In this document: positions 1 to 64,000 of the stretch, piece by piece
Numbering within the stretch: the first letter of the stretch is position 1
Layout: the number at the start of each line of letters is the position of its first letter
NCBI GenBank assembly: GCA_000817105.1
Contig: JUEP01000002.1
Location: 103,157-167,156 of the forward strand
Length of the DNA stretch: 64,000 bases
From: a marine actinobacterium MedAcidi-G3
GTDB taxonomy: Bacteria > Actinomycetota > Acidimicrobiia > Acidimicrobiales > Poriferisodalaceae
Reading direction: 5' to 3'
The notes under the pieces: model-generated
The model's database searches: none
Told to the model about the DNA's origin: nothing
The model's input: the letters and a program-made list of their open reading frames with translations, nothing else
Made by a program: the position numbers and the translations under genes

Positions 1-1
1 T

Positions 2-1270
2 CTTCCCCCTTTGGTCGTAATGACGCTTTGGTTTCGCACAGTTAGTGAGCGCGGTTACTCAGATGTTCGAGACCGAATCGCAAGTGTTCTGGCGGATCTT
101 TCGGAAAATCTGGCTGGGGTTCGGGTTATAGCTGCTCTTAATCGTCGCCGACAGAACGCTGAGTCTCATAGAAGTGTTGTGGGCGCATACCTTGACGCAA
201 ATCTCTATACCGCTAGAGCTGGCGCCATCTATGGTCCTGCAACTGAAGGGATAGGCATTGCTGCTCAAGCCATTGTCTTGTTAGTCGGTGGCTGGATGGT
301 TGTAGATGGTTCGCTTCAGGTCGGTGAGCTAACTGCGTTCGTGCTGTTTGTGAATACCTTCTTCGCACCGATCCAGCAGATGGTCCAGCTCTACAACACC
401 TACCAACAGGGGCAGTCAGGCCTTACTAAAATTGGAGATATTCTTGCCACAACGCCTTCGATAGTCGAGAGCGAAACTGCCGTTCCGCTCAGGCCTATTG
501 AGGGCCAAATCGAATTCAATTCAGTCACTTTTGCATATGGTGATAGGCCTGAGGTTCTTCGAGATATCAACCTCTGCATCAAAAAGGGAGAAACTTTCGC
601 CTTTGTTGGGCCAACCGGAGCTGGCAAAAGCACTATTGCGAAGTTGATAACCAGATTTTACGATCCGGTTTCAGGAGTTGTATCTATAGACGGACAAGAC
701 CTTAAGGACGTTCAGATTGAGTCGCTCCGCAAACAACTTGGAGTGGTCCCACAAGAACCATTTCTTTTCCATGGAACCATTCGTGACAATGTCGCCTTTG
801 CAAAACGCGACGCCAGTGACGAAGAGGTTCAAGAGGCCATCGCTCACGTAGGACTCAAAGAAACTGTCGACCAATTAGCCGACGGCATCAACACTCTTGT
901 CCATGAACGTGGAGTCTCACTATCGGCAGGGGAACGCCAGCTAATCGCTTTAGCTCGGGCATTTATCTCTCGACCGCGAGTGCTGGTTCTAGATGAAGCC
1001 ACGTCAAGCCTTGATTTGCGCTCTGAAGCGCAAATCGAAAACGTGTTGGATGGTTTACTCGAGGGGCGAACGGCAATCCTCATCGCTCACCGATTGGCTA
1101 CTGCTATGAAAGCGGACCGGATAGCTGTTATCGATCAAGGTCAGATAATCGAACTTGGGTCTCATGATGAGCTAATTGAACTTGGTGGTCGCTATTCAGA
1201 AATGTTCGACACTTGGTCTTCTCATTCTGAATCTGAGGGACCCCAGTCGACCGATCTGCCGTCGGATTAA
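2..1270 (+). CDS. ABC exporter, fused permease/ATPase (5' end outside window)
   Basis: The frame is open from base 2, so the gene enters from the left; family members are about 580-600 aa and roughly 420 are present. The first ~140 residues are the last transmembrane helices of the type-I exporter domain, followed by a complete nucleotide-binding domain. Visible are Walker A GPTGAGKST (about nt 608-634), the signature LSAGE, Walker B VLVLDEA (about nt 980-1000) and the H-loop AHRL. The family exports lipids, peptides or drugs as a homo- or heterodimer in the membrane; the substrate cannot be told. A second ABC ATPase gene starts 26 bases downstream, but that one is of the importer-like soluble type. 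Confidence 0.93.
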   Translation, partial: LPPLVVMTLWFRTVSERGYSDVRDRIASVLADLSENLAGVRVIAALNRRRQNAESHRSVVGAYLDANLYTARAGAIYGPATEGIGIAAQAIVLLVGGWMVVDGSLQVGELTAFVLFVNTFFAPIQQMVQLYNTYQQGQSGLTKIGDILATTPSIVESETAVPLRPIEGQIEFNSVTFAYGDRPEVLRDINLCIKKGETFAFVGPTGAGKSTIAKLITRFYDPVSGVVSIDGQDLKDVQIESLRKQLGVVPQEPFLFHGTIRDNVAFAKRDASDEEVQEAIAHVGLKETVDQLADGINTLVHERGVSLSAGERQLIALARAFISRPRVLVLDEATSSLDLRSEAQIENVLDGLLEGRTAILIAHRLATAMKADRIAVIDQGQIIELGSHDELIELGGRYSEMFDTWSSHSESEGPQSTDLPSD

Positions 1271-1296
1271 CGGTCGCAATCTGGCAAGCTGGCTGG

Positions 1297-2091
1297 ATGA
1301 CGGTCAGTTCCCCTGCAGCCGAACTTCTCGGCGTTTCAGTCAAATATGAGGAAAAGGTGATTCTTGGCCCTTTGGATCTAGAAATTTCTTCTTCGGATCG
1401 GTGGGTCGTCTTAGGGCCAAATGGAAGCGGCAAGACGAGCTTGATCAAAATTCTTTCGCTCTACCGCTATCCAACAACTGGAACCGTCAAAGTACTTGGC
1501 GAGACCTGGGGCGCTACCGATATCCGTCGACTAAGACAACGAATAGGTCTGGCCTCATCTTCCCTTCGAGATCAGTTTCGAGCAGACATATTAGGTCTGG
1601 ATATCGTTATGACAGCTAGACATGCGGCCCTGGAGACCTGGTGGCATGAATACTCTGAAGCTGATCGTCAAGCTGCAATAGATTGTCTGGCACGAATAGG
1701 CGCTGAAGCATTAGCAGCTCGGAAATTTCACACGATGTCTTCTGGAGAGCAACAACGAGTGCAACTGGCAAGAACTCTTATGGGGGAACCAGGGTTGCTA
1801 CTACTCGATGAACCTACAGCTGGCCTCGACCTTGTGGGAAGAGAGAAACTCGTATCCAGCTTGGCTTCTGTTGCTTCTGATCCTCAAACTCCAGCGACGC
1901 TTCTTGTAACCCACCACACCGACGAAATTCCTCCCGGTTTCACCCACGGACTCCTTTTGCGAGAAGGCCAACCTTTAGCATCCGGACCGATCAATGAGGT
2001 GTTAACCGCAGATTCATTGTCTGAGTGTTTCGGATTACGTCTCCAACTCGAGAATCGTGACGGACGGTGGCTGTCTTGGACCACGGGCTGA
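1297..2091 (+). CDS. Stand-alone ABC transporter ATP-binding protein
   Basis: A soluble ABC ATPase of 264 aa. Walker A GPNGSGKTS, signature MSSGEQQR, Walker B LLLLDEPTAGLD and switch HH (VTHHTDE) are all present, so it should be catalytically competent. It resembles ModF/YlmA-like ATPases that act without an adjacent permease. No permease or binding protein gene follows; the next gene is a methyltransferase. The substrate, and whether it is a transporter subunit at all, cannot be decided here. Confidence 0.88.
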   Translation: MTVSSPAAELLGVSVKYEEKVILGPLDLEISSSDRWVVLGPNGSGKTSLIKILSLYRYPTTGTVKVLGETWGATDIRRLRQRIGLASSSLRDQFRADILGLDIVMTARHAALETWWHEYSEADRQAAIDCLARIGAEALAARKFHTMSSGEQQRVQLARTLMGEPGLLLLDEPTAGLDLVGREKLVSSLASVASDPQTPATLLVTHHTDEIPPGFTHGLLLREGQPLASGPINEVLTADSLSECFGLRLQLENRDGRWLSWTTG

Positions 2092-2101
2092 AATCACACC
2101 C

Positions 2102-2911
2102 ATGACAGCTAACGAAGAACGTCGCCAGTCGCAAGTGTTTGGAGAAGTAGCAGAGATTTATCACCGTTACCGGCCTGAGTATCCCCAAAGCCTCTTTGAA
2201 TGGATCATAAGGACCTGCGAACCCTCGGCAACTGATTTGGTTGTTGACGTAGGTTGCGGCACCGGGAAGGCCTCCGGACCCCTTTTAAGACATGGGTTTG
2301 AGGTGCTCGGCCTAGAGCCAGATCCAGAGATGGCCGGCATTGCTCACCGAGAGTTCGAAGAGTTCGACTTGTTTTCAATTGATGAATACACGTTTGAGGA
2401 TTGGCCCAAAGTAGATAGGAAGGCGGGGCTGGTTATCGCAGGCCAGTCCTGGCATTGGACAGACCCTGAAGATCGCTTTCAGCGAGCAGCTTCGATCCTT
2501 AAGCCTGGGGGTTGGTTATGCCTTTTTTGGAATCGTCCTGAGTACGAGAAACAAGAGTTCGATGCCACTGTCAACCGTATTTACAACGAAGTCGCCCCTG
2601 AGTTGAAGAACACATTATTTTCGGTTTGTCTGCCTGGTTCAAAAGCGGCCATCACGGCTGATACCCCGACTCAAGAAATAGATATGAGCGGCTTGTTCGA
2701 GCCGGTACAAGAATTACAGATCTCGTGGGAAATCGAAATAACTACTCATCACCACATTCAAAGTCTGCGAACTCAATCCGACCACCGCATGTTGGAGCCC
2801 GACAAACGAAATAAGCTGTTTTGCCGTCTAGCGGAGGCAATCAATAGCTTTGGAGGGACATACAAACAGACCTTCACCACGCATGCTTATGCAGCGAAGC
2901 TGTCAGTCTGA
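2102..2911 (+). CDS. Class I SAM-dependent methyltransferase
   Basis: The N-terminus FGEVAEIYHRYRPEYP is the usual opening of Methyltransf_11-type enzymes, and motif I VVDVGCGTGKAS forms the SAM-binding loop. The frame is open back to 2057, but that would overlap the preceding ABC gene by 35 bases; the ATG at 2102 puts the conserved N-terminus at the start and leaves a 10-base gap. About 269 aa. The substrate is unknown. It is co-directional with the genes on both sides, so probably in one transcript. Confidence 0.85.
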   Translation: MTANEERRQSQVFGEVAEIYHRYRPEYPQSLFEWIIRTCEPSATDLVVDVGCGTGKASGPLLRHGFEVLGLEPDPEMAGIAHREFEEFDLFSIDEYTFEDWPKVDRKAGLVIAGQSWHWTDPEDRFQRAASILKPGGWLCLFWNRPEYEKQEFDATVNRIYNEVAPELKNTLFSVCLPGSKAAITADTPTQEIDMSGLFEPVQELQISWEIEITTHHHIQSLRTQSDHRMLEPDKRNKLFCRLAEAINSFGGTYKQTFTTHAYAAKLSV

Positions 2912-2923
2912 AAACATCTATTC

Positions 2924-3340
2924 ATGACGACTCATGCGGACCAGATCCGTTCATACTTCGAAGCTTGCAGTTCAGGCTCTAGCGAAGCGGTAGCAATGCA
3001 CTTCACAGAAGACGCCGTGATTTATGACACCAACCACTCGCCCATCGTGAACTCGAAGGCAATTGGGAAATTTTGGTCTCAAATGCATACCAAATGGGTG
3101 GGAGCAACCTGGATAGTTGAACGGGTCATCGAAACCAGTGATTCTGCAGCTATCGAATGGGTAATGGAAGGCGAGGTTTTAGGCCAACGATTTCAGATCC
3201 GTGGGAGTGAACACTACGAATTTGAAGACGGCCTAATAGCCGAGATCCGCCAGTATTGGACCTTCGATCCAGAAAGTCCCGGGGGCGGTTTAATCAAGTA
3301 CGCCTACGGAGAACCTGGCCATTTGGGTTTCGATGGCTGA
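2924..3340 (+). CDS. SnoaL-like (NTF2-fold) protein
   Basis: 138 aa with the helix-then-sheet pattern of the NTF2 superfamily: an N-terminal helix with IRSYFEACSSG, then a FTEDAVIYD strand and a C-terminal IRQYWTFDPE strand. Such proteins bind small hydrophobic ligands or act as cyclases or isomerases; no specific activity can be assigned. The stop codon overlaps the next gene by 8 bases, indicating translational coupling with a thioesterase. It is one of five SnoaL-like genes in this window. Confidence 0.8.
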   Translation: MTTHADQIRSYFEACSSGSSEAVAMHFTEDAVIYDTNHSPIVNSKAIGKFWSQMHTKWVGATWIVERVIETSDSAAIEWVMEGEVLGQRFQIRGSEHYEFEDGLIAEIRQYWTFDPESPGGGLIKYAYGEPGHLGFDG

Positions 3341-4019
3341 CGAACCCGATAACGCTGATGACGCAGCGCACATGGTCTACGAGGACCCCCAATTCATGTC
3401 GAGAAGTCGAGCCGCTTCTGCGTTACGACGTCTGGGTAATGCCTTTGTCCGCCACCGACTTTCAGACTCCGAGTTATCTTCCTTGACCAACTGGGCAACG
3501 TCAGTGGCTGAAAATCTAGAACGTTCCAACCCGGTAGCTCGCCCATCAGACTATTTCGAGCGCCGCTACAGCGACCCGCGGCCACCTGATGGCATCGAAG
3601 TAATCGCTTTTAGTGACCGAACTTTTAGTGGTCCAGCAAACCCAATGGGTGTTGAAGTCGAGGTCCGGCGGGAGGGAGACCAAGTTCTTAGCAGAGTGGT
3701 TTTCGGCCCTGCCTTCGAAAGTGCTCCCGAAAGGACCCATGGTGGAGCTGTTTCAGCCTTAGTCGACGACATTATGGGCTATCTGATGATCGTCCTCGGT
3801 GAAGCAGCGTACACAGCCAGCCTCAGAGTGGATTATCGAGACGGAGTTCCTATAAATCATCCAGTTTGGTTTCGTGCTTGGGTCTCAAATCGAGATGGCC
3901 GCAAGCTGACGGTCGACTTGGTGGTGCTGCCTGATAAAGATGGGCGGCCCGATGAGTCAGCTACGCCCATAGTGAACGCAGAGGGGCTGTTCATTATCCC
4001 TAGTGTTCATCATTCTTAA
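3333..4019 (+). CDS. PaaI-type hotdog thioesterase
   Basis: 228 aa. The C-terminal two thirds is a hotdog domain with the core RTHGGAVSALVDDIMGYL (HGG and the Asp of the long helix), as in PaaI-like acyl-CoA thioesterases that free CoA from stalled or aromatic acyl-CoAs. The N-terminal ~90 residues are a helical extension I do not recognise. The stop TAA is interlocked with the TAA of the convergent deacetylase gene (shared TTAA, 4016-4019). Confidence 0.82.
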   Translation: MADEPDNADDAAHMVYEDPQFMSRSRAASALRRLGNAFVRHRLSDSELSSLTNWATSVAENLERSNPVARPSDYFERRYSDPRPPDGIEVIAFSDRTFSGPANPMGVEVEVRREGDQVLSRVVFGPAFESAPERTHGGAVSALVDDIMGYLMIVLGEAAYTASLRVDYRDGVPINHPVWFRAWVSNRDGRKLTVDLVVLPDKDGRPDESATPIVNAEGLFIIPSVHHS

Positions 4020-4843
4020 TCTCCGGATTGTTTCGCCCGCCAACGATCCGATGCTTCTTGCAGGGTCACAAATGCGACGTCTTCGCGCTTTTCTATTTCG
4101 TCGACCAAAGTTTCAAACATGAGCATCCGGTGGCCTCGCCCAATTACTTGGGGATGCATTGTGTAGGTGAGAAGCCCTCCAGGCTCATGTTCACGAGCCC
4201 AGTCGAGATCACCCAGCCAAGTCTCTAAGACCGCTGAGGCAGGGGTGAGATTACCTCCTTTGGGAGGTATGTATTCAAACCAGGGGAAATCGTCAAGGTG
4301 CCAGGAAATGGGGAGCTCCACGAGATCTACTTCTGTTCCCCATGAAACGCCGACACCCTTTTCCCATTGATCTCCGGTTCTGCACCAATACGGTCGGACG
4401 TCGTGACCCATCAGCGAAGAGTCATACGAAAAGCCTTCCTGCACCAGAAGTTCGAAGGAATGCTCGCTCACATACCAACCAGGAGACCTCCACCCGACAG
4501 GTTTGTGGCCCGTCAGAGAGTAAAGAATAGAAGTTGCTTCTTGTAGAACTTCTAATTCCTGTTCGCGGCTAAGTCGAGCGGGACTTTCGTGGTGATTTCC
4601 GTGGTGTCCAATCTCATGCCCGCCCGCCACTATCTCTTCCAGCAGTTCCGGATATGTCGAAGCCGTCAAACCGGGAACAAAGAAGGTGGCCTTCGCAGAG
4701 CGTCTTTCTAGGAGTTCTAGGATCCGACGGGTTCCTATTACCCCGAACTCGCCCCTACTAAAAGCTGTTTTGTCTTTGCTGCCCATCCACAACGAAATTG
4801 TGTCGACATCGAAAGTGAGGCTGACTAAGAATTGATCTGGCAC
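4016..4843 (-). CDS. Polysaccharide deacetylase family protein (NodB fold)
   Basis: 275 aa, one NodB homology domain. Motif 1 TFDVDT gives Asp12/Asp14, and motif 2 GHEIGHHGNHHE supplies the metal-binding histidines. It resembles the cytoplasmic HpPgdA/allantoinase-like branch, and no signal peptide is seen. The reaction would be metal-dependent deacetylation or amide hydrolysis on a small substrate; secretion and cell-wall action are unlikely. The start lies 16 bases after the acyl-CoA dehydrogenase stop, so the two probably share a transcript. Confidence 0.85.
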   Translation of the reverse strand: MPDQFLVSLTFDVDTISLWMGSKDKTAFSRGEFGVIGTRRILELLERRSAKATFFVPGLTASTYPELLEEIVAGGHEIGHHGNHHESPARLSREQELEVLQEATSILYSLTGHKPVGWRSPGWYVSEHSFELLVQEGFSYDSSLMGHDVRPYWCRTGDQWEKGVGVSWGTEVDLVELPISWHLDDFPWFEYIPPKGGNLTPASAVLETWLGDLDWAREHEPGGLLTYTMHPQVIGRGHRMLMFETLVDEIEKREDVAFVTLQEASDRWRAKQSGD

Positions 4844-4859
4844 AGAAAGATTCTGGCAT

Positions 4860-6104
4860 CTACCAATCGGTTTTGTTCTGCAAAAGTTCAGAGAACGGGG
4901 TATCTCTGTCTGGCCCTGGTTCCTTTGGAAGGCCTAAAACTCGCTCGCCGATTATATTTCGCTGAACTTCATCGGTTCCTCCGTAGATGGAAGGGGCAGG
5001 CGAAAAGATTGCCATTTCTTGGATGACGCCCTCGGTCGCAGCTTGCTCTCCCCAGAGGACCATCTCGGGTCCGAGTATTGCTCCTGCTAGTTCACGTGTC
5101 CGGTGAAGCGCTGAGGTCATGAGGATTTTGGCCAAATTTCCCTCGCCGCCCGTTTGCTGATTCTTGTTGCGCGTTCTTTGTGAATTCATTCTCATTAATT
5201 CAAGTTCGGTGTGTAGTTGCGCAAGTTCTTGGCGTATCAGCGTGTCGTCAAGTTTGTCTCGCTCTTCAGCCAAATCTCGCAGAAGTTGCAGTGTTCCGGG
5301 ACCCACTCCTCCCGCTGCTAGAGCCAGCCGCTTGCCTACAAATGAGCCTGCTGGTTTTTGAAGATGGCCAGCGATGCTGCCGGGGTGAGCAGCGGCGTAT
5401 GCCATTCCGTGACCGCCGCCAATTCCGGCACGTTCCACCATCAGTGTCGTGTTGGCGACACGCCATCCTTCGTTGAGATCACCGATTACGTCAGAGTGAG
5501 AAACTCGGGCCTCGTCTATGAAAACCTCATTAAACAAAGATCGGCCCGTCATTTCTCGGAGTGGTCGGATCTCGACACCCTGTTGGTCCATAGGGAATGC
5601 GAACCAGCTAATTCCTCTATGTTTTGATGCGTCGGGATCCGTTCGAGCGATCAGCATCCCATAGTCGGCATGTTGACCTTCAGAAGTCCAAACTTTTTGT
5701 CCGCTTATTACCCATTCGTCACCATCACGTACTGCTTTAGTTTGCAGCCCGGCGAGATCGCTTCCGGCTCCCGGTTCGGAGAACAGCTGACACCAGGAAT
5801 CTGTGCCATCAAGAATTTGGGGAACATATTTTTCAATTTGTGATTCATTCCCGTGAGCGAGAATCGTTGGAGCAGCCAACATCATTCCCAAACCTGCCGG
5901 GGAGCCTATGCAACCGTTCTCTCTCAACGCTGCCGCAAGAACACGGGTCTCAGCGCGGCCCCACCCTTTACCAAACGGTTCTGGAAGTCCGGGGTTGCTA
6001 TATCCCGACACGGAGAGTCGCTGCCACCACTCTCGCACTGGTAGGTCGGGATCCCAGTTGGCGTCTATCCATGCATCGATTTCAGTGCGCAACTCATTAC
6101 TCAT
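4860..6104 (-). CDS. Acyl-CoA dehydrogenase (FadE type)
   Basis: 414 aa FAD-dependent acyl-CoA dehydrogenase introducing the alpha,beta double bond. The flavin/substrate motif CQLFSEPGAGSDLAGLQTKA and the C-terminal YGGTDEVQRNIIGERVLGLP are typical of actinobacterial FadE paralogues. The position that carries the catalytic Glu in medium-chain enzymes (YEGT) is Gly here; Glu224 in LMVERAG lies where isovaleryl/long-chain dehydrogenases keep theirs, so it is probably the base. Downstream is the deacetylase; upstream is a divergent intergenic region shared with the gene at 6235. Confidence 0.9.
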   Translation of the reverse strand: MSNELRTEIDAWIDANWDPDLPVREWWQRLSVSGYSNPGLPEPFGKGWGRAETRVLAAALRENGCIGSPAGLGMMLAAPTILAHGNESQIEKYVPQILDGTDSWCQLFSEPGAGSDLAGLQTKAVRDGDEWVISGQKVWTSEGQHADYGMLIARTDPDASKHRGISWFAFPMDQQGVEIRPLREMTGRSLFNEVFIDEARVSHSDVIGDLNEGWRVANTTLMVERAGIGGGHGMAYAAAHPGSIAGHLQKPAGSFVGKRLALAAGGVGPGTLQLLRDLAEERDKLDDTLIRQELAQLHTELELMRMNSQRTRNKNQQTGGEGNLAKILMTSALHRTRELAGAILGPEMVLWGEQAATEGVIQEMAIFSPAPSIYGGTDEVQRNIIGERVLGLPKEPGPDRDTPFSELLQNKTDW

Positions 6105-6234
6105 GTGAAAGCTCCCATGGGGGTTGATAACTGAGCGTCTTCTTGCCCTATTGACGCTACCTGCGGGTGAGGATAGAGAACAGCTCGCGTTCGCGCTAAC
6201 TTCACATCTAATAATTGATTAAACGGGGGCAAAG

Positions 6235-6549
6235 TTGACCGGTCAGGCTCGAATAACTATCGATCGAATTAATCATTATCGAGACACCGTTAGGGCCTAT
6301 CAAGTGAAAATCGATGGCCAGGTGGCCGGCCGCGTTAAGGACGGCAAGCAGGAGACTTTCGAAATTTCACCTGGCACTCACCAAGTCCGCGTTCGACTTA
6401 TGTGGCTGCAAAGCCCCACCGTTGAAGTTCACCTCGAAGAAGGTGCTGAAGCAACATTGCGGACGGGACCCAATGGTGGGCTCCTTCAAGCCTGGCGAAT
6501 TTATTTCGCCCCGCATACAGCTATGTTCCTGGAAGAACGCAACTCCTAG
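6235..6549 (+). CDS. Small PEGA-like beta-domain protein
   Basis: 104 aa, TTG start preceded by a G-rich stretch (cgggggcaaag). Residues ~24-75 (VKIDGQVAGRVKDG through EISPGTHQVRVR) look like a PEGA-type beta-sandwich: a ligand-like strand, a Gly-rich turn and a GxHxVRV strand. No signal peptide or membrane segment is clear, and the function is unknown. The TAG stop is interlocked with the TAG of the convergent HAD gene (CTAG at 6546-6549). Confidence 0.65.
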   Translation: MTGQARITIDRINHYRDTVRAYQVKIDGQVAGRVKDGKQETFEISPGTHQVRVRLMWLQSPTVEVHLEEGAEATLRTGPNGGLLQAWRIYFAPHTAMFLEERNS

Positions 6550-7349
6550 TCGGCCATAAGCTGTTCGAGTACAACAGCTACGCCGTCTTGGTCGTGGCTA
6601 GGGGCGACATCGCTGGCTAATGAAAGTATTTTTGGATGTCCATTCTTCATTGCAACAGAATGTCCGGCCCACGAAAACATTTCTAAGTCGTTGAGGCCGT
6701 CACCAAAAACCCAAGCTTTCGATGCGTCGATCGAATTAGCCGTCGCGATCGCGTCTAACTCCGACCCTTTGCTGATGCCTGACGCGACAATCTCAGGGGT
6801 CTCAAGGCCAGAGGGTCTTACTTCAGTCCCGTCAGGCATTTGGGAACTCATAACTTCAATTGCCTTCATCGGAGCTAAATCTTTGCAATCTAAAAGCCAT
6901 GTCAAAACGGGACCATCAAGCGCTGCCAAAGCATCCGGAACTCGAACCGGCATCATCGAAAAATCGGTTGGGAAATCGTGAGTGAAGTGTTCATCCCAGA
7001 TGTGTCGACCATCGGCCATGTCTGCCGCTAGTCCGACATCGGGGATTAAACGACGGGCCAGTTGCGCGCTCGCTCTAGTCTGCACTTCGGTCATAGCATT
7101 AAGCTTCACCAGCTTGCCATCGGCTTTGTGCACAGAAGCACCGTTCAAGCAGACGCAATAATCAACTACTCCTAAAACGCTGACCGTGTCGGTTACAGCC
7201 TTCCATGGACGTCCCGTTGCTAAAGCGATTGTGCAGCCTTGATTCTTCATTTCTCTCACCGCTTGTCGAACTCTCGGCGATAACGATCCATCTGAGCGCA
7301 GCAAAGTTCCATCCATGTCAAAAGCAATTAGCTCAGGGAAGGCGCTCAT
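6546..7349 (-). CDS. HAD-IIB (Cof-type) phosphatase
   Basis: 267 aa. Motif I FDMDGTLL (Asp11, Asp13), a Thr in ALATGRP and motif III/IV GDGLNDLEMF are in place, with a type-IIB cap between them. Cof-like enzymes dephosphorylate sugar phosphates, nucleotides or flavin precursors in the cytosol; the substrate is not predictable. It is the last gene of a leftward run that begins with the TIGR03084 gene at 10430, lying 37 bases after the SDR. Confidence 0.88.
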   Translation of the reverse strand: MSAFPELIAFDMDGTLLRSDGSLSPRVRQAVREMKNQGCTIALATGRPWKAVTDTVSVLGVVDYCVCLNGASVHKADGKLVKLNAMTEVQTRASAQLARRLIPDVGLAADMADGRHIWDEHFTHDFPTDFSMMPVRVPDALAALDGPVLTWLLDCKDLAPMKAIEVMSSQMPDGTEVRPSGLETPEIVASGISKGSELDAIATANSIDASKAWVFGDGLNDLEMFSWAGHSVAMKNGHPKILSLASDVAPSHDQDGVAVVLEQLMAD

Positions 7350-7386
7350 GGTTCAGAACCGTACATCGGATGCACGACAGCGAAGA

Positions 7387-8178
7387 TTATGTGTCGATGG
7401 TTCCGCCGTCTGCTTTGAAATCGGCGCCAGTTATGTGCCAAGCGGCCTCACTAGCGAGAAAGGCCACATAACGTCCTATGTCATGTGGCTCAGGGATTCG
7501 ACCGGTCAGGTTGGGGGTCACATTTTCTATCGCCCAACGCTGCACCTGCTCCCATCCTTCGACATTGTGGCGGCTCGCTCTTTTCTCCAACATTTCGCGA
7601 ACTTCATGAGTAGCGATGATGCCCGGGCTAATTAGGTTGGCTGTAATGCCTGTGCCGTTGAGGTCTTTCGCCAGACTTCTCACGGCGACTGGCAGGGCAG
7701 CCTTTGAGGCGTAGTAGTCAGGGTTTTCTTTCCCTGGTTTTTCTGTACCCACGGTGCCGAGGAATATGATTCGCCCCCAACCACGTTCCTTCATTGAGGG
7801 CAAGACTCTTTGTGTAAGTCGAACACCGGAAACAACATTGGTTTCCCAGGCTTCATGCCAGAGTTCTGCAGGGTCGCTCCAGTTGGTCTTTGCGGGCGCT
7901 CCATAGTTGTTTACGAGAACTTCGACAGGGCCACATCTGTGTTCGACATCAGAAACTATGTTCTCGACGCCATCGGTTGTTAAGAGGCTTCCGTGGACCT
8001 CTATGGCCTCGCCTCCGCCAAGACGAATTTCATCCGCTACAGCTGACGCTTGTCCTTCTTGGTGACCGTGGATCGCGACAATCGCTCCTTCTGTGGCCAG
8101 AACTTTCGCCGTTCCTGCTCCTGTTCCCCGGTAGGAACCAGAAATCAGAACTACCTTGCCCTTTAAACCGAGGTCCAT
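7387..8178 (-). CDS. Short-chain dehydrogenase/reductase
   Basis: 263 aa classical SDR: cofactor loop SGSYRGTGAGTA, NNYG in place of NNAG, catalytic YxxxK as YYASKAAL, and a C-terminal GADFKADGG. The start is supported by AAGGAG 6 bases before the ATG. It probably oxidises or reduces a hydroxyl/keto group with NAD(P)(H). It lies 17 bases downstream of the double-hotdog thioesterase, suggesting a role in the same acyl-CoA route. Confidence 0.88.
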   Translation of the reverse strand: MDLGLKGKVVLISGSYRGTGAGTAKVLATEGAIVAIHGHQEGQASAVADEIRLGGGEAIEVHGSLLTTDGVENIVSDVEHRCGPVEVLVNNYGAPAKTNWSDPAELWHEAWETNVVSGVRLTQRVLPSMKERGWGRIIFLGTVGTEKPGKENPDYYASKAALPVAVRSLAKDLNGTGITANLISPGIIATHEVREMLEKRASRHNVEGWEQVQRWAIENVTPNLTGRIPEPHDIGRYVAFLASEAAWHITGADFKADGGTIDT

Positions 8179-8195
8179 CGCAGGCTCCTTCGCAT

Positions 8196-9008
8196 TTAGT
8201 CGATCGCTTTCGCTGTGGCTGTCGCAATGTCTAGAAGTCGATCATTATTTCCTACGTCGATGATTCTGACTCTGCTCGTAACCGAATCCTTGTCCGCTCT
8301 GAGTAGCTCGCCTTCAACCCTGAATGGCCCTGACTTAGCCTGAGATAGGTAATGGATCTCTGCAGATAGGCAACGCATTGGTAAGCCTGTTGTTATGGAA
8401 CCTAGGTGAGTTGCCATCGCGTCGACCAGAACCGCTACAGCTCCGCCTTGAATGGAGCCGAAAGAGTTGTGGATACGCGAGTGATGCGGCAGTTCAATTA
8501 CCGCTCGTTTCGGGTTTATCTCGATCTGCAGATAGTCGTTCAGCATGGGTCGGTTACTGAACTCTTCCTCGCTCGCGTAATCAACAGTCCTTCCTTTAGC
8601 GGTTCCTACAGTGGGATTGTCGCTGCGCGCAGGCAAACGAGCGTAGGTGCATGTTGAACGCGCTACTTCACCAAGATCGTCGCTGATGTACGTTTCTGTA
8701 ACCACATTGTTTCTCCCGATCCGTAATGGCTGACACTCCGCTACTACTTCGGTGCCTTCTGCACGTCGACGAATCACAGTTCCCAGTTCCAACGTGGCTA
8801 CCCAATCGGGTTCAACCTGCATCACTCCGTGGTGACCCGCTACAGAATCGACAAGGGTGGCGATCGCACCAAGGCGAAGCCAGCCACCAGCGTCTAGCAG
8901 GTCAGGCAGAATTGGCATGCTGGCGCTTACATTTCCTTCACCGTCAACAAGGTGGCGAAGCCGCAAATGTCGGAGAATATGGTTCTTCGGAGGGTATGAC
9001 CGAGCCAT
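8196..9008 (-). CDS. Double-hotdog acyl-CoA thioesterase
   Basis: 270 aa made of two hotdog units: the first around LGAIATLVDSVAGHH, the second around SIQGGAVAVLVDAMATH. It resembles PaaI/4HBT_3-type thioesterases. The frame runs upstream to 9167, inside coaE; the ATG at 9008, one base after the coaE stop, is the sensible start. An acyl-CoA hydrolase immediately after dephospho-CoA kinase gives a CoA-centred gene pair. Confidence 0.8.
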   Translation of the reverse strand: MARSYPPKNHILRHLRLRHLVDGEGNVSASMPILPDLLDAGGWLRLGAIATLVDSVAGHHGVMQVEPDWVATLELGTVIRRRAEGTEVVAECQPLRIGRNNVVTETYISDDLGEVARSTCTYARLPARSDNPTVGTAKGRTVDYASEEEFSNRPMLNDYLQIEINPKRAVIELPHHSRIHNSFGSIQGGAVAVLVDAMATHLGSITTGLPMRCLSAEIHYLSQAKSGPFRVEGELLRADKDSVTSRVRIIDVGNNDRLLDIATATAKAID

Positions 9009-9009
9009 G

Positions 9010-9633
9010 CTAGGAGTTCTTTGATACCAGTAGCCGCTCGAGCTGGCCCCAAAGTTCGGCGGTCGCATCAGACAAAGCAGCGAGGTCTCCTCCATTGGCG
9101 ATAAGGAATTGCGCAACTGCTCTTCGTTCTTCATCAGATGCTTGCGATTCGATACGGGCAAGCGCATCCTCAGGTTCTACACCTCGCTGCTGTTGAAGTC
9201 GCTCAAGCCGGTCGGCCATTGGTGCCTCTACAACGACCACAACTTCATATGGGTGTTTGGTGTCGTAGCCAAGCCGACTTTCAACCAGAACAGCCATGTC
9301 GTAAACCACTATTGCCTCGGGCTTTTCCAGCGAATCTACGGCTCTGTCAAGCATCTGATTGATAGCAGGATGGGAGATCTCTTCAAGGGCTGCCAACTGC
9401 TCTGCCTCGCCGAAAACGATTTCAGCTAGGGCTGCCCGATTTATACCCCCGTCAGTTCCTAAGACACTTGGCCCGAAACGTTCAACAACAGCTGATACCG
9501 CAAGCCCCTCTGGTTCAAGAATCTTTCGGCCAAGTGCATCGACATCAATAACTTCTGCACCTAAGTTCGATAACAAGCCCCCAACAGTGGACTTACCCAC
9601 TCCCATACCACCCGTGAGGCCAACGACCAGCAT
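9010..9633 (-). CDS. coaE: Dephospho-CoA kinase
   Basis: 207 aa, the normal length for CoaE, which catalyses the last step of CoA biosynthesis (ATP-dependent 3'-phosphorylation of dephospho-CoA). P-loop GLTGGMGVGKST at residues 5-16, followed by the diagnostic DVDALGRKILEP and later DMAVLVES. It sits 14 bases after the TIGR03084 gene and 1 base before the thioesterase, so it is within a leftward operon. Confidence 0.96.
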   Translation of the reverse strand: MLVVGLTGGMGVGKSTVGGLLSNLGAEVIDVDALGRKILEPEGLAVSAVVERFGPSVLGTDGGINRAALAEIVFGEAEQLAALEEISHPAINQMLDRAVDSLEKPEAIVVYDMAVLVESRLGYDTKHPYEVVVVVEAPMADRLERLQQQRGVEPEDALARIESQASDEERRAVAQFLIANGGDLAALSDATAELWGQLERLLVSKNS

Positions 9634-9647
9634 CAGATCAGCAACGG

Positions 9648-10430
9648 CTATCCGCCGACGCGTCCTTCAGGTGCATCGGTAGCTGGACCGGCGAACGCCT
9701 GCGCTATTTCCATCCAATCAGCGGCTAAATCACCCCGAATTTCGAGTTCCGCTTCTCTTGCTCGACGCCTTTGCGTCACGACAAGACAAAACTCATAAGC
9801 GTCGGCGGTGACCATTTCTTCTGAGTGCTCGGGCCCCCACGCCCAGATATCTCCGTTTGGTGATGTCAGTTCAACTCGGATCGGTGTCTCTGGAGGCTGA
9901 AGGCCTCTATTCACATAGCTCCAACCACGAGTAGTCACCCCGATATGTGCAACGTGTCGAAGTCTTTCTGTTCTTGGGTATGCAGCACCAAAGGTGTCGG
10001 CTACGTCATGTCCATGGGACCAAGTTTCCATCAGACGGGCCGTGGCGAAAGACAGGGCACTCATGTCTGGTCCGAACCACGGAATACGGTCTTTAGGTCC
10101 CAGGGCTCGAAAGGCTTCCGTCATTCGAAGGCGTTCATTTGCAAACCAATTCCATAAATCGGTTCCGTTCATTTCTCGAACATCGAGATGACCAAAGCTG
10201 TGAAGATCTCCTTCCCCCTTAAGCATCCGTTGTTTAGTTTCTTCAAACTCTGCTGGATCCAAAACGGCGACGCTGGCCGCTACATCTGCCATCCCTAAAT
10301 GAATAATGGTCTCGTGAGTGTCCCAACCTTCAGCTGGTGTCGGCAGTCTCCACTCGTCTTCGGTTAGCCCCGAAACAATTTCTCCGAGTGCTTCTGTCTC
10401 TGCATCAAGATCGTCACAAATTCCCCTCAT
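9648..10430 (-). CDS. TIGR03084 / maleylpyruvate-isomerase-like metal-binding protein (copy 1)
   Basis: 260 aa DinB-fold protein. Its conserved His residues (GWDTHETIIHLG and ETWSHGHDVAD) match the metal site of mycothiol-dependent isomerases and the TIGR03084 group, which is characteristic of actinobacteria. The frame is open to 10547, but the paralogue at 36259-37029 aligns from MDQICDDIAAE, so the ATG at 10430 (MRGICDDLDAE) is the start. About half the residues match the paralogue by eye. The actual reaction is unknown. Confidence 0.85.
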   Translation of the reverse strand: MRGICDDLDAETEALGEIVSGLTEDEWRLPTPAEGWDTHETIIHLGMADVAASVAVLDPAEFEETKQRMLKGEGDLHSFGHLDVREMNGTDLWNWFANERLRMTEAFRALGPKDRIPWFGPDMSALSFATARLMETWSHGHDVADTFGAAYPRTERLRHVAHIGVTTRGWSYVNRGLQPPETPIRVELTSPNGDIWAWGPEHSEEMVTADAYEFCLVVTQRRRAREAELEIRGDLAADWMEIAQAFAGPATDAPEGRVGG

Positions 10431-10522
10431 ATCGGTGACCCTACACTGCTCCGGAGCTGCGCTCCTGATTGAAGCGATTTGGCGGCTACCGTAAACAAGA
10501 GCGACACCCTTTCGGAGGGACA

Positions 10523-12466
10523 GTGACCGATCCTCTTTGGACTCCAAATTCGATTCGACGCGAAGCTTCTAACCTATGGGCATTTGCCGAGTCAGTTGAT
10601 GTTCCGTTAAACGCGAACTCGTACAGTGACCTACATAATTGGTCCCTAACTGAAAATACGTCTTTCTGGAGAGCAGTATGGAAGTTTGCTTCCGGTGTCG
10701 GCGACCTCGGCGAAGTCGATATCAAAAGAGATGGGATAGCAGATTCACAATTTTTTCCAGACGCAAAACTCAACTTGGCCGAAAACTATTTACGTCGATC
10801 CGGAAATGAGCCCGCCCTTATTTACCGGGGCGAGAACGTCGTGGAACAATCTTTGACGTTTTCTGAACTCAGGTTTGCTGTCGGACGCGTCCAACAAGCG
10901 CTCAGGTCGGAGGGGGTTGGACCAGGCGACCGGGTGGCGACGCTTTTACCAAATGCGCCGGAGGCAGTCATCGTATTTTTGGCTGCTGCGAGTATTGGAG
11001 CAATTTATTCGTCGACCAGTCCCGACTTCGGAACAGCGGGAGTACTCGATCGTTTTGGACAAATCGAGCCCAAGGTCCTAGTCGCAACCGATAGCTATTC
11101 CTATTCGGGCGTTCGACATGACATAACCGAAAAAGTGGCTCAGGTAGCTAGCCAATTATCTTCGCTTCGGCGCGTTGTATTGGTGAGCTACGACAAGACA
11201 CCAATCGATACGTCCATCCCTCTCGCAGTTGGTTACGACGAGTGGATAGCCGACACAGAAGAGAGTCAACCAGAATTCGTTCACCTGAGTTTTGATCATC
11301 CGGTCTATGTCCTCTACTCATCTGGAACTACAGGCAAACCGAAATGCATCGTTCATCGGGCTGGTGGCGTATTGCTCAAGCATTGGTCTGAACATTTACT
11401 CCACTGCGATCTCAAACCCGGGAATCGTTTGATGTATTTCACAACGACTGGCTGGATGATGTGGAATTGGCTGATTGGCGGCCTGGCTAGTGGAGTTTCC
11501 CTAATTTTGTATGACGGATCGCCGTTCTTTCCCGGGCCATCGCGTTTGTTTGACCTTGCCGACGAGTTGCAACCTCAGCTTTTCGGTGTGAGCGCTAAGT
11601 TCATCGAAGCGGCAATGAAAGAAGGTTTGCGGCCTCGCGACACTCATGCACTGGCAAGTGTGGACACAATCGCTTCTACAGGGTCGCCTTTAGCTCCTGA
11701 AGGCTTTGACTGGGTGTATGAGGCAGTAAAACCAGATGTGCACCTCGCTTCGTTCTCTGGCGGGACAGATATTTGCGGGTGCTTTGTGATCGGAGATCCG
11801 ACCAGCCCTGTCTATCGGGGGGAAATTCAGGTTCCTGCATTGGGGATGGATGTCGCTGTTTTCGACGAGGATGGAAATCGCCTTTCAGAAGGTTCGCAAG
11901 GAGAACTTGTTTGTTGCAACGCCTTTCCGTCGATGCCCCTCGAATTCTGGGATGACCCAACGAAGAGTAAATACCGTGCGGCTTATTTCGAACGTTTCGA
12001 AGATGTCTGGCATCACGGCGATTTCGCGGAGTGGACCCCTCAGAACGGCATGGTGATTACAGGTCGTTCGGACGCAACGCTTAACCCCGGAGGGGTCCGA
12101 ATCGGGACCGCAGAAATTTATCGCCAAGTCGATCTAATTGACGAGGTCCTGGAAAGCATCGTTGTTGGCCAGCAATTCGAATCGGATACGCGAGTCATTT
12201 TGTTTGTTCGTCTTCGCGAAGGGTTAACCCTCGATGATGAACTCAGCCAGAAAATTAGAGACCAGGTCCGTGTCGGTGCCTCACCTCGGCATATGCCCGC
12301 AATAGTTGCTCAGGTCCCCTCAATCCCAAGGACTAGAAGCGGGAAACTTGTTGAGTTAGCGGTCAGAGATGCTGTCCACGGACGCGAAGTTAAGAACCTA
12401 GAAGCTATCGATGACCCATCTGCGTTGGATTATTTTCGCAACCATCCGAAGCTAGCTGACCACTAG
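10523..12466 (+). CDS. Acetoacetate-CoA ligase
   Basis: 647 aa adenylate-forming enzyme converting acetoacetate to acetoacetyl-CoA (ketone body or PHB use). The N-terminus TDPLWTPNSIRREASNLWAF and the AMP-binding signature LYSSGTTGKPKCIVH fit this ligase, as do YFTTTGWMMWNW and the C-terminal SRTRSGK-like PRTRSGKLVELAV, whose Lys is catalytic. GTG at 10523 is chosen because GGAGGGA stands just before it and the conserved N-terminus begins there; the upstream in-frame codons to 10469 are discarded. It is divergent from the TIGR03084 gene. Confidence 0.94.
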   Translation: MTDPLWTPNSIRREASNLWAFAESVDVPLNANSYSDLHNWSLTENTSFWRAVWKFASGVGDLGEVDIKRDGIADSQFFPDAKLNLAENYLRRSGNEPALIYRGENVVEQSLTFSELRFAVGRVQQALRSEGVGPGDRVATLLPNAPEAVIVFLAAASIGAIYSSTSPDFGTAGVLDRFGQIEPKVLVATDSYSYSGVRHDITEKVAQVASQLSSLRRVVLVSYDKTPIDTSIPLAVGYDEWIADTEESQPEFVHLSFDHPVYVLYSSGTTGKPKCIVHRAGGVLLKHWSEHLLHCDLKPGNRLMYFTTTGWMMWNWLIGGLASGVSLILYDGSPFFPGPSRLFDLADELQPQLFGVSAKFIEAAMKEGLRPRDTHALASVDTIASTGSPLAPEGFDWVYEAVKPDVHLASFSGGTDICGCFVIGDPTSPVYRGEIQVPALGMDVAVFDEDGNRLSEGSQGELVCCNAFPSMPLEFWDDPTKSKYRAAYFERFEDVWHHGDFAEWTPQNGMVITGRSDATLNPGGVRIGTAEIYRQVDLIDEVLESIVVGQQFESDTRVILFVRLREGLTLDDELSQKIRDQVRVGASPRHMPAIVAQVPSIPRTRSGKLVELAVRDAVHGREVKNLEAIDDPSALDYFRNHPKLADH

Positions 12467-12571
12467 TCGCTTCTAGGATTCGATGTTTACTGCCCCAACT
12501 TCTGTCGTTGGGTGGCATTCTGATTAGGTGGATAACTCTCAACCATGCCGACTTTGGAAAACAATCGTTAG

Positions 12572-13456
12572 GTGAATAGCGATCAAAGCGCCCAAAAGAG
12601 AGGTGTCCCGGCAGCGGCAATCGCAATGGTTGGCTGGGCTGCCTCAGGAGTTATAGCGAAAGGAATCACCGAGCTAGGAACATTCGCAGTTGTTTTCTGG
12701 AGAATGTGGATCTACGCAGTAATAGTGATCTTGTTCCTGATAGTCAGAGGAACGCCTTTAAGAAAAGAATCTCTGAGAATTTCTTGGAGGGGTGGGGTTT
12801 CCTTAGGTGCGGACATCATGCTCTTCTTCTCTGCGTTGCGTTTGACCACAGTCGCGAATGCAACGGTGATCGGGTCGTGTCAGCCCTTAATTCTGTTATT
12901 CATAGCTGGTCGAATCTTCGGTGAGCGACCTAGACGTTACGACTGGGTCTTGGCTGTGGTCGCAATGGGTGGCGTTGCGATCGTGATGTTTGGTTCGACA
13001 GGTGTTCAAGGCTGGAGTCTGAGCGGAGACCTTTTATCTATAGCAACTGTGGTCGCATGGACCTTGTATTTCGTCTTCTCAAAACTAAGCACTCGAAAGA
13101 TAGAAGCTTCGCAGTACACAGGTGCAACGGCACTGATCTGCGCTTTGTTCGCCACCCCATTTGCCCTCGCTTCGGGGCAGCTATTCAACATGCCGTCAGG
13201 CAATGCTTGGATTTGGTTGTTTATTCTCTCTATAGGCCCGGGTTTCACCTCGCATATGTTGATGAATTGGGCTTTGGCTCACATACCAGTTTGGTTCGGT
13301 TCCACTTTGACCCTTGCTATTCCGGTAACTGCCACGGTCATGGCTTGGGTCTTTCTTGGCGAAGATGTTGTTGCGCTTCAGTTTTTGGGCATGGGGATAG
13401 TTCTGTTCGCTCTGGGATTCATAGTAATCGGACAATCCAATACCGCTCGACGCTAA
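12572..13456 (+). CDS. EamA/DMT-family transporter
   Basis: 294 aa, about ten hydrophobic segments in two EamA halves, with the usual internal pseudo-symmetry (GVIAKGITELGTFAVVFWRM in the first half). This is an inner-membrane permease, commonly an exporter of amino acids or metabolites; the substrate is not identifiable. GTG start with no convincing ribosome site. Its stop is 9 bases from that of the convergent enoyl-CoA hydratase. Confidence 0.85.
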   Translation: MNSDQSAQKRGVPAAAIAMVGWAASGVIAKGITELGTFAVVFWRMWIYAVIVILFLIVRGTPLRKESLRISWRGGVSLGADIMLFFSALRLTTVANATVIGSCQPLILLFIAGRIFGERPRRYDWVLAVVAMGGVAIVMFGSTGVQGWSLSGDLLSIATVVAWTLYFVFSKLSTRKIEASQYTGATALICALFATPFALASGQLFNMPSGNAWIWLFILSIGPGFTSHMLMNWALAHIPVWFGSTLTLAIPVTATVMAWVFLGEDVVALQFLGMGIVLFALGFIVIGQSNTARR

Positions 13457-13465
13457 CAAGTAATG

Positions 13466-14281
13466 TCAGCGGCCTTTCCAGCTAGGTAGTCGTTTTTCTG
13501 AGAAGGCCTTCGGTCCCTCTCGAGCGTCTTCGCTTTCCATCATCGACCTGACGGCCGGATATTCTTTGTAGAACGCCTCTTCTAGCGGGTGGTTTAGGCC
13601 GCGAGTAGCAGACTGCTTAGTTGCGCGGATAGACAATGGCGCCCCAAGCAGTATCTCGTCAATCAAACCATCAACCGCAATGTCCAAGTCAGAATAAGGC
13701 ACCACTTTATTGATGATTCCAATTTCTAGGGCCCGGTTCGCTGTCATCGATTTACCGGTCAACAAGTACTCCATCGCCAATTTCAAAGGCACTTGGCGTG
13801 GCAGTCGATGAACACCTCCCCCGCCAGCGTAAATACCTCTTCGCGGTTCTGGAAGGCCAAATTCGACATGATCAGCCGCAACAACTAGGTCGCATGCCAT
13901 TGCCACTTCGAAACCTCCACCTAGAGCTACCCCGTTTACTCGTGCGATGAGTGGTTTCGGATAATCGAACCGTTCAATAAGTTTCGTCACCGTCTTCATC
14001 AACTCAGCATCAGCTCTTTGATCATCTTCCGACGAGTGTTGAATCTGACTCAAATACTTCAGATCACGACCGGCGCAGAAGGCCCTATCTCCCATTCCCG
14101 TTACCACTACTATCCACACTTCGTCGTCATTCGCTGCATGGTCGAGGAGGTCGCTCCATTCTTTATGTGCAGGAGTGTTGATCGCGTTCCTGACCTCCGG
14201 CCGGTTAATAGTTATTTGAGCGACATTTGGTCGTGTTATCTCATAAAGAAAATATTCTGGAGTGAAATCAAGTGGTTGCAT
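13466..14281 (-). CDS. Enoyl-CoA hydratase/isomerase (crotonase)
   Basis: 271 aa crotonase. The oxyanion segment VNGVALGGGFEVAMACD carries Glu125 and FGLPEPRRG carries Glu145, the same 20-residue spacing as the two catalytic glutamates of classical hydratases, so syn-hydration of an enoyl-CoA is likely. GRDLKYLSQI in the CoA-binding helix is typical of the carnitinyl-CoA dehydratase-like branch. It is divergent from a SnoaL-like gene. Confidence 0.9.
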   Translation of the reverse strand: MQPLDFTPEYFLYEITRPNVAQITINRPEVRNAINTPAHKEWSDLLDHAANDDEVWIVVVTGMGDRAFCAGRDLKYLSQIQHSSEDDQRADAELMKTVTKLIERFDYPKPLIARVNGVALGGGFEVAMACDLVVAADHVEFGLPEPRRGIYAGGGGVHRLPRQVPLKLAMEYLLTGKSMTANRALEIGIINKVVPYSDLDIAVDGLIDEILLGAPLSIRATKQSATRGLNHPLEEAFYKEYPAVRSMMESEDAREGPKAFSEKRLPSWKGR

Positions 14282-14335
14282 TACTTGATCGTAGGCAGAA
14301 CAGCATTAATCCGTCAGACATGCTGGACTACGGAG

Positions 14336-14788
14336 ATGAAGACTGAAGAAACACGAACACTTATCGAGCGGTACTACAGGGCATTAACCCAGGGTGATCG
14401 CGAAGACCTCCGGGAATGTCTTAGCCCTAATGTTGTCTGGCAACTTCCAGCTACGGCGGGAGCCACCGGCACAGGTGGGTCAAATAAAGATGGGGTCGTG
14501 AGCGGTCGAGAGTCTGTCGCTGCGGAACTAGGCGGAAGGACCATTAAAGACACCTTCGATCTTTCCCAGCCATTCGGATTGGAAATTCGGAGCATGATAG
14601 TTGATGGCCAATATGCAGCTGTTCAACAGAGACTGACTGCTACGACCAAAGCCAAAGGCCTTCCATACGACAATCAATACTGTTGGATCTATTTGTGTGA
14701 GGAGAACCAGATAACTCGCATGGAGGAATACACCGACACTCTCTACGCCGCTAGGACAATGGGTTGGGATCTGGGGGACTCGAACTAA
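14336..14788 (+). CDS. SnoaL-like (NTF2-fold) protein
   Basis: 150 aa, opening ETRTLIERYYRALTQGD with the long helix of SnoaL/limonene-epoxide-hydrolase-like proteins and later strands MIVDGQYAAVQQ and ITRMEEYTDT. The frame extends far upstream to 14018 inside the antisense hydratase gene, but only from ATG 14336 does it look like a protein. Its TAA overlaps the ATG of the dienelactone hydrolase (TAATG), so translation is coupled. Confidence 0.8.
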   Translation: MKTEETRTLIERYYRALTQGDREDLRECLSPNVVWQLPATAGATGTGGSNKDGVVSGRESVAAELGGRTIKDTFDLSQPFGLEIRSMIVDGQYAAVQQRLTATTKAKGLPYDNQYCWIYLCEENQITRMEEYTDTLYAARTMGWDLGDSN

Positions 14789-15525
14789 TGATTGAGACCC
14801 ACTTAGCTATCGAAACTGGCGAAGGTAAAATGTCTACTTTTGTGGTTCGCCCCGAATCAGATGGGCCTTTCCCGGTGATTCTGTTTCTTATGGACGCACC
14901 GGGAAAACGAGAAGAACTTCATGATATGGCAAGGCGAGTCGCAGCAACGGGCTATTACGTCATGTTGCCAAATCTCTATTACCGAGACGTCCCCTCTTTT
15001 ACGATTCATCGCGAGGACCCAGTCAGTTCCAAGTACATGGCTCAGCTAATGGATAATCTCAGCAACGCCATGGTCTCTCGAGACGCTGCGAAACTTATGG
15101 AACAAGCCGAGTCAGATGACTCAGCCAACACAGACCTTGTCGGAGTAACCGGATACTGCATGAGCGGACCTTTCGCTTTATGGCTAGCTGCTGACTACCC
15201 CGAGAAAATAAAAGCTGCGGCATCTATACACGGTGTTCGCCTAGCGACTGATGCCGATGACTCGCCACATACAAGAGCAGCCCAGATTGACGGAGAAGTT
15301 CTAGTTCTCGCCGCAGAGTTCGATGACTGGGTGGACAAACCTCATTTTGATCGCCTGACAGATGCCCTGATCAACGCTGATGTCTCCCACTACGCAGAAT
15401 GGGTCGACGGAGTTCACCACGGTTTCGTCTTTTCGCAACGAGCCAAGTACGACAAAGCTGCTTCTGAGCGTCACTGGGAACTCTTGCACTCGTTATTCGA
15501 CCGTAACCTAAAGTCATCGGCATGA
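14788..15525 (+). CDS. Dienelactone hydrolase family protein
   Basis: 245 aa alpha/beta hydrolase. The nucleophile elbow TGYCMSGP supplies Cys124, as in true dienelactone hydrolases. The acid is in AAEFDDWVD (Asp179/180) and the base in GVHHGF (His211). The start ATG at 14788 overlaps the previous stop; the frame's earlier codon at 14764 is rejected. It hydrolyses lactones or esters of ring-cleavage products. It is followed with a 4-base ATGA overlap by a MaoC-like gene. Confidence 0.88.
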   Translation: MIETHLAIETGEGKMSTFVVRPESDGPFPVILFLMDAPGKREELHDMARRVAATGYYVMLPNLYYRDVPSFTIHREDPVSSKYMAQLMDNLSNAMVSRDAAKLMEQAESDDSANTDLVGVTGYCMSGPFALWLAADYPEKIKAAASIHGVRLATDADDSPHTRAAQIDGEVLVLAAEFDDWVDKPHFDRLTDALINADVSHYAEWVDGVHHGFVFSQRAKYDKAASERHWELLHSLFDRNLKSSA

Positions 15526-16355
15526 CGGTCTTATCTAGCTCCTGCAGTCGGATTGCTGTTGCTGATCCCGCTGAGGTCTCAGCTGCCAATCCGATACACG
15601 ACGAAAGCGCCACTAGTTATGGGTATGCGGGTGGAATTGTTGCCGGCATACATACCTACGGTTGGATGGTTCCTGCCATTCTCGATGCTCTCGGCACTGG
15701 TTGGCTCTCCCATGGCTGGTGCGAATTTCGGCTTCCCAGACCGGTTTATGCAGGTGATGAACTCCTCACAGAAGTTACGCCTTCTGCAGAAAATTCAGAT
15801 GTCGGGTTGATAACTCAAAAAGTTGTTTCCGACGGGCGGGTCACTATCGAAGGCACTATCGGTTTAGGCGATGCTCCTTGGATAAGTGAATTCAAGCTTC
15901 CAACTAGCCGGACCCCCGTTCCCGAGCCAGTGGATAGACCGTTTCTAGGGTTGAATAAGATTCCAACCGATGTCGATTATCCGCCTATGTCCGTGCCCTT
16001 AACAGCTAACGATGCAAGAGTTTGGATGGCCGAACGAATCCATGACGACGACCCTGCATGGATCTCGGGTGATGCTCCTCTTATTCATCCATCGTGGGTT
16101 TTGGGACAAATGACACCATTAATCAGACACTCTTATCGAATGCCTGCTGGAGTTCATGCCTCAGGACGCGTACAACATCTGCGGCCTTTTCATGCTGACG
16201 GAGATGTTGTGGTCGCTGGGAGATGGGGTGAACTCGAGATCAAGAAAGAGAAGCCGTGGTCTACCACCGACGCCGTGTTCATTGATGCTCATGGCTCAGA
16301 AGTTGCCCTTGTTCAACAAGTCGCTGTGATTCTTCCAGCGCCCAACAAGGGTTGA
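15522..16355 (+). CDS. MaoC-like hotdog hydratase
   Basis: 277 aa. The hydratase-2-like motif NPIHDESATSYGYAGGIVAG lies near residue 23-42 and resembles the NPxHxD...GxIxxG motif of MaoC enoyl-CoA hydratases, although Glu follows the Asp. The C-terminal half looks like a second hotdog-type domain (VHASGRVQHLRPFHADGDVV). Translationally coupled to the dienelactone hydrolase. An acyl-CoA substrate is inferred from family and context only. Confidence 0.7.
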   Translation: MTVLSSSCSRIAVADPAEVSAANPIHDESATSYGYAGGIVAGIHTYGWMVPAILDALGTGWLSHGWCEFRLPRPVYAGDELLTEVTPSAENSDVGLITQKVVSDGRVTIEGTIGLGDAPWISEFKLPTSRTPVPEPVDRPFLGLNKIPTDVDYPPMSVPLTANDARVWMAERIHDDDPAWISGDAPLIHPSWVLGQMTPLIRHSYRMPAGVHASGRVQHLRPFHADGDVVVAGRWGELEIKKEKPWSTTDAVFIDAHGSEVALVQQVAVILPAPNKG

Positions 16356-16419
16356 GCGAGAACAACAGGGCTTAGATGATGTAGAACGTGCGTAGAAAAG
16401 CATCCGTGAAGAGGTACTC

Positions 16420-19400
16420 ATGCCTATAGAAAAGCTCCTGATAGCGAACCGTGGCGAAATCGCTATACGAATAGCTCGTGCAGCTGGTGATCTGGGAATT
16501 ACGAGTGTGGCAGCATTTAGTTCTGATGATCACTCGTCTTTGCATAGACAGGTTTCCGATGAATCAGTAGGACTAGATGGCAGTGGGGTAGCCGCCTACC
16601 TAGACATAGACCAGCTCGTCGAAGCCGTTATTTCCTCTGGTTGTGACGCCGTTCACCCTGGGTATGGATTTCTAGCCGAAAATCCTAATTTTGCGAGTGC
16701 CTTGGAGACCAAGGGCATCATATTTGTGGGGCCACCTTCTGATCAGTTGGCTTTATTCGGAGACAAGCTTTCAGCTAGGAACTTAGCTAAGCGGCTTGAT
16801 GTTCCAGTAGTCGCGGCAACTGCGGGAGCAGCAACTCTGGAAGAGGTTGAAGAGTTCCTGACGGAGCATGAGTCAATCATGATCAAAGCTGTGGCAGGAG
16901 GTGGTGGCCGAGGGATGCGCGAAGTCCGCAAAGGCCAAGATCTCGCAACAATTTTTGAGCGCTGCCGAAGCGAAGCCCAATCTTCTTTCGGGATCGGTGA
17001 CCTGTACGCAGAAAAGCTTGTTGAAGCGGCGAGGCACATAGAAGTCCAAATACTCGGAGACGGATCTTCAGTTACTCATCTCGGCGAACGAGAATGCACC
17101 TTACAAAGACAGAACCAGAAGATTGTTGAGATCGCTCCGTCGCCATCAATCAGCCCGGAAACACGGGAATTATTAACTCAAGCCGCTACCAAAATGGCCC
17201 AAGAGGTTAACTATCTGGGTTTGGGTACCTGGGAATTCTTGGTTGACGCAAACAACCCAGCGACTGTGGCCTTTATAGAAACCAATGCGCGACTTCAAGT
17301 GGAACACACCGTGACCGAGGAAGTAACTGGCGTTGACTTAGTTCGCAGTCAAATTCTCGTAGCAGGCGGTGCTTCGCTAACCGACTTACGCTTGCAGCAA
17401 AATCAGGTGCCCGAAGCAAAAGGGTTCGCCATTCAATGTCGTGTCAACACTGAAACAATGACCGAAGAAGGCTTAGCTCGACCAGCCGGAGGAACTATCT
17501 CAGTATTCGAAACTCCTAGTGGGCCTGGAGTTAGAACAGATTCCTATGGCTACCAGGGGTATGCAACAAATCCGAATTTTGATTCGTTGATTGCAAAGGT
17601 AATTGGGTACTCCCCTACCAGCAACTACGAAGACGCAGTTCGACGAGTTAGGCGTGCTCTTAATGAATTTCGGATAGAAGGAGTGTCGACGAACATTTCG
17701 TATCTACTCGCTTTACTTGACCGGCCGGAAGTACAAGCAAACACCGTCACTACGGGCTTTATAAACGCATTCGCTTCCGAACTCCTCGAAGCGGCCCAGG
17801 TGATCTCATCAAATCAGTGGTTACCTCTTCCTTCTGAGGAAGAGTCGAATACTTCTCTTGCGGGAGCACAGGTCAGCAACGACCCTCTGGCTGTTCTTCA
17901 ACACGGTGATATCGATCACAGGGAAGCCAATAGCTCTTCAGCTGACTCAAAGACTTCGGCATCGCTCGGTCCCGATGGCTCTCGGGCCGTGGAAGCTCCA
18001 CTACAGGGCACCATTATCTCTCTTTCCGTGGAGCCAGGCGATGAGGTAGCTGCGGGTCAGCCCGTCGCCGTCATGGAAGCAATGAAGATGGAACATGTCA
18101 TCGCATCGACTATGACCGGCATAGTTCGTTCCTTGGGCGTTGCTCAGGGTGACACTATTTACGAAGGTCACCCGCTTCTGTTTATTGAAGAGGCAGATCT
18201 CGATATCCAGAGCGATGAGACCGAGGCCACAATTGACCTTGACTTCATTAGACCAGATCTGCAGGAAGTCTTCGACCGCCATTACAAAGGAATGGATGAA
18301 GCGAAACCATCGGCCGTTGAGAAGCGACATGGCAGAGGTCATCGAACAGCCCGCGAGAATTTGTCGCGCCTCATCGATGACGGGACATTCGTAGAGTACG
18401 GACCCTTAATGGTCGCAGCACAACGAAGACGGCGGAGTCTCGACGATCTTATTGATAACACCCAAGGCGATGGCATGGTCGCGGGAATCGGGAGCGTGAA
18501 CGGCGACTTATTTAGTCAAGACGATGCTCAAACAATGGTGATGTCCTACGACTACATGGTTCTAGCTGGGACACAGGGACTCCAAAACCACCGAAAAAAG
18601 GATCGGCTCTTCGAGTTGGCGGAGCAGAATAAACTTCCGACCGTCTTACTCGCTGAAGGTGGCGGTGGGCGCCCTGGGGATACCGACACAGCCGGCGGTG
18701 CCGGCCTTGACTGTTGGGCGTTCACCTTCTTCGCCAAACTGTCTGGTTTAGTCCCACTTGTGGGTGTCACCAATGGCCGCTGCTTCGCGGGCAACGCCGT
18801 GCTACTCGGTTGTTGCGACGTGATCATTGCTACTGAAGGGTCGAACATTGGTATCGGCGGTCCGGCGATGATCGAAGGCGGCGGACTCGGCGTCTTTCGA
18901 CCTGAAGAAGTTGGGCCTGTCGATGTGCAATATCCGAACGGCGTCATTGACATCCTCGTCAAAGACGAAGACGAAGCAATGGACACAGCTAAGAAATATC
19001 TTTCTTATTTCCAAGGACCAGTCGAGAGTTGGGAGGCACCGGATCAGCGATTGTTAAGACACATTGTTCCTGAGAATCGACTTCGTGCTTACGACGTTCG
19101 CGAGGTCATTGAGACTATGTGTGATATCGACTCGACTCTCGAAATACGCAAGGGTTGGGGACCTGGTTGCATCACAACTTTGGCTCGGATCGAGGGCCAC
19201 CCCGTTGGCATCATCGCTAACAACAACCACCACCTTGGCGGGGCCATAGACGCAGATGTTGGCGACAAGGGCAGCAGGTTCATGCAACTCTGCGATGCTC
19301 ACGATATACCGCTGATCTTTTTGTGCGATACGCCAGGGATCATGGTGGGGCCTCAAGCCGAGTATGAAGCGACGGTCCGTCACGCAAGCAGAATGTTTGT

Positions 19401-19803
19401 GACCTCGGCCAGCGTCACAGTGCCATTTATGACCGTTGTATTGCGCAAAGGGTATGGACTCGGTGCTCAAGCTATGGCTGGAGGCAGCTTCAAAGCACCA
19501 GTATTTTGTGTGGCTTGGCCAACAGGCGAATTTGGTGGGATGGGACTCGAAGGCTTCGTGAAACTTGGTTACCGCAAGGAGCTGGAATCTATCGAGGATC
19601 CGAAAGAGCGAATCGCCTACTACGAAGAGATGGTGGCGAAACTATACGAGAATGGCAAGGCTGTGAGTACGGCAACATTTTTTGAATTAGATGATGTAAT
19701 CGATCCCGCAAAAACTCGTACCTGGGTCTCTATGGCTCTGAAGGCGGCCCCAAAACCGTCTCCAAGGGACGGAAAGAAACGTCCGATGGTTGATACCTGG
19801 TAG
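16420..19803 (+). CDS. Single-chain biotin-dependent acyl-CoA carboxylase
   Basis: 1127 aa, carrying on one chain what most actinobacteria split over AccA and AccD. The N-terminal biotin carboxylase domain opens IEKLLIANRGEIAIRIARAA and includes HPGYGFLAEN and the ATP loop KAVAGGGGRGMR. A linker leads to the biotinyl domain with VMEAMKMEH, whose biotinylated Lys is residue 556. The carboxyltransferase half (from ~630) includes KRHGRGHRTARENLSRL and two crotonase-like lobes. It carboxylates acyl-CoAs at the alpha carbon. The layout matches mycobacterial long-chain acyl-CoA carboxylase (LCC); substrate length is unknown. Confidence 0.93.
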   Translation: MPIEKLLIANRGEIAIRIARAAGDLGITSVAAFSSDDHSSLHRQVSDESVGLDGSGVAAYLDIDQLVEAVISSGCDAVHPGYGFLAENPNFASALETKGIIFVGPPSDQLALFGDKLSARNLAKRLDVPVVAATAGAATLEEVEEFLTEHESIMIKAVAGGGGRGMREVRKGQDLATIFERCRSEAQSSFGIGDLYAEKLVEAARHIEVQILGDGSSVTHLGERECTLQRQNQKIVEIAPSPSISPETRELLTQAATKMAQEVNYLGLGTWEFLVDANNPATVAFIETNARLQVEHTVTEEVTGVDLVRSQILVAGGASLTDLRLQQNQVPEAKGFAIQCRVNTETMTEEGLARPAGGTISVFETPSGPGVRTDSYGYQGYATNPNFDSLIAKVIGYSPTSNYEDAVRRVRRALNEFRIEGVSTNISYLLALLDRPEVQANTVTTGFINAFASELLEAAQVISSNQWLPLPSEEESNTSLAGAQVSNDPLAVLQHGDIDHREANSSSADSKTSASLGPDGSRAVEAPLQGTIISLSVEPGDEVAAGQPVAVMEAMKMEHVIASTMTGIVRSLGVAQGDTIYEGHPLLFIEEADLDIQSDETEATIDLDFIRPDLQEVFDRHYKGMDEAKPSAVEKRHGRGHRTARENLSRLIDDGTFVEYGPLMVAAQRRRRSLDDLIDNTQGDGMVAGIGSVNGDLFSQDDAQTMVMSYDYMVLAGTQGLQNHRKKDRLFELAEQNKLPTVLLAEGGGGRPGDTDTAGGAGLDCWAFTFFAKLSGLVPLVGVTNGRCFAGNAVLLGCCDVIIATEGSNIGIGGPAMIEGGGLGVFRPEEVGPVDVQYPNGVIDILVKDEDEAMDTAKKYLSYFQGPVESWEAPDQRLLRHIVPENRLRAYDVREVIETMCDIDSTLEIRKGWGPGCITTLARIEGHPVGIIANNNHHLGGAIDADVGDKGSRFMQLCDAHDIPLIFLCDTPGIMVGPQAEYEATVRHASRMFVTSASVTVPFMTVVLRKGYGLGAQAMAGGSFKAPVFCVAWPTGEFGGMGLEGFVKLGYRKELESIEDPKERIAYYEEMVAKLYENGKAVSTATFFELDDVIDPAKTRTWVSMALKAAPKPSPRDGKKRPMVDTW

Positions 19804-19811
19804 AGGCGCTT

Positions 19812-22247
19812 TTATTCAAGAAGTTCAGCTATGGCGAGTTCTGCTATTCGATCACTGTCGTAACCCAAGTTTTCTGTCAAAACTTCAAATGTGTGTTCGC
19901 CAAAAACCGGACCAGCATGAGTAACTTCTCCGGGAGTGCGCGATAGCTGGAATCGGGTTCCGTCCACAAAGAACGGTTCATGAGTTCCGTGAATGACCTC
20001 AGCGAACAAACCTCGGTGCATCATTTGCGGATCAGTTGAAAGTTCGGGTGAATTTTGAACTATGTGCGATGCAACACCAATTCCCTGCAATGCCTCCATT
20101 AGCTCGACTCCGTTACGTTGAATTGTCCATGCCGAGATAATTTCGTCGAGTTCTTCATGTCTTTCGTGTCGTTCAGAGTTTGAGAGATCTGATAGATCTC
20201 CACGTCCCATCTCTCTTGTTAGAGAAATCCATTGCGAGTCATCTTTGCAAGAAATTGCGATCCAGTTATCATCGCCCGCGGTTGGATAGCCACCTTGGGG
20301 TGCAAAGACTTGATCTCTGTTTCCTGCTCGCTCCCATACGTTGTCATTAATCGAATATTCAAGAAGAGCTGGTGACATCAGATGCAATGCGGCTTCAGCC
20401 TGTGATAGGTCAACATATTGACCTTCGCCGGTTCGCCTTTTGTGTTCTAGGGCTCCCATAACAGACGCAACAAGCCAGCGTGGAGATGTGTAATCGGTGT
20501 AAGCGCTAAACGGCCCACTGGGAGCCCGGTCAGGCCACCCCACCGGATAAAAGAACCCGCAAATTGCCGCTGCCATGGTGCCAAATCCTGCCAACATCGC
20601 TAACGGCCCTGTCTGCCCCATCAGACAGCTAGAAGCCATGATCACCTCAGGTTTTCGCTTTGATACCTGGGCATAGTCAAGACCCCATGCGGTCATCGCC
20701 TTAGGTGAGAATGACTCAAGAACTACATCAGCCCAGTCGATGAGGTCCCAGATCACATCAATGGCGGCTGGCTTCGAGAGATCAAGGCTTAGCCCTCGTT
20801 TTCCGGCATTCATATTGTGGTAGATCCCCGACTTATCAGGGTCTGCCTCGCCACCAGGGAAAGGCTCGAGAGTGCGAACGGCGTCGATCTTGTTTGCTGA
20901 TTCAACCCGAATAATTTCTGCCCCGTAATCAGCAAGAACGCGAGAAGCAGCGGGACCGGCCATAGCCCACATCAGATCCAGGATTTTGATGCCTTTAAGT
21001 GGCAACTCCTTTGATGGAGATTGTTCCTTCACGGCCACTGATGGAACTCGCACAGGCTGGTCCAGAACTTCACGGGTGTGTTCACCCAGTTTCGGAGCTT
21101 CGCCTAGTTTTTGTAGCGGAGTCTGTCCGAATTTCGCAAATGGTCCCGGGTACTCGACAGTGGTCCCATCTGCGTGCTCAACCGTCTCCCAATAGCTCCG
21201 AAACTTCAACTGTTCACTTTTTACGACTTCTTCAGTGGTGGTAATTGGGGTAATTAACAAACGGCGTACCATCGCAGCCTCAAGTAACTCGGCTTTCGTT
21301 TTAGTAGCGAAAAACTTGCCGAGAATGTCCTTGACGCGTTCGTATTCTTCGGTTGGCTCTCGTCCGTCAAGCAGCATCATGGCGTACTCGACCCAGTCTT
21401 TGTCGCGTGTCGCCTCATCACAAAAGCCCTCTTCGTGTACCCAATTCATCAGATTTTTAGTGAAATATGCAAAGGCTTGCCCGAATAAGAAACTCACCGA
21501 TGCATAACCATCTGAGCAGGGCCACATCAGTTGAACACGGGTAGTCCCTAGATACGCCCCACCCGCTACTCGGGTAGGAACCGAACCTCCGAGGGGAGTC
21601 GCCAAGGACATTGACTGGGTGCATTGATTCATTGAATGTTGAGCTGAAACATCAACATGCTGACCAAGCCCTGAACTGGTTTGCCTCTCAAACAGGGCAA
21701 TAAGGGCAGCTCCTGCTGCTTCTGATGCAGCATTGGCGAACGCTTGGGGCAAGGTGCCTCCTGCGCGTAGCGGCGATCTATCTTCGTCACCTGTCAGCAC
21801 CATGTTCCCGGCTGAAGCTTGAAGTGTTAAGTCACTGTATGCCCATCCTGCTTTAGGACCGGAGCTACCAAAAGCCGTAATCGAGACGTTCACCAAATGG
21901 GGGTTGAGTCTCTCTATTTGCTGGTGATCAAGACCGATAGATTCCATGAACCCATGATCGAAAGACTCGAACATGATGTCTGCACCAGAGATAAGGGTTT
22001 CTAGTTCCCCGATTCCTTCTTGGGTATCTAGATCTAGAACGACACTCTTCTTACCTCTGTTATAAGACCAATGTTGGAGAGAGTGATTGCCGTCATCAAT
22101 ATTTCTGGCGAAAGGCCCTAATCCTCTCGCACTTGAGCCAGAAGGTGGTTCCACAGCTATTACCTCAGCTCCCATCTGAGCCAAAATGAAACCTGCGAGG
22201 TGACCACGTTCATCTGTTAGATCTAAGACCCTGTAATTGCTCAGCAC
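19812..22247 (-). CDS. Fused two-domain CaiB/BaiF CoA-transferase
   Basis: 811 aa, two CaiB/BaiF (class III CoA-transferase) units in one chain: residues ~1-390 (YRVLDLTDERGHLAGFILAQ) and ~415-811 (GIKILDLMWAMAGPAASRVL). Aligning both on GQ-x-VD-[VL]-S puts the catalytic Asp at Asp585 in the second unit (AYTDYTSP), but the equivalent first-unit residue is Ala171 (LPQAFANA). The N-terminal half may therefore be non-catalytic. The reaction would transfer CoA between organic acids. Convergent with the carboxylase; no overlap. Confidence 0.88.
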   Translation of the reverse strand: MLSNYRVLDLTDERGHLAGFILAQMGAEVIAVEPPSGSSARGLGPFARNIDDGNHSLQHWSYNRGKKSVVLDLDTQEGIGELETLISGADIMFESFDHGFMESIGLDHQQIERLNPHLVNVSITAFGSSGPKAGWAYSDLTLQASAGNMVLTGDEDRSPLRAGGTLPQAFANAASEAAGAALIALFERQTSSGLGQHVDVSAQHSMNQCTQSMSLATPLGGSVPTRVAGGAYLGTTRVQLMWPCSDGYASVSFLFGQAFAYFTKNLMNWVHEEGFCDEATRDKDWVEYAMMLLDGREPTEEYERVKDILGKFFATKTKAELLEAAMVRRLLITPITTTEEVVKSEQLKFRSYWETVEHADGTTVEYPGPFAKFGQTPLQKLGEAPKLGEHTREVLDQPVRVPSVAVKEQSPSKELPLKGIKILDLMWAMAGPAASRVLADYGAEIIRVESANKIDAVRTLEPFPGGEADPDKSGIYHNMNAGKRGLSLDLSKPAAIDVIWDLIDWADVVLESFSPKAMTAWGLDYAQVSKRKPEVIMASSCLMGQTGPLAMLAGFGTMAAAICGFFYPVGWPDRAPSGPFSAYTDYTSPRWLVASVMGALEHKRRTGEGQYVDLSQAEAALHLMSPALLEYSINDNVWERAGNRDQVFAPQGGYPTAGDDNWIAISCKDDSQWISLTREMGRGDLSDLSNSERHERHEELDEIISAWTIQRNGVELMEALQGIGVASHIVQNSPELSTDPQMMHRGLFAEVIHGTHEPFFVDGTRFQLSRTPGEVTHAGPVFGEHTFEVLTENLGYDSDRIAELAIAELLE

Positions 22248-22327
22248 GAATTCCCCCTCCTAGAACTTCGACTCGTTACTTGGGACCATACTCCCCTCGC
22301 ACCGCCTGTTCTGACTACGGTGCTGGT

Positions 22328-23251
22328 ATGTCCCTACCTCCGCATCGAGTTGACTATTTGCCAATGGCAGATCGCCCGACTATTTCGTGGCCAAATGATG
22401 CCAAAGTTGCGCTGTGGATCGCCCCCAACGTCGAGCACTACGAATACCTTCCACCCAGAGATGCCCTTCGAAATCCGTGGCCCAGGTCACCTCACCCCGA
22501 GGTGCAAGGGTACTCTCACCGCGACTACGGAAACCGGGTCGGTTTCTGGCGGATGCTGCAGGTGCTCGATGAACACAATGTGCGATGCACCGCGTCAACA
22601 AATTTAGCCATATTCGAGCATTACCCCGATATCGGAAAAGCAATGGCAGACCGCGACTGGGAAATCATGAGTCATGGCATATACAACACCCGATACCTAT
22701 CTTCATTGACCGAGCAAGAGGAACGCGCGTTCTATGTCGACTGCATCGACACGCTGCGTCAGCACACTGGCCAAGACCTGAAAGGCATGCTCGGGCCTGC
22801 GGTGTCCAATACCGTTCGTACGCCTGACCTGATGGCCGAGGCCGGACTTATTTATCATGCCGATTGGCTTCATGATGACCAGCCGATACCCATAAAAGTT
22901 AATGATGGCCCTCTCATCTCAGTGCCGTACAGCATTGAACTGAATGATGTTCCAGTTTTTCTCCAACATCACGACACAAAAGATTTTGTTGAAATGGTCA
23001 AAGCCCAATTCGACACCCTCTACGAAGAGGGGGGAACTTCTGGACGTGTAATGGCATTGGCTCTTCATCCGTATTTGATGGGAATGCCTCATCGAATTCA
23101 GGGATTAGAAGAAATCCTCGATTATTTATTGGGCCACGAGGATGTTTGGCAAGCGACAGCCTCACAGATCGCGGAGCACTTTATCGATCACCACTATCAA
23201 GAGTTTGTTGATCATGCAGAGGTCATAAAAGGGACGCACAATGCCAGCTGA
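22328..23251 (+). CDS. PuuE-like polysaccharide deacetylase family protein (copy A)
   Basis: 307 aa NodB-fold protein of the allantoinase (PuuE)-like branch. The usual Asp-Asp motif at strand 1 is replaced by APNVEHYEYLPP, and motif 2 is WEIMSHGIYNTR with one His. No signal peptide. ATG 22328 is preferred over an in-frame TTG at 22280. The last 11 bases overlap copy B. The likely activity is hydrolysis of a cyclic or linear amide; the substrate is unknown. Confidence 0.82.
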   Translation: MSLPPHRVDYLPMADRPTISWPNDAKVALWIAPNVEHYEYLPPRDALRNPWPRSPHPEVQGYSHRDYGNRVGFWRMLQVLDEHNVRCTASTNLAIFEHYPDIGKAMADRDWEIMSHGIYNTRYLSSLTEQEERAFYVDCIDTLRQHTGQDLKGMLGPAVSNTVRTPDLMAEAGLIYHADWLHDDQPIPIKVNDGPLISVPYSIELNDVPVFLQHHDTKDFVEMVKAQFDTLYEEGGTSGRVMALALHPYLMGMPHRIQGLEEILDYLLGHEDVWQATASQIAEHFIDHHYQEFVDHAEVIKGTHNAS

Positions 23252-24155
23252 ACGTTCTTCAGGCATGGACCATTCTCATTACGCTTACTCGCCCTTACCT
23301 GCTAGGGCACCTCTTTTTTGGCCTGATAAACAACCTCTAGCCGTCGGAGCTCTTGTTCTACTCGAACACTACGAGTGGGAGCCACCAACAGACGCCTATG
23401 GCCTTCGCAACGCCAGTGGCGGACTCATCAAGTTGCCGGCGCCGGACTATGTGCAATTAACTCATCGGGAATACGGACATCGGGTGGGTATTTTTAGGGT
23501 TTTAGACACGCTCGAACGTTATGGCATTCCGGCGACAGTTGCCGTCGACCAGCTAACGGCCATTCACTATCCATGGCTCGTCGAACATCTCATGGAACGT
23601 GGTTGCGAGCTGATCGGACATGGAGTGGCCGCCAGCCAAGTCATCTCATCGAAAGTCGATGAAGAAACCGAACTTCAAATTATTAGAGACTCTTTAGACA
23701 CGTTAGAAAAGGTCACAGGCTTGCGACCTTCCGGTTGGTTCTCGCCCGAAGGAGTTGAATCAGCTCGGACTCCTGAACTTCTAGCTGCAGCCGAAGTCAG
23801 TTATGTATGTGATTGGCCTAATGACGAACAGCCCTACAAAATGACAACGCCACTGGGAGACCTCGTATCTCTGCCTCTTTTCTTAGAGGTTGATGATGAG
23901 TTTGCTCTTTGGCACCGTCGAGCAAGTCTCGCTAGTTGGGAAAGCATGATCGTTACGGCAGCTTCTCGACTTCACGTTGATGGCCGAACTTCGGCACGGC
24001 ACATGATGTTGACTTTGCGACCATGGCTGACTGGACAGCCTTTTCGTATTCGTTCTCTCGACCGTTCCTTAAGTCAGATTATGCAACTAGAGGGAATTTG
24101 GGCCGCTCAAGCCAATGCCATTGTGGAGGCGTTCCGAAATTCTGAATTTAGTTAG
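23241..24155 (+). CDS. PuuE-like polysaccharide deacetylase family protein (copy B)
   Basis: 304 aa, a diverged paralogue of the preceding gene sharing the layout EHYEW-PP, THREYGHRVGIFRVLD and CELIGHGVAASQ. Like copy A it has Glu/His rather than Asp-Asp at the first NodB motif. Two diverged copies in an overlapping pair suggest a heteromer or two steps on related amides. Its TAG stop is interlocked with the TAA of the convergent monooxygenase (TTAG, 24152-24155). Confidence 0.82.
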   Translation: MPAERSSGMDHSHYAYSPLPARAPLFWPDKQPLAVGALVLLEHYEWEPPTDAYGLRNASGGLIKLPAPDYVQLTHREYGHRVGIFRVLDTLERYGIPATVAVDQLTAIHYPWLVEHLMERGCELIGHGVAASQVISSKVDEETELQIIRDSLDTLEKVTGLRPSGWFSPEGVESARTPELLAAAEVSYVCDWPNDEQPYKMTTPLGDLVSLPLFLEVDDEFALWHRRASLASWESMIVTAASRLHVDGRTSARHMMLTLRPWLTGQPFRIRSLDRSLSQIMQLEGIWAAQANAIVEAFRNSEFS

Positions 24156-25507
24156 CGACGCCAGGCCCCGGGGATTGGTTGCGACAGCCCTAGATTGTCT
24201 CTCAAGGTGGTTCCGGAGTACTCGGTTCTAAATAATCCGCGTCTTTGCAGCTCAGGAACAACCAAATCCACAAAGTCTTCGAAAGCCCCGGGCATGTGAG
24301 TACCCGCTATTACAAAGCCATCGCAGGCAGGGGATGTGAACCACTCCTCGAAGTAGTCAGCAAGTTCAGTTGGGCCACCTACGACAGGGTGAGCCAGTCG
24401 ACCTCGTCCAGAGACTTCAACAAAGTCTTTGACGCTCGGGGTTTGGTTTCCTGTTACTTCGATGACTTGATTACGGATGCCTTGGATACCTGTCATCGCA
24501 GCTACATCTTCTTCGGAAAGCGGATCTTCGAGTCCTTTCTCAGAAAAGTCGAAGTTGAGCCCCTCGGAAAGTAATGAGAGGTCATCAATCAAATTTGGAA
24601 GCAAGTCATAGGCAGCACGTCGGTCTTCAGCTTCTGACATAGTGCGACCCACTACTGGGAAGGTCAGATTCGCGATTTTTACCTGTTCCGGGTCACGACC
24701 ATTGGCTTCGATAGCAGATTTGACAGCGCCATAATTTTCTTTGGCTCGTGAAAGGCTGGGGTTCGACATGAAAAGTAGCTCGCCCCACCGGGATGCAAAA
24801 TCGACTCCTCTGCCGCTTTGGCCTGCCTGGATAACTACTGGGTGACCTTGGGGAGTTCGAGGAACAGTGAATGGTCCCCGTGACCTGTAATGGGGACCTT
24901 CATGGTCTAAGCGGTGAACCATATCTCCGCGCGCATACAACCCCGAAGCTCGATCCGCCACGATGGCATCAGCTTCCCAAGTATCCCAATGTCCATGGAC
25001 TATCTCCATGAACTCATCAGCTTGGTCGTAGCGAACGTCGTGGGCGGGGGCCTCCTCTAGTCCCATATTTTTGGCCTCGTTGTCGTTCACTGATGTGACG
25101 ACATTCCATGCCGCCCGACCGCCACTCATATGGTCGAGTGTTGCGAAAAGCCGCGCCACGTGAAATGGAGGGAAATAAGTAGTCGAGTACGTGGCACCCA
25201 AACCCAGGTTCTTGGTGACCATTCCCATGGTTGTGAGAACGGTCACAGCATCTAGCTTCACGCATCTAATCCCATTTTCGACGGTATGCCGATGATCGCC
25301 TCCGTACATATCTGGCATAGCAAGACGGTCATCGAAGAACCCGAGGTCGAAAAGCCCTCTTTCTAGAACTTTTGCTATGTGTTGATAGAAATCAACGTTG
25401 GTCACATCATGTCGAGCTTCCGGGTGGCGCCAAGCCGCCGGAATGGTCGTACAGTTCTGAGCTTGAAGGAAGCCAACCAACGCAATTTGGCGTTTCGGAG
25501 TTATCAC
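24152..25507 (-). CDS. NtaA/SnaA/DszA-type FMN-dependent monooxygenase
   Basis: 451 aa luciferase-like monooxygenase of the NtaA/SnaA/DszA group, which uses reduced FMN and O2 on nitrilotriacetate, sulfones or related N/S compounds. Diagnostic segments are FDLGFFDDRLAMPD, ATYSTTYFPPFHVARLFATL, GRAAWNVVTS and PVVIQAGQSGRGVDFASR. The substrate is unknown. GTG start with a 4-base GTGA overlap on the YqeY gene, so it is the last cistron of a TauD-YqeY-monooxygenase transcript. The flavin reductase is not in this window. Confidence 0.9.
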   Translation of the reverse strand: MITPKRQIALVGFLQAQNCTTIPAAWRHPEARHDVTNVDFYQHIAKVLERGLFDLGFFDDRLAMPDMYGGDHRHTVENGIRCVKLDAVTVLTTMGMVTKNLGLGATYSTTYFPPFHVARLFATLDHMSGGRAAWNVVTSVNDNEAKNMGLEEAPAHDVRYDQADEFMEIVHGHWDTWEADAIVADRASGLYARGDMVHRLDHEGPHYRSRGPFTVPRTPQGHPVVIQAGQSGRGVDFASRWGELLFMSNPSLSRAKENYGAVKSAIEANGRDPEQVKIANLTFPVVGRTMSEAEDRRAAYDLLPNLIDDLSLLSEGLNFDFSEKGLEDPLSEEDVAAMTGIQGIRNQVIEVTGNQTPSVKDFVEVSGRGRLAHPVVGGPTELADYFEEWFTSPACDGFVIAGTHMPGAFEDFVDLVVPELQRRGLFRTEYSGTTLRDNLGLSQPIPGAWRR

Positions 25508-25953
25508 GACAGGTGCGACTTAACTAGCTCTGCCACTGTCCGTCCTTCGGCCTTGCCAGCGACCTCGGCGTTAACGGCTTTCATTGCTTGTCCCATGTCT
25601 GCCATCGTTTTGTAACCGCCATCATTCAAGACCCGCTCAACGATCGCAGCCAAAGCTTCGACATCTAGCTGCTCGGGAAGATACTGCTCAAGAATCGACA
25701 GTTCTGCGCGCTCGTCAGCAGCTTTTTCTACCCTTCCACCTTGTTCAAATGCCTCTGCTGCTTCGACTCGACGTTTGGCTTGTGCTGCTATTAATTTTTC
25801 CACTTGCTCGTCACCCAAGGTCGTGGCTGCCGCACCAGCAACTTCCGCTTCTTGCACTGCCGCTACCACTGACCGCAAGGTAGCTACTGTCAGTTTGTCC
25901 TTCGATTTCATAGCAGCCGTCAGGTCGGCACGAATTTGGTCTAACAGGGTCAT
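25504..25953 (-). CDS. GatB/YqeY domain protein
   Basis: 149 aa, the standard YqeY length. Opens TLLDQIRADLTAAMKSKDKLTVATLRSVVAA and ends KAEGRTVAELVKSHL, as in the stand-alone relatives of the GatB tail domain, which binds tRNA in amidotransferases. The role of free-standing YqeY is not established. It is sandwiched between the dioxygenase and the monooxygenase genes with a 4-base overlap at each end. Confidence 0.92.
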   Translation of the reverse strand: MTLLDQIRADLTAAMKSKDKLTVATLRSVVAAVQEAEVAGAAATTLGDEQVEKLIAAQAKRRVEAAEAFEQGGRVEKAADERAELSILEQYLPEQLDVEALAAIVERVLNDGGYKTMADMGQAMKAVNAEVAGKAEGRTVAELVKSHLS

Positions 25954-26858
25954 GAGCCTGTTGAGGGTCGTGCGGCGTCGTCTAGTCGGACGCCATCGGG
26001 TTGATGATTGATTGCCAATTCAGAGGAGGGATCTCCAGCGATTCTTGTATGCCACATGCGTCGTGGTTCTTTCATGTCAAAGGGTGTGCCTCGGTGTTGC
26101 AGTCGTCGATTATCCCAGACAACAGCATCGCCAACGGTCCATTCATGATGATAGGTGCGGGGAGGTTGACAGGCCCAATCGTTCAAGTCATCTAGGAGTT
26201 GCGTTGATTCTTCTCTGTCTAGCCCCACAATGTCATGCGCGTGCCGACCGATGAGGAGATTCGGTTGCCCCGTAACTGGGTGAAACTTCACAAGGGGGCG
26301 CAACGAAACTTCCATGTTGTGGTACCCGTACATATTGTACGTACCATCTTCATTTTCGTTATCCGGTAGGTAGCCAGACCGCTGTTGACTGTAATAGAGC
26401 GAGTGATACGCGTTGAGATTTGCGATGCGTTTTCGAGTCTCCGAGTCAAGCTCTTCATATGCGGCTCGCATGTCGGCCCATCCGGTGGCCGCACCTGATT
26501 GAGGCACAATTTCAGCCGTAAAAACAGCCCCTTTCGCTTGCATAGGCATATAGGTGCTGTCGTGATGCCAACCTTCGTTACCTCTTAAGGATTTAACAAC
26601 TTCGTCTCCATCTTCGAAGTGAACTTTGCCGTCTTCGCCGATGTTCGAAATAGCTGCATGCGGGAATTCGAGATCTCCAAATCTTCGAGCAAAGCGATCT
26701 TGTCTTTCCCCGCTCAGAAAAACGCTTGGAAAGACCAACAACGCTCGATCAATCCAGAGCTCATACAAATCGCCCCATTCGGAATCGTCCATAGCTTCAA
26801 GATCAAGGTCGGTGACCACTGAACCGAAGGTAACTCCTTCAAGATTTTGAACTTTCAT
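25950..26858 (-). CDS. TauD/TfdA-family Fe(II)/2-oxoglutarate dioxygenase
   Basis: 302 aa. The facial triad is visible: His98-x-Asp100 (GWHHDSTY) and distal His255 (RRLQHRGTP), with Arg266/Arg272 for 2-oxoglutarate. The family hydroxylates taurine, aryloxyacetates, carnitine-like or alkylsulfate substrates. The exact substrate is not evident; the downstream NtaA-type monooxygenase makes an N- or S-containing organic acid plausible. First cistron of the run, with an ATGA overlap on YqeY. Confidence 0.92.
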   Translation of the reverse strand: MKVQNLEGVTFGSVVTDLDLEAMDDSEWGDLYELWIDRALLVFPSVFLSGERQDRFARRFGDLEFPHAAISNIGEDGKVHFEDGDEVVKSLRGNEGWHHDSTYMPMQAKGAVFTAEIVPQSGAATGWADMRAAYEELDSETRKRIANLNAYHSLYYSQQRSGYLPDNENEDGTYNMYGYHNMEVSLRPLVKFHPVTGQPNLLIGRHAHDIVGLDREESTQLLDDLNDWACQPPRTYHHEWTVGDAVVWDNRRLQHRGTPFDMKEPRRMWHTRIAGDPSSELAINHQPDGVRLDDAARPSTGS

Positions 26859-26939
26859 ATCGTCACGGATCCTTATCGGTAACGCTGAACTTATGGTAGC
26901 GAGTACACAGTCACGCGTCTTGCGCGCGAGACTTCCGCA

Positions 26940-27692
26940 ATGAGTATTGACGTTAACTTCGACTCTTCATTACGCCAGCGATTGACAAACAATCTGCAAC
27001 GCCACCAACGGCGCGACCACCTGAACCAAGGCCTTACTCAAGCATCAGTGTGTGTCATCGTGTTGGATAGTGATGCTTCAGTTCATGGCGCTGACCCGCT
27101 ACTGGACGGCGAAACTGCCTTGGACCGAAAGCAGTTGCTAGCCGATATTCCCGGAGTGTCCGCAGACGAAGAGTTAACCGGGACCGTTGAGGGCACAGCT
27201 GGCGGTGCGTCTGTTCTTCTCACTCGTCGAACATCGAAGCTCAAAGATCATCCCGGCCAATGGGCGCTGCCCGGGGGGCGAGTAGACCCCGGTGAAACTG
27301 CGTTAGAGGCGGCGATGAGAGAGGCTCACGAAGAAGTCGGGTTACACCTCACTAACGATGATTTACTGGGCCAACTAGATGATTATCCGACACGATCCGG
27401 TTACGTGATCAGGCCTTTCGTTTTTTGGCTCAGCGAACATCTAGAACCTGTAGCTAATCCGACTGAAGTGGCATCAATCCATCGAATTTCTATTCGGGAA
27501 CTCACACGACCTGACTCCCCTCGATTTATAAAGATTCCCGAAAGTGAACGGCCCGTAGTTCAACTCCCAATCGGGGGTGATCTCATACATGCTCCGACGG
27601 GTGCCGTGATGTACCAGTTTCGGGCTGTGGCTTACGACGGCGACGAGGTTCGAGTCGATGAACTAGAGCAACCCGTTTTTGCATGGCGCTAG
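26940..27692 (+). CDS. NUDIX hydrolase, CoA-pyrophosphatase-like
   Basis: 250 aa. A complete Nudix box runs from GGRVDPGETALEAAMREAHE to EVGL, with RE-x2-EE metal ligands. The preceding LLTRRTSKLKDHPGQWALPG resembles the NUDT7/CoAse signature region (UPF0035). The substrate is likely CoA or an acyl-CoA, which would fit the surrounding CoA genes. The N-terminal ~80 residues are longer than in the minimal family. Divergent from the TauD operon. Confidence 0.85.
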   Translation: MSIDVNFDSSLRQRLTNNLQRHQRRDHLNQGLTQASVCVIVLDSDASVHGADPLLDGETALDRKQLLADIPGVSADEELTGTVEGTAGGASVLLTRRTSKLKDHPGQWALPGGRVDPGETALEAAMREAHEEVGLHLTNDDLLGQLDDYPTRSGYVIRPFVFWLSEHLEPVANPTEVASIHRISIRELTRPDSPRFIKIPESERPVVQLPIGGDLIHAPTGAVMYQFRAVAYDGDEVRVDELEQPVFAWR

Positions 27693-27709
27693 ATGTCTGT
27701 TGAGTTCGC

Positions 27710-29014
27710 TTATCCGTGGACCGACATCGAAGAGTTCGGATTCACTGTGCGAGTTCGACGGAAGTTACCCATGTCAATGTTTAATTTTGTATGAGGACCT
27801 TTGACCTGAACCGGGTCGCTGTCGTGATCGTGACCATTTTCGACCGCCATAATTAGTTCAGCCATGCAGTGGCCAGCTATTCCCGCGTTTTTGAATTGGT
27901 TTCCGCTCGTTCCAATAGCTACATAGAACCCGCTGACACAAGTCTTGTCATATATCGGTATCCAATCGTCTGCTACGTCATAGACCCCCACAACACCTTT
28001 CCTTTGGTGCGGAACCCCAACCGCCGGGAGACGGCGGTTCAATCTCAATACCTGCGCCTCCCATTGCTCTGGTTGTATCTGGCCCTCGTGATTTGCATCC
28101 ACCCAATGCAACGGATCACATTCTGGTTCTGTACTGCCAACGAGAATGTTGTTTCCTATATCGGGTCGCACGTATATACCGTTGTCGTCGTCTGCAAGGT
28201 TGAATCCACGGTTACCGAAATCCAACTCTTGCGGCGAGGGAACGTGATGTACTTCCTGCCGCAACGGGGTGGTTCCAATCGCCATGTCGCTCATAGCACC
28301 GGCCATCTCGTTGACTATTCGACTATGCGGCCCGGCTGCATTCACGACTATCGGTGCTGCAATTGAGGATCCATCGCCAATTTCTACACCGGTGATTCGT
28401 CCGTCAAATTGAGTTATCGACGCGACTTCTGTGTTGAAGCGGAATTCACAACCTAGTGATGCAGCCGCCGCATGCAGATTATGGGCTGCAAGCTGAGGGT
28501 CGCCGACATATCCGGCTTCCGGCGTATAAATACCGCCATCTAGATACTCAGTCGGTTCGTCCCAAAAATCTTCGTGTTGAGGTCTTTTTGGCGGCCCGAA
28601 GCGGTGCAGGTCAAGTTCAGGGAGACGAAATTGAAATTCTTGCTGGTTCCATTCTTCATATGGAATTCCAATCGCATCAAAGTGTGGAAGTACTTTGAGG
28701 TGATGGCCTCCTTCAGTTTTTAAGCTCACCATGCCGCACTGGCTAAAAGCCGCAAGTTGGTTGACCTCATCGGCCTTAACGTGTTCGGCCCAGTTCTCCC
28801 AGTAACGCAACCCCTCATAGGACATGGCCACGCCAGGATACGTCGAATATGTAAACCGAATGATGGCCGAGGAAAAGCTCGTCGAACCCAGACCAGGCCC
28901 GCCGTTGCGGTCAACTGTGAGGGTGCGCAACCCTCGTCGACCGAGTTCATAAGTGATTGACGAGCCAATGACGCCAGAACCGATCACTATTGCGTCAAAT
29001 GTTTTGGACGACAT
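27710..29014 (-). CDS. DAO-type FAD-dependent amine/amino-acid oxidoreductase
   Basis: 434 aa. The N-terminal dinucleotide fold AIVIGSGVIGSSITYELGRRG is followed by GLGSTSFSSAIIR. The fold and length match sarcosine oxidase/dimethylglycine dehydrogenase/glycine oxidase relatives that oxidise N-methylated or secondary amines. VVNAAGPHSRIVNEMAG and the C-terminal ATP-like GTSGNQFKNAGIAG are also typical. It lies 42 bases downstream of the M24 peptidase, so the two likely form an operon for peptide or amine use. Confidence 0.88.
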   Translation of the reverse strand: MSSKTFDAIVIGSGVIGSSITYELGRRGLRTLTVDRNGGPGLGSTSFSSAIIRFTYSTYPGVAMSYEGLRYWENWAEHVKADEVNQLAAFSQCGMVSLKTEGGHHLKVLPHFDAIGIPYEEWNQQEFQFRLPELDLHRFGPPKRPQHEDFWDEPTEYLDGGIYTPEAGYVGDPQLAAHNLHAAAASLGCEFRFNTEVASITQFDGRITGVEIGDGSSIAAPIVVNAAGPHSRIVNEMAGAMSDMAIGTTPLRQEVHHVPSPQELDFGNRGFNLADDDNGIYVRPDIGNNILVGSTEPECDPLHWVDANHEGQIQPEQWEAQVLRLNRRLPAVGVPHQRKGVVGVYDVADDWIPIYDKTCVSGFYVAIGTSGNQFKNAGIAGHCMAELIMAVENGHDHDSDPVQVKGPHTKLNIDMGNFRRTRTVNPNSSMSVHG

Positions 29015-29056
29015 CGATTCAGTCTCGCATCAACGATGCCAACAATCGAATGCTCT

Positions 29057-30340
29057 TTAACCGATACGAATAGGTTTGCCGATGTCCCCGCTGAGGACCT
29101 CGGGTTCATCATCAGTTATGTGTATGTCATCTTCGATTCTTATGCCACCGAAACCTCTGAGCGGATCTACAGCATCCCAAACAACTTCGTCTGCGAAACG
29201 CTCTCGAACTGCTGGGTCCTTCAGAAGCGCATCTATGAAATAGACGCCGGGCTCAACGCTGGTAATCATTCCGGCTTCGAGTAGACGATCGGTTCGCAGA
29301 TATCGCGATTGAGGATGGGAACTGGGCTCTCGGCCGGCTGGATAACCACCGGCGTCGTGAACGTTGAGGCCTATGAGGTGCCCGAGCCCATGTGGATAGA
29401 AGAGTGCGACGGCTCCAGAAGAAACTAATTGATCTAAGTCACCTCGTAACAGGCCAAGTTCTATTAATCCCGAGCCAATGACCCGGGCTGAATCTAGGTG
29501 AACTTCACGCCACTCCTGACCCGGCCGACAACGGTCAATAGCTAATTCCTGAGCGCTTAAGACAAGGTGCCAAAGGAAAGACTGAACATCGGTTGGTTCG
29601 GCGCCTACGACCATCGTCCTTGTAACGTCACTCGCGTAGCCTCCGAATTCACCACCAGCGTCAATCAAGAGAAGTTCGCCCTCTCGAAGGGTGCGGGTAG
29701 CAGGATTCAAGCTGTCCTCTTGGCCGTAGAAGTAATGCAGGTATGCACCGTTAGAGCCAGCAGCAACAATGCTGGGATAGGCCGTTCGCACTGCTCCAGC
29801 ACGAAAAAACTCAGCTTCCATGCCCACTTGGATCTCCCGCTCAGTCATACCAGGAGAAACGTTCCCATAGACCCAATCAAAGCCCGACTTACTAGTCAAC
29901 GCGGCCGTTCTCAAAAGAGAGAGCTCTAACTCATCTTTATGAACTCGCTCATCAGCTATACCTGCCTGGATCTTAGGGTCGTCCCAGGCCTCCAAAACCG
30001 TTTGGTCACTTCTTAGGGAAATCCACCCGTCAAGTTCGTCTAGAGGCAGCCCTACCGGTTCAGCAGGTTGATGCCAGACTTGCTCGTCTGGTGTTGAACG
30101 CGGACCGAACATCTGCCATTTGTTCTTTTGCGCGTCGAACGCCAGCACAGCATCCGCAATCCCTCGTCCTGACAAGTACGCGAAATCTGGATGGGGCTTA
30201 AATGTGTGATCCATATCGCTTCCCGCCATCGGAAGAACGGGCCCAGAACGGACTAAAACAATTTCTCTAGTAAGTCCCCATCGGCCCGCCACTCGATCGC
30301 GACGAAGGTCAAAAGCGGTTTCGCTTTCGCGATTTGTCAT
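29057..30340 (-). CDS. M24 family Xaa-Pro aminopeptidase
   Basis: 427 aa with an AMP_N-type N-terminal domain (~1-150) and a pita-bread M24 domain. The five dimetal ligands are visible in order: LLIDAGGE (Asp), ASDVTRT (Asp), HGLGHLIGLNVHD (His), SVEPGVYF (Glu) and GGIRIEDD (Glu). It releases N-terminal residues before proline, or acts as a prolidase-like enzyme on dipeptides. It is probably cytosolic. ATG start 55 bases from the divergent epimerase gene. Confidence 0.92.
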   Translation of the reverse strand: MTNRESETAFDLRRDRVAGRWGLTREIVLVRSGPVLPMAGSDMDHTFKPHPDFAYLSGRGIADAVLAFDAQKNKWQMFGPRSTPDEQVWHQPAEPVGLPLDELDGWISLRSDQTVLEAWDDPKIQAGIADERVHKDELELSLLRTAALTSKSGFDWVYGNVSPGMTEREIQVGMEAEFFRAGAVRTAYPSIVAAGSNGAYLHYFYGQEDSLNPATRTLREGELLLIDAGGEFGGYASDVTRTMVVGAEPTDVQSFLWHLVLSAQELAIDRCRPGQEWREVHLDSARVIGSGLIELGLLRGDLDQLVSSGAVALFYPHGLGHLIGLNVHDAGGYPAGREPSSHPQSRYLRTDRLLEAGMITSVEPGVYFIDALLKDPAVRERFADEVVWDAVDPLRGFGGIRIEDDIHITDDEPEVLSGDIGKPIRIG

Positions 30341-30395
30341 ATGTGAAATCTACTCTCAGCGAGCGATCTTTAGCGCATCGTGTCATTGTGTTGTT

Positions 30396-31325
30396 ATGAG
30401 TACTTTGATTACCGGGGGCACCGGTTTTATTGGAGCGGAAATTGCTCGAATGCTTATAGACACGGGCGAGGAAGTTCATATCGCCCATAGGTCCGGAAAC
30501 TTAGGGCGAATCGAGGGTATCGAAGACCAAGTTCATCTTCACCAATTCGATCTTTCCGTTCCTGGTAGCGCTTCTTCCCTACTATCCGAGGTAAAGCCGA
30601 CAAAGCTTTTTCATTTTGGGGCTATTTTGACTGCCCCGGGTGAAGAAGACCCACAAACGCTACTTCAAGCAAACGCTGCAGGATTTATTGAAACTATCGA
30701 GGCGGCAAGGCTTGCAGGGACAGAACAGATGATCTTTGCAAGTTCAATCGGAACTTATGGTCGCGACACTGGAGGTGGGGTCATTAATGACCTCACTTTG
30801 CAGCGACCAAACTCGGTATACGGGGTGACAAAAGTGTTAGGGGAAAACCTTGGCGCTTATTACCGGCAAAAATATGGTTTCGACTTTAGAGGTTTGCGTT
30901 ATCCGTCAATTGTTGGTCCGGGTGTGACCACTTGGAGCGTCGCTCAATACACCAGTTGGATAATCGAGAAACCTGCTATCGGTGAACCGTTCGAGGTATG
31001 GGTACCTCCCGAGGCAGTGGTTGCGATTTTGCACTATCAAGATGCGGCCCGTGCAGCTATCGAACTTTCGGCAGCACCGTCAGAGTCCATCAAGTCAATT
31101 AACTATTTGGTTGATGGAATTCAACCTACGCCAACCGCTGGGGAACTTGCCGATGTGGTCCGTTCTCGAATTTCTGATGCAGAAATAACTTTCTTGCCTC
31201 CTACCGGGTCGATTGCCGGGTCTGTTCGGATTGATGACCGTGCAGCTCGCGAAGAATGGGGTTGGCGACCGAACTTTGACACAGAAGCAATGGTCGACGC
31301 CGTAATCGCCGAAGTAAAAGGGTAA
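30396..31325 (+). CDS. NAD-dependent epimerase/dehydratase (extended SDR)
   Basis: 309 aa extended SDR: TLITGGTGFIGAEIARMLI for NAD binding, SSIGTYG and catalytic YGVTK, then LRYPSIVGPG. Close in layout to UDP-sugar epimerases and to L-threonine 3-dehydrogenase-type SDRs; the substrate is not resolved. No sugar-nucleotide cluster surrounds it. Confidence 0.87.
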   Translation: MSTLITGGTGFIGAEIARMLIDTGEEVHIAHRSGNLGRIEGIEDQVHLHQFDLSVPGSASSLLSEVKPTKLFHFGAILTAPGEEDPQTLLQANAAGFIETIEAARLAGTEQMIFASSIGTYGRDTGGGVINDLTLQRPNSVYGVTKVLGENLGAYYRQKYGFDFRGLRYPSIVGPGVTTWSVAQYTSWIIEKPAIGEPFEVWVPPEAVVAILHYQDAARAAIELSAAPSESIKSINYLVDGIQPTPTAGELADVVRSRISDAEITFLPPTGSIAGSVRIDDRAAREEWGWRPNFDTEAMVDAVIAEVKG

Positions 31326-31356
31326 CCAGATCACTTATTCAAGAATCCCTGTTCCT

Positions 31357-31375
31357 CGGACCAGACTAAGGTCCG
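31357..31375 (+). other. Small inverted repeat before SnoaL-like gene
   Basis: CGGACC, a 7-base loop and GGTCCG, 32 bases after the epimerase stop. A T-run occurs only some 17 bases further on, so this could be a weak terminator of the epimerase gene or a leader hairpin of the next one. Confidence 0.35.
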
Positions 31376-31407
31376 AAGACGTGAGGCGTAGTTTTTAAGG
31401 GGGAATC

Positions 31408-31809
31408 ATGACTGTTGAGCGTTCCACTGAAGTGATGGCCACATATTTAGGTGAAGTCTTAGGCAAGCGTAGGTTTGATCTGATTCCAGAATTCGTCGAC
31501 GATGAGATGCTCGACCATGCAACAGGCATGCGTGGCCCTTCCGCCCTCCATGCACACGCAACAGGATTCTGCGAGAACATTCCAGGGGTGGAGATTGAAG
31601 TGGAGAGCATTGTCGCCACAAAAGACGCTGCTTTCGGAATCTGGAATTGGAAGGGTGAACCTATCCAGTCAATGGGCAACTCTGAAAATGGCAACCCGGT
31701 GTTCCCGCAACGAGTTCTGAGCGTGTTCAAGCTGAGCGGTGGAATGCTTATTGAATACGAGGCGTTTGTAGACGCCGGGCAGGTAAGAGCTCAAATATCT
31801 GCTCCTTAA
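31408..31809 (+). CDS. SnoaL/ester-cyclase-like NTF2-fold protein
   Basis: 133 aa. It has the repeated ester-cyclase features: an N-terminal helix VMATYLGEVLGKRRFD, then IPEFVDDEMLDHATG and a C-terminal strand RVLSVFKLSGGMLIEYEAF. The region before the ATG has a purine-rich AAGGGGGAATC that can serve as ribosome site. No partner genes are diagnostic. Confidence 0.78.
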   Translation: MTVERSTEVMATYLGEVLGKRRFDLIPEFVDDEMLDHATGMRGPSALHAHATGFCENIPGVEIEVESIVATKDAAFGIWNWKGEPIQSMGNSENGNPVFPQRVLSVFKLSGGMLIEYEAFVDAGQVRAQISAP

Positions 31810-31819
31810 AAAGTCTTAG

Positions 31820-31866
31820 GCGAGCGCTCGCTCCTTTCATTTGACTGATTTCCTTTCGGTCCGAAA
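31820..31866. other. Two short palindromes upstream of small secreted protein
   Basis: GCGAGCGCTCGC (31820-31831) is a perfect 12-base palindrome just after the SnoaL-like stop, and TTTCGG-T-CCGAAA (31854-31866) is a second one. They lie between the two genes and may be operators or a terminator; neither is followed by a long T-run. Confidence 0.3.
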
Positions 31867-32013
31867 AGCCTCGTTCGATACCGGAACATCTCATTTCGGG
31901 TTTACACTTTCGACTTGGGATTTCTTATCTAAATCTCATAAAGCTCTCAGGCTTTTTTCAGATTCATTGGAGAACTTGGTGTCTGTACAAACACATCAGC
32001 TAGGAGTTCAACA

Positions 32014-32307
32014 ATGATCCGACGTCCAAAAGTGAAATGGGTAGCCCCGATAGTTCTTACTGGAGCACTACTGGCAGGCGGCTCAGCTGCAATTGCCGCC
32101 GATACTTTTAATAACTCAGACGAAGAGAAGGCATTTGATTTTCCAACAACTGGCAAACGTCCTTCTAAAGAAGATATGGAAGCTCGACGAACTGCGATGC
32201 AAGAGCAACTAGCGGCAAAGGTTGCCTCTGGTGCTATCACTCAGGCCGAGGCGGACGATATACGCGCCAAGATGAGTGAACGCAAAGCAAAATTAACGTC
32301 CTTCTAA
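32014..32307 (+). CDS. Small secreted helical protein, C-terminus altered by tandem duplication
   Basis: 97 aa. The signal peptide is VKWVAPIVLTGALLAGGSAAIAA, cleaved near residue 28. The mature part is helical and charged (AAKVASGAITQAEADDIRAKM), resembling the Gly-Ala-Ile-Thr-Gln segments of YckD-like/SHOCT-type secreted proteins. A ribosome site TAGGAG stands 8 bases before the ATG. The reading frame ends ...KLTSF only because a 139-base duplication shifts the frame at 32295; removing one copy gives a 108-aa protein ending ...AASHSG. Confidence 0.72.
   Translation: MIRRPKVKWVAPIVLTGALLAGGSAAIAADTFNNSDEEKAFDFPTTGKRPSKEDMEARRTAMQEQLAAKVASGAITQAEADDIRAKMSERKAKLTSF
32156..32294 (+). repeat. 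139-bp tandem repeat, copy 1
   Basis: First copy, inside the small secreted protein gene. It differs from copy 2 by two substitutions only (ACT GCG versus GCT GAG, i.e. Thr-Ala versus Ala-Glu). The period of 139 bases is not a multiple of three. Confidence 0.95.
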
Positions 32308-32433
32308 AGAAGATATGGAAGCTCGACGAGCTGAGATGCAAGAGCAACTAGCGGCAAAGGTTGCCTCTGGTGCTATCACTCAGGCCGAGGCGGACGATAT
32401 ACGCGCCAAGATGAGTGAACGCAAAGCAAAATT
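32295..32433 (+). repeat. 139-bp tandem repeat, copy 2
   Basis: Direct continuation of copy 1 with no spacer. 137 of 139 positions match by base-by-base reading. It carries the same codons in the next frame. Confidence 0.95.
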
Positions 32434-32479
32434 GCAGCCTAGCGGGCTAGTAAGACAGGCCGCATCGCACAGCGGTTGA
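32297..32479 (+). pseudogene. Displaced ancestral C-terminus of the small secreted protein
   Basis: In the frame one base ahead of the live ORF this stretch reads RPSKEDMEARRAEMQEQLAA and on to KLQPSGLVRQAASHSG with a TGA at 32477. Joined to the N-terminal part it would give one uninterrupted 109-codon gene, so this is the original 3' end cut off by the duplication. It would be translated only after frameshifting or from the internal ATG. Confidence 0.75.
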
Positions 32480-32550
32480 GTCTTCAGCGATTTGGCTCTC
32501 AGATCTCTGAAGGTCCGTTGCTTTACCGAGACTTACCTCTGTGTATTGGG

Positions 32551-32796
32551 TTAATTATCGCTGGAAGTGTGCTCCGCTCCGACTTGTTTTTCATCATCAA
32601 CTATTAGCCAGGTTCCCATAGGCATTAAATCGACTGAAGATAGATACAAGCTGGCAGGCCGTTGAGCTGAGCCGACCTCCATTCGGATAAGAAGCCTCTC
32701 GGCTAATCGAGCGAATAAACCTATTTGCTTACTCTTCCTCGGAGCCGCAGCTTGAGGTGGTCGACTAGGGAGGTCAGGAATGAAGAACTCCAACAT
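32551..32796 (-). CDS. Possible small hypothetical protein
   Basis: 81-codon ORF in the gap between the duplication and the M41-like gene. It starts MLEFFIPDLPSRPP, has a basic helix (IGLFARLAERLLIRMEVG) and a short hydrophobic segment MGTWLIVDD. There is no clear ribosome site and no recognised family; it may be spurious. Nothing else is seen in 32480-32873. Confidence 0.35.
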   Translation of the reverse strand: MLEFFIPDLPSRPPQAAAPRKSKQIGLFARLAERLLIRMEVGSAQRPASLYLSSVDLMPMGTWLIVDDEKQVGAEHTSSDN

Positions 32797-32873
32797 GACT
32801 TTAGCTTAGCAAACGTTTAGTAGGTAGTTGACCATCTCCTGCTGGGACCCGTGCGGCAATCTACGCTCAAGAG

Positions 32874-33452
32874 ATGGACGACAATTTGAATTCGGCGGCT
32901 CGCGTCGCTGGTCACGCAGTTGTTGGCGAAATTATGGGGTTCCCCTGCCAAGGTCTAACTATTCGCTGGACCAACCAAGAGATAGGTGTCTGCAGATGGC
33001 CAGCCATGCCCGACACAGTATTTGCCCAGTTGCAATTCGAACGATACGGACCCGCTGATCCCGAATTTTGTGAAATCAAAGACTGGGTAATTCGTCGAAT
33101 CAAATCTTATTTGGGGGGCGCCGTTGCTGACGCTCTGATTTCTGGCGTCATCAATGTTCCTTGGCTGACAACCGATTTGAACATGATCAGCGTCGTGACT
33201 CGAAATGTTTTTGGTCAGCCAGGTCCACACTTTGATGAGCTACTGACTAGCGAAATTATTTATGACATCGACCGAGGAGTAGAAGTTGAAGATCTAGGCC
33301 GAGTGGTTGGCCGGGCTAGAGAGTTATGGGAGGAAGAAATTCACCAACTTCTCGTGGAGGAGACAACATGGCTTGGTCGAATCACAGATTTGATTCAGGA
33401 AAGAGGGACCCTGAGCGGTCCCGAGGTTCGTTCTTTAAGACCTTCTAACTAA
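32874..33452 (+). CDS. Stand-alone M41 (FtsH peptidase)-like protein with degenerate zinc motif
   Basis: 192 aa that follow the FtsH protease domain from end to end without an AAA module. ARVAGHAVVGEIMGFP corresponds to HEAGHAVVAxxLGxP, YLGGAVADALISG to the LGGRAAEExVFG helix, TTDLNMIS to the SNDLxxAT zinc-ligand helix (Asp101), and the tail ARELWEEEIHQLL...LSGPEV to the end of FtsH. The first His and the catalytic Glu of HExxH are Arg10 and Val11; only His14 remains. So it is probably not a peptidase but a retained scaffold or regulator. Confidence 0.62.
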   Translation: MDDNLNSAARVAGHAVVGEIMGFPCQGLTIRWTNQEIGVCRWPAMPDTVFAQLQFERYGPADPEFCEIKDWVIRRIKSYLGGAVADALISGVINVPWLTTDLNMISVVTRNVFGQPGPHFDELLTSEIIYDIDRGVEVEDLGRVVGRARELWEEEIHQLLVEETTWLGRITDLIQERGTLSGPEVRSLRPSN

Positions 33453-33490
33453 TCCAAATTCCCCCATCGAATTTTGCTTAAGATCTAGCT

Positions 33491-34282
33491 ATGAATAGCT
33501 CTTCAAACAAGCCTCTACTCGAACTTCCCGAAGTCCAAACGTGGAACCTGCAAGGTAAGGTCGTATTTATTACCGGCGGCGCTTCAGGCATTGGGGCAGC
33601 TACTGCTCGCTTGGCAGCATCTGATGGAGCGACGGTTGTGGTTTGCGACGTTGATCAAGAAAACGGTCAGAAAATCGCCGATGAGACAGGTGGACGCTTT
33701 GTCTCTTTGGATGTCACCTCTAGACAATCATGGGCTCATGCCACTACAGATTTAGAGCAACTCGACATTGCGATTCTCAATGCTGGAGTCGAGTTTCGAG
33801 ATCCTGCAGATTTTGAACGAACCCCAGATAACCCGGGCGAATGGAACCTAGAGCTGTATGAAAGAGCGAGAGGGGTAAATGTCGATGGCGTGGCATTCGG
33901 TCTACATGCCCTTGTGCCTTTATTTGATCGTTTAGGCGGTGGTTCGATTACAGTCACTGCGAGCATCGCCGGACTCATCCCATGGTCGCCTGACCCTATC
34001 TACAGCATGACTAAATGGGCCGCTGTTGGCCTAGTGCGAGCAGCTACTAGTTCGCTCCGGCGCAAGAACATAATGATCAATGCTGTTTGCCCCGGAGGGG
34101 TGGCTACCCCAATGACTCGCGTGTTTGACGGCACCGTTCCTCCAGGAATGGCCGATCCGGCGCATATCGCGACCGCTCACCTAGGAATCGCTACTTCCGG
34201 TCACTCAGGTCGGGTGATCAAAGCAGTGGCAGGCTTTCCACATACCGCACATCAGTTCGCTGAAGTTACGAATACTTTCTGA
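33491..34282 (+). CDS. Short-chain dehydrogenase/reductase
   Basis: 263 aa classical SDR: VVFITGGASGIGAATARLAA, Asp-rich VVCDVDQENG selecting NAD(H), LNAG, SITVTASIAG and catalytic YSMTKWAAVG. Stands alone on the plus strand and is followed by the convergent HxlR regulator gene 18 bases on. The substrate is unknown. Confidence 0.88.
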   Translation: MNSSSNKPLLELPEVQTWNLQGKVVFITGGASGIGAATARLAASDGATVVVCDVDQENGQKIADETGGRFVSLDVTSRQSWAHATTDLEQLDIAILNAGVEFRDPADFERTPDNPGEWNLELYERARGVNVDGVAFGLHALVPLFDRLGGGSITVTASIAGLIPWSPDPIYSMTKWAAVGLVRAATSSLRRKNIMINAVCPGGVATPMTRVFDGTVPPGMADPAHIATAHLGIATSGHSGRVIKAVAGFPHTAHQFAEVTNTF

Positions 34283-34300
34283 CTGTCTTAGATAGAAAAG

Positions 34301-34645
34301 TTAGCTAGACGAACCCTGACTTGGCGAACCTGCCCATTTTTTCCCCCAACGAGCAAGCTCATCCAATACGGGACGGAAGTCGTAAGCCGAAGCCGTCGGC
34401 ACATACTCAAACCGCTCAGGACTTTGCATGTATTGGCGTCGCTCCAGGAGTCCATGCGACACCAACGTATTAAGGCGATTAACTAACACGGTCGGAGCTA
34501 TTCCCAATGCCTTCTGGATTTCATCGAATTTTGTTCTGTCTTGTATCAAAATCTCTCTCAAAAGGAGTGGAGTCCACCACTCGCCCACTACCTCAAGGGT
34601 TTGAGCTATAGGGCATTCCATTCCACTGAAACTTTTGCGCTTCAT
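34301..34645 (-). CDS. HxlR-family transcriptional regulator
   Basis: 114 aa winged helix-turn-helix protein. MKRKSFSGMECPIAQTLEVV is the family's standard opening, including the redox-capable Cys11, followed by GEWWTPLLLREIL and the recognition helix region GIAPTVLVNRLNTLV. The frame is open to 34729, but the family start is ATG 34645. It is divergent from a SnoaL_4-like gene across a 114-base intergenic region, which makes that gene and itself the likely targets. Confidence 0.9.
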   Translation of the reverse strand: MKRKSFSGMECPIAQTLEVVGEWWTPLLLREILIQDRTKFDEIQKALGIAPTVLVNRLNTLVSHGLLERRQYMQSPERFEYVPTASAYDFRPVLDELARWGKKWAGSPSQGSSS

Positions 34646-34759
34646 AAACGACAATTTAGCCTGAGATCTCAGTTGACCAAACCAACGACTCCGACCAAAA
34701 GGCCGAATAGCAGAAACAACTCCGACCACGGCCTGCTATTCAGAGAATAACCTCTTCAC

Positions 34760-35221
34760 ATGTCCGACCCAGAAGCCATGAGTGATGCCGACGCACATGC
34801 AGCGATCACCGACACAATCTTGAACTACGCAGAATACGTTGATGCTTGCGAGACCGAAAAATGGGCTGCATTATTTTGCAACGACGCTACTTTCGATGAA
34901 GGAAGAGAAGTGCAGGGCCGAGCTCAGATTGAAGTCCTCTTACCCAAACTTCTAAGACTTTTCTCTGCCACCTCCCATCACATCAGCAATATACGAATCA
35001 ACCGAACCGCTAACGATCGAGCCTCAGCTACTTCCTATGTTTATGCCTGGCATCGAAAACACGATGGAACAGATTTCGAATTTTGGGGTCGTTACGTTGA
35101 CCACTTGGCGTTCGAGGAGGGGGCTTGGCGCTTTAGCTCACGAAAAGTGCAGCAGTTTGGTGCTCGCGGTCTGAACATAAAAGTTGATCATGTGCCAAGA
35201 CGAAAGTTCGAACCCCAATAA
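34760..35221 (+). CDS. SnoaL_4-like (NTF2-fold) protein
   Basis: 153 aa resembling the bile-acid-dehydratase/SnoaL_4 group: ILNYAEYVDACETEKWAALF, then FDEGREVQGRAQIEVLLPKL, SHHISNIRI and GRYVDHLAFEEGAWRFSSRK. Many such proteins are dehydratases or dioxygenase small subunits. It is probably controlled by the divergent HxlR regulator. Confidence 0.8.
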   Translation: MSDPEAMSDADAHAAITDTILNYAEYVDACETEKWAALFCNDATFDEGREVQGRAQIEVLLPKLLRLFSATSHHISNIRINRTANDRASATSYVYAWHRKHDGTDFEFWGRYVDHLAFEEGAWRFSSRKVQQFGARGLNIKVDHVPRRKFEPQ

Positions 35222-35261
35222 ACCCTTACTCAAGTAACTTAAGCGAAGCCAAGGAGACGAT

Positions 35262-35789
35262 TTACCCAGGAGAGTAAATGTGGTGTGGACCGAACTGGTT
35301 TCTTTGAACAGGTTCTCCGGTTTCTGCAAAGTGAGCAACGCCTTGCACCACGGCTCGAAGGTACGGAGGGATTGCTTCACGAATCATTTTGCGTTCATAG
35401 ACCTCCCGGGCTTCAGGGTCTACGTCGGAACGAACATAGGAAATCACTTCGATCCCGAAATTGCATCCGCTTATTGATGATGCTTCGACCCACCAGCGTG
35501 CCTTCGCTATCTTCCCTGAGGGCGGACCAACTAGCAGTTCGTAGCCTTCGCCTTCAGACCACTGGAACACATCTCGTCGGTAGTGGACCCCAGCGTAGTA
35601 GTGGACATGATCTGCCCCACCTAGTCCAGGCCACCTTTCAACGGGGTTTGCTGAACAGAAAGGATGGATATTAGTCAGGTTGCCTGGAGCACTAATAACC
35701 GTCCATAGATCCGAGGCGCTCGCCTTAATTTGTTGAGTTGCCACGATTGCGGTGGTCGGCTCTAACCCTCTATCAGCGAAATCGTTCAT
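35262..35789 (-). CDS. SRPBCC (polyketide cyclase/START-like) protein
   Basis: 175 aa. Opens with the SRPBCC strand and helix IVATQQIKASASDLWTVISA followed by PGNLTNIHPFC; later VHYRRDVFQWSEGEGYELLV and the long C-terminal helix IREAIPPYLRAVVQGVAHFA. A hydrophobic-ligand-binding helix-grip fold; the ligand is unknown. Convergent with the SnoaL_4-like gene. The 296 bases upstream (35790-36085) contain only a small GACATAAGC direct repeat near 35880. Confidence 0.82.
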   Translation of the reverse strand: MNDFADRGLEPTTAIVATQQIKASASDLWTVISAPGNLTNIHPFCSANPVERWPGLGGADHVHYYAGVHYRRDVFQWSEGEGYELLVGPPSGKIAKARWWVEASSISGCNFGIEVISYVRSDVDPEAREVYERKMIREAIPPYLRAVVQGVAHFAETGEPVQRNQFGPHHIYSPG

Positions 35790-36085
35790 TGTTCCTCCAA
35801 TTTCTGGGACACCCCTGCAATGAGCTTATGTCGGATCCACATTCCGTTAATCAAACGATCGGAGCAGGTCACGGGATTCGACATAAGCGACATAAGCAGC
35901 AAAAAGGAAGACGACCTGTATAGATCTGGTTCACCCAACTACTTGTGAGCATTTACAGAGTGCACGTGATGGTTAGGGCCGAAATTATTCAGAGCGCGAC
36001 ATAGCGGGAATGGTTTTATTTCGTACTGAATTGTCGCCAAGTAAAACTAAAATGGGAGCCGGCAGTTCATCGTCTGCCACGCATG

Positions 36086-36241
36086 TCATTGTTCTGGACA
36101 ACACTCAGTGGACGGATCTGCATCAACATCGTCATCATCGTCGACAACCAAGATGCCTTCGGGGTCAATTTCAAGGTGGCGCGCCTGATGTGCCAACAGA
36201 GCAGCTATTCGACGACGTTCTTCCAGATCATCTTTGTTCAT
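36086..36241 (-). CDS. Small acidic protein (51 aa) downstream of TIGR03084 copy 2
   Basis: ATG at 36241, TGA at 36086-36088, reading MNKDDLEERRRIAALLAHQA, then LEIDPEGILVV, a run of five Asp, and a tail PSTECCPEQ. It starts 17 bases after the TIGR03084 gene, with AAAGAGG in the spacer as a rather distant ribosome site. The amphipathic helix, acidic tract and Cys-Cys pair look like a real small protein. No family recognised. Confidence 0.5.
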   Translation of the reverse strand: MNKDDLEERRRIAALLAHQARHLEIDPEGILVVDDDDDVDADPSTECCPEQ

Positions 36242-36258
36242 CGAACTATTCTGCCTCT

Positions 36259-37029
36259 TTAAGCTTCATCACTAATACGAGGCGGTTCGATCCATGGTTG
36301 AGCGATTTCCATCCACTTCTGGGCTAAAACGCCGTGAGTTTCTACGGCTGACTCTGCCACTGGTATTCGTCTTGTTATTACCTTGCAAAATTCATATGCG
36401 TTTGCACTGACTTTGTTGGTCGCATCATCGGGGCCCCAACTCCATTGATCACCGTTTGGGCTTACAAGCTCAACCCGCACCGGTTCCTTAGGTGGGGTCA
36501 AACCCTGGTTTACGTAACTGAACTCTCTAGTCACAACTCCGATATGAGCGATGTGACGAAGTCGATTAGTTCGCGGGTACTGAATAGCAAAACTATCTGC
36601 TAGGTCGTGAGAATGAGTCCATGTTTCCAGCAAGCGACTCGTAGCTAGAGAACGAGCACCAATATCAGGACCTAACCACGTGATACGAGCCTTGGGATCC
36701 GTATCTCGCAATGCCCCCAACATCTCACTACGGCCCGTAAGGAACCATTCCCATAATTCACTACCCTGTAGCGCCCTTACCTGAGGACCCACCGCCTTAT
36801 GGACAGAGGTTTCTCCTTTAGATAACTGAGTACGGATGTCGACGAATAGCTTGGGGTTAACTAGCGTCAGATAACAGATCCAATCTGTCGCCCCTAGATG
36901 CAGAATTGTCTCATGGCTATCCCAGCCCTCTGCGACTGTTGGGGCACGCCACTGATCTTCGGTCAGATCTTCAACAACAGAACTTAACGCTCTCGTTTCA
37001 GCGGCTATGTCGTCGCAAATTTGATCCAC
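36259..37029 (-). CDS. TIGR03084 / maleylpyruvate-isomerase-like metal-binding protein (copy 2)
   Basis: 256 aa, paralogue of the gene at 9648-10430. The same metal-site His residues occur (GWDSHETILHLG, ETWTHSHDLAD), as do YPRTNRLRHIAHIGVVTR and VELVSPNGDQWSWGPDD. About half the residues are identical by eye, so the two copies are an old duplication. It is upstream of the 51-aa acidic ORF and lies 51 bases downstream of a SpoU methyltransferase gene. Confidence 0.86.
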   Translation of the reverse strand: MDQICDDIAAETRALSSVVEDLTEDQWRAPTVAEGWDSHETILHLGATDWICYLTLVNPKLFVDIRTQLSKGETSVHKAVGPQVRALQGSELWEWFLTGRSEMLGALRDTDPKARITWLGPDIGARSLATSRLLETWTHSHDLADSFAIQYPRTNRLRHIAHIGVVTREFSYVNQGLTPPKEPVRVELVSPNGDQWSWGPDDATNKVSANAYEFCKVITRRIPVAESAVETHGVLAQKWMEIAQPWIEPPRISDEA

Positions 37030-37080
37030 AGTCCAATAATAGTTGGTTTGTGCTTGATATCGATCTGCAGCTAAAACGCC

Positions 37081-37902
37081 CTACGACTTGCGTGCTTGAC
37101 GCAACGCATAAAAAGCGACTGCTGCAGCGTTACCTACGTTGAGAGAGTCAGCGGCGCCTGACATCGGGATTCCGACCAGTCGTGTTGCCATGGCCATGGC
37201 ACCTTCAGTCAGCCCCGGACCTTCCGCTCCCAGCATTACTGCAACTCTGTCAGCGCTCGAATATTGCAAAGTATCAATATTTATTGCGTCACTTCGGGGT
37301 GTCATACCTAAAACTTCAACCCCTGCCGCTCTTATCGTTCCGATCCCCTCGTTGATGTCGGTTAGCCAGGCGTATGGGAGCGCAAACCCTTCTCCCATCG
37401 ACACACGGCAACATCTGCGAGACAGAGGATCTATGGAGTCGGGGCTGAGCAGCAACGCGTCTATATCAAGGCCTGCCGCGCACCGCATAATTGTTCCCAA
37501 ATTCGTTGGGTTATTGATGCCTTCTACGATGGCAAACGACTTCATTGAGCCGTCGACTAAGAGGTCCTCGAGGGTCGACACTTCTTTGCGATAGAAACAC
37601 GCCAAGGCTCCACGATATGAGCGATATCCAGCTATTTTCTCGAGGACTTGCTCCCCTGCAGCAAACACGTCAACATCATCAAACTGATCAGGCAACGGTC
37701 TTGTCCTCTTTGCGTCGATAAGAACTGATCTCAGCTTGTAGCCAGCCGCTATGGCTCGCTCTATGACGATGTCTCCTTCTGCGATAAAAATTCCTGCAAG
37801 ATCGCCACCGGGAGCTTCTCGACGTTGGCGTAACGATTTGTCACGTAAACCCAAAAATACATCGATACGTGGATCAGTAGTTTCGTTAATCGCTATCGGC
37901 AC
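37081..37902 (-). CDS. TrmH/SpoU-family RNA 2'-O-methyltransferase
   Basis: 273 aa SPOUT enzyme. The three knot motifs are clear: IVEGINNPTNLGTIMRCAAG, MLGAEGPGL and IPMSGAADSLNVGNAAAVAF. An N-terminal RNA-binding segment (~1-100) precedes them, as in TsnR/RlmB-like enzymes. It methylates the 2'-OH of a nucleotide in rRNA or tRNA; the target site is unknown. Confidence 0.93.
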   Translation of the reverse strand: MPIAINETTDPRIDVFLGLRDKSLRQRREAPGGDLAGIFIAEGDIVIERAIAAGYKLRSVLIDAKRTRPLPDQFDDVDVFAAGEQVLEKIAGYRSYRGALACFYRKEVSTLEDLLVDGSMKSFAIVEGINNPTNLGTIMRCAAGLDIDALLLSPDSIDPLSRRCCRVSMGEGFALPYAWLTDINEGIGTIRAAGVEVLGMTPRSDAINIDTLQYSSADRVAVMLGAEGPGLTEGAMAMATRLVGIPMSGAADSLNVGNAAAVAFYALRQARKS

Positions 37903-37932
37903 GCAACTAGTTTCATAGAGAAGTGAGAGATC

Positions 37933-39108
37933 TTACTGTCCGGAGACAAGTACTTCAGCTTCAACTAGAGCGTCGATTTGCGCTTTCGAATAGCCCAGCA
38001 CTGATTTCAGTACAGCTTCGTTGTCTGCACCCATCCCGGCGACTCGACCGGTGGTCCCAATATTGACTCCTGCAGCGTTGCGCGCTGGAATTTTTAAGTT
38101 TGTGTTCGTCTCGGCAAGGAGGTGCCGGTGCGCAGCCCAGTCTGAAGATGCCAGGTCGTCGATCGAAACCATTTGAGCTGCGGTGAAGGGTGACTTGCTT
38201 TCGAGGACCGATAGAAACTCATCGAAATTTTGGAAGCTGGCCGCCCAGGCCGTCAGCATCTCCAGTATCTCGTCTTTGTGTGCCTCTCGCTCCATTGGTT
38301 GAGCAAATCGGGGGTCTTCAATTAGTTCAGGTCGGTCCATTGCCATAGCTAAATCCGGGAACCAGGCCACAGGACTGCCAGCAATTCCCCATAGGTCACC
38401 ATTGGGCATCTCTAGTATCGGTGATTCGTGACAAAAGCCGCCATTTGTTGGTTCCCAACCGCCGGCTAACTCTGTCGATACCCATTCTTGGATATAAACC
38501 AACGACTCAATCATGCATACATCTAAGTAACCCCCAGAACCTTGCCGTTCGGCCTGAACCAGTAGTGCGTTGATCGCCGCCGCCGCAGACAACGCTGTTA
38601 CGGAATCTCCGAGCACTAAAGAGGGCTGACGCGCCTCACGCTTATTTTTTCGCTTGTCGTACTCAACAAGTCCAGACTCTAAATGCCCGATAGGTGCGTA
38701 TGCTCGGCGTTTCGCCCATGGCCCGGTTTGCCCAAACCCAGTGATGCTGCAGTACACAAGTCGGCTGTTTGCCTTGCTGAGCCGCTCATAATCGAGTCCG
38801 TATTTTGCCATGACGCCAGGCCTGAAATTTTCAACAATCACATCGCATTCAGCGGCGAGTTCGGCAATCAGGTCCGGGGTTTTATCTTTCGAAAGATCAA
38901 AGGAACAGAAGTGCTTCCCAGCGTTTTGTTGAGCGAAATAAGGCGTTACCTGTTCTGGTTGGAAAGGAGGAAAGGTCCTACTCAGATCACCCTCGGGTGG
39001 TTCGACTTTTATAACTTCGGCTCCCTGGTCAGCGAGAATCCGAGTAGCCAGAGGGCCAGCCACCACGCGTGTGAAATCCAGCACTCGTATACCTGCAAGT
39101 GGTCCCAT
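37933..39108 (-). CDS. CaiB/BaiF-family CoA-transferase
   Basis: 391 aa, the normal single-domain length. Opens GIRVLDFTRVVAGPLATRIL with the CoA-binding VIKVEPPEGD, and the catalytic Asp lies in VLGDSVTALSAAAA, placed correctly before GGYLDVCM. It transfers CoA between a carboxylic acid and an acyl-CoA; substrates are not predictable. Unlike the fused protein at 19812-22247 it keeps the active-site Asp in its only unit. Confidence 0.93.
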   Translation of the reverse strand: MGPLAGIRVLDFTRVVAGPLATRILADQGAEVIKVEPPEGDLSRTFPPFQPEQVTPYFAQQNAGKHFCSFDLSKDKTPDLIAELAAECDVIVENFRPGVMAKYGLDYERLSKANSRLVYCSITGFGQTGPWAKRRAYAPIGHLESGLVEYDKRKNKREARQPSLVLGDSVTALSAAAAINALLVQAERQGSGGYLDVCMIESLVYIQEWVSTELAGGWEPTNGGFCHESPILEMPNGDLWGIAGSPVAWFPDLAMAMDRPELIEDPRFAQPMEREAHKDEILEMLTAWAASFQNFDEFLSVLESKSPFTAAQMVSIDDLASSDWAAHRHLLAETNTNLKIPARNAAGVNIGTTGRVAGMGADNEAVLKSVLGYSKAQIDALVEAEVLVSGQ

Positions 39109-39231
39109 GACAAGAAACTAACCTTTTTATCTTGATGGTTCTCAAGTCGGCCGCGGACGAGTTGGATATTAACTTTGATTGCCGTTAAACATCCTCAGCA
39201 CAGCGACCTGTAAGCCGCTTTCACCCATCAC

Positions 39232-39417
39232 CTATTCGGGAATTCGAAGTTTCGCGCTCTCAATCCAATCCGGTGCCCATCCATCGCACATAACTCCATT
39301 GCGCTTCGCACGATCTGGTGACATTTCATCGGTAATCAGCGCACCGGACAAAGCGAAGCTCTGGGCATCTCTGTCTACCGAGCCCCCCGTATACCTGAGA
39401 AGACTGAAACTCCCCAA
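39232..39417 (-). CDS. Possible small protein overlapping the SnoaL-like 3' end
   Basis: An ORF whose part beyond the SnoaL-like stop reads SFALSGALITDEMSPDRAKR and ends AKLRIPE. That stretch looks protein-like but lacks a clear start or ribosome site, and the first 14 codons overlap the SnoaL-like gene in another frame. It may be a small gene or a decayed fragment. The remaining 39109-39231 shows nothing. Confidence 0.28.
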   Translation of the reverse strand: MGSFSLLRYTGGSVDRDAQSFALSGALITDEMSPDRAKRNGVMCDGWAPDWIESAKLRIPE

Positions 39418-39767
39418 TCACCGTCGTGTTTGTGGAGGATGTAGAAACTATCGATTGATTCGATCACCGAATCATCTTCGCGATGGCGCGTTCCTTCAAT
39501 CATGAGGTGGGCACGAGTCTCTTCGAGGTGGACTATTTTCGTTTCCGTCTCTGGGTGATGAAATCCCATACTTTCGCGCATACGTTCCGGATCGAACGGG
39601 TATCGGTCGCGCACTTGAGCTTCGGTCTCTGAGACATAAATAACCGGCAAATGGACTAGGGCCTGCAAATCTTCGCGCGTGCCACTAACGAAAGCCTCGT
39701 TGTATCTATCCATAAAGGCTTCTATCTCTTTGTGAAGTTCTGCTTGTCGTTCAACTGTCATGCTCAT
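39375..39767 (-). CDS. SnoaL-like (NTF2-fold) protein
   Basis: About 130 aa. HKEIEAFMDRYNEAFVSGTR is the first helix and DSFYILHKHDGDWGVSVFSG the last strands of an NTF2-like domain. Three start codons are possible: TTG 39776, ATG 39767 and ATG 39761; ATG 39767 is listed without a decisive ribosome site. No assigned ligand. Confidence 0.72.
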   Translation of the reverse strand: MSMTVERQAELHKEIEAFMDRYNEAFVSGTREDLQALVHLPVIYVSETEAQVRDRYPFDPERMRESMGFHHPETETKIVHLEETRAHLMIEGTRHREDDSVIESIDSFYILHKHDGDWGVSVFSGIRGAR

Positions 39768-39791
39768 GCCGAGCAATTTAATGCGCCTTGA

Positions 39792-39950
39792 CTACCAGGG
39801 ACAATGACGGCAACCAGAGCCGCAACACCAGACTTGTCGCTTTAAGCACGAGGCAGTGAAGACTTCGAACCCTGTATCGGGGTCCTTGTAAGTGTCTTCG
39901 CCTGCGGCTTCGGCTTCATCGTGTTTTAGCTGGGCCGCCTCAGATATCAC
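39792..39950 (-). CDS. DUF5522 small cysteine-rich protein
   Basis: 52 aa from GTG 39950 to TAG. The core YKDPDTGFEVFTASCLKRQV is followed by WCCGSGCRHCPW, which is the signature of DUF5522 (DPxTG, then CCGSGCRHCP). Four cysteines and a His in the last ten residues suggest a metal site. It starts 32 bases after the SPFH gene, on the same strand, with AAGG upstream of the GTG. The function of the family is not known to me. Confidence 0.82.
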   Translation of the reverse strand: MISEAAQLKHDEAEAAGEDTYKDPDTGFEVFTASCLKRQVWCCGSGCRHCPW

Positions 39951-39982
39951 CGCAACGCAACCTTGCCCAAATACGCCGGCAA

Positions 39983-40981
39983 CTATCTAGGGTCCGATTC
40001 TTCGGCTTCACTTGCGCTACTCGATTCCAATTCTGCGTTGGTGTCGCCTATCGGGCGCATGGCCTCAGCGATTCCCGTTACAGCTCCCAACACTCCGCTG
40101 AATTCTGTTGGAACGATGATCTTGGTTGCTTTTCCATCAGCGATTTGGGTTAAGGCTTCAATGTATCGGACCGCCAAAACATCACTTGTCGGGTCGCCGT
40201 CGTGAATAGCTTGGAAGACTTGTCGGGTTGCCTCAGCCTCTCCCGCTGCAACAGTTTGTAGCTGGTAGCTCTCGGCTTCGGCGACGGTTCTTAGTGCTTG
40301 GGCCTCGCCTTCAGCAGCAAGAATTGCGCTTTGCCGCTGGCCTTCTGCTTCAAGGATTCGTGATTGTTTGTCGCCTTCGGCTCTGGTGATTTCTGATTCC
40401 CGGAAACCTTCTGCTTCGGTTACGGTTGCGCGTCGTGTACGTTCCGCTTTCATCTGCTCGTGCATCGCTGCCATTACGTCGGGTGGCGGGTCGATGCGTT
40501 GAATTTCGACCCGAACAACACGAACGCCCCATTTGTCAGTGGCTTCGTCAAGTATCTCGCGCAAAGCTGCGTTTATACGGTCGCGGGAGGTTAAGGCTCC
40601 GTCAAGCTGCAGGTCGCCTACAAGGTTTCTCAAGTTGGTCTGGGCAAGTTTGGTTATAGCGAGAACAAAGTTCGCAATGTTGTAGACGAGGCGTTGTGGG
40701 TCGGTTGGTTCATAAAACACCACAGCATCTACAGAGACAACGACATTGTCCGATGTGATTACTTCTTGAGGTGGGACGTCTACGACTTGTTCTCGCATAT
40801 CGACGCGCCGGATGGTGTCGATGAAGGGGATAATGATCTGAAGACCAGACTCTTTGGTCTCTTTGTACTTGCCAAGACGCTCAACAATGCCGCGTTCGTA
40901 GGGTCGGACTATTTTCACGCCAGCGACCAAAAAGAGGATAACGACTAGGCCGATGACTGCTAGGAGAACGTAAATGAACAT
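39983..40981 (-). CDS. SPFH/stomatin-like protein (QmcA/HflC type)
   Basis: 332 aa. The N-terminal membrane anchor is residues 1-22 (LLAVIGLVVILFLVAG), then a band-7/SPFH domain (IVRPYERGIVERLGKYKETK through RVEIQRIDPP) and a long coiled coil (EAEGFRESEITRAEGDKQSR and on). Bacterial stomatins organise membrane microdomains and pair with NfeD proteins; the preceding gene is exactly that, overlapping by one base (TAATG). Confidence 0.94.
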   Translation of the reverse strand: MFIYVLLAVIGLVVILFLVAGVKIVRPYERGIVERLGKYKETKESGLQIIIPFIDTIRRVDMREQVVDVPPQEVITSDNVVVSVDAVVFYEPTDPQRLVYNIANFVLAITKLAQTNLRNLVGDLQLDGALTSRDRINAALREILDEATDKWGVRVVRVEIQRIDPPPDVMAAMHEQMKAERTRRATVTEAEGFRESEITRAEGDKQSRILEAEGQRQSAILAAEGEAQALRTVAEAESYQLQTVAAGEAEATRQVFQAIHDGDPTSDVLAVRYIEALTQIADGKATKIIVPTEFSGVLGAVTGIAEAMRPIGDTNAELESSSASEAEESDPR

Positions 40982-41451
40982 TATTTCTGTCCTTCGTTAG
41001 AGGTCGCGCGAACAACCAATCGCGTACCGCGTATCTCGATTATCTCAACGGTGGAGCCTGAGTCGACAGGGCCATGATCCGAAATAGCTCGCCACTGCTC
41101 ACCTCCGACTTTAACCAGCCCGGAAGATACTGGGTCAGCCGGAATATCTTTCAGAGTCATCCCAAGGACGCCGATTAAACGATCATGACCAGCACCAGGG
41201 GGTGATTGCATCGCTGCCATAGAGGCACGGCTTTTCCGCCAAAACAGTGAAAACAGTACTCCTCCGAGAACGACGAACACGATCCAGTCGACTAGGAGAG
41301 GCGCTCCCATGAAAGCCAGCACCATGGCGACGCTGGCACTGATCCCAAATGGAATCAGAATAAAGGTTCCCGCAACAAACATTTCTCCGGCGATGAGGAC
41401 GCCAGCGATTGCTAACCAGATCCATCGCCAAGTATCGGGGGTTAGGTCCAT
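40981..41451 (-). CDS. NfeD-family membrane protein
   Basis: 156 aa. About three membrane helices (WIWLAIAGVLIAGEMFVAG, GISASVAMVLAFMGA, DWIVFVVLGGVLFSLFW) precede an OB-fold domain (~90-150, LIGVLGMTLKDI...GSTVEIIEIRGTRLVVR). This is the short, protease-free NfeD class that works with SPFH proteins. Ribosome site AAAGGA 4 bases before the ATG. Coupled to the downstream stomatin gene. Confidence 0.92.
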   Translation of the reverse strand: MDLTPDTWRWIWLAIAGVLIAGEMFVAGTFILIPFGISASVAMVLAFMGAPLLVDWIVFVVLGGVLFSLFWRKSRASMAAMQSPPGAGHDRLIGVLGMTLKDIPADPVSSGLVKVGGEQWRAISDHGPVDSGSTVEIIEIRGTRLVVRATSNEGQK

Positions 41452-41506
41452 ATTTTCCTTTACTTGTTTACAAGTCTATTCCCAGTTGCTGGTCAGAGAC
41501 AGACCC

Positions 41507-42154
41507 TTATTTTTTGCCTTCTTTCTCCCGAATCTCTCGGTAGTGATCTAGCGCTTTTTGGTATTGCTCTACTTCAACGGCACCCGAAATCAAAAACCTG
41601 TTGTCAATAACAACTGCCGGAACCCCGTTAACCCCGTTTTGGAGGGCTTCGTTGTATTCGTCGAAAACCTGTTTCTTAAAGGTTTCTCCGTTGGTTGTTT
41701 GAACCCCTTCGAATGCCGCTTTGTCTATTTCGGACTCGTCAGCAATTTTCAGTAACTCGTCTGAGCTTGAAATGTCACGGTTCTCAATGAAATAGGCCTT
41801 TAGTAAATTACGGTGATACCGCTGCCATGTCTCTTGACCGAACGTAGCTGCTGTTTTGCTAGCTATAGCGGCTGGCAGTGAGTGCGATGGTGGCGGACTT
41901 TCGCCTGACCATGGGGTGATGAATTCGGCTCTGGGTTCTAGACCTGCGGGACGTTCCCAGCTTTTGGTGTACTCCGTGAATTCTTGCAGCGTTCTTGATT
42001 CGGGTTGGGGTCTCAATAGAAATGATTTCCATTCGATGACGATCGAGTTGCCTTGTTGTTTCTCTAACTCTTCAAGGCGCACCGCCCCGACCCAACACCA
42101 TGGTCAGAGATAGTCGGACCAAACGGTTATTTGAACTGCATCTGAAGTCATCAT
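41507..42154 (-). CDS. FrnE/DsbA-family oxidoreductase, probable selenoprotein (UPWC; UGA read as Sec)
   Basis: Read from ATG 42154 with TGA at 42104-42106 as residue 17, the protein is 215 aa. The N-terminus ITVWSDYL-U-PWCWVGAVRLE is the thioredoxin-fold opening of FrnE-type DsbA proteins, whose normal form is SDxxCPWCxxG. The rest matches the family: SHSLPAAIASKTAATFGQET, LLKAYFIENRDISS and the cis-Pro region GVNGVPAVVIDNRFLISGA. Only the first redox Cys is replaced. A plain annotation would start at GTG 42082 and lose strand 1 and the active site. Start overlaps the DUF2237 stop (TAATG). A nonsense mutation is the alternative; the SECIS-like hairpin argues against it. Confidence 0.8.
42072..42090 (-). 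promoter_or_regulatory. Bacterial SECIS-like hairpin
   Basis: On the minus strand, bases 14-32 after the UGA form UCGGGGCG-GUG-CGCCUUGA: an 8-pair stem (U-A, C-G, two G-U, then four G-C/C-G) closed by a GUG triloop at 42080-42082. The loop begins 22 bases after the UGA and has G as first loop base, both as in bacterial SECIS elements bound by SelB. The stem also encodes conserved protein, so some pairing could be fortuitous. Confidence 0.68.
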
Positions 42155-42528
42155 TAGGAGCTTAGGTCGTCGTCCTCGGCGTGGGCTTGAAGGTCGGACA
42201 AGCTAGCCCATTCAAGGGTTGCAATGTGGGTGGCTGCCAATCGAACTTTTGGCGCAGCGCCTGCTTCGAACGCTTCCTGCCAGCGAGGAGCACACAAGCA
42301 CCATGAGTCACCATCTTTTAGACCCGCAAACCCTAATTCTGGGTGAGGTGTACTTAGGTCATTACCCACGCTTTTGGAAAATTCCAAGAATTCATCAGTA
42401 ACAACGGCACAAACGGTGTGCACTCCCATGTCACCAGGCCCGGTGTTGCAGCATCCATCTCTGTAATAACCAGTGAGGGGGTCTCGACCACACTCTTCAA
42501 GGTCTGTACCTAGAACATTTTTTGCCAT
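42154..42528 (-). CDS. DUF2237 family protein
   Basis: 124 aa with the family's features: KNVLGTDLEECGRDPLTGYY at the start, the Cys-rich DGCCNTGPGDMGVHTVCA, and SWCLCAPRWQEAF. Function unknown; the conserved cysteines suggest redox or metal chemistry. It is coupled by a one-base TAATG overlap to the selenoprotein gene, so the two are translated together. Confidence 0.9.
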   Translation of the reverse strand: MAKNVLGTDLEECGRDPLTGYYRDGCCNTGPGDMGVHTVCAVVTDEFLEFSKSVGNDLSTPHPELGFAGLKDGDSWCLCAPRWQEAFEAGAAPKVRLAATHIATLEWASLSDLQAHAEDDDLSS

Positions 42529-42571
42529 AGCTCCACTCGATTTTGTTCCGCTGGTTAGATGATTACTTTGA

Positions 42572-42595
42572 ACTCCGGCTGCTGCAATGCGGAGT
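42572..42595 (-). other. Hairpin between small ORF and DUF2237 gene
   Basis: ACTCCG, 12-base loop, CGGAGT. It starts directly after the stop codon of the 32-aa ORF and is 43 bases before the DUF2237 start. It could act as a weak attenuator or processing hairpin; there is no T-run. Confidence 0.35.
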
Positions 42596-42694
42596 TTATA
42601 GAGCCTCTTTGCGAAGAGGCCCTGATCTGGATCCTAGTTCTGCTGCTTTGCTTAAACGCCCGATATGAGTTCTAAGGCCGCTACCTTCAGACAT
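42596..42694 (-). CDS. Possible 32-aa leader peptide upstream of DUF2237/selenoprotein genes
   Basis: ATG 42694 to TAA, reading MSEGSGLRTHIGRLSKAAEL and ending RSGPLRKEAL. A good ribosome site, GGAGAGAG, lies 6 bases before the ATG. The codons for PLRKEA contain a perfect 7-pair hairpin with TGCG loop (42603-42620). Basic and Ser/Gly-rich with no known family. It may be a regulatory leader or a small protein. Confidence 0.42.
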   Translation of the reverse strand: MSEGSGLRTHIGRLSKAAELGSRSGPLRKEAL

Positions 42695-42723
42695 TTTTAT
42701 CTCTCTCCAATTAACTTAGATAT

Positions 42724-43758
42724 ATGGCCCCTCCGCTGCGATTCGGCATTGTCCACGACTTTCGTCGCCCACCTGGAAGCGATATCACGATGCCCCAGGT
42801 TTACGCCGAAACTTTCGAGCAGATCGAATTAGCAGAGTCTCTCGGTTATGAGCTTTGTTGGTTTACAGAGCACCACTTTATGGAAGACGGGTATTTACCA
42901 AATTTCGTTCCGGTGGCGGCAGCCGCAGCAGCAAAAACTACTCGAATGAGATTTTCAACAGATATCTGTCTCCTTCCGTTCAGGCATCCGTTGCGTCTCG
43001 CCGAGGATCTCGCCATCCTCGACAACATTTCCAATGGTCGAATGGAACTTGGAGTTGGCATGGGGTATGCGAAGCATGAATTTCAAGGATTCGGTATTCC
43101 GATAAGCCGCCGGGTGTCTCTCACCGAAGAAGCGATCCAGATTCTTCAACTTGCCTGGAGCGGTGAGGCATTTAGCTTCGAAGGTAAGCGCTACCACTTC
43201 TCAAATCTTCGGGTGACTCCAGATCCAGTTCAACCTGGTGGCCCTCCTTTGTGGCTTGCCGCCACTAGCCCCGCCGGAGCTGAACGCGCTGCGAGCTTTG
43301 GAACCCATTTGCTTCCCCAAGGCCCGAAGCATTTAACAATTGATCCGTGGAAAGGCGCTGTGGCAGATGTAAGCCATAAGCGCGTTGGCCTTATCAGGGG
43401 CGTCTTCGTCACTGATGACATCGAAAAAGAGTGGGAACCCATCGCAATTGCCGAAAAGTATCGGCGCGATGTTTACGTCGGGCTTATCAAAGCAAGCGAC
43501 GACCATAAGTCTGAAGTCGCCGATAGGTCAGGGCCTAGCGATACGAGAACGCCCATCCCGCTTAACCCCTTGGTTTGGACGGTGGGATCGGTAGATCATT
43601 GCGTCTCAGAGCTCGAACAACTCATCGCCGAGCACGGCATAACAGATTTAGTGACCTGGGGCGGTCCCCCAGGGTTGTCACCCTCAGTGATGAATCAATC
43701 TCTGACGAGATTTGCTAAGGAAGTTATTCCCCGAATACGCGAAACAATTGGAAAGTGA
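42724..43758 (+). CDS. LLM-class flavin-dependent oxidoreductase
   Basis: 344 aa luciferase-like TIM-barrel enzyme. LAESLGYELCWFTEHHFMED is the bacterial-luciferase alpha-type signature, followed by STDICLLPFRHPLRLAEDLA and GRMELGVGMGYAKHEFQGFG. FMN-dependent oxidation of an unknown substrate is likely. It diverges from the small ORF at 42694 across 29 bases. Confidence 0.9.
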   Translation: MAPPLRFGIVHDFRRPPGSDITMPQVYAETFEQIELAESLGYELCWFTEHHFMEDGYLPNFVPVAAAAAAKTTRMRFSTDICLLPFRHPLRLAEDLAILDNISNGRMELGVGMGYAKHEFQGFGIPISRRVSLTEEAIQILQLAWSGEAFSFEGKRYHFSNLRVTPDPVQPGGPPLWLAATSPAGAERAASFGTHLLPQGPKHLTIDPWKGAVADVSHKRVGLIRGVFVTDDIEKEWEPIAIAEKYRRDVYVGLIKASDDHKSEVADRSGPSDTRTPIPLNPLVWTVGSVDHCVSELEQLIAEHGITDLVTWGGPPGLSPSVMNQSLTRFAKEVIPRIRETIGK

Positions 43759-43851
43759 CCAGTGGGGCGAGCACATTTTCGAGATTGATCTCGTAATTTA
43801 GGATTCTCTCAAGTTCTCGGGTCTGACGGTCTGCGCGCAAGGAGCTGGAAA

Positions 43852-44268
43852 TCAATCTTCTGCTGACGGACGCCTACGCTGACGTTTTAGGTCACCTCGA
43901 CGGGTTTTAGCGTCAGTTCGCTTTCGTTTGGCGGACCGACTGGGACCAGTCTTTTTCCTAGATGTTTGGACGTTAAGTCCTTCACGTATTTTCGTTGAAA
44001 GCTTTATTAGCGCTTCATCTCTATTGCGTTTTTGTGAGCGGTGACGATCAACGCGAATAATAACTAGTTCACCGAACAGTCTGATGAGCCGCTGTCGCTG
44101 TTCAACAGTTCCCGCTTGCGACGCGACGATATTCCACCGAATTTCAGCGCGCGTTTGGGATCTATTGGCATGTTGGCCACCCGGACCACCAGACGTTGAG
44201 AACTGCCAATCCAGCTCATGACTTTCAATGACAAAGCCTTCTTCGATCTCCACCGAGGACAGCACCAT
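43852..44268 (-). CDS. arfB: ArfB peptidyl-tRNA hydrolase / ribosome rescue factor
   Basis: 138 aa, the ICT1/YaeJ size. The release-factor motif STSGGPGGQHANRSQTRAEI carries GGQ at residues 30-32. The very basic C-terminal tail (SRKKTGPSRSAKRKRTDAKT onward) enters the empty mRNA channel. It frees ribosomes stalled on truncated mRNA. A 55-aa Cys-rich ORF lies 75 bases upstream on the same strand. Confidence 0.94.
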   Translation of the reverse strand: MVLSSVEIEEGFVIESHELDWQFSTSGGPGGQHANRSQTRAEIRWNIVASQAGTVEQRQRLIRLFGELVIIRVDRHRSQKRNRDEALIKLSTKIREGLNVQTSRKKTGPSRSAKRKRTDAKTRRGDLKRQRRRPSAED

Positions 44269-44343
44269 TGTTATAACGAATGAACAGTGGCAGCAGAGCT
44301 TTGTGGGCGAAGGCCACCCGTAAGCAGGTTTGCGATCATGTGA

Positions 44344-44511
44344 CTAGCAGGTGTGGCCTTGTGCAGATTTGGTGCAGGTCTCCGTCAGTTGCTCATCTGA
44401 AACGTAAGCCTTGACGGTGCCATCCCAATGGATGGAGGTGCTACACGATACGCATCGGTAGTTACTTCGATACGACCTGGCCCGACCACTGGCGTGGTGT
44501 GGGTATTTCAT
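44344..44511 (-). CDS. Small cysteine-rich protein (55 aa) upstream of arfB
   Basis: ATG 44511 to TAG 44344, reading MKYPHHASGRARSYRSNYRC, then CxxC (Cys20, Cys23), IHWDGTVKAYVSDE, and a tail with Cys46 and HTC (Cys55). GAAAG occurs in the A-rich stretch just before the start. The CxxC plus two later cysteines suggests a zinc-ribbon-like fold. The codon pattern looks coding, and the rest of the gap (44269-44716) shows only a poly-T tract at 44509-44519. No family recognised. Confidence 0.52.
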   Translation of the reverse strand: MKYPHHASGRARSYRSNYRCVSCSTSIHWDGTVKAYVSDEQLTETCTKSAQGHTC

Positions 44512-44716
44512 TTTTTTTCTTTCTTTTGTTCACCTATCGTTTGTACCAGCAGCATTCTTCTTCACCAAAAGATTTTCTCAGCGCTAGCCAAGGTGGTTGT
44601 CAGTCCTACTACCGGAACTGAAGTCCTGACTAACAGCGTTAGCGGGGAAGCGTCAAGACTGAAGAAGCGACCATTAGCATCGTTCGTTCTCGCACTACGA
44701 AGATCTCGGGATCTGC

Positions 44717-45907
44717 ATGACATCAACGAAAACACCAGAAATAGGGATGAACTTGTTGCCCTATTATTTGATTGTCTTTGGGATGTCGGCTGGGTTGGCA
44801 AGCGTTGTCACACTGCTAGCCGAGTTCCGCAACGAACTTGGATTTTCCGAGTTTGCTATCGGGGCATCAGTAGCTGGTGGGCTAGGGGCAGGATTTGTAG
44901 CGGCAATAACGCTGGGACCTCAAGCGGACCGGGGTCGGGCGCCGTTGATGTTGCGATCGGGTCTTTTGCTGGGTCTTGTGGCGCTTGTTGTTATGGCGAT
45001 CGCTACAGAATTTTGGCAGTTCATGTTGGGTCGAATATGTATGGGTTTGGCGTTTGGAGTTGCCCAACCAGCAACTCGACGCACAGTGATCGTCGCAGAT
45101 CCACGAAATCTTGGCCGGAACGTGGGGCGTCTAGGGTCGTTCGACGTGGCTGGGTTTGTAGTGGGCCCAGCAGCGGCGGCAGTGCTTAACGCTGTTGGTG
45201 GTTTCCGCGCTCCATTTTGGGTGATGGCGGTTTTCCTGGCGCTGCTCATTCCAACAGCTTGGAAGGCTCGAAGCGACACAGCTGAGAAAGACGTAACCCG
45301 ACAAAAGCTCTCTGATCTGCTCAGAAATCGGAAGCTCATCGGAGCTTGTTCGGTTGTGTCGGCTTATTTCGTATTTATTGGGGCGTTCGAGTCGGTATGG
45401 ATTCTCGACATGGATCATCGAGGCGCTTCTCAATGGCAAATCGGTGTCACGGTGACGTGTGTAGCGCTACCAATCGCCGTCTTAGCGCCATGGGGCGGCA
45501 GCCTCGCTCAACGTTACGGTTCACGCAGATGGGCATTAGCAATGATCACTGCGTGTTCAATTTTTAATGCTTTGTTCGGCTTGGTGCCGGGCCTTTGGGC
45601 ATTGGTGTTTCTTACTGTTGGTTGCGGCTTTGCTGAGGGCATCGGATTTCCTTCGGGCACGATGTTGGTCTCAAGTTCAGTGCCTGAAAGTCGTCAAGCT
45701 GCTGCGCAAGGGCTTGCCAGCGCTATTGAAGTTGGCACAGCTGCCTTGGCGGCCCTTGGTTTAGCTGTTGTATATACAACAGTCGGTCATACTGTCGCCT
45801 ATCTCGTCGCTTCAGGGGCAATGCTTGTTCTCTTAAGCGTCGGTTGGAAGCTCACTATCGGAATAGGTGGCCCTGAATCTAAGATGATTGAGTCGTCCGC
45901 CAAATAG
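44717..45907 (+). CDS. Major facilitator superfamily transporter
   Basis: 396 aa, about twelve membrane helices. The MFS inter-helix motif appears as PQADRGRAPLMLRSGLLLG (helix 2-3 loop), with a repeat in the second half (GGSLAQRYGSRRWALAMI). Drug/proton-antiporter-like; the substrate is not predictable. The long ORF at 44428-45189 in another frame is a shadow. Confidence 0.9.
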   Translation: MTSTKTPEIGMNLLPYYLIVFGMSAGLASVVTLLAEFRNELGFSEFAIGASVAGGLGAGFVAAITLGPQADRGRAPLMLRSGLLLGLVALVVMAIATEFWQFMLGRICMGLAFGVAQPATRRTVIVADPRNLGRNVGRLGSFDVAGFVVGPAAAAVLNAVGGFRAPFWVMAVFLALLIPTAWKARSDTAEKDVTRQKLSDLLRNRKLIGACSVVSAYFVFIGAFESVWILDMDHRGASQWQIGVTVTCVALPIAVLAPWGGSLAQRYGSRRWALAMITACSIFNALFGLVPGLWALVFLTVGCGFAEGIGFPSGTMLVSSSVPESRQAAAQGLASAIEVGTAALAALGLAVVYTTVGHTVAYLVASGAMLVLLSVGWKLTIGIGGPESKMIESSAK

Positions 45908-45961
45908 CAGATAGTCAAGCTCGAGTTTTGAGATAGCGGAAACGCCAGCAACAATGGGTCC

Positions 45962-46591
45962 ATGTTCGACTCAAGTCACGTAATCACAACCACGGAAGAT
46001 CTTCGTCGGTTAGTTTCACCTCCTCGACCGGCTCAACAAACAAAGGTGTTATCGACACTTGACATCCACTGTCGGAAGTGGATTGAGAGAAGCCCGTTCG
46101 TAGTAGTTTCCAGCGTCGACACAGCAGGAAGAATGGACTTGTCACCAAAAGGTGACCCGCCAGGGTTCGTTCGAATTCTCGATAACGAGACGTTAGCGAT
46201 TCCTGACCGTCCCGGTAATCGCCGGCTCGACACGCTTCATAACGTGTTAGAACGGCCTCAGGTTGGTCTGATGTTTATTGTTCCCGGAAGGGGTGAAGTC
46301 CTAAGGGTGTCTGGGAGCGGTCGCATCGTTACTGACCCGGACCTTTTAAAGACGATGGCAATTCGCGGACGCGTGCCTTTGCTAGCACTCGTCGTAGAGA
46401 TAGATGAGGTGATGTTTCATTGCGGAAAATCAATAATTAGATCGAAGCTATGGTCGTCCGAAGCTTGGCCCAATATTGAAGGGCTCGCTAGCTACGCAGA
46501 GTGTCTCGGGGACCAGACAACCTCCGACGAATCCGTGGCTGAGATGGAGACTCGGTTCAAGTCTTGGCACGAAGGCAACGAGCTTTATTAG
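45962..46591 (+). CDS. PPOX-type flavoprotein (MSMEG_1061 family)
   Basis: 209 aa split-barrel flavoprotein. DLRRLVSPPRPAQQTKVLST, FVVVSSVDTAGRMDLSPKGD, then NRRLDTLHNVLERPQVGLMF and the C-terminal Lys-Ser-rich helix CGKSIIRSKLW are typical of the MSMEG_1061 group of pyridoxamine-phosphate-oxidase-like proteins. FMN or F420 binding is expected; the substrate is unknown. Confidence 0.9.
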   Translation: MFDSSHVITTTEDLRRLVSPPRPAQQTKVLSTLDIHCRKWIERSPFVVVSSVDTAGRMDLSPKGDPPGFVRILDNETLAIPDRPGNRRLDTLHNVLERPQVGLMFIVPGRGEVLRVSGSGRIVTDPDLLKTMAIRGRVPLLALVVEIDEVMFHCGKSIIRSKLWSSEAWPNIEGLASYAECLGDQTTSDESVAEMETRFKSWHEGNELY

Positions 46592-46640
46592 TCAAACCAA
46601 AAGATTTTGACTGCTGGCTTCAGAACCCGAAACCCGATAG

Positions 46641-47330
46641 CTAGCCGACGACACTCATGCCAACCAGTAACGTCGCTAATAGTTCCGGCCGGTATACGAA
46701 TGGTGAGTGATCGGTGTCCCATTCAATTGAATGCGTGGCTCGAGCGGCCATCCTTCGTTGACCGGCGACGGGCAACGCATTGTCGTGGCGGCAAATAACA
46801 TATGTAGAAGGCTTTGTTTGCCATGCCAATTCTGATTCACCTTCAAATGGCATAAAGCTTTGTGCAGCTAGTCGTTGCTGCGCCCACAAGAAATCATTTT
46901 CATCGTGTTCGTTATAAAAAACTGCTTTGCCTAATTCTGGGTTAACGGTGACAGTGCCATCGTCTTGGACTTGGAGACATTTGTTGAGGTCGTTAGACCT
47001 GTAGGGCGTCGTGTCTTCGTTCTCTAGACCAAGGAACGCTGCGAGGTAAACCAAATGCCCGACTCGGTCGTGTGTCCCCGCTTCGGTTATCACCGTGCCC
47101 CCTCGAGAATGGCCAAGCAATATTGCCTTTGCGTCTCCAGGTAACTCGTCTAGCGCACTTCGCACTGCCCAGTTATCTTCCTTTTGGTTTGCGCCGCTAG
47201 CTGCATCTGAGACACTTGGCAAGTCTGGTGCCACCCAATGAATCCCTGCTGCGTCCAAGAATGGAGTGACTCGATCCCAACACCATGAGCCGTGCCAGGC
47301 GCCGTGGACGAGTACAACTGGTCTAGTCAT
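46641..47330 (-). CDS. Alpha/beta hydrolase
   Basis: About 229 aa. VVLVHGAWHGSWCWDRVTPF has the oxyanion loop HGAWHG typical of esterases of the salicylate-esterase/EstC type. The nucleophile is in LGHSRGG and the His is in WDTDHSPF. It hydrolyses an ester or C-C bond in a small molecule. ATG 47330 is chosen; two GTG codons directly upstream are possible. Confidence 0.87.
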   Translation of the reverse strand: MTRPVVLVHGAWHGSWCWDRVTPFLDAAGIHWVAPDLPSVSDAASGANQKEDNWAVRSALDELPGDAKAILLGHSRGGTVITEAGTHDRVGHLVYLAAFLGLENEDTTPYRSNDLNKCLQVQDDGTVTVNPELGKAVFYNEHDENDFLWAQQRLAAQSFMPFEGESELAWQTKPSTYVICRHDNALPVAGQRRMAARATHSIEWDTDHSPFVYRPELLATLLVGMSVVG

Positions 47331-47453
47331 CACCACAACCTATTAAGGATTCCCTAGATGAGTCCATTCTTAGTACTTAGGCCTGGGCAACGGTGATATA
47401 TCGCAAAGCGAGTTGAAAATAATTTCGCTTCTCTGCCGTTACGCTGCGAAACT

Positions 47454-48806
47454 TTGATCGTGAAGCCATCACTCAGTCGCCTCCGAGACGCCTTAAAAAA
47501 TGTTGCTGTACCGAAGCGTCGACGCGACAGAACGTTCAAAGATTTTGGCTCTAATCCAGATACTACGCGGATTGTTATTGCCGAGGCGATATCTAGTCGC
47601 GGCGGCGAAGTGGCAGCTCGTAACCGGGCTGCCGTTGTCGCAGCTAACTACCTGATGCTTGAACAAGAAGGTCAACACCGCTTCTTCACCATCCTTGCTG
47701 AGGATTTTGGTGTAGATCGACCAACGGTGGATAGTTTGATCAAAGAGTTAAGGGACAGCGAAGATAGGGGTGCTGTAGAACGAAAGCTTCGGACAGCTCT
47801 TGAAGCAGAGCGTGAATTACTTTTCCGTCGCTTTTTGAGTGTTGAGAGTGGCTTAGCATTTGTCGTAGGACTCCGAGCGGATCTCTTAGCTTTCAACGAC
47901 CCTGCCTTAGCAGACCTTGACGATGAATTGCGTCGCCTTCTTGATCGTTGGTTTGATGCAGGGTTACTTACCTTGAGCCAAATTAATTGGGATTCTCCAG
48001 CATCACTTTTGGAAAAGCTCGTGGAGTACGAAGCTGTTCACGCAGTGACTAGTTGGGGGGACCTCAAAAATCGTCTGCGATCGGATCGCAGACTTTTCGC
48101 TTTTCAGCACCCCGGTCTACCTAATGACTTGCTCATCTTCGTAGAAGTAGCTCTGGTCTCTGGCCTCGCCAATAGCGTCGATGATCTACTCAACACCAGC
48201 GCACCGATAATCGATTCAGATCAAACTGACACAGCTATTTTCTATTCAATTTCCAACTGTCAAGATGGGCTTGCCGGGGTCCGTCTCGGAGATTTTCTTA
48301 TCAAAAAGGTCGTGACCGAACTATCTCGAGAACAACCAAGCTTGAAGACTTTTGCCACTTTGTCTCCAATACCAGGATTCCGTCGTTGGCTTGAGGAGAA
48401 ACTAGAGCAACCTAATTTCTTTGATCTTGAAGAAGAGACGAAATCGGCTCTGCACACTGCGCTTAAGAACCCTAAGTGGGGGGCTGAAACTCAAGTCGTT
48501 TCGCAACTTCGCGAAGCCTTGCCCAAGCTTGGTGCCCATTATCTTTTGCTCGCGAAACGTGGGAGCCGCGCTTCAGACCCTGTAGCGAATTTCCACCTAA
48601 GTAACGGAGCGCGCATAGAACGTATTGTTTTCGGAGCTAACCAACAAGATGTCGCCCAAGATCGGGCGTTAGGAATGATGGTCAATTACCGGTATGAGAT
48701 CTCCAAGATTGAAGATCGACACGATGCATACGTTCACGACGGAATAATTGACGCTCACAATGACATCCTTGCGTTGCTTCCACAAAGCTCCGAAGCTCGA
48801 ACCTGA
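47454..48806 (+). CDS. Malonyl-CoA decarboxylase
   Basis: 450 aa, the usual MCD length. The helical N-terminal half is followed by a GNAT-like catalytic half with FATLSPIPGFRRWLEEKL (Ser304) and DPVANFHLSNGARIERI (His381). Together these are the known Ser/His catalytic pair; LGMMVNYRYEIS closes the fold. It converts malonyl-CoA to acetyl-CoA plus CO2, so it can dispose of malonate or balance the acyl-CoA carboxylase. GTG/ATG-type start with the divergent hydrolase upstream. Confidence 0.94.
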   Translation: MIVKPSLSRLRDALKNVAVPKRRRDRTFKDFGSNPDTTRIVIAEAISSRGGEVAARNRAAVVAANYLMLEQEGQHRFFTILAEDFGVDRPTVDSLIKELRDSEDRGAVERKLRTALEAERELLFRRFLSVESGLAFVVGLRADLLAFNDPALADLDDELRRLLDRWFDAGLLTLSQINWDSPASLLEKLVEYEAVHAVTSWGDLKNRLRSDRRLFAFQHPGLPNDLLIFVEVALVSGLANSVDDLLNTSAPIIDSDQTDTAIFYSISNCQDGLAGVRLGDFLIKKVVTELSREQPSLKTFATLSPIPGFRRWLEEKLEQPNFFDLEEETKSALHTALKNPKWGAETQVVSQLREALPKLGAHYLLLAKRGSRASDPVANFHLSNGARIERIVFGANQQDVAQDRALGMMVNYRYEISKIEDRHDAYVHDGIIDAHNDILALLPQSSEART

Positions 48807-48913
48807 CCATTTTCTTCAAGCCGAATCTGCTCCCTAATGCAGAAAAGAATAACTTTCCCTGTCCTTATCGAGATGTCGGCCGAAAACTTGCTTCGCCGGT
48901 AGCGTCATAGCGA

Positions 48914-49135
48914 ATGGAACACCCCGGGAACGAGCCGCTACCGCTCAACAAAAAAGTCGTCTTGTATGTCGTAGCGGCCTTTACAGCCATCTACCTGCTG
49001 GGAGCCTTAAGAGGGTGCAACGCCATCAGCTCGCTACCCCAAGGGGACCAGCCTCCAGGTAACTCTCAAGAAGCTTCGGAGAACTCAATAACTCCACACC
49101 CAAACACCAAAGATTTACGTCTTGTTTGGGGTTGA
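48914..49135 (+). CDS. Small single-span membrane protein
   Basis: 73 aa: a short polar N-terminus, one membrane helix KKVVLYVVAAFTAIYLLGAL, then a Gln/Pro/Ser-rich tail. No family recognised. It is about 105 bases downstream of malonyl-CoA decarboxylase. Confidence 0.55.
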   Translation: MEHPGNEPLPLNKKVVLYVVAAFTAIYLLGALRGCNAISSLPQGDQPPGNSQEASENSITPHPNTKDLRLVWG

Positions 49136-49164
49136 CTGATTTCTGACAGTTATCCTTCCCGCTG

Positions 49165-49213
49165 GGATCGCCGCGATTGCCAGGACCCCCTTAAGTTCTG
49201 CTCGCGGCGGTCC
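49165..49213 (+). other. Long imperfect inverted repeat
   Basis: GGATCGCCGCGA at 49165-49176 pairs with TCGCGGCGGTCC at 49202-49213 (12 pairs, one G-U), around a 25-base loop, followed by TTTCAGTTTT. It may be a terminator for the genes at 47454-49135, or a structured RNA element before the membrane protein gene. Confidence 0.5.
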
Positions 49214-49406
49214 TTTCAGTTTTGGCCTAAAGAACTAACCCTGGTCGTTTACGTGGCACTCCCCTCGGCGGATATGCCACTCTGACCGGCGTAAGCCGCG
49301 CTCGTTGGGCACCGACACACGACCGCAGGCCCCTTTTCACTATCGTCTTTTTTTTATTGATCAGACGTGTGCTGAACTTCCGATAGCTCATTATCTTTAT
49401 CTGATC

Positions 49407-49892
49407 GTGAGCATTTCCCGAGATCGCAATCACTGGTGTTTCTGGATCGTTTTAGGACACGCGGCTGCGTCCTGGTTTATGGCTGGAATGATTTGGACAA
49501 TCCATGTCGTTCATTACCCGCTGTTCGCGTATGTGGGCGCTGATTCGTATCAGTCGTTTCAGGCACGTCACGTGGACCTCATCGGCAGGCTTCTACTTGT
49601 CCCATGGGGCATCGAAGGGTTAACAGCTCTGGGACTAGTGTTTTTGCTGACTGGAAAGGAAAAAAAACTGGCGGTAATGGGCGCTCTATTGATGCTCGCG
49701 ATAATCGCGTTGAGCGCGTTCGCGTCAGCTCCGGCTCACGAACAACTTGCCGATGGTTTCGATTTTGATATTCATCAAGATCTAATGGCCGCAAATTTTG
49801 TTAGGGCACTGTTGTGGACCGCCCGTGCGGCTCTAAGCACTGGAATTCTCTACTTGTGCTACCCCTTTGGAGCGCGCAAAGTGTCTAACTAG
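49407..49892 (+). CDS. Four-helix membrane protein of unknown function
   Basis: About 161 aa from GTG 49407; the frame is open to TTG 49305 but the extra residues do not look like protein. Helices lie at FWIVLGHAAASWFMAGMIWT, LLLVPWGIEGLTALGLVFLL, LAVMGALLMLAIIALSAFAS and near the end. WTIHVVHYPLFAYVG followed by FQARHVDLIG is a pattern I have seen in uncharacterised integral membrane proteins. The start is uncertain. Confidence 0.68.
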   Translation: MSISRDRNHWCFWIVLGHAAASWFMAGMIWTIHVVHYPLFAYVGADSYQSFQARHVDLIGRLLLVPWGIEGLTALGLVFLLTGKEKKLAVMGALLMLAIIALSAFASAPAHEQLADGFDFDIHQDLMAANFVRALLWTARAALSTGILYLCYPFGARKVSN

Positions 49893-50202
49893 CACGGGAG
49901 AATTTGCAATGTGCTGGCTTCATCGATCCATCGAGTTCACCACGAAAAGTGGCGAACGTCTTCCCGTTTAGCTTGGTCAATTACCTGCAACATGGACGCC
50001 GCGTCCGATCCAGGCTTAAAAATCTAATTTCTTCACGAGTCACCTATTCCCGAGCCTCCACCATTGACGAAACCCTGCAATACAAGCATTTAGGTCACGG
50101 TTTCTAGACATCTAACTGGATACAAAATAGTAATCACTTTAATAGATCCGAATATTCTGTAAGAACTATTAATTCGATGACCCAGCGGTAACTTAGTTCC
50201 GG
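49893..50202. other. AT-rich intergenic region
   Basis: Some 310 bases with no convincing gene; the AT content rises visibly after 50100. It leads into the promoter at 50203. Confidence 0.6.
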
Positions 50203-50208
50203 TACAAT
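50203..50208 (+). promoter_or_regulatory. Candidate -10 element (TACAAT)
   Basis: TACAAT in the context TTCCGGTACAATAAAGG, 33 bases before the start codon of the 34-aa ORF. The -35 is weak (TGACCC nearby at 50178). The placement before a good ribosome site and a strong terminator supports an autonomous transcription unit. Confidence 0.5.
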
Positions 50209-50240
50209 AAAGGCACAACGTTAAATACAGGAGCAAAACA

Positions 50241-50345
50241 ATGAAAATCCGGAGGCGTAAACCGCAACTACCCGAAATCTCTTTCTGGGACGACTACACA
50301 GAGCGCAGAATCAGCGACTTCTGGTGCCAGGCACGAGTCCGCTAA
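50241..50345 (+). CDS. 34-aa small protein in its own transcription unit
   Basis: ATG to TAA reads MKIRRRKPQLPEISFWDDYT and then ERRISDFWCQARVR. AGGAG lies 7 bases before the ATG and a strong intrinsic terminator starts 21 bases after the stop. The N-terminus is very basic and the middle aromatic/acidic. No family recognised. It could be a small protein, a leader peptide or the ORF of a dual-function RNA. Confidence 0.6.
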   Translation: MKIRRRKPQLPEISFWDDYTERRISDFWCQARVR

Positions 50346-50366
50346 AGTCCCTGCTCCACCCAGCTT

Positions 50367-50399
50367 GAACCGCTCCTTGAGAGCGGTTCATTTGGTTTT
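50367..50399 (+). terminator. Rho-independent terminator
   Basis: A perfect 9-pair stem, GAACCGCTC-CTTGA-GAGCGGTTC, followed by ATTTGGTTTT. It closes the 34-aa ORF unit and lies 71 bases before the next gene. Confidence 0.85.
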
Positions 50400-50470
50400 G
50401 CTGACGTGAGCCACTGAATGTATCTCCACGTTGACATGAAGTTGGACTATCTGTCTGTGAGAATCAGTCC

Positions 50471-51409
50471 ATGTCGATCAAACTCGGATACCTTTTACCA
50501 ACGCGCGAGAAAGTCATGCAAAACACCCCTGCGGTCCGCCCAATGCTCGAATCAGCAAAGCGAGCTGCCGATCTCGGCTTTGATTCCATTTGGGCGGGCG
50601 ACTCGCTACTAGCCCGGCCACGACATGACCCGATTACGCTTCTTGCGGGAGTAGCCGGCGCGATACCTCAAATCACGGTCGGGACAGCTGTATTACTTCC
50701 AGCACTTCGCAACCCAGTGGTTCTCGCCCAACAACTTGCCACCGTCGACCAGATCTCGGAAGGTCGCTTGATTATCGGAGCAGGAATTGCTCCCGACACC
50801 CCTGCCGTTCGACAAGAATTCGCCGCCGCTGGCGTTCCCTTTGAAGGGCGAGTAGGTCGGTATATGGATGGCATCGAATTATGTCGCTCACTGTGGAAAG
50901 GAGACCCTGTCTCGCAAAATGGGCGTTGGCCACTCGAAGCCGCGACGCTCGCCCCACTCCCTCATCGTGAAGGCGGACCCCCGATCTGGAGTGCAGCCAG
51001 CGTTAGTGCTGGGATCACCAGAACGGCACGACATCATGATGGCTGGTTCCCAATTGGCCCTAATGCAGATACCTTCGCAACACAGAACGCGCAGTTTCGG
51101 GCAGAAGCAAGCGCAGCGGGACGAAATCTCGAAGCGCTCACCACCGCAATTTACCTAACTGTGTCGATCATGGACGACAGCGTCGATGCGGAAGCCGCTA
51201 TCGACGCCTACCTCGAGAACTACTACAACGCGCCCGCAGCAGCAATGCGAACGTTTCAAGCCTGCAAAGGAGGCACCGAAGATCAAGTAATCAGCTTCAT
51301 ACGATCTTTCGTGTTAGGAGGCGCTCAGCATCTAGTCATTCGATGTGTCGGGGATCACGACAAAATCCTGCAAGTTCTTTCTCAGCGACGCGATGAGTTT
51401 CTCGGGTAA
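50471..51409 (+). CDS. LLM-class F420-dependent oxidoreductase
   Basis: 312 aa luciferase-like barrel: AADLGFDSIWAGDSLLARPR, VGTAVLLPALRNPVVLAQQL, TVDQISEGRLIIGAGIAPDT and PPIWSAASVSAGITRTARHH. The short length and the GDSLLARPR loop resemble F420-dependent reductases. The substrate is unknown. Confidence 0.9.
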   Translation: MSIKLGYLLPTREKVMQNTPAVRPMLESAKRAADLGFDSIWAGDSLLARPRHDPITLLAGVAGAIPQITVGTAVLLPALRNPVVLAQQLATVDQISEGRLIIGAGIAPDTPAVRQEFAAAGVPFEGRVGRYMDGIELCRSLWKGDPVSQNGRWPLEAATLAPLPHREGGPPIWSAASVSAGITRTARHHDGWFPIGPNADTFATQNAQFRAEASAAGRNLEALTTAIYLTVSIMDDSVDAEAAIDAYLENYYNAPAAAMRTFQACKGGTEDQVISFIRSFVLGGAQHLVIRCVGDHDKILQVLSQRRDEFLG

Positions 51410-51598
51410 CGCGCTCTACATCCCAAAGCATTTGGCACTACAGACTCAGATCGCTGTTCCCTCTATCGTCCATCTGGTCGGTCATTCCGTTAGCACCAAG
51501 CGCATAATTTTTCTAATGGAAATGCTTTTGGCAACCTAATTACCTACCAAAATGGCATTTCATCACACATGTGCATCTTTTTTGCAAATGTCTAGACA

Positions 51599-51659
51599 GT
51601 TGCGTTGAACTTCTCACTACAGTTGAGCAACAGGAGACCGCGCCCACGTCGGTCTTTTT
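51599..51659 (+). promoter_or_regulatory. Leader with terminator-like hairpin before cysteine synthase
   Basis: Two successive hairpins precede the start codon. GTTGC (51599-51603) pairs with GCAAC (51627-51631). Then AGACCG (51635-51640) pairs with CGGTCT (51650-51655) and is followed directly by TTTT (51656-51659). The second has intrinsic-terminator form, only 34 bases before GTG 51694. That suggests attenuation by a riboswitch, leader peptide or antiterminator. Confidence 0.5.
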
Positions 51660-51680
51660 GACCTGGATTAGTAAGTAAAT

Positions 51681-51685
51681 GGAGG
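51681..51685 (+). promoter_or_regulatory. Ribosome binding site that decides the start of the cysteine synthase gene
   Basis: GGAGG stands 8 bases before GTG 51694. The in-frame ATG at 51679 overlaps the left edge of this site, so it could not use it; GTG 51694 is therefore taken as the start. Confidence 0.75.
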
Positions 51686-51693
51686 TACAGGAA

Positions 51694-53028
51694 GTGATTG
51701 ACCACTCGCGTCGTGTCTACGACTCGGTTCTCGGCCTACTTTCAAATGTCGACAACCCGACCCCGATGGTTCAACTGTCCCGCCTACTACCTTTTGAGCA
51801 CACCAAGGTCTATGCGAAACTTGAATGGTATAACCCCTTTGGCGCAGTCAAAGATCGTGTGGCATGGAACATGATTCAAGACGGCGAAGAGTCGGGCCGA
51901 ATTACCTCAGGACAAAAGCTGGTCGAGCCAACTTCGGGCAACACAGGCCTCGCTCTGGCCATGGTGTCGAATGCCAAAGGGTACTCTTTGACCACTCCCC
52001 TTTCGAACCAAATCCCGGTCGAAAAGCGAACAGTTCTGCGCCTTGCAGGCGTCGACGTTGTCGAGCTGGAGGATACGCTTTGCCCAGCCCCCGGTGCCCC
52101 TGAAGGGGCTATCGCCAGAGCAAAAGCCATCTCTGAGGAACCGGACGTCGAAATGTTAAACCAGTACGCAAACGGGTCGAACCCCGAAGCGCACTATCGA
52201 ACAACAGGGCCAGAGGTGTGGCATCAAACTGGTGGCAAAATAACCCACTTTGTCGCCGGTCTAGGTACTTGCGGCACCATTAACGGATCGGGTCGTTTCT
52301 TAAAGGAGCAAGATTCAGAAGTTCAGATACTGGGGGTCTACCCGCCAGCAGGTCATGACATTCCTGGTGTTCGCAGCCTTGTCCAGCTTGATCAGACCGA
52401 ATTATTTACGCCCGACGAATACGACGGCCTTGTCGAGGTAGACAACGATTCGGCGTTCGAGATGTGCCAGCGAATCAACCAAGAAGAAAGTCTCACCGCA
52501 GGTCCGAGCTCAGGTATGGCACTGGCAGGTGCTTTAAAGGCGGTGCCAGATGAACCAGGCAACGTCGTAGTGGTTATCTTCCCCGACAGTATCTTCAAAT
52601 ATTCGTCATCGGTCCTAAACAACGTGGCCGGACTGGGTGCTGCTCCGCCATCCGGAACCAAACGCGAACAGTTATTGGATTCGATGATCGAAAATGCTCG
52701 AGCTAACCCGGACCTTGTCATAGATGTCGATGCCGCTCACAACTTGTGGCACGAAGAGAAACCCTTAGTAATTGACGTGCGCGAGCCTGGCGCCCATAGC
52801 CAACGCCACATACCCGGCGCAATCAACATGCCGCTTGATGAGCTACCTGTCTTGGCAGAATTTCTTCCAGAAAAGCGTGATGCACCGTTATTGAGCGTCT
52901 GCGAGCGGGGAAACCTTTCACTATCTGGCGTGTTATTTCTCAAAAGTCTCGGCTACCAGAACGTCAGAAGCATCACGGGTGGCACCGAAGCCTGGGACCA
53001 AAACGGATTTACCGTAACATCAGCTTGA
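51694..53028 (+). CDS. Cysteine synthase-rhodanese fusion
   Basis: 444 aa. Residues ~1-310 are a fold-type II PLP enzyme of the cysteine synthase/CBS group: NPFGAVKDRVAW with PLP Lys53, EPTSGNTGLALAM, TAGPSSGMALAG. Residues ~340-444 are a rhodanese domain: PLVIDVREPGAHSQRHIPGA and the active-site loop SVCERGNLS with Cys403. It would make cysteine from an activated serine with a rhodanese domain delivering or handling sulfane sulfur. A leader with a terminator-like hairpin precedes it. Confidence 0.92.
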   Translation: MIDHSRRVYDSVLGLLSNVDNPTPMVQLSRLLPFEHTKVYAKLEWYNPFGAVKDRVAWNMIQDGEESGRITSGQKLVEPTSGNTGLALAMVSNAKGYSLTTPLSNQIPVEKRTVLRLAGVDVVELEDTLCPAPGAPEGAIARAKAISEEPDVEMLNQYANGSNPEAHYRTTGPEVWHQTGGKITHFVAGLGTCGTINGSGRFLKEQDSEVQILGVYPPAGHDIPGVRSLVQLDQTELFTPDEYDGLVEVDNDSAFEMCQRINQEESLTAGPSSGMALAGALKAVPDEPGNVVVVIFPDSIFKYSSSVLNNVAGLGAAPPSGTKREQLLDSMIENARANPDLVIDVDAAHNLWHEEKPLVIDVREPGAHSQRHIPGAINMPLDELPVLAEFLPEKRDAPLLSVCERGNLSLSGVLFLKSLGYQNVRSITGGTEAWDQNGFTVTSA

Positions 53029-53077
53029 AACCCGAGAAGAGAAAAGCTCTTGGGCTCTCGCTCTAACAATTGTAACG

Positions 53078-53138
53078 AGGTCGCCTTCTGTGCTTGCAGA
53101 AAGCACTCAAGCAAGAAGGCCGCCCCTGAGGGCGACCT
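53078..53138 (+). other. Nested multi-stem RNA element after cysteine synthase-rhodanese gene
   Basis: The outer stem AGGTCGCC (53078-53085) pairs with GGCGACCT (53131-53138). Inside are a CCTTCT (53084-53089)/AGAAGG (53114-53119) stem and GTGCTT (53090-53095)/AAGCAC (53101-53106). CGCCC-CTGA-GGGCG (53121-53134) is an alternative to the outer stem. A T-rich tail follows. It may be a complex or bidirectional terminator between the convergent genes, or a structured RNA. Confidence 0.55.
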
Positions 53139-53200
53139 TCAATACTACTTTCTATAAACCCTTTACTCCGTATTAGTTCTCGCTTTCAAGCCAGAGCTTA

Positions 53201-53737
53201 TTATGGGAGGAGAACTTGGTCGATTACATGGATCACGCCGTTGGAAGCCGCTATGTCGGCGGCAACAACAGTGGCGGAATTAATTGTCACTGCCCCCATG
53301 TACTCGTTCACCACTATTTCAGCCCCGTTAACAGTCGCAACGGCAACATCACTGGCCCCAACCAAATCTGCACTCATCACTGTGCCCGGAACCACATGGT
53401 AAGTAAGAATATTGGTGAGGGTTTCTGTATCAGCCAGAAGTTCTGCCGCCGTCAAGTTCAGAGCCGCCAACGCTGCTGAGAACGCAGCCTCACTTGGGGC
53501 AAAGACTGTGAATGGGCCGTCACCTTGCAACGTCTCAACTAATCCCGCTGCTTGAACCGCAGCGATAAGCGTCGGGAACTGATCGGCAGCAATCGCCACC
53601 TCAACTATGTCACCAACCATCATTTCGCTCTCGGCACTCGGGGCTACCGAATCCGCATCGGGCTCATCAGAGCCGCAGCTGACGCCCACCACCAAGGCGA
53701 ACGCCAGACTGGCAATGAGGGAACGTGATAGTCGCAT
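53201..53737 (-). CDS. Secreted fasciclin-domain protein, possible lipoprotein
   Basis: 178 aa. The signal peptide LIASLAFALVVGVSC ends in a lipobox-like GVSC, then an Asp/Ser-rich linker and one fasciclin (FAS1) domain: VAIAADQFPTLIAAVQAAGL, GPFTVFAPSEAAF, LTYHVVPGTV and ASNGVIHVIDQVLLP. FAS1 proteins mediate surface adhesion. Ribosome site CAGGAGT 5 bases before the ATG. An AGTGCT-AAATA-AGCACT hairpin (53758-53774) lies in the 5' leader. Confidence 0.92.
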   Translation of the reverse strand: MRLSRSLIASLAFALVVGVSCGSDEPDADSVAPSAESEMMVGDIVEVAIAADQFPTLIAAVQAAGLVETLQGDGPFTVFAPSEAAFSAALAALNLTAAELLADTETLTNILTYHVVPGTVMSADLVGASDVAVATVNGAEIVVNEYMGAVTINSATVVAADIAASNGVIHVIDQVLLP

Positions 53738-53774
53738 AAGATACTCCTGAGTTAATTAGTGCTAAATAAGCACT

Positions 53775-54042
53775 CTATGGTCCCGCCTCTCCCAAACCTC
53801 TGTTTCTACCTGCCTCCCGCTGATTCACTTTTCAGAATTTCGAATAACGGCTATTTCTTACTTTGCGCCGGTGGTGAAAGAGTCAGGCTGCTCTGATCAC
53901 CCCTCTAACAACCGGACTGTGCACTATCGGCAGGACAACGCAGATCGCTGTTCAGATCCAATCTGTTTATTTCCTGTCTCAAGCTGCTTTCGTTTATCGA
54001 GGGTGCGTTACCAGTGCAGCCATAGCGATAGCGTCCCACTCG
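53775..54042. other. Intergenic region with no gene seen
   Basis: With 53738-53774 this makes about 300 bases between the divergent fasciclin and DUF427 genes. Neither strand shows a convincing small ORF or a clear promoter. Confidence 0.5.
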
Positions 54043-54549
54043 ATGAACTTCCGACGTCCGCTACCGACCCCTTTAGAACCCGGTTACCAACAAGAATCTG
54101 TTTGGCAATACCCAAGGCCACCAGCTCTGGAGAATTGTGAGCTTGAAGTGAAAGTCTTTCTCCAGGGTGTTTTAGTGGCGGAAACTAATAGCGCCTTAAG
54201 AGTTTTAGAGACATCACATCCTCCAACTTTTTACTTACCTCCCGAAGACGTAGACATGAGCTTCTTCACACAAACAGCGAGTAGCAGTTTTTGTGAATGG
54301 AAGGGCAGTGCCACTTATTGGGATGTAGCAGTTGGCGACCAAGTCGTTAGACGTGGCTCATGGTCATATCAAAGTCCAAATGAATCCTTTGTGGCCCTAC
54401 AACGCCACTTCTCCTTCTACCCGTCGCTCTTCGACTGTTTTGTTTCAGGCTCCGCGGTTCAACCTCAACCAGGAGAGTTCTACGGTGGTTGGGTTACCGA
54501 AGACGTGGTCGGGCCATTCAAGGGTGAACCTGGATCGGAGTTCTGGTGA
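54043..54549 (+). CDS. DUF427-domain protein
   Basis: 168 aa. The core VKVFLQGVLVAETNSALRVL, PPTFYLPPEDVDM and CEWKGSATYWDVAVGDQVVR is the DUF427 signature (beta-tent fold; the WKG-x2-YW segment is diagnostic). The N-terminal ~35 residues are Pro-rich and the C-terminal SAVQPQPGEFYGGWVT is also usual. The biochemical role of the family is not known. Confidence 0.88.
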   Translation: MNFRRPLPTPLEPGYQQESVWQYPRPPALENCELEVKVFLQGVLVAETNSALRVLETSHPPTFYLPPEDVDMSFFTQTASSSFCEWKGSATYWDVAVGDQVVRRGSWSYQSPNESFVALQRHFSFYPSLFDCFVSGSAVQPQPGEFYGGWVTEDVVGPFKGEPGSEFW

Positions 54550-54586
54550 CAGAATTCGGTCAATCCCAAAAGGCCGAAACTGTTCT

Positions 54587-55348
54587 TCACTGAGCGGTCC
54601 AGCCCCCATCAACCATGAGGGTGGTTCCGCTGACGAGGGCAGCTGCTGGCGATGCAAGAAAAACCACTGCTCCAACAACATCAGAGATTTGACCGAACCT
54701 ACCCATAGGAATCCGAGAAAGAAGATCCCCACCAATTGCGGGGTCATTTAAACGGTCGTGTGTTAGGGGCGTATCAATAGCTGTAGGGCCGACTGCAGCT
54801 ACGCGTATTCCAAACGGTGCCAGTTCGATGGCCGTAGATTTAGTGAAACCTTCAATAAAATGTTTGGTCGCAGAATAGACGCTGTTGTTGGCCCTGCCGT
54901 TAACACCAAATGTAGATGACATATTCACGATTACCCCAGACCCCTGTCGGGTCATAATTTCAGCAGCTGCCTGCGCTACTAAAACCGCTCCACGGCAATT
55001 CACTTGCAGCATGGTGTCAAGGTCATCTTCTGACAGGTCAAGCAAGCTCGAAGGTCGGAGAATTCCAGCGTTGTTGACCAGGATATCCAAATGCCCAATT
55101 GTGCCTATGTGATTTCGAATCGCAGCACCGTCACTTACATCGCAAACTATTTTCTGAGCACTCTGCCCAAGCTTTTCTACTTGAGTAGCTACAACATCGA
55201 GTTCCGACTCCGTGCGACTCATCAGGATTACGTCTGCCCCAGCCTCAGCTAGTGCAAGAGCGCAACCCTTGCCGATGCCTCTCCCGGCTCCAGTGATCAG
55301 CGCTACTTGGCCGTCAACTCGCATAGAAGGCAGGAAAGAATCGCTCAT
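54587..55348 (-). CDS. Short-chain dehydrogenase/reductase
   Basis: 253 aa classical SDR: ALITGAGRGIGKGCALALAE, LVNNAGILRPSSLLDLSEDD, NMSSTFG, catalytic YSATKHFIEG, and the C-terminal SGTTLMVDGGWTAQ. It may be NADP-linked, as no Asp follows strand 2 (ILMSRTESEL). A D-aminoacylase-like gene is 90 bases upstream on the same strand. Confidence 0.9.
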   Translation of the reverse strand: MSDSFLPSMRVDGQVALITGAGRGIGKGCALALAEAGADVILMSRTESELDVVATQVEKLGQSAQKIVCDVSDGAAIRNHIGTIGHLDILVNNAGILRPSSLLDLSEDDLDTMLQVNCRGAVLVAQAAAEIMTRQGSGVIVNMSSTFGVNGRANNSVYSATKHFIEGFTKSTAIELAPFGIRVAAVGPTAIDTPLTHDRLNDPAIGGDLLSRIPMGRFGQISDVVGAVVFLASPAAALVSGTTLMVDGGWTAQ

Positions 55349-55438
55349 TCCGGAACCTTAATGGCCGCAGACACCGCTCGTCTTAGCAGCAAGGTTCAGT
55401 TGATATTCGCGATCATCAAAACGCGTCGCGATGTTGTT

Positions 55439-57124
55439 TTAAACTGATTCGGTTTGTCCGCCACGTATCAGGCGCCCTGGCATTTGTCCGGTGTGGACTC
55501 CATTTTCGTAAGTAACAACGCCCCCACATATTGTCGCAATGTAGCCGTCGGCTTTTTGGATCAGACGCTTGCCGCCCGATGGCAGGTCAAAGACCATCTC
55601 GGGGTCATGTAGGCGAATCTTGTCATAGTCAATGACGTTGAGGTCAGCCTTGTAGCCCTTGGCAATGACCCCCCGATCAGTCAGTCCATATACGCCAGCG
55701 GTGTCTTGCGACATTTTGTGTATAACAAATTCCAACGGTAGTTGCGGACCTTTTATTCGGTCTCGCGTGGCATAGGCCAGCATGTACGTCGGCACACTTG
55801 CGTCGCATAAGACTCCGACGTGGGCACCACCATCAGACAAACCGAAAACGGATCGGTCACGGGAAATGAAATCAAACTGGGGCTGGACGGTGTAATCGTA
55901 GTCACCGAACAGATAGAGAATTGGACGTCCATCAGCCATTGCGTCCATGAGCGCTTCACGAACCGAGATGCCTTCGCGAGCGGCTCTTCCTTCCAGGGAA
56001 TCTTCGTATCCAGGCTCATATGAGAGATCTTCGGGTAGAACAAACATTCTGTCCCAAGATGAAATCATTTTGTTCGTATCTCGATCTCGAGCAAGTTTCG
56101 GCTCATCAGCAAGTACTTGCGACCTGAATTTTTCGGTTCTGAGAGCCTTTTTCTGTTCTTCAATACTCAAGTTCTTTATGGTGCTGTAAGAAGGGAATTG
56201 TCTCATCGGGTTTACCGTTCCCTCCAACGTCATCAGTATCGAAGCCAACCGGGCCCCTGCTTGAGGTCGAATGTTGATACCTTCCGATTCGAGACGCTCA
56301 GCAAGCTTCCAAATTTCTTCCCCAGTTTCCGGAGTCACCAAAGTGGTCAGCGGCCTTCCCGTAGTTCTGGCCATATGTTCAATCCACTGCAACTCTTCTT
56401 CGTTTTTTAGATGATCGGAAATAATTTCAATAGCACCGTGGTCGACATGAGTGAACGCGTCCGCTATCGCAATCATTTCGTCGCTACTGGCGTTGGTTCC
56501 GGGCACTAGATTTCCTGCTTTGTCTCGGTGCCCATAAAACCTGCTCGTACTGAACCCAATTGCTCCCGCTTCGAGTGCTTCTCTCGTTATGCGACTCATT
56601 TCTTGCATGTCATCAGCGGTTGCATCGTCATAACACCGCTCTCCCATTACGAAGTGTCGGATCGCAACATGTGGCGCCTGAGCCGCTATATCGATTGCAT
56701 ACGGGGTATCAATCGCGTCCAAATATTCAGCGAACGATTCCCAACCCCAAGGAATTCCTTCATGGAGAGCTGTTCCTGGAATATCTTCGACACTTTCCAT
56801 GAGCTCAATGAGTTCGTTCTCGGTGCCTGGTCGAACAGGAGCGAAACCTACCCCGCAGTTCCCCATCACAATTGTTGTAACACCGTGCCACGATGAAGGT
56901 GTCACTTCTTTGTCCCAGCAAACTTGACCATCAAAGTGTGTGTGGATGTCAACGAATCCGGGAGTTACTAACTGACCTTCAGCATCAATTTCTTTCTGCC
57001 CAAACCCAGCCACCTTGCCAACTTCGACGATTTGGCCATCAGAAATTGCTACATCACCAACGAAAGCTTCAGCACCAGTTCCATCGACAACAGTTCCATT
57101 TCGAATGACCAGATCAAAGTCCAT
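55439..57124 (-). CDS. N-acyl-D-amino-acid deacylase-like amidohydrolase
   Basis: 561 aa amidohydrolase-superfamily enzyme. The small beta domain (DLVIRNGTVVDGTGAEAFVG) flanks a TIM barrel with GFVDIHTHFDGQ (His61, His63), the metal-ligand Cys90 in VMGNCGVGFAP, and LSDGGAHVG supplying the Asp near the C-end of the barrel. Cys instead of a carboxylated Lys at the metal site is characteristic of D-aminoacylases. It hydrolyses N-acylated amino acids or related amides. The start ATG 57124 has no strong ribosome site. Confidence 0.9.
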   Translation of the reverse strand: MDFDLVIRNGTVVDGTGAEAFVGDVAISDGQIVEVGKVAGFGQKEIDAEGQLVTPGFVDIHTHFDGQVCWDKEVTPSSWHGVTTIVMGNCGVGFAPVRPGTENELIELMESVEDIPGTALHEGIPWGWESFAEYLDAIDTPYAIDIAAQAPHVAIRHFVMGERCYDDATADDMQEMSRITREALEAGAIGFSTSRFYGHRDKAGNLVPGTNASSDEMIAIADAFTHVDHGAIEIISDHLKNEEELQWIEHMARTTGRPLTTLVTPETGEEIWKLAERLESEGINIRPQAGARLASILMTLEGTVNPMRQFPSYSTIKNLSIEEQKKALRTEKFRSQVLADEPKLARDRDTNKMISSWDRMFVLPEDLSYEPGYEDSLEGRAAREGISVREALMDAMADGRPILYLFGDYDYTVQPQFDFISRDRSVFGLSDGGAHVGVLCDASVPTYMLAYATRDRIKGPQLPLEFVIHKMSQDTAGVYGLTDRGVIAKGYKADLNVIDYDKIRLHDPEMVFDLPSGGKRLIQKADGYIATICGGVVTYENGVHTGQMPGRLIRGGQTESV

Positions 57125-57643
57125 TGCGTCCCCCTCGGTAAGCCTGCGAATTAGTAAGAACTCGCAGATGAAGCTCCTTCAACAGACTAAGCAATTAGCG
57201 TCCTTCGAGCATTCAATTTCTGGAAACCTTCAGCATCTCAGTCGCCTACCAGCATTAACCGCCAAAAACTCGTGTCCTCAATCCTCTAAGTTCTTCCCGT
57301 TTGGAGACTTTTTACGAAACCCTTTGCGAAGCACCGAGGGCTCAAATTCCCAACTTAAGTACCAAAACAAGCTCATAGTGAGCCCCGATTTGGTGGAGGC
57401 AGCGGTATTGGTTAAGCAATCTCGGCAAAGAACCAAAATGTCTACGCATGTAAATCACTTTGCCTTGAACTCGAAACCTGAGTCAGCCGATATTCGCTGC
57501 TCGTTAAAGCTATTCGTCTACGGCGGATCTGATTTATCAGGAGTTACTTAGCCTTGCATTACACCAGTGAGAATGTTTTATCGCAGACGCACCACTCAGC
57601 GAGACCTTGGGTCCTTCGACCTTATTGGCGGTAAAGTTAAAAG
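57125..57643. other. Long intergenic region (519 bp)
   Basis: A plus-strand frame is open from ATG 57168 to TAG 57551 (127 codons), but it is Ser/Leu-rich with no recognisable motif or ribosome site. Its frame also runs back through the antisense amidohydrolase gene. I do not call it. No convincing promoter or repeat is seen. Confidence 0.4.
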
Positions 57644-58009
57644 ATGTCTGCAATAGGGATCATTGGTCAAATCGGCGCAGCTCTTTGGATTCTGAATGTC
57701 TGGATTCTCAGATTCAATAAGGAAACCGAATATAGGGGCGGCGGAGCAAAGAACTTGCCTGAGGAGTTCGACGTATACGGGTTCCCCCGAGGCGCGGTTT
57801 ATGTCGTCGGAGCGACAAAAATTTCTTTGGCGTTACTTCTGCTTGTTGGTCTTTGGGTCGATCCAATCGTGATACCTGCTGCGGTAGCCCTCGGTGCCCT
57901 TATGGTCGGTGCTATCGGAATGCATTTCCGCGCCGGAGATCGCCCCAAGAAAAGTGCACCAGCTATTAGCGTTTTAACTCTCTGTATTTTGGCGATCGCA
58001 TTTGCTTGA
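57644..58009 (+). CDS. DoxX-like membrane protein
   Basis: 121 aa, about four hydrophobic segments (IGIIGQIGAALWILNVWILR, VYVVGATKISLALLLLVGLW, VIPAAVALGALMVGAIGMHF, ISVLTLCILAIAFA). The short DoxX/DUF4345-like layout has PEEFDVYGFPRGAVYVVGAT between helices 1 and 2. Function unknown. Followed 15 bases on by another membrane protein gene. Confidence 0.75.
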   Translation: MSAIGIIGQIGAALWILNVWILRFNKETEYRGGGAKNLPEEFDVYGFPRGAVYVVGATKISLALLLLVGLWVDPIVIPAAVALGALMVGAIGMHFRAGDRPKKSAPAISVLTLCILAIAFA

Positions 58010-58024
58010 GGCGCTTTCGTCACC

Positions 58025-58372
58025 GTGACAAAACGCAGAATCGACACCAAGGCCTACTGGGTCCTAGGACATCTCGTTGATCTTCTGCACATGCCATTCG
58101 TTATTGGGCTCGTACTTTGGGGATCGGCACGGTTTCCTGGCGAACTATACGTTTCAATTGTAATTACGACCGTGGCTTTGCAGATCGGGCTAATGGGCTG
58201 TCCTTGTCTTGCCTTAACGGCAAAACTAAAACGTCTTCATGACCCGAACTATGTGATTCGTTGGTCCCTTACTGTGTCTCTCTACCGTAAATACGGCCCG
58301 ACAGTTGGCATTGGTGTATTCATCTTTTTCACTGCCATCGGTCTGGCCCTCAATAGTTTTTTATTTTCTTAA
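58025..58372 (+). CDS. Small membrane protein of unknown function
   Basis: 115 aa, GTG start. Three or four hydrophobic stretches (LLHMPFVIGLVLWGSA, YVSIVITTVALQIGLMGCPC, VGIGVFIFFTAIGLALNSFL). Cys-Pro-Cys follows the second helix, then a basic loop LTAKLKRLHDPNYVIRW. Probably co-transcribed with the DoxX-like gene. No family recognised. Confidence 0.65.
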   Translation: MTKRRIDTKAYWVLGHLVDLLHMPFVIGLVLWGSARFPGELYVSIVITTVALQIGLMGCPCLALTAKLKRLHDPNYVIRWSLTVSLYRKYGPTVGIGVFIFFTAIGLALNSFLFS

Positions 58373-58638
58373 CGGGAGCAAATCAAAGCTCAGGTGCTCA
58401 ACTACTTGCTCCTGCAAATTCTGTATTGAACTAGACGAAGCATTGGAACTGAACGACGGCCCTAAAGCAGACCCATCATGGTTCCTAACTCTGCCAAGGA
58501 TCTCCGAACACGCATCGAACTTACAAAACGTTCAACCTTTCGGTTCTTTGCCCCTAAGACCTGGGCTCACTGTCGCAAGCAACCTCGAACGTTTCCAAAA
58601 CTGCAGTCAAGCCACCAGCCATAACCGACCGCCACATA

Positions 58639-58983
58639 TCAACACTTATATCTTGAACTTTCAGAACCGATAACCGATTCGAAATAGGAGTTGGCGCGTT
58701 CTGACCACCGGAGACTGTCGAACACGTAAGAAGGGACCCGGCAGTATCGCAGGCACTCACCCATCACAAAACAGACATCCAAACTGTCTGTTTTACGGTT
58801 GTACGTGATTTCCTGTATCAGCTCAGCAACCTGGTCTTGTTGAAGATCGTGGCCCCTAACAATATGTACGTTGTTTTGAAGCGAAGTTTTGGGGCTATCC
58901 CCAGAGGACAGAAATCCGTCGAGACCAACAAAAAAACAAGTAAGCACGAGTCCAACGAAAATCAGCGCAAGCCAACGCACCAT
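58639..58983 (-). CDS. Hypothetical membrane-anchored or secreted protein
   Basis: 114 aa. The N-terminal segment WLALIFVGLVLTCFFVGLDG is a signal anchor. The remainder is polar with three cysteines in DVCFVMGECLRYCRVPSYVF and one at the C-terminal end, suggesting disulphides outside the membrane. No family recognised. The 266 bases between 58372 and 58639 hold nothing I can identify. Confidence 0.55.
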   Translation of the reverse strand: MVRWLALIFVGLVLTCFFVGLDGFLSSGDSPKTSLQNNVHIVRGHDLQQDQVAELIQEITYNRKTDSLDVCFVMGECLRYCRVPSYVFDSLRWSERANSYFESVIGSESSRYKC

Positions 58984-59066
58984 TACGAAATCCTAGTGTC
59001 AGTCGCAAATTCATCCATGGCGCTGGACACTCGATTTCATAACACCAACAAGGTCCCCTACGAGAT

Positions 59067-60086
59067 TTATGTTAGGAGCGGAAGTCGATAGGCCCGAGCG
59101 GCTGTGTTATGGAACAAATCTTGTTTTTCCTCAGCCGAACAACCAGCTGCCATGAGCTTAAAGCTGTTCCATAACGGCACGTAACCGACACCGCGTTTGT
59201 CGACAGGAAAATTGGATTCAAACATGCACCTGTCTGCCCCAAAAACTTCAATCGCGTACTGAATTGGCTCAGTCCAGGCTTCCGCTAACTCTAAAGAGCT
59301 CGCAGGCCGGTCTCGCTTGTCCCATCGGAAGCCCATCATCGGCATTCCGATACCGCCCAACTTCAGGAAAACATTGCCACATGAGGCAATATCAGCCATT
59401 TGGGTTTTCCAATATTCAAGAATCTCGTCTCGTCGGTCTTTGTATGGCCCAGTGCCCAAGATCCCTCCGAGATGGTCTAAAACAATTGGAGTATCAGGGC
59501 AAGAGCGCGCTACGTCAACAATCTCAGATAACTGAGGGTGATACACCATCATGTCGTAGGTGTAACCCAAAGCTCCGACTCGACGAACCCCTTCAAGATA
59601 TAACGGGTCGTCCATAGCGGCGTTGGCATACCCCGCTAACGGGGGGTGGTCATCTTTGGCTGTGATGTATCGGACTCCACGAAAGCGACCCCGCCCTGCG
59701 GTTTCGTGGGCCTCAAGGACCTCTTCAACGGCAGCTCCTAATGACACGTCGGCGTTGCCCTGGATTGCTTTGATCTCTGCCCCCTGTGATGCAACGCTTG
59801 CTTCAGCTATTTCGGCAACGAACTCGATCTCACCGACCGATTGAAGATGGATTGGACCATCTTGGCGGTACTCGGCGTGACATTCGAGGAACACAGTGCC
59901 AACAATGTTGTGACCACTTCCAGTGTCCATGTGGAAGTCGTTGATCGTATATGGCCATCCAGTGTGACCTTCATCAAGCCACAAGTGATGGTGCGGGTCC
60001 AGAATCGGCAGCTCCGGTTCTAAAACCTCTTCGACTACTTTAGAGATCCACTCCTCGTGTGTCTTACCCGGCTTGTCTTTTGTCAT
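59067..60086 (-). CDS. Amidohydrolase-2 family protein
   Basis: 339 aa TIM-barrel hydrolase/decarboxylase of the PF04909 type. The metal motif is PILDPHHHLWLDE, with barrel His/Asp in VLDHLGGILG and FESNFPVDKRG. Family members include lactonases (LigI-like) and ACMS-type decarboxylases. ATG 60086 is chosen because GGGGGGAG lies 8 bases upstream; the frame's TTG at 60113 has none. Confidence 0.9.
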   Translation of the reverse strand: MTKDKPGKTHEEWISKVVEEVLEPELPILDPHHHLWLDEGHTGWPYTINDFHMDTGSGHNIVGTVFLECHAEYRQDGPIHLQSVGEIEFVAEIAEASVASQGAEIKAIQGNADVSLGAAVEEVLEAHETAGRGRFRGVRYITAKDDHPPLAGYANAAMDDPLYLEGVRRVGALGYTYDMMVYHPQLSEIVDVARSCPDTPIVLDHLGGILGTGPYKDRRDEILEYWKTQMADIASCGNVFLKLGGIGMPMMGFRWDKRDRPASSLELAEAWTEPIQYAIEVFGADRCMFESNFPVDKRGVGYVPLWNSFKLMAAGCSAEEKQDLFHNTAARAYRLPLLT

Positions 60087-60153
60087 AGCGCTAACTCCCC
60101 CCGCTTGAGTCAAGCAGCTTCATTGCTTGGCCAAGAACGAAAATATTTAAGGG

Positions 60154-60894
60154 CTATCCGGCTGACAGGCCCCCATCCACGACAAATTCTGCTCCTGTGC
60201 AATAGCTGCTCTCTTGTGATGCTAGCCAGAGCACCAGCTCAGCAACCTCAGTTGGCTCAGCGCTTCGACCCATCGGGACCAAAGACTCAACGCTGGGTTG
60301 GAGATTATCGGGGAACTGGTCGAGCATCGCTGTCTCGATCAACCCTGGGTGCACAGAGTTGACTCTGATGTTGTGGCGAGCGAGTTCATGGGCAGCGGAC
60401 TTCGTCATGCCTCTTACTGCCCACTTACTCACCGAATAGGAAAATTGAAATCCGACGCCTTGGAGACCCGCCACAGACGAAATATTGATTATGGAACCGG
60501 CTTGCTGCTTCTTCATCTCATCAACTACAGCCTGCATCCCCAGGTAAACGCCCGTGCAATTCACCTCCATCACTCGCTCAAAATCTTCTCGAGTGGACCG
60601 AGTGAGGCGGTCGAATAAGAGAATTCCTGCGTTGTTAACGAGAATATCTATGGATCTACCTTGGTCCACTAGAGAACCAACAACTCCGGCCCAGTTTTCT
60701 TCACTTGTCACATCTAGGTGATGAAAAGCAGCTGAGTCACCAAGCTCATGGGCGAGGGCTCGCCCTTCACCATCCAAAACATCTGCGATCAACACGAAGG
60801 CGCCCTCTTCGACAAAACGGCGGGCTTCTGCCGCTCCTTGCCCTCGAGCCCCTCCGGTAATTATTGCTGTGCGGTCTTTTAATCGTTCACCCAT
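60154..60894 (-). CDS. Short-chain dehydrogenase/reductase
   Basis: 246 aa: AIITGGARGQGAAEARRFVE, an Asp after strand 2 (VLIADVLDGE) pointing to NAD, LVNNAGILLFDRLTRSTRED, NISSVAGLQG, catalytic YSVSKWAVRG and GAEFVVDGGLSAG. This layout matches 3-alpha(20-beta)-hydroxysteroid dehydrogenase-like SDRs. Start ATG 60894 gives the family N-terminus; the frame extends to 60933. It precedes the amidohydrolase gene on the same strand. Confidence 0.9.
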   Translation of the reverse strand: MGERLKDRTAIITGGARGQGAAEARRFVEEGAFVLIADVLDGEGRALAHELGDSAAFHHLDVTSEENWAGVVGSLVDQGRSIDILVNNAGILLFDRLTRSTREDFERVMEVNCTGVYLGMQAVVDEMKKQQAGSIINISSVAGLQGVGFQFSYSVSKWAVRGMTKSAAHELARHNIRVNSVHPGLIETAMLDQFPDNLQPSVESLVPMGRSAEPTEVAELVLWLASQESSYCTGAEFVVDGGLSAG

Positions 60895-61007
60895 ACAACC
60901 AGTATCGGTCGAAAACGGATCTAAAACCATCAAGGTCCGCTATCGAACCGTGGGCCGCCTTCGAATGAGTGGAAACGGCTTGTCCCTATAAGAAATTGTC
61001 TTTCCGA

Positions 61008-62783
61008 TCAACTGCCTCGGATTTCAGTGACGAGGTCTTGTAACTCTGGGAGATGATGCTCGTAAACGCTGCGAGGTGTCGTCGCGTACTTATTGCACAG
61101 AACAGCTGCCGCTGCTGTCGCAATAGCGTGTTGTGCGCCGTTTCCCATGAACTTGGTGACAGAGCCCGCTACGTGGGTAACGCTGATGTGTTTACCAGCC
61201 ATCATGACGTTGTCGAGGTCTGCGGCATACAGGCATCGAAACGGAACATCGAATGGTTCGTCATCGCGGGTATCCCAGGTCCAGCTCTTAAGACGAAAGT
61301 CGTAATCCTCATGAATTGGATGGTGCAAGCAAAATGCACCGGAGTTCTGCAGGACTGCATCCGGGAAAGCGACATGGTTTCTAATGTCTGTCTCGGTAAG
61401 AACATGGTCGCCGATATAACGGCGGAACTCGCCCTGACCTGCGACGTGGGCAACCCACTCAAATTCTAGGTTCGCCCATTGCTCAGGCTCCATCGCTTTG
61501 ACGTTTGACATCGTCCCGTAGATCGCTCGCAGAAGATGATCACGGATATGTTCACCCTCGGTATATGGGTCACACCACTGGCCATATTCCCAATAATGAG
61601 TTAAGCGCCGGGCCAAGTTAGCGAAGCTATCGTCGGCTGGCGGACGAAACTTTTCTACTACTGGTCCGTCGCCGTTATCGCTTCCCGGCTCTATGGCCTG
61701 TCCTCCCAGGTCTGCGAAGTCTTTAGCAACTTCGGTTGCCCAAGGAACCTCCGGAAAGTCCGTCGGCTTATCAGCCATACGAGTTCTAAAGAAAACAGTG
61801 TGGCCGTGATGTTGGTCTAATCGTTCGGGCGGTGCGAGGCTCTCACCGAACTCTGCAGCAGATTCGACTCCAAACATCGTCGGAATCCCAGCCAAAACGC
61901 CAAGAATGGCCGTACCTGTACAGTCGATGAACTGAGAGGCAGTGATACGAATCTCGCGCCCGCTAACCGCCTCGCGGGCATCAATAGATTCGATTACTCG
62001 ACCATCTAACACCACATCGAAAACCTGATGATGTAGATAGATCGTCGCCTTCGGCTCAGCTTCAAGTAGCTGACCAACTTGGAGATCGCCGTCAGGTTTG
62101 CGCGCAATCGCCTCGGCAACCAGCGACCCTTTTTCACCGCGCGGCCCGATCCCAATCTCGATGCTCGCATTACCACCAAGCACTGGCCGGTTCTGGACTA
62201 CCGCAACACGAAGCCCGAGACGCGCCGCTGCTAGCGCCCCAACAGAACCAGTCACCCCTCCGCCGACGAAAACCACGTCGAAGGGTTCCTCGTCGACGGG
62301 CTGATCGGGAAGGCCACGCATCTGGCGACGCCATGCACGCGAATCGGGACTAGCTCCATCAACAGGTTGTTGACCGTTACATGAAAGATAAATCGCATCG
62401 CAGCGTGCATCAAAGCCAGTTAAGTCGTGAAGGGAGATGTTTATTGGGCCGGCAGCTAGTTCGATTGATGCAGCGCTTTCCCAGTTCCAGTCCAGTCCGT
62501 TCGCACCGAATTCGTGCTCGAGCGTGACAAGCCCGAACGATATTCCGAAACGTCCTGGGTGGTGCGATGGCACCCAGTCTTTGGTCCGCACCCAAACTTC
62601 ATAGGTATCTGCCTGGTCAATATGAATTGTTGTCGATGCATCGGCAACCGGTTGCCCGTAGCCGTGCGCAAGGAGGTATGGCGATCCCATCTCATGATCG
62701 AACTGCGCGTCCAGCACCCAACCGCCGTAGTCCTGAAAGTCTTCGGCCTCAATCAAAAACTCTTCAGTTGTCACGTTAGTCAT
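61008..62783 (-). CDS. FAD-dependent oxidoreductase with N-terminal carbohydrate-binding-like domain
   Basis: 591 aa. Residues ~1-145 look like a CBM-type beta-sandwich (IEAEDFQDYGGWVLDAQF, TYEVWVRTKDWVPSHHPGRF, ISLHDLTGFDARCDAIYLS). The rest is an FAD_oxidored (PF12831-like) domain: DVVFVGGGVTGSVGALAAAR, NRPVLGGNASIEIGIG, FIDCTGTAILGVLAG and the C-terminal NVMMAGKHISVTHVAGS. It probably oxidises a carbohydrate or polyol. The start ATG 62783 has AAGGAGG 5 bases upstream. No signal peptide. Confidence 0.88.
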   Translation of the reverse strand: MTNVTTEEFLIEAEDFQDYGGWVLDAQFDHEMGSPYLLAHGYGQPVADASTTIHIDQADTYEVWVRTKDWVPSHHPGRFGISFGLVTLEHEFGANGLDWNWESAASIELAAGPINISLHDLTGFDARCDAIYLSCNGQQPVDGASPDSRAWRRQMRGLPDQPVDEEPFDVVFVGGGVTGSVGALAAARLGLRVAVVQNRPVLGGNASIEIGIGPRGEKGSLVAEAIARKPDGDLQVGQLLEAEPKATIYLHHQVFDVVLDGRVIESIDAREAVSGREIRITASQFIDCTGTAILGVLAGIPTMFGVESAAEFGESLAPPERLDQHHGHTVFFRTRMADKPTDFPEVPWATEVAKDFADLGGQAIEPGSDNGDGPVVEKFRPPADDSFANLARRLTHYWEYGQWCDPYTEGEHIRDHLLRAIYGTMSNVKAMEPEQWANLEFEWVAHVAGQGEFRRYIGDHVLTETDIRNHVAFPDAVLQNSGAFCLHHPIHEDYDFRLKSWTWDTRDDEPFDVPFRCLYAADLDNVMMAGKHISVTHVAGSVTKFMGNGAQHAIATAAAAVLCNKYATTPRSVYEHHLPELQDLVTEIRGS

Positions 62784-62929
62784 GACTGCCTCCTTGTCTG
62801 GTCCCAAGATCGAGATCCAGGAATTCCTTAATCATCATCCGCTTACGTCAGAACTTCGAGGTCCGGGACCCCAACAACGGAAAGTTAACTTGATTCTGTG
62901 GTTACGAAAACAGCAGGCTCGCGAAATAC

Positions 62930-64000
62930 TCAATGTCCGGGCACCGGAGTGACAGTAAATACAGTTCGACCACGTTCGCCGCGCCGGGCTGTTGAGGCGG
63001 TAGTCAGCAAAACGGCAATCACTAAGACCGCGCCGAGGATGGCAGCCGCCAAATTGAGGTCAAGGTAGCTGCGATAGGCGACGATTGCTCCAGCAGAAAT
63101 GCCAGCTACTGCGCCGAAACCCATCATGCACATGTCGCCGGCACCTTGGACACTCGCACGCTGTTCTACTGGAAAAGCTTCTGTTAACAGTCCGCTGGCT
63201 GCGATGATGCCGAAGCACCAAGCGATACCGATCACGGTCTGACCCCCAGTGATTCCTATAAATCCTTCGGGCGGTGTAAAGCCAGCCCATAAAGCTCCAG
63301 CAGCGACTAGGACACCAGAAAAAAACAGCATCGGGTAACGCCCCACCTGATCAGCAAGCCGGCCAACTAGCGGGCTAAATGCATACATCCCGAGGATGTG
63401 ACTAAAAAGCATGATGCTGATCGCACCGTTGCTTTGGCCTCCGTCATTCATATGCAACGGTGTGAGGGTCATGGTGCCCACCATCGTGGCTTGACTAACC
63501 ATCATTGCGAGCACAGCCAGACGAGCCTTCGGGTTCGCAAGGATCAACCCCATAGCGGCCCGAAAGGGAATTCTGTTATCGGTTCCTTCGCTACCCACTC
63601 CACCCGCAAGCACCAGCGGATCCGGTCGCAATCGAACTTCCACTATCGCTGCGGCTACAAGAAAGAGCAGGCCGCCGATAAGGAACGAACCTGCGTAGTC
63701 AGGAAGACCGACGCTACGCCCAATAGGGTCGAACACCGACAAAGAGACCAAAGATCCGAAACCAGAACCAACCGTCGTAGCAGCTACAACTAGGCCGATA
63801 GTCGACGCTCGACGTTCGGGTTTAGCGAGGTCGGCTGCGGCGTAACGAGTCGCCATGTTGGTTGCGTTGCCGATGCCAATCAGAGCCACTCCAATCGGCA
63901 GGAAAACAAATTGACGGGTGATCGCTGCCAGCACCGCGAAAAACCCACCGATCGACGCTAGGACATAGCCCATCAGCAGACCGGGCCGTCGTCCACTGCG
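62930..64000 (-). CDS. MFS transporter (5' end outside window)
   Basis: The frame is open to base 64000; the first visible residues SGRRPGLLMGYVLASIGGFF are the MFS motif-A loop after helix 2, so about 70-80 N-terminal residues are missing. The remaining ten helices are present with the second-half repeat LVGRLADQVGRYPMLFFSG. Substrate unknown. It is adjacent to the FAD oxidoreductase on the same strand, which may use the imported compound. Confidence 0.9.
   Translation of the reverse strand, partial: RSGRRPGLLMGYVLASIGGFFAVLAAITRQFVFLPIGVALIGIGNATNMATRYAAADLAKPERRASTIGLVVAATTVGSGFGSLVSLSVFDPIGRSVGLPDYAGSFLIGGLLFLVAAAIVEVRLRPDPLVLAGGVGSEGTDNRIPFRAAMGLILANPKARLAVLAMMVSQATMVGTMTLTPLHMNDGGQSNGAISIMLFSHILGMYAFSPLVGRLADQVGRYPMLFFSGVLVAAGALWAGFTPPEGFIGITGGQTVIGIAWCFGIIAASGLLTEAFPVEQRASVQGAGDMCMMGFGAVAGISAGAIVAYRSYLDLNLAAAILGAVLVIAVLLTTASTARRGERGRTVFTVTPVPGH

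Follow-up and report, generated by a model that had tools for sequence, protein, structure and literature searches.

A predicted selenocysteine-containing FrnE/DsbA-family protein, with an in-frame UGA at its first active-site cysteine, in a marine acidimicrobial genome

In proteins with a CxxC-type motif the first residue attacks and the second resolves, and selenocysteine (Sec) has a lower pKa than cysteine and is a faster nucleophile. Among the DsbA-like proteins, COG2761 is taken here to be the FrnE group. DsbA-like members of COG2761 with a UxxC motif and a predicted SECIS were reported in 2005 from the Sargasso Sea metagenome (nine sequences; PMC1088965), in what is the sole paper found that joins COG2761 with a selenoprotein. 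Related entries are the GOS selenoproteins 'DsbA 1' (63 sequences, UxxC, more abundant in marine samples) and 'DsbA 2' (PMC2398784), the 'DsbA-like protein' (PF01323, UxxC) of two reviews (PMC9312934, PMC13188914), 45 DsbA-like selenoproteins in 41 organisms (PMC5029168), four in a further survey (PMC1794560) and two in Asgard archaea (PMC11227280), together with a Sec-containing FrnE oxidoreductase in Mamiellophyceae green algae (PMC6627142). For the FrnE of Deinococcus radiodurans (DrFrnE), a C-terminal CX4C motif has been proposed to regenerate the protein, and some FrnE proteins are also without it (PMC8945050).

The locus described here lies in a window of 64,000 nucleotides (G000:C27:103157-167156; the whole stretch of DNA that was analysed) of a 2.11 Mb MAG that comprises 32 contigs and is 88.55% complete. 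Its main features are the following:

41507..42154, minus strand: gene for a predicted FrnE-type selenoprotein of 215 aa, active site U17-P18-W19-C20 with Sec17 predicted; assigned by PF01323 DSBA and by solved FrnE structures
42104..42106, minus strand: in-frame UGA at residue 17, predicted to encode selenocysteine; same codon in 31/31 close-match genomes
42154..42528, minus strand: DUF2237 gene (PF09996, 180 bits), overlapping the frnE start by one base

The frnE frame reads MMTSDAVQITVWSDYL-TGA-PWCWVGAVRLE... and ends in TAA after 215 residues, with TGA 42106-42104 (residue 17) as the sole internal stop of the frame 42154-41507. An earlier note on this DNA had proposed the extended N-terminus ITVWSDYL-UGA-PWCWVGAVRLE, with the UGA at the first Cys of CPWC and an ATG overlapping the DUF2237 stop; re-reading of the minus strand confirmed both, the ATG (42154-42152) sharing one base with the stop TAA (42156-42154). 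The immediate context of the UGA is thus ITVWSDYL-UGA-PWCWVG, and the protein carries a UxxC motif (U17-P-W-C20), whereas without read-through the ORF would comprise 191 aa from GTG 42082 and lose the active site. The read-through protein scores 94.4 bits against PF01323 DSBA (cut-off 25.6), and no NCBIfam model is above its cut-off for it. From the ORFs of at least 100 aa in the window, 67 without overlap were picked mechanically, and five of these can be extended through a TGA; no motif was recognised by eye in the other four, no further Sec gene was found among ORFs of at least 100 aa within the 64 kb, and tRNA and Rfam scans of the window gave no match.

The frnE protein finds a match in 75 of 99 related genomes searched (source genome included), some of these matches being weaker, short and stop-free. 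With matches at E 1e-40 or better counted as close, residue 17 is covered in 31 genomes, each of which has TGA at the UPWC position; in a 32nd (G005) the contig ends before this residue, and a weak match with several stops (G023:C18, E 6e-4) was excluded from the TGA counts. Two public records (L082, L083) are among the close matches with the same TGA, and the nearest named relatives are an Acidimicrobiaceae MAG at 81% and, next to it, an Acidimicrobiales MAG at 78%. Since the TGA is kept in 31/31 close-match genomes, a chance origin of this codon is excluded. Random stops, which the earlier note had named as a refuting sign, are not seen in the 29 close relatives read, none of which has another in-frame stop before the gene end; a TAG flagged in one of the sequences (L026) proved to be the genuine stop at the gene's end. 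Among 246 genomes drawn from the phylum, only the source genome and G278 reach E 1e-25, the latter with a Sec-FrnE carrying UPWC (L097, G278:C359:14886-15506; 45% identity) in a different class and with selA in the same genome, which points to a wider spread or transfer.

The in-frame UGA aligns with a Cys of homologues, with conserved sequence on either side, and the Cys/Sec exchange at residue 17 anticipated by the earlier note is apparent. Six Cys-type relatives of the FrnE/DsbA kind (L086-L091, from records titled Myxococcales, Myxococcota, Deltaproteobacteria or 'bacterium') are 38-41% identical over most of their length and carry a Cys codon at the same CPWC position in 6/6, although the segment following the site reads NASR..L instead of the VGAVRL of the window protein. 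CPWC with a Cys codon is likewise found in 5/5 relatives from Armatimonadetes or Capsulimonadaceae (L092-L096, 23-27% identity), and in 8/8 fetched stop-free matches from the genomes, with TGT or TGC. Among the best 120 of 252 database relatives, the 82 that reach the site all have Cys at both positions, 17 others with 45-60% identity do not reach it, and the 21 with at least 60% identity lack the active site because their sequences start past the UGA (21/21), which bears out the truncation by automatic annotation that had been predicted.

A quick tree was built from 30 Sec and 63 Cys rows, leaving out 25 near-identical Cys rows and the 38 truncated ones. This tree, which is unrooted and has long branches, requires four Sec/Cys changes, three of them forced by well-supported branches. 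Sec rows group together and enclose some of the Cys rows, a pattern that fits one gain and several reversals in a tree that cannot be rooted. The Cys-type rows that group with Sec rows are P0021, P0028, P0031, P0032, P0036, P0041, P0043 and P0061; these eight, some on long branches, are possible Sec-to-Cys reversals.

The selenocysteine genes selA, selB, selC and selD, whose absence from the genome the earlier note had named as refuting, are all found. selA (404 bits, cut-off 268) adjoins selB (312 bits, cut-off 242), and their contig also carries, at a distance of about 15 kb, a tRNA-Sec (66.3 bits, gathering 47), called by ARAGORN as tRNA-SeC with anticodon tca (UCA). The selD gene (L080, G000:C2:23649-24584, minus strand; 347 bits, cut-off 125) has an internal TGA in HGAG-U-ACK, and SelD is therefore itself a predicted selenoprotein; selD is above cut-off in 31 of 41 genomes searched, with a TGA inside in 24 of these 31.

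UGA genes and the Sec machinery were compared across genomes. TGA-bearing matches of any FrnE/Rv2466c-like group are present in 46 of the 99 genomes, among which selA and selB are above cut-off in 45 each and tRNA-Sec is found in 39, all of these being raw counts over related genomes, uncorrected for kinship. The seven TGA genomes that show no tRNA-Sec, for which the search across genomes used stricter filters, are 74-92% complete and all have selA and selB; in G093, neither selA nor selB is above cut-off, with a tRNA-Sec and a selA piece of 244.6 bits present. Within the 41 genomes searched for it, selD is above cut-off in 22/25 TGA genomes and was not found above cut-off in G003, G016 and G022. 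By the same raw counting, the 20 of 99 genomes without selA, selB and tRNA-Sec contain no TGA-bearing match, while nine of them have a stop-free one.

A candidate insertion signal lies shortly after the UGA:

42072..42090, minus strand: predicted SECIS hairpin, stem 42090-42084 with 42078-42072, loop 42083-42079 (GGUGC), conserved G25-U26

With positions numbered from the U of the UGA, RNAalifold applied unprompted to 29 aligned genes returned a 7-bp stem (17-23 with 29-35) closed by a five-base loop, in which the GU is invariant in all 29 genes, with G25 in the apical loop. Pairing reaches 97.0% of cells, as against 31-56% when the partners are slid by 1-3 columns. GU, AU and GC are all seen at pair 22-30, and a single genome has a swap to CG at pair 21-31; this is the sole two-sided change, and covariation is modest. 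Among 500 shuffles, the observed covariation score was reached by 4, the paired percentage by 5 and the two-sided swap by 18. Across 25 of these 29 genes, codons +4 to +12 show the highest synonymous constraint of 207 nine-codon windows (excess identity 0.270); six of the next seven windows start between about -1 and +6, and the peak is not isolated, since one lies at +189 (0.251). Gly23 is present in 24 genes, 22 of which use GGG for it. Mean folding energy over the 29 genes is -9.3 kcal/mol compared with -5.1 kcal/mol for synonymous recodings, 17/29 genes falling within the best 5% and 12/29 outside. Taken as a single sequence, the window hairpin is not significant against dinucleotide shuffles (z -0.81 with 37/200 as good for 50 nt; z -1.43 with 19/200 as good for 35 nt), and that of a second frnE-type gene of the genome (L002) is no better than shuffles (z +0.32). 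The aligned genes nevertheless support a predicted SECIS stem-loop directly 3' of the UGA, inside the frnE ORF. The Sec-containing FrnE of Mamiellophyceae, likewise named as an oxidoreductase, differs in being eukaryotic; in eukaryotes the SECIS lies outside the ORF.

Sec genes in the genome, Cys/Sec exchange and the SECIS-like hairpin all support the proposal of a probable UPWC selenoprotein of the FrnE/DsbA family. Selenium in the FrnE active site is very likely because the UGA replaces the reactive Cys and the genome carries the Sec genes; on the evidence of the sequences, UGA 42106-42104 is, with high probability, read as selenocysteine to give a 215-residue protein with a Sec-Pro-Trp-Cys active site. 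Alternatively, the UGA might be an ordinary stop, with a working product of 191 aa from GTG 42082 and the upstream part a leader or relic. Such a 191-aa ORF is indeed open, and close database relatives are annotated from an internal start, but the protein sequence before the TGA is kept while synonymous codons vary, an in-frame ATG or GTG precedes the TGA in each of the 29 genes read, the strongest synonymous constraint sits immediately after the TGA, the short form would miss both the CxxC site and the opening strand of the fold, and no TGA match occurs in the 20 genomes devoid of selA, selB and tRNA-Sec. A functional stop at this place is thus very unlikely, and with the frame conserved on both sides of the TGA in 31/31 close-match genomes, an ordinary stop or a pseudogene was set aside. 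The GTG, eight codons past the UGA, could also suggest that the UGA acts mainly as a selenium switch, yielding active protein with selenium and an inactive, perhaps regulatory 191-aa form without it. This internal start is not conserved, however, because 9 of the 25 subset genes use GTA, GTC or GTT for the conserved Val there, and a switch as the main role is highly improbable.

Every test supports read-through, as would be expected also if a suppressor or reassigned tRNA placed Cys or Trp at the UGA. Genome-wide reassignment of TGA is ruled out because it is a normal stop in the window, terminating 20 of the 67 mechanically chosen ORFs of at least 100 aa. The genome also has tRNA-Sec (tca), selA, selB and selD. 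Moreover, a local hairpin is required for Sec insertion and unneeded for global suppression, so that insertion of Cys or Trp has very little probability. Finally, the source is a draft genome of 32 contigs and its named relatives are metagenome assemblies, in which a one-base sequencing or assembly error would be conceivable; the same TGA is nevertheless present in 31/31 close-match genomes, including L082 and L083, which makes an error at this codon practically negligible and, with the same codon across many assemblies, rules it out for the family.

Two further residues are relevant to the function of the predicted selenoprotein:

42095..42097, minus strand: Cys20 codon, predicted resolving cysteine, the protein's sole cysteine
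41618..41620, minus strand: codon of Pro179 (GVPA loop), taken as the presumed cis-proline of the fold, thioredoxin type, and invariant in a 27-sequence alignment

A structure model, computed with Cys substituted for Sec from 61 sequences, has a mean pLDDT of 96.3 and displays a DsbA-like thioredoxin fold with the CPWC position after the first strand, where the predicted Sec replaces the first Cys. Residue 17 stands immediately before helix 18-37, and Pro179, presumably with the cis-Pro role common in the family, precedes strand 180-183. The five best PDB matches of the model by E-value are all D. radiodurans FrnE (E ~1e-11, TM 0.73-0.75 by query length). Further proteins of the DsbA superfamily come next, among them 2in3 and 3kzq with higher TM-scores; DrFrnE is also the best PDB match by sequence (E 5e-14). 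DrFrnE (DR_0659; PDB 5cnw, 5cp1, 5xwh) shares the WSD-x-x-CPWC motif with the window protein, in which the first Cys is a predicted Sec, and is likewise a predicted cytoplasmic DsbA-family oxidoreductase (PMC8945050). The two are 24-25% identical; DrFrnE differs in its Cys at the Sec position and in a C-terminal CX4C, which is missing from the window protein because C20 is its only cysteine. Rv2466c-type DsbA-family reductases (PDB 4nxi, 5xur) belong to the same superfamily and are also of CPWC type but form a different subfamily, and the window protein matches an Rv2466c-like query only over residues 1-53 (E 2e-4).

These data are compatible with a mechanism in which SelB carrying Sec-tRNA(UCA) would bind the hairpin (loop 42083-42079) and insert Sec; without selenium, translation of frnE would end after 16 residues. 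Sec17, at the N-terminus of helix 1 of the thioredoxin fold, would attack disulfides in its substrates, either proteins or small thiols; the mixed selenenylsulfide thus formed would be resolved by Cys20. Given that the window protein is without the C-terminal CX4C, an outside thiol system would be needed for its regeneration. As the protein starts almost at the first strand and no signal peptide is visible, it is most likely cytoplasmic. By analogy with DrFrnE, it is most likely a cytoplasmic dithiol reductase/isomerase that would act in oxidative or disulfide stress.

The same genome holds other genes of this superfamily with an in-frame TGA. The second frnE-type gene (L002, G000:C26:27251-27802, plus strand) encodes a protein 27% identical to the window FrnE, with a TGA in WSDFL-U-PWC, and is the source-genome member of a distant FrnE group (23-31% identity) whose members have one TGA each as listed. 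The place of the TGA was read in L002 and in 8 of the 31 others, 7 of these 8 showing UPWC and the eighth (L104) ending unreadably at a contig edge; the remaining 23 were counted from the listing. An Rv2466c-like DsbA-family gene (L119, G000:C3:6992-7588, minus strand) has a TGA in FWVDPI-U-PWCW followed by a predicted stem-loop, and two weak TGA matches (L107, L108) both carry UPWC and are Rv2466c-like as judged by the PDB match of L107.

Concerning the gene neighbourhood, DUF2237, linked in the excerpted text of PMC5932025 to phototrophy and phototaxis, lies directly upstream of frnE in genera g1 and g7, at 9/9 loci that could be tested, the source locus among them; a further two are cut by contig ends. 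It is absent from this place at all 17 other same-subfamily frnE loci (at least 890 bases upstream), so that a conserved partnership with FrnE was rejected and no functional claim is drawn from the adjacency. Two genes downstream of frnE (39983-41451, minus strand) resemble, by eye, an SPFH/stomatin and NfeD-like pair.

The window protein agrees with the published description of the COG2761 DsbA-like selenoprotein in its Pfam family, in the position of the predicted Sec at the first active-site Cys, in a SECIS predicted past the UGA and in widespread Cys homologues, and the excerpted text of that report names no acidimicrobial member. The earlier note had considered this gene group undescribed as a selenoprotein in this lineage: for the group this does not hold, the COG2761 UxxC type having been reported in 2005 (PMC1088965, as excerpted), and for the lineage it stands as far as titles and abstracts go. 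A search on Acidimicrobi with selenoprotein or selenocysteine (titles and abstracts, outside subscription papers and supplements) found no description of these genes, one on FrnE and selenoprotein nothing describing them in the acidimicrobial lineage, and those on Actinomarina with selenoprotein and on Rv2466c with selenocysteine no paper.

The product of the window frnE is therefore a further, well-supported predicted DsbA-like UxxC selenoprotein, of the type reported in 2005 from ocean DNA; what is new is the acidimicrobial assignment, together with the second Sec-FrnE and the Rv2466c-like Sec gene of the same genome. This supplies a bacterial lineage (Acidimicrobiaceae/Acidimicrobiales, as judged from record titles of the nearest named relatives) for a kind of selenoprotein known since then from ocean metagenomes, provides in a dense Sec/Cys series with its hairpin a test set for actinobacterial SECIS rules, and exposes a recurrent annotation error, by which close FrnE relatives among the best 120 of 252 start past the UGA and miss the active site. 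More tentatively, it is possible that acidimicrobial actinobacteria run a selenium-based branch of cytoplasmic disulfide reduction, in which each genome would encode three or more Sec-containing reductases of the DsbA family (two of FrnE and one of Rv2466c type, all U-P-W-C) along with a Sec-containing SelD; this set would have been hidden by annotation truncation and may have reverted to Cys several times within one clade.
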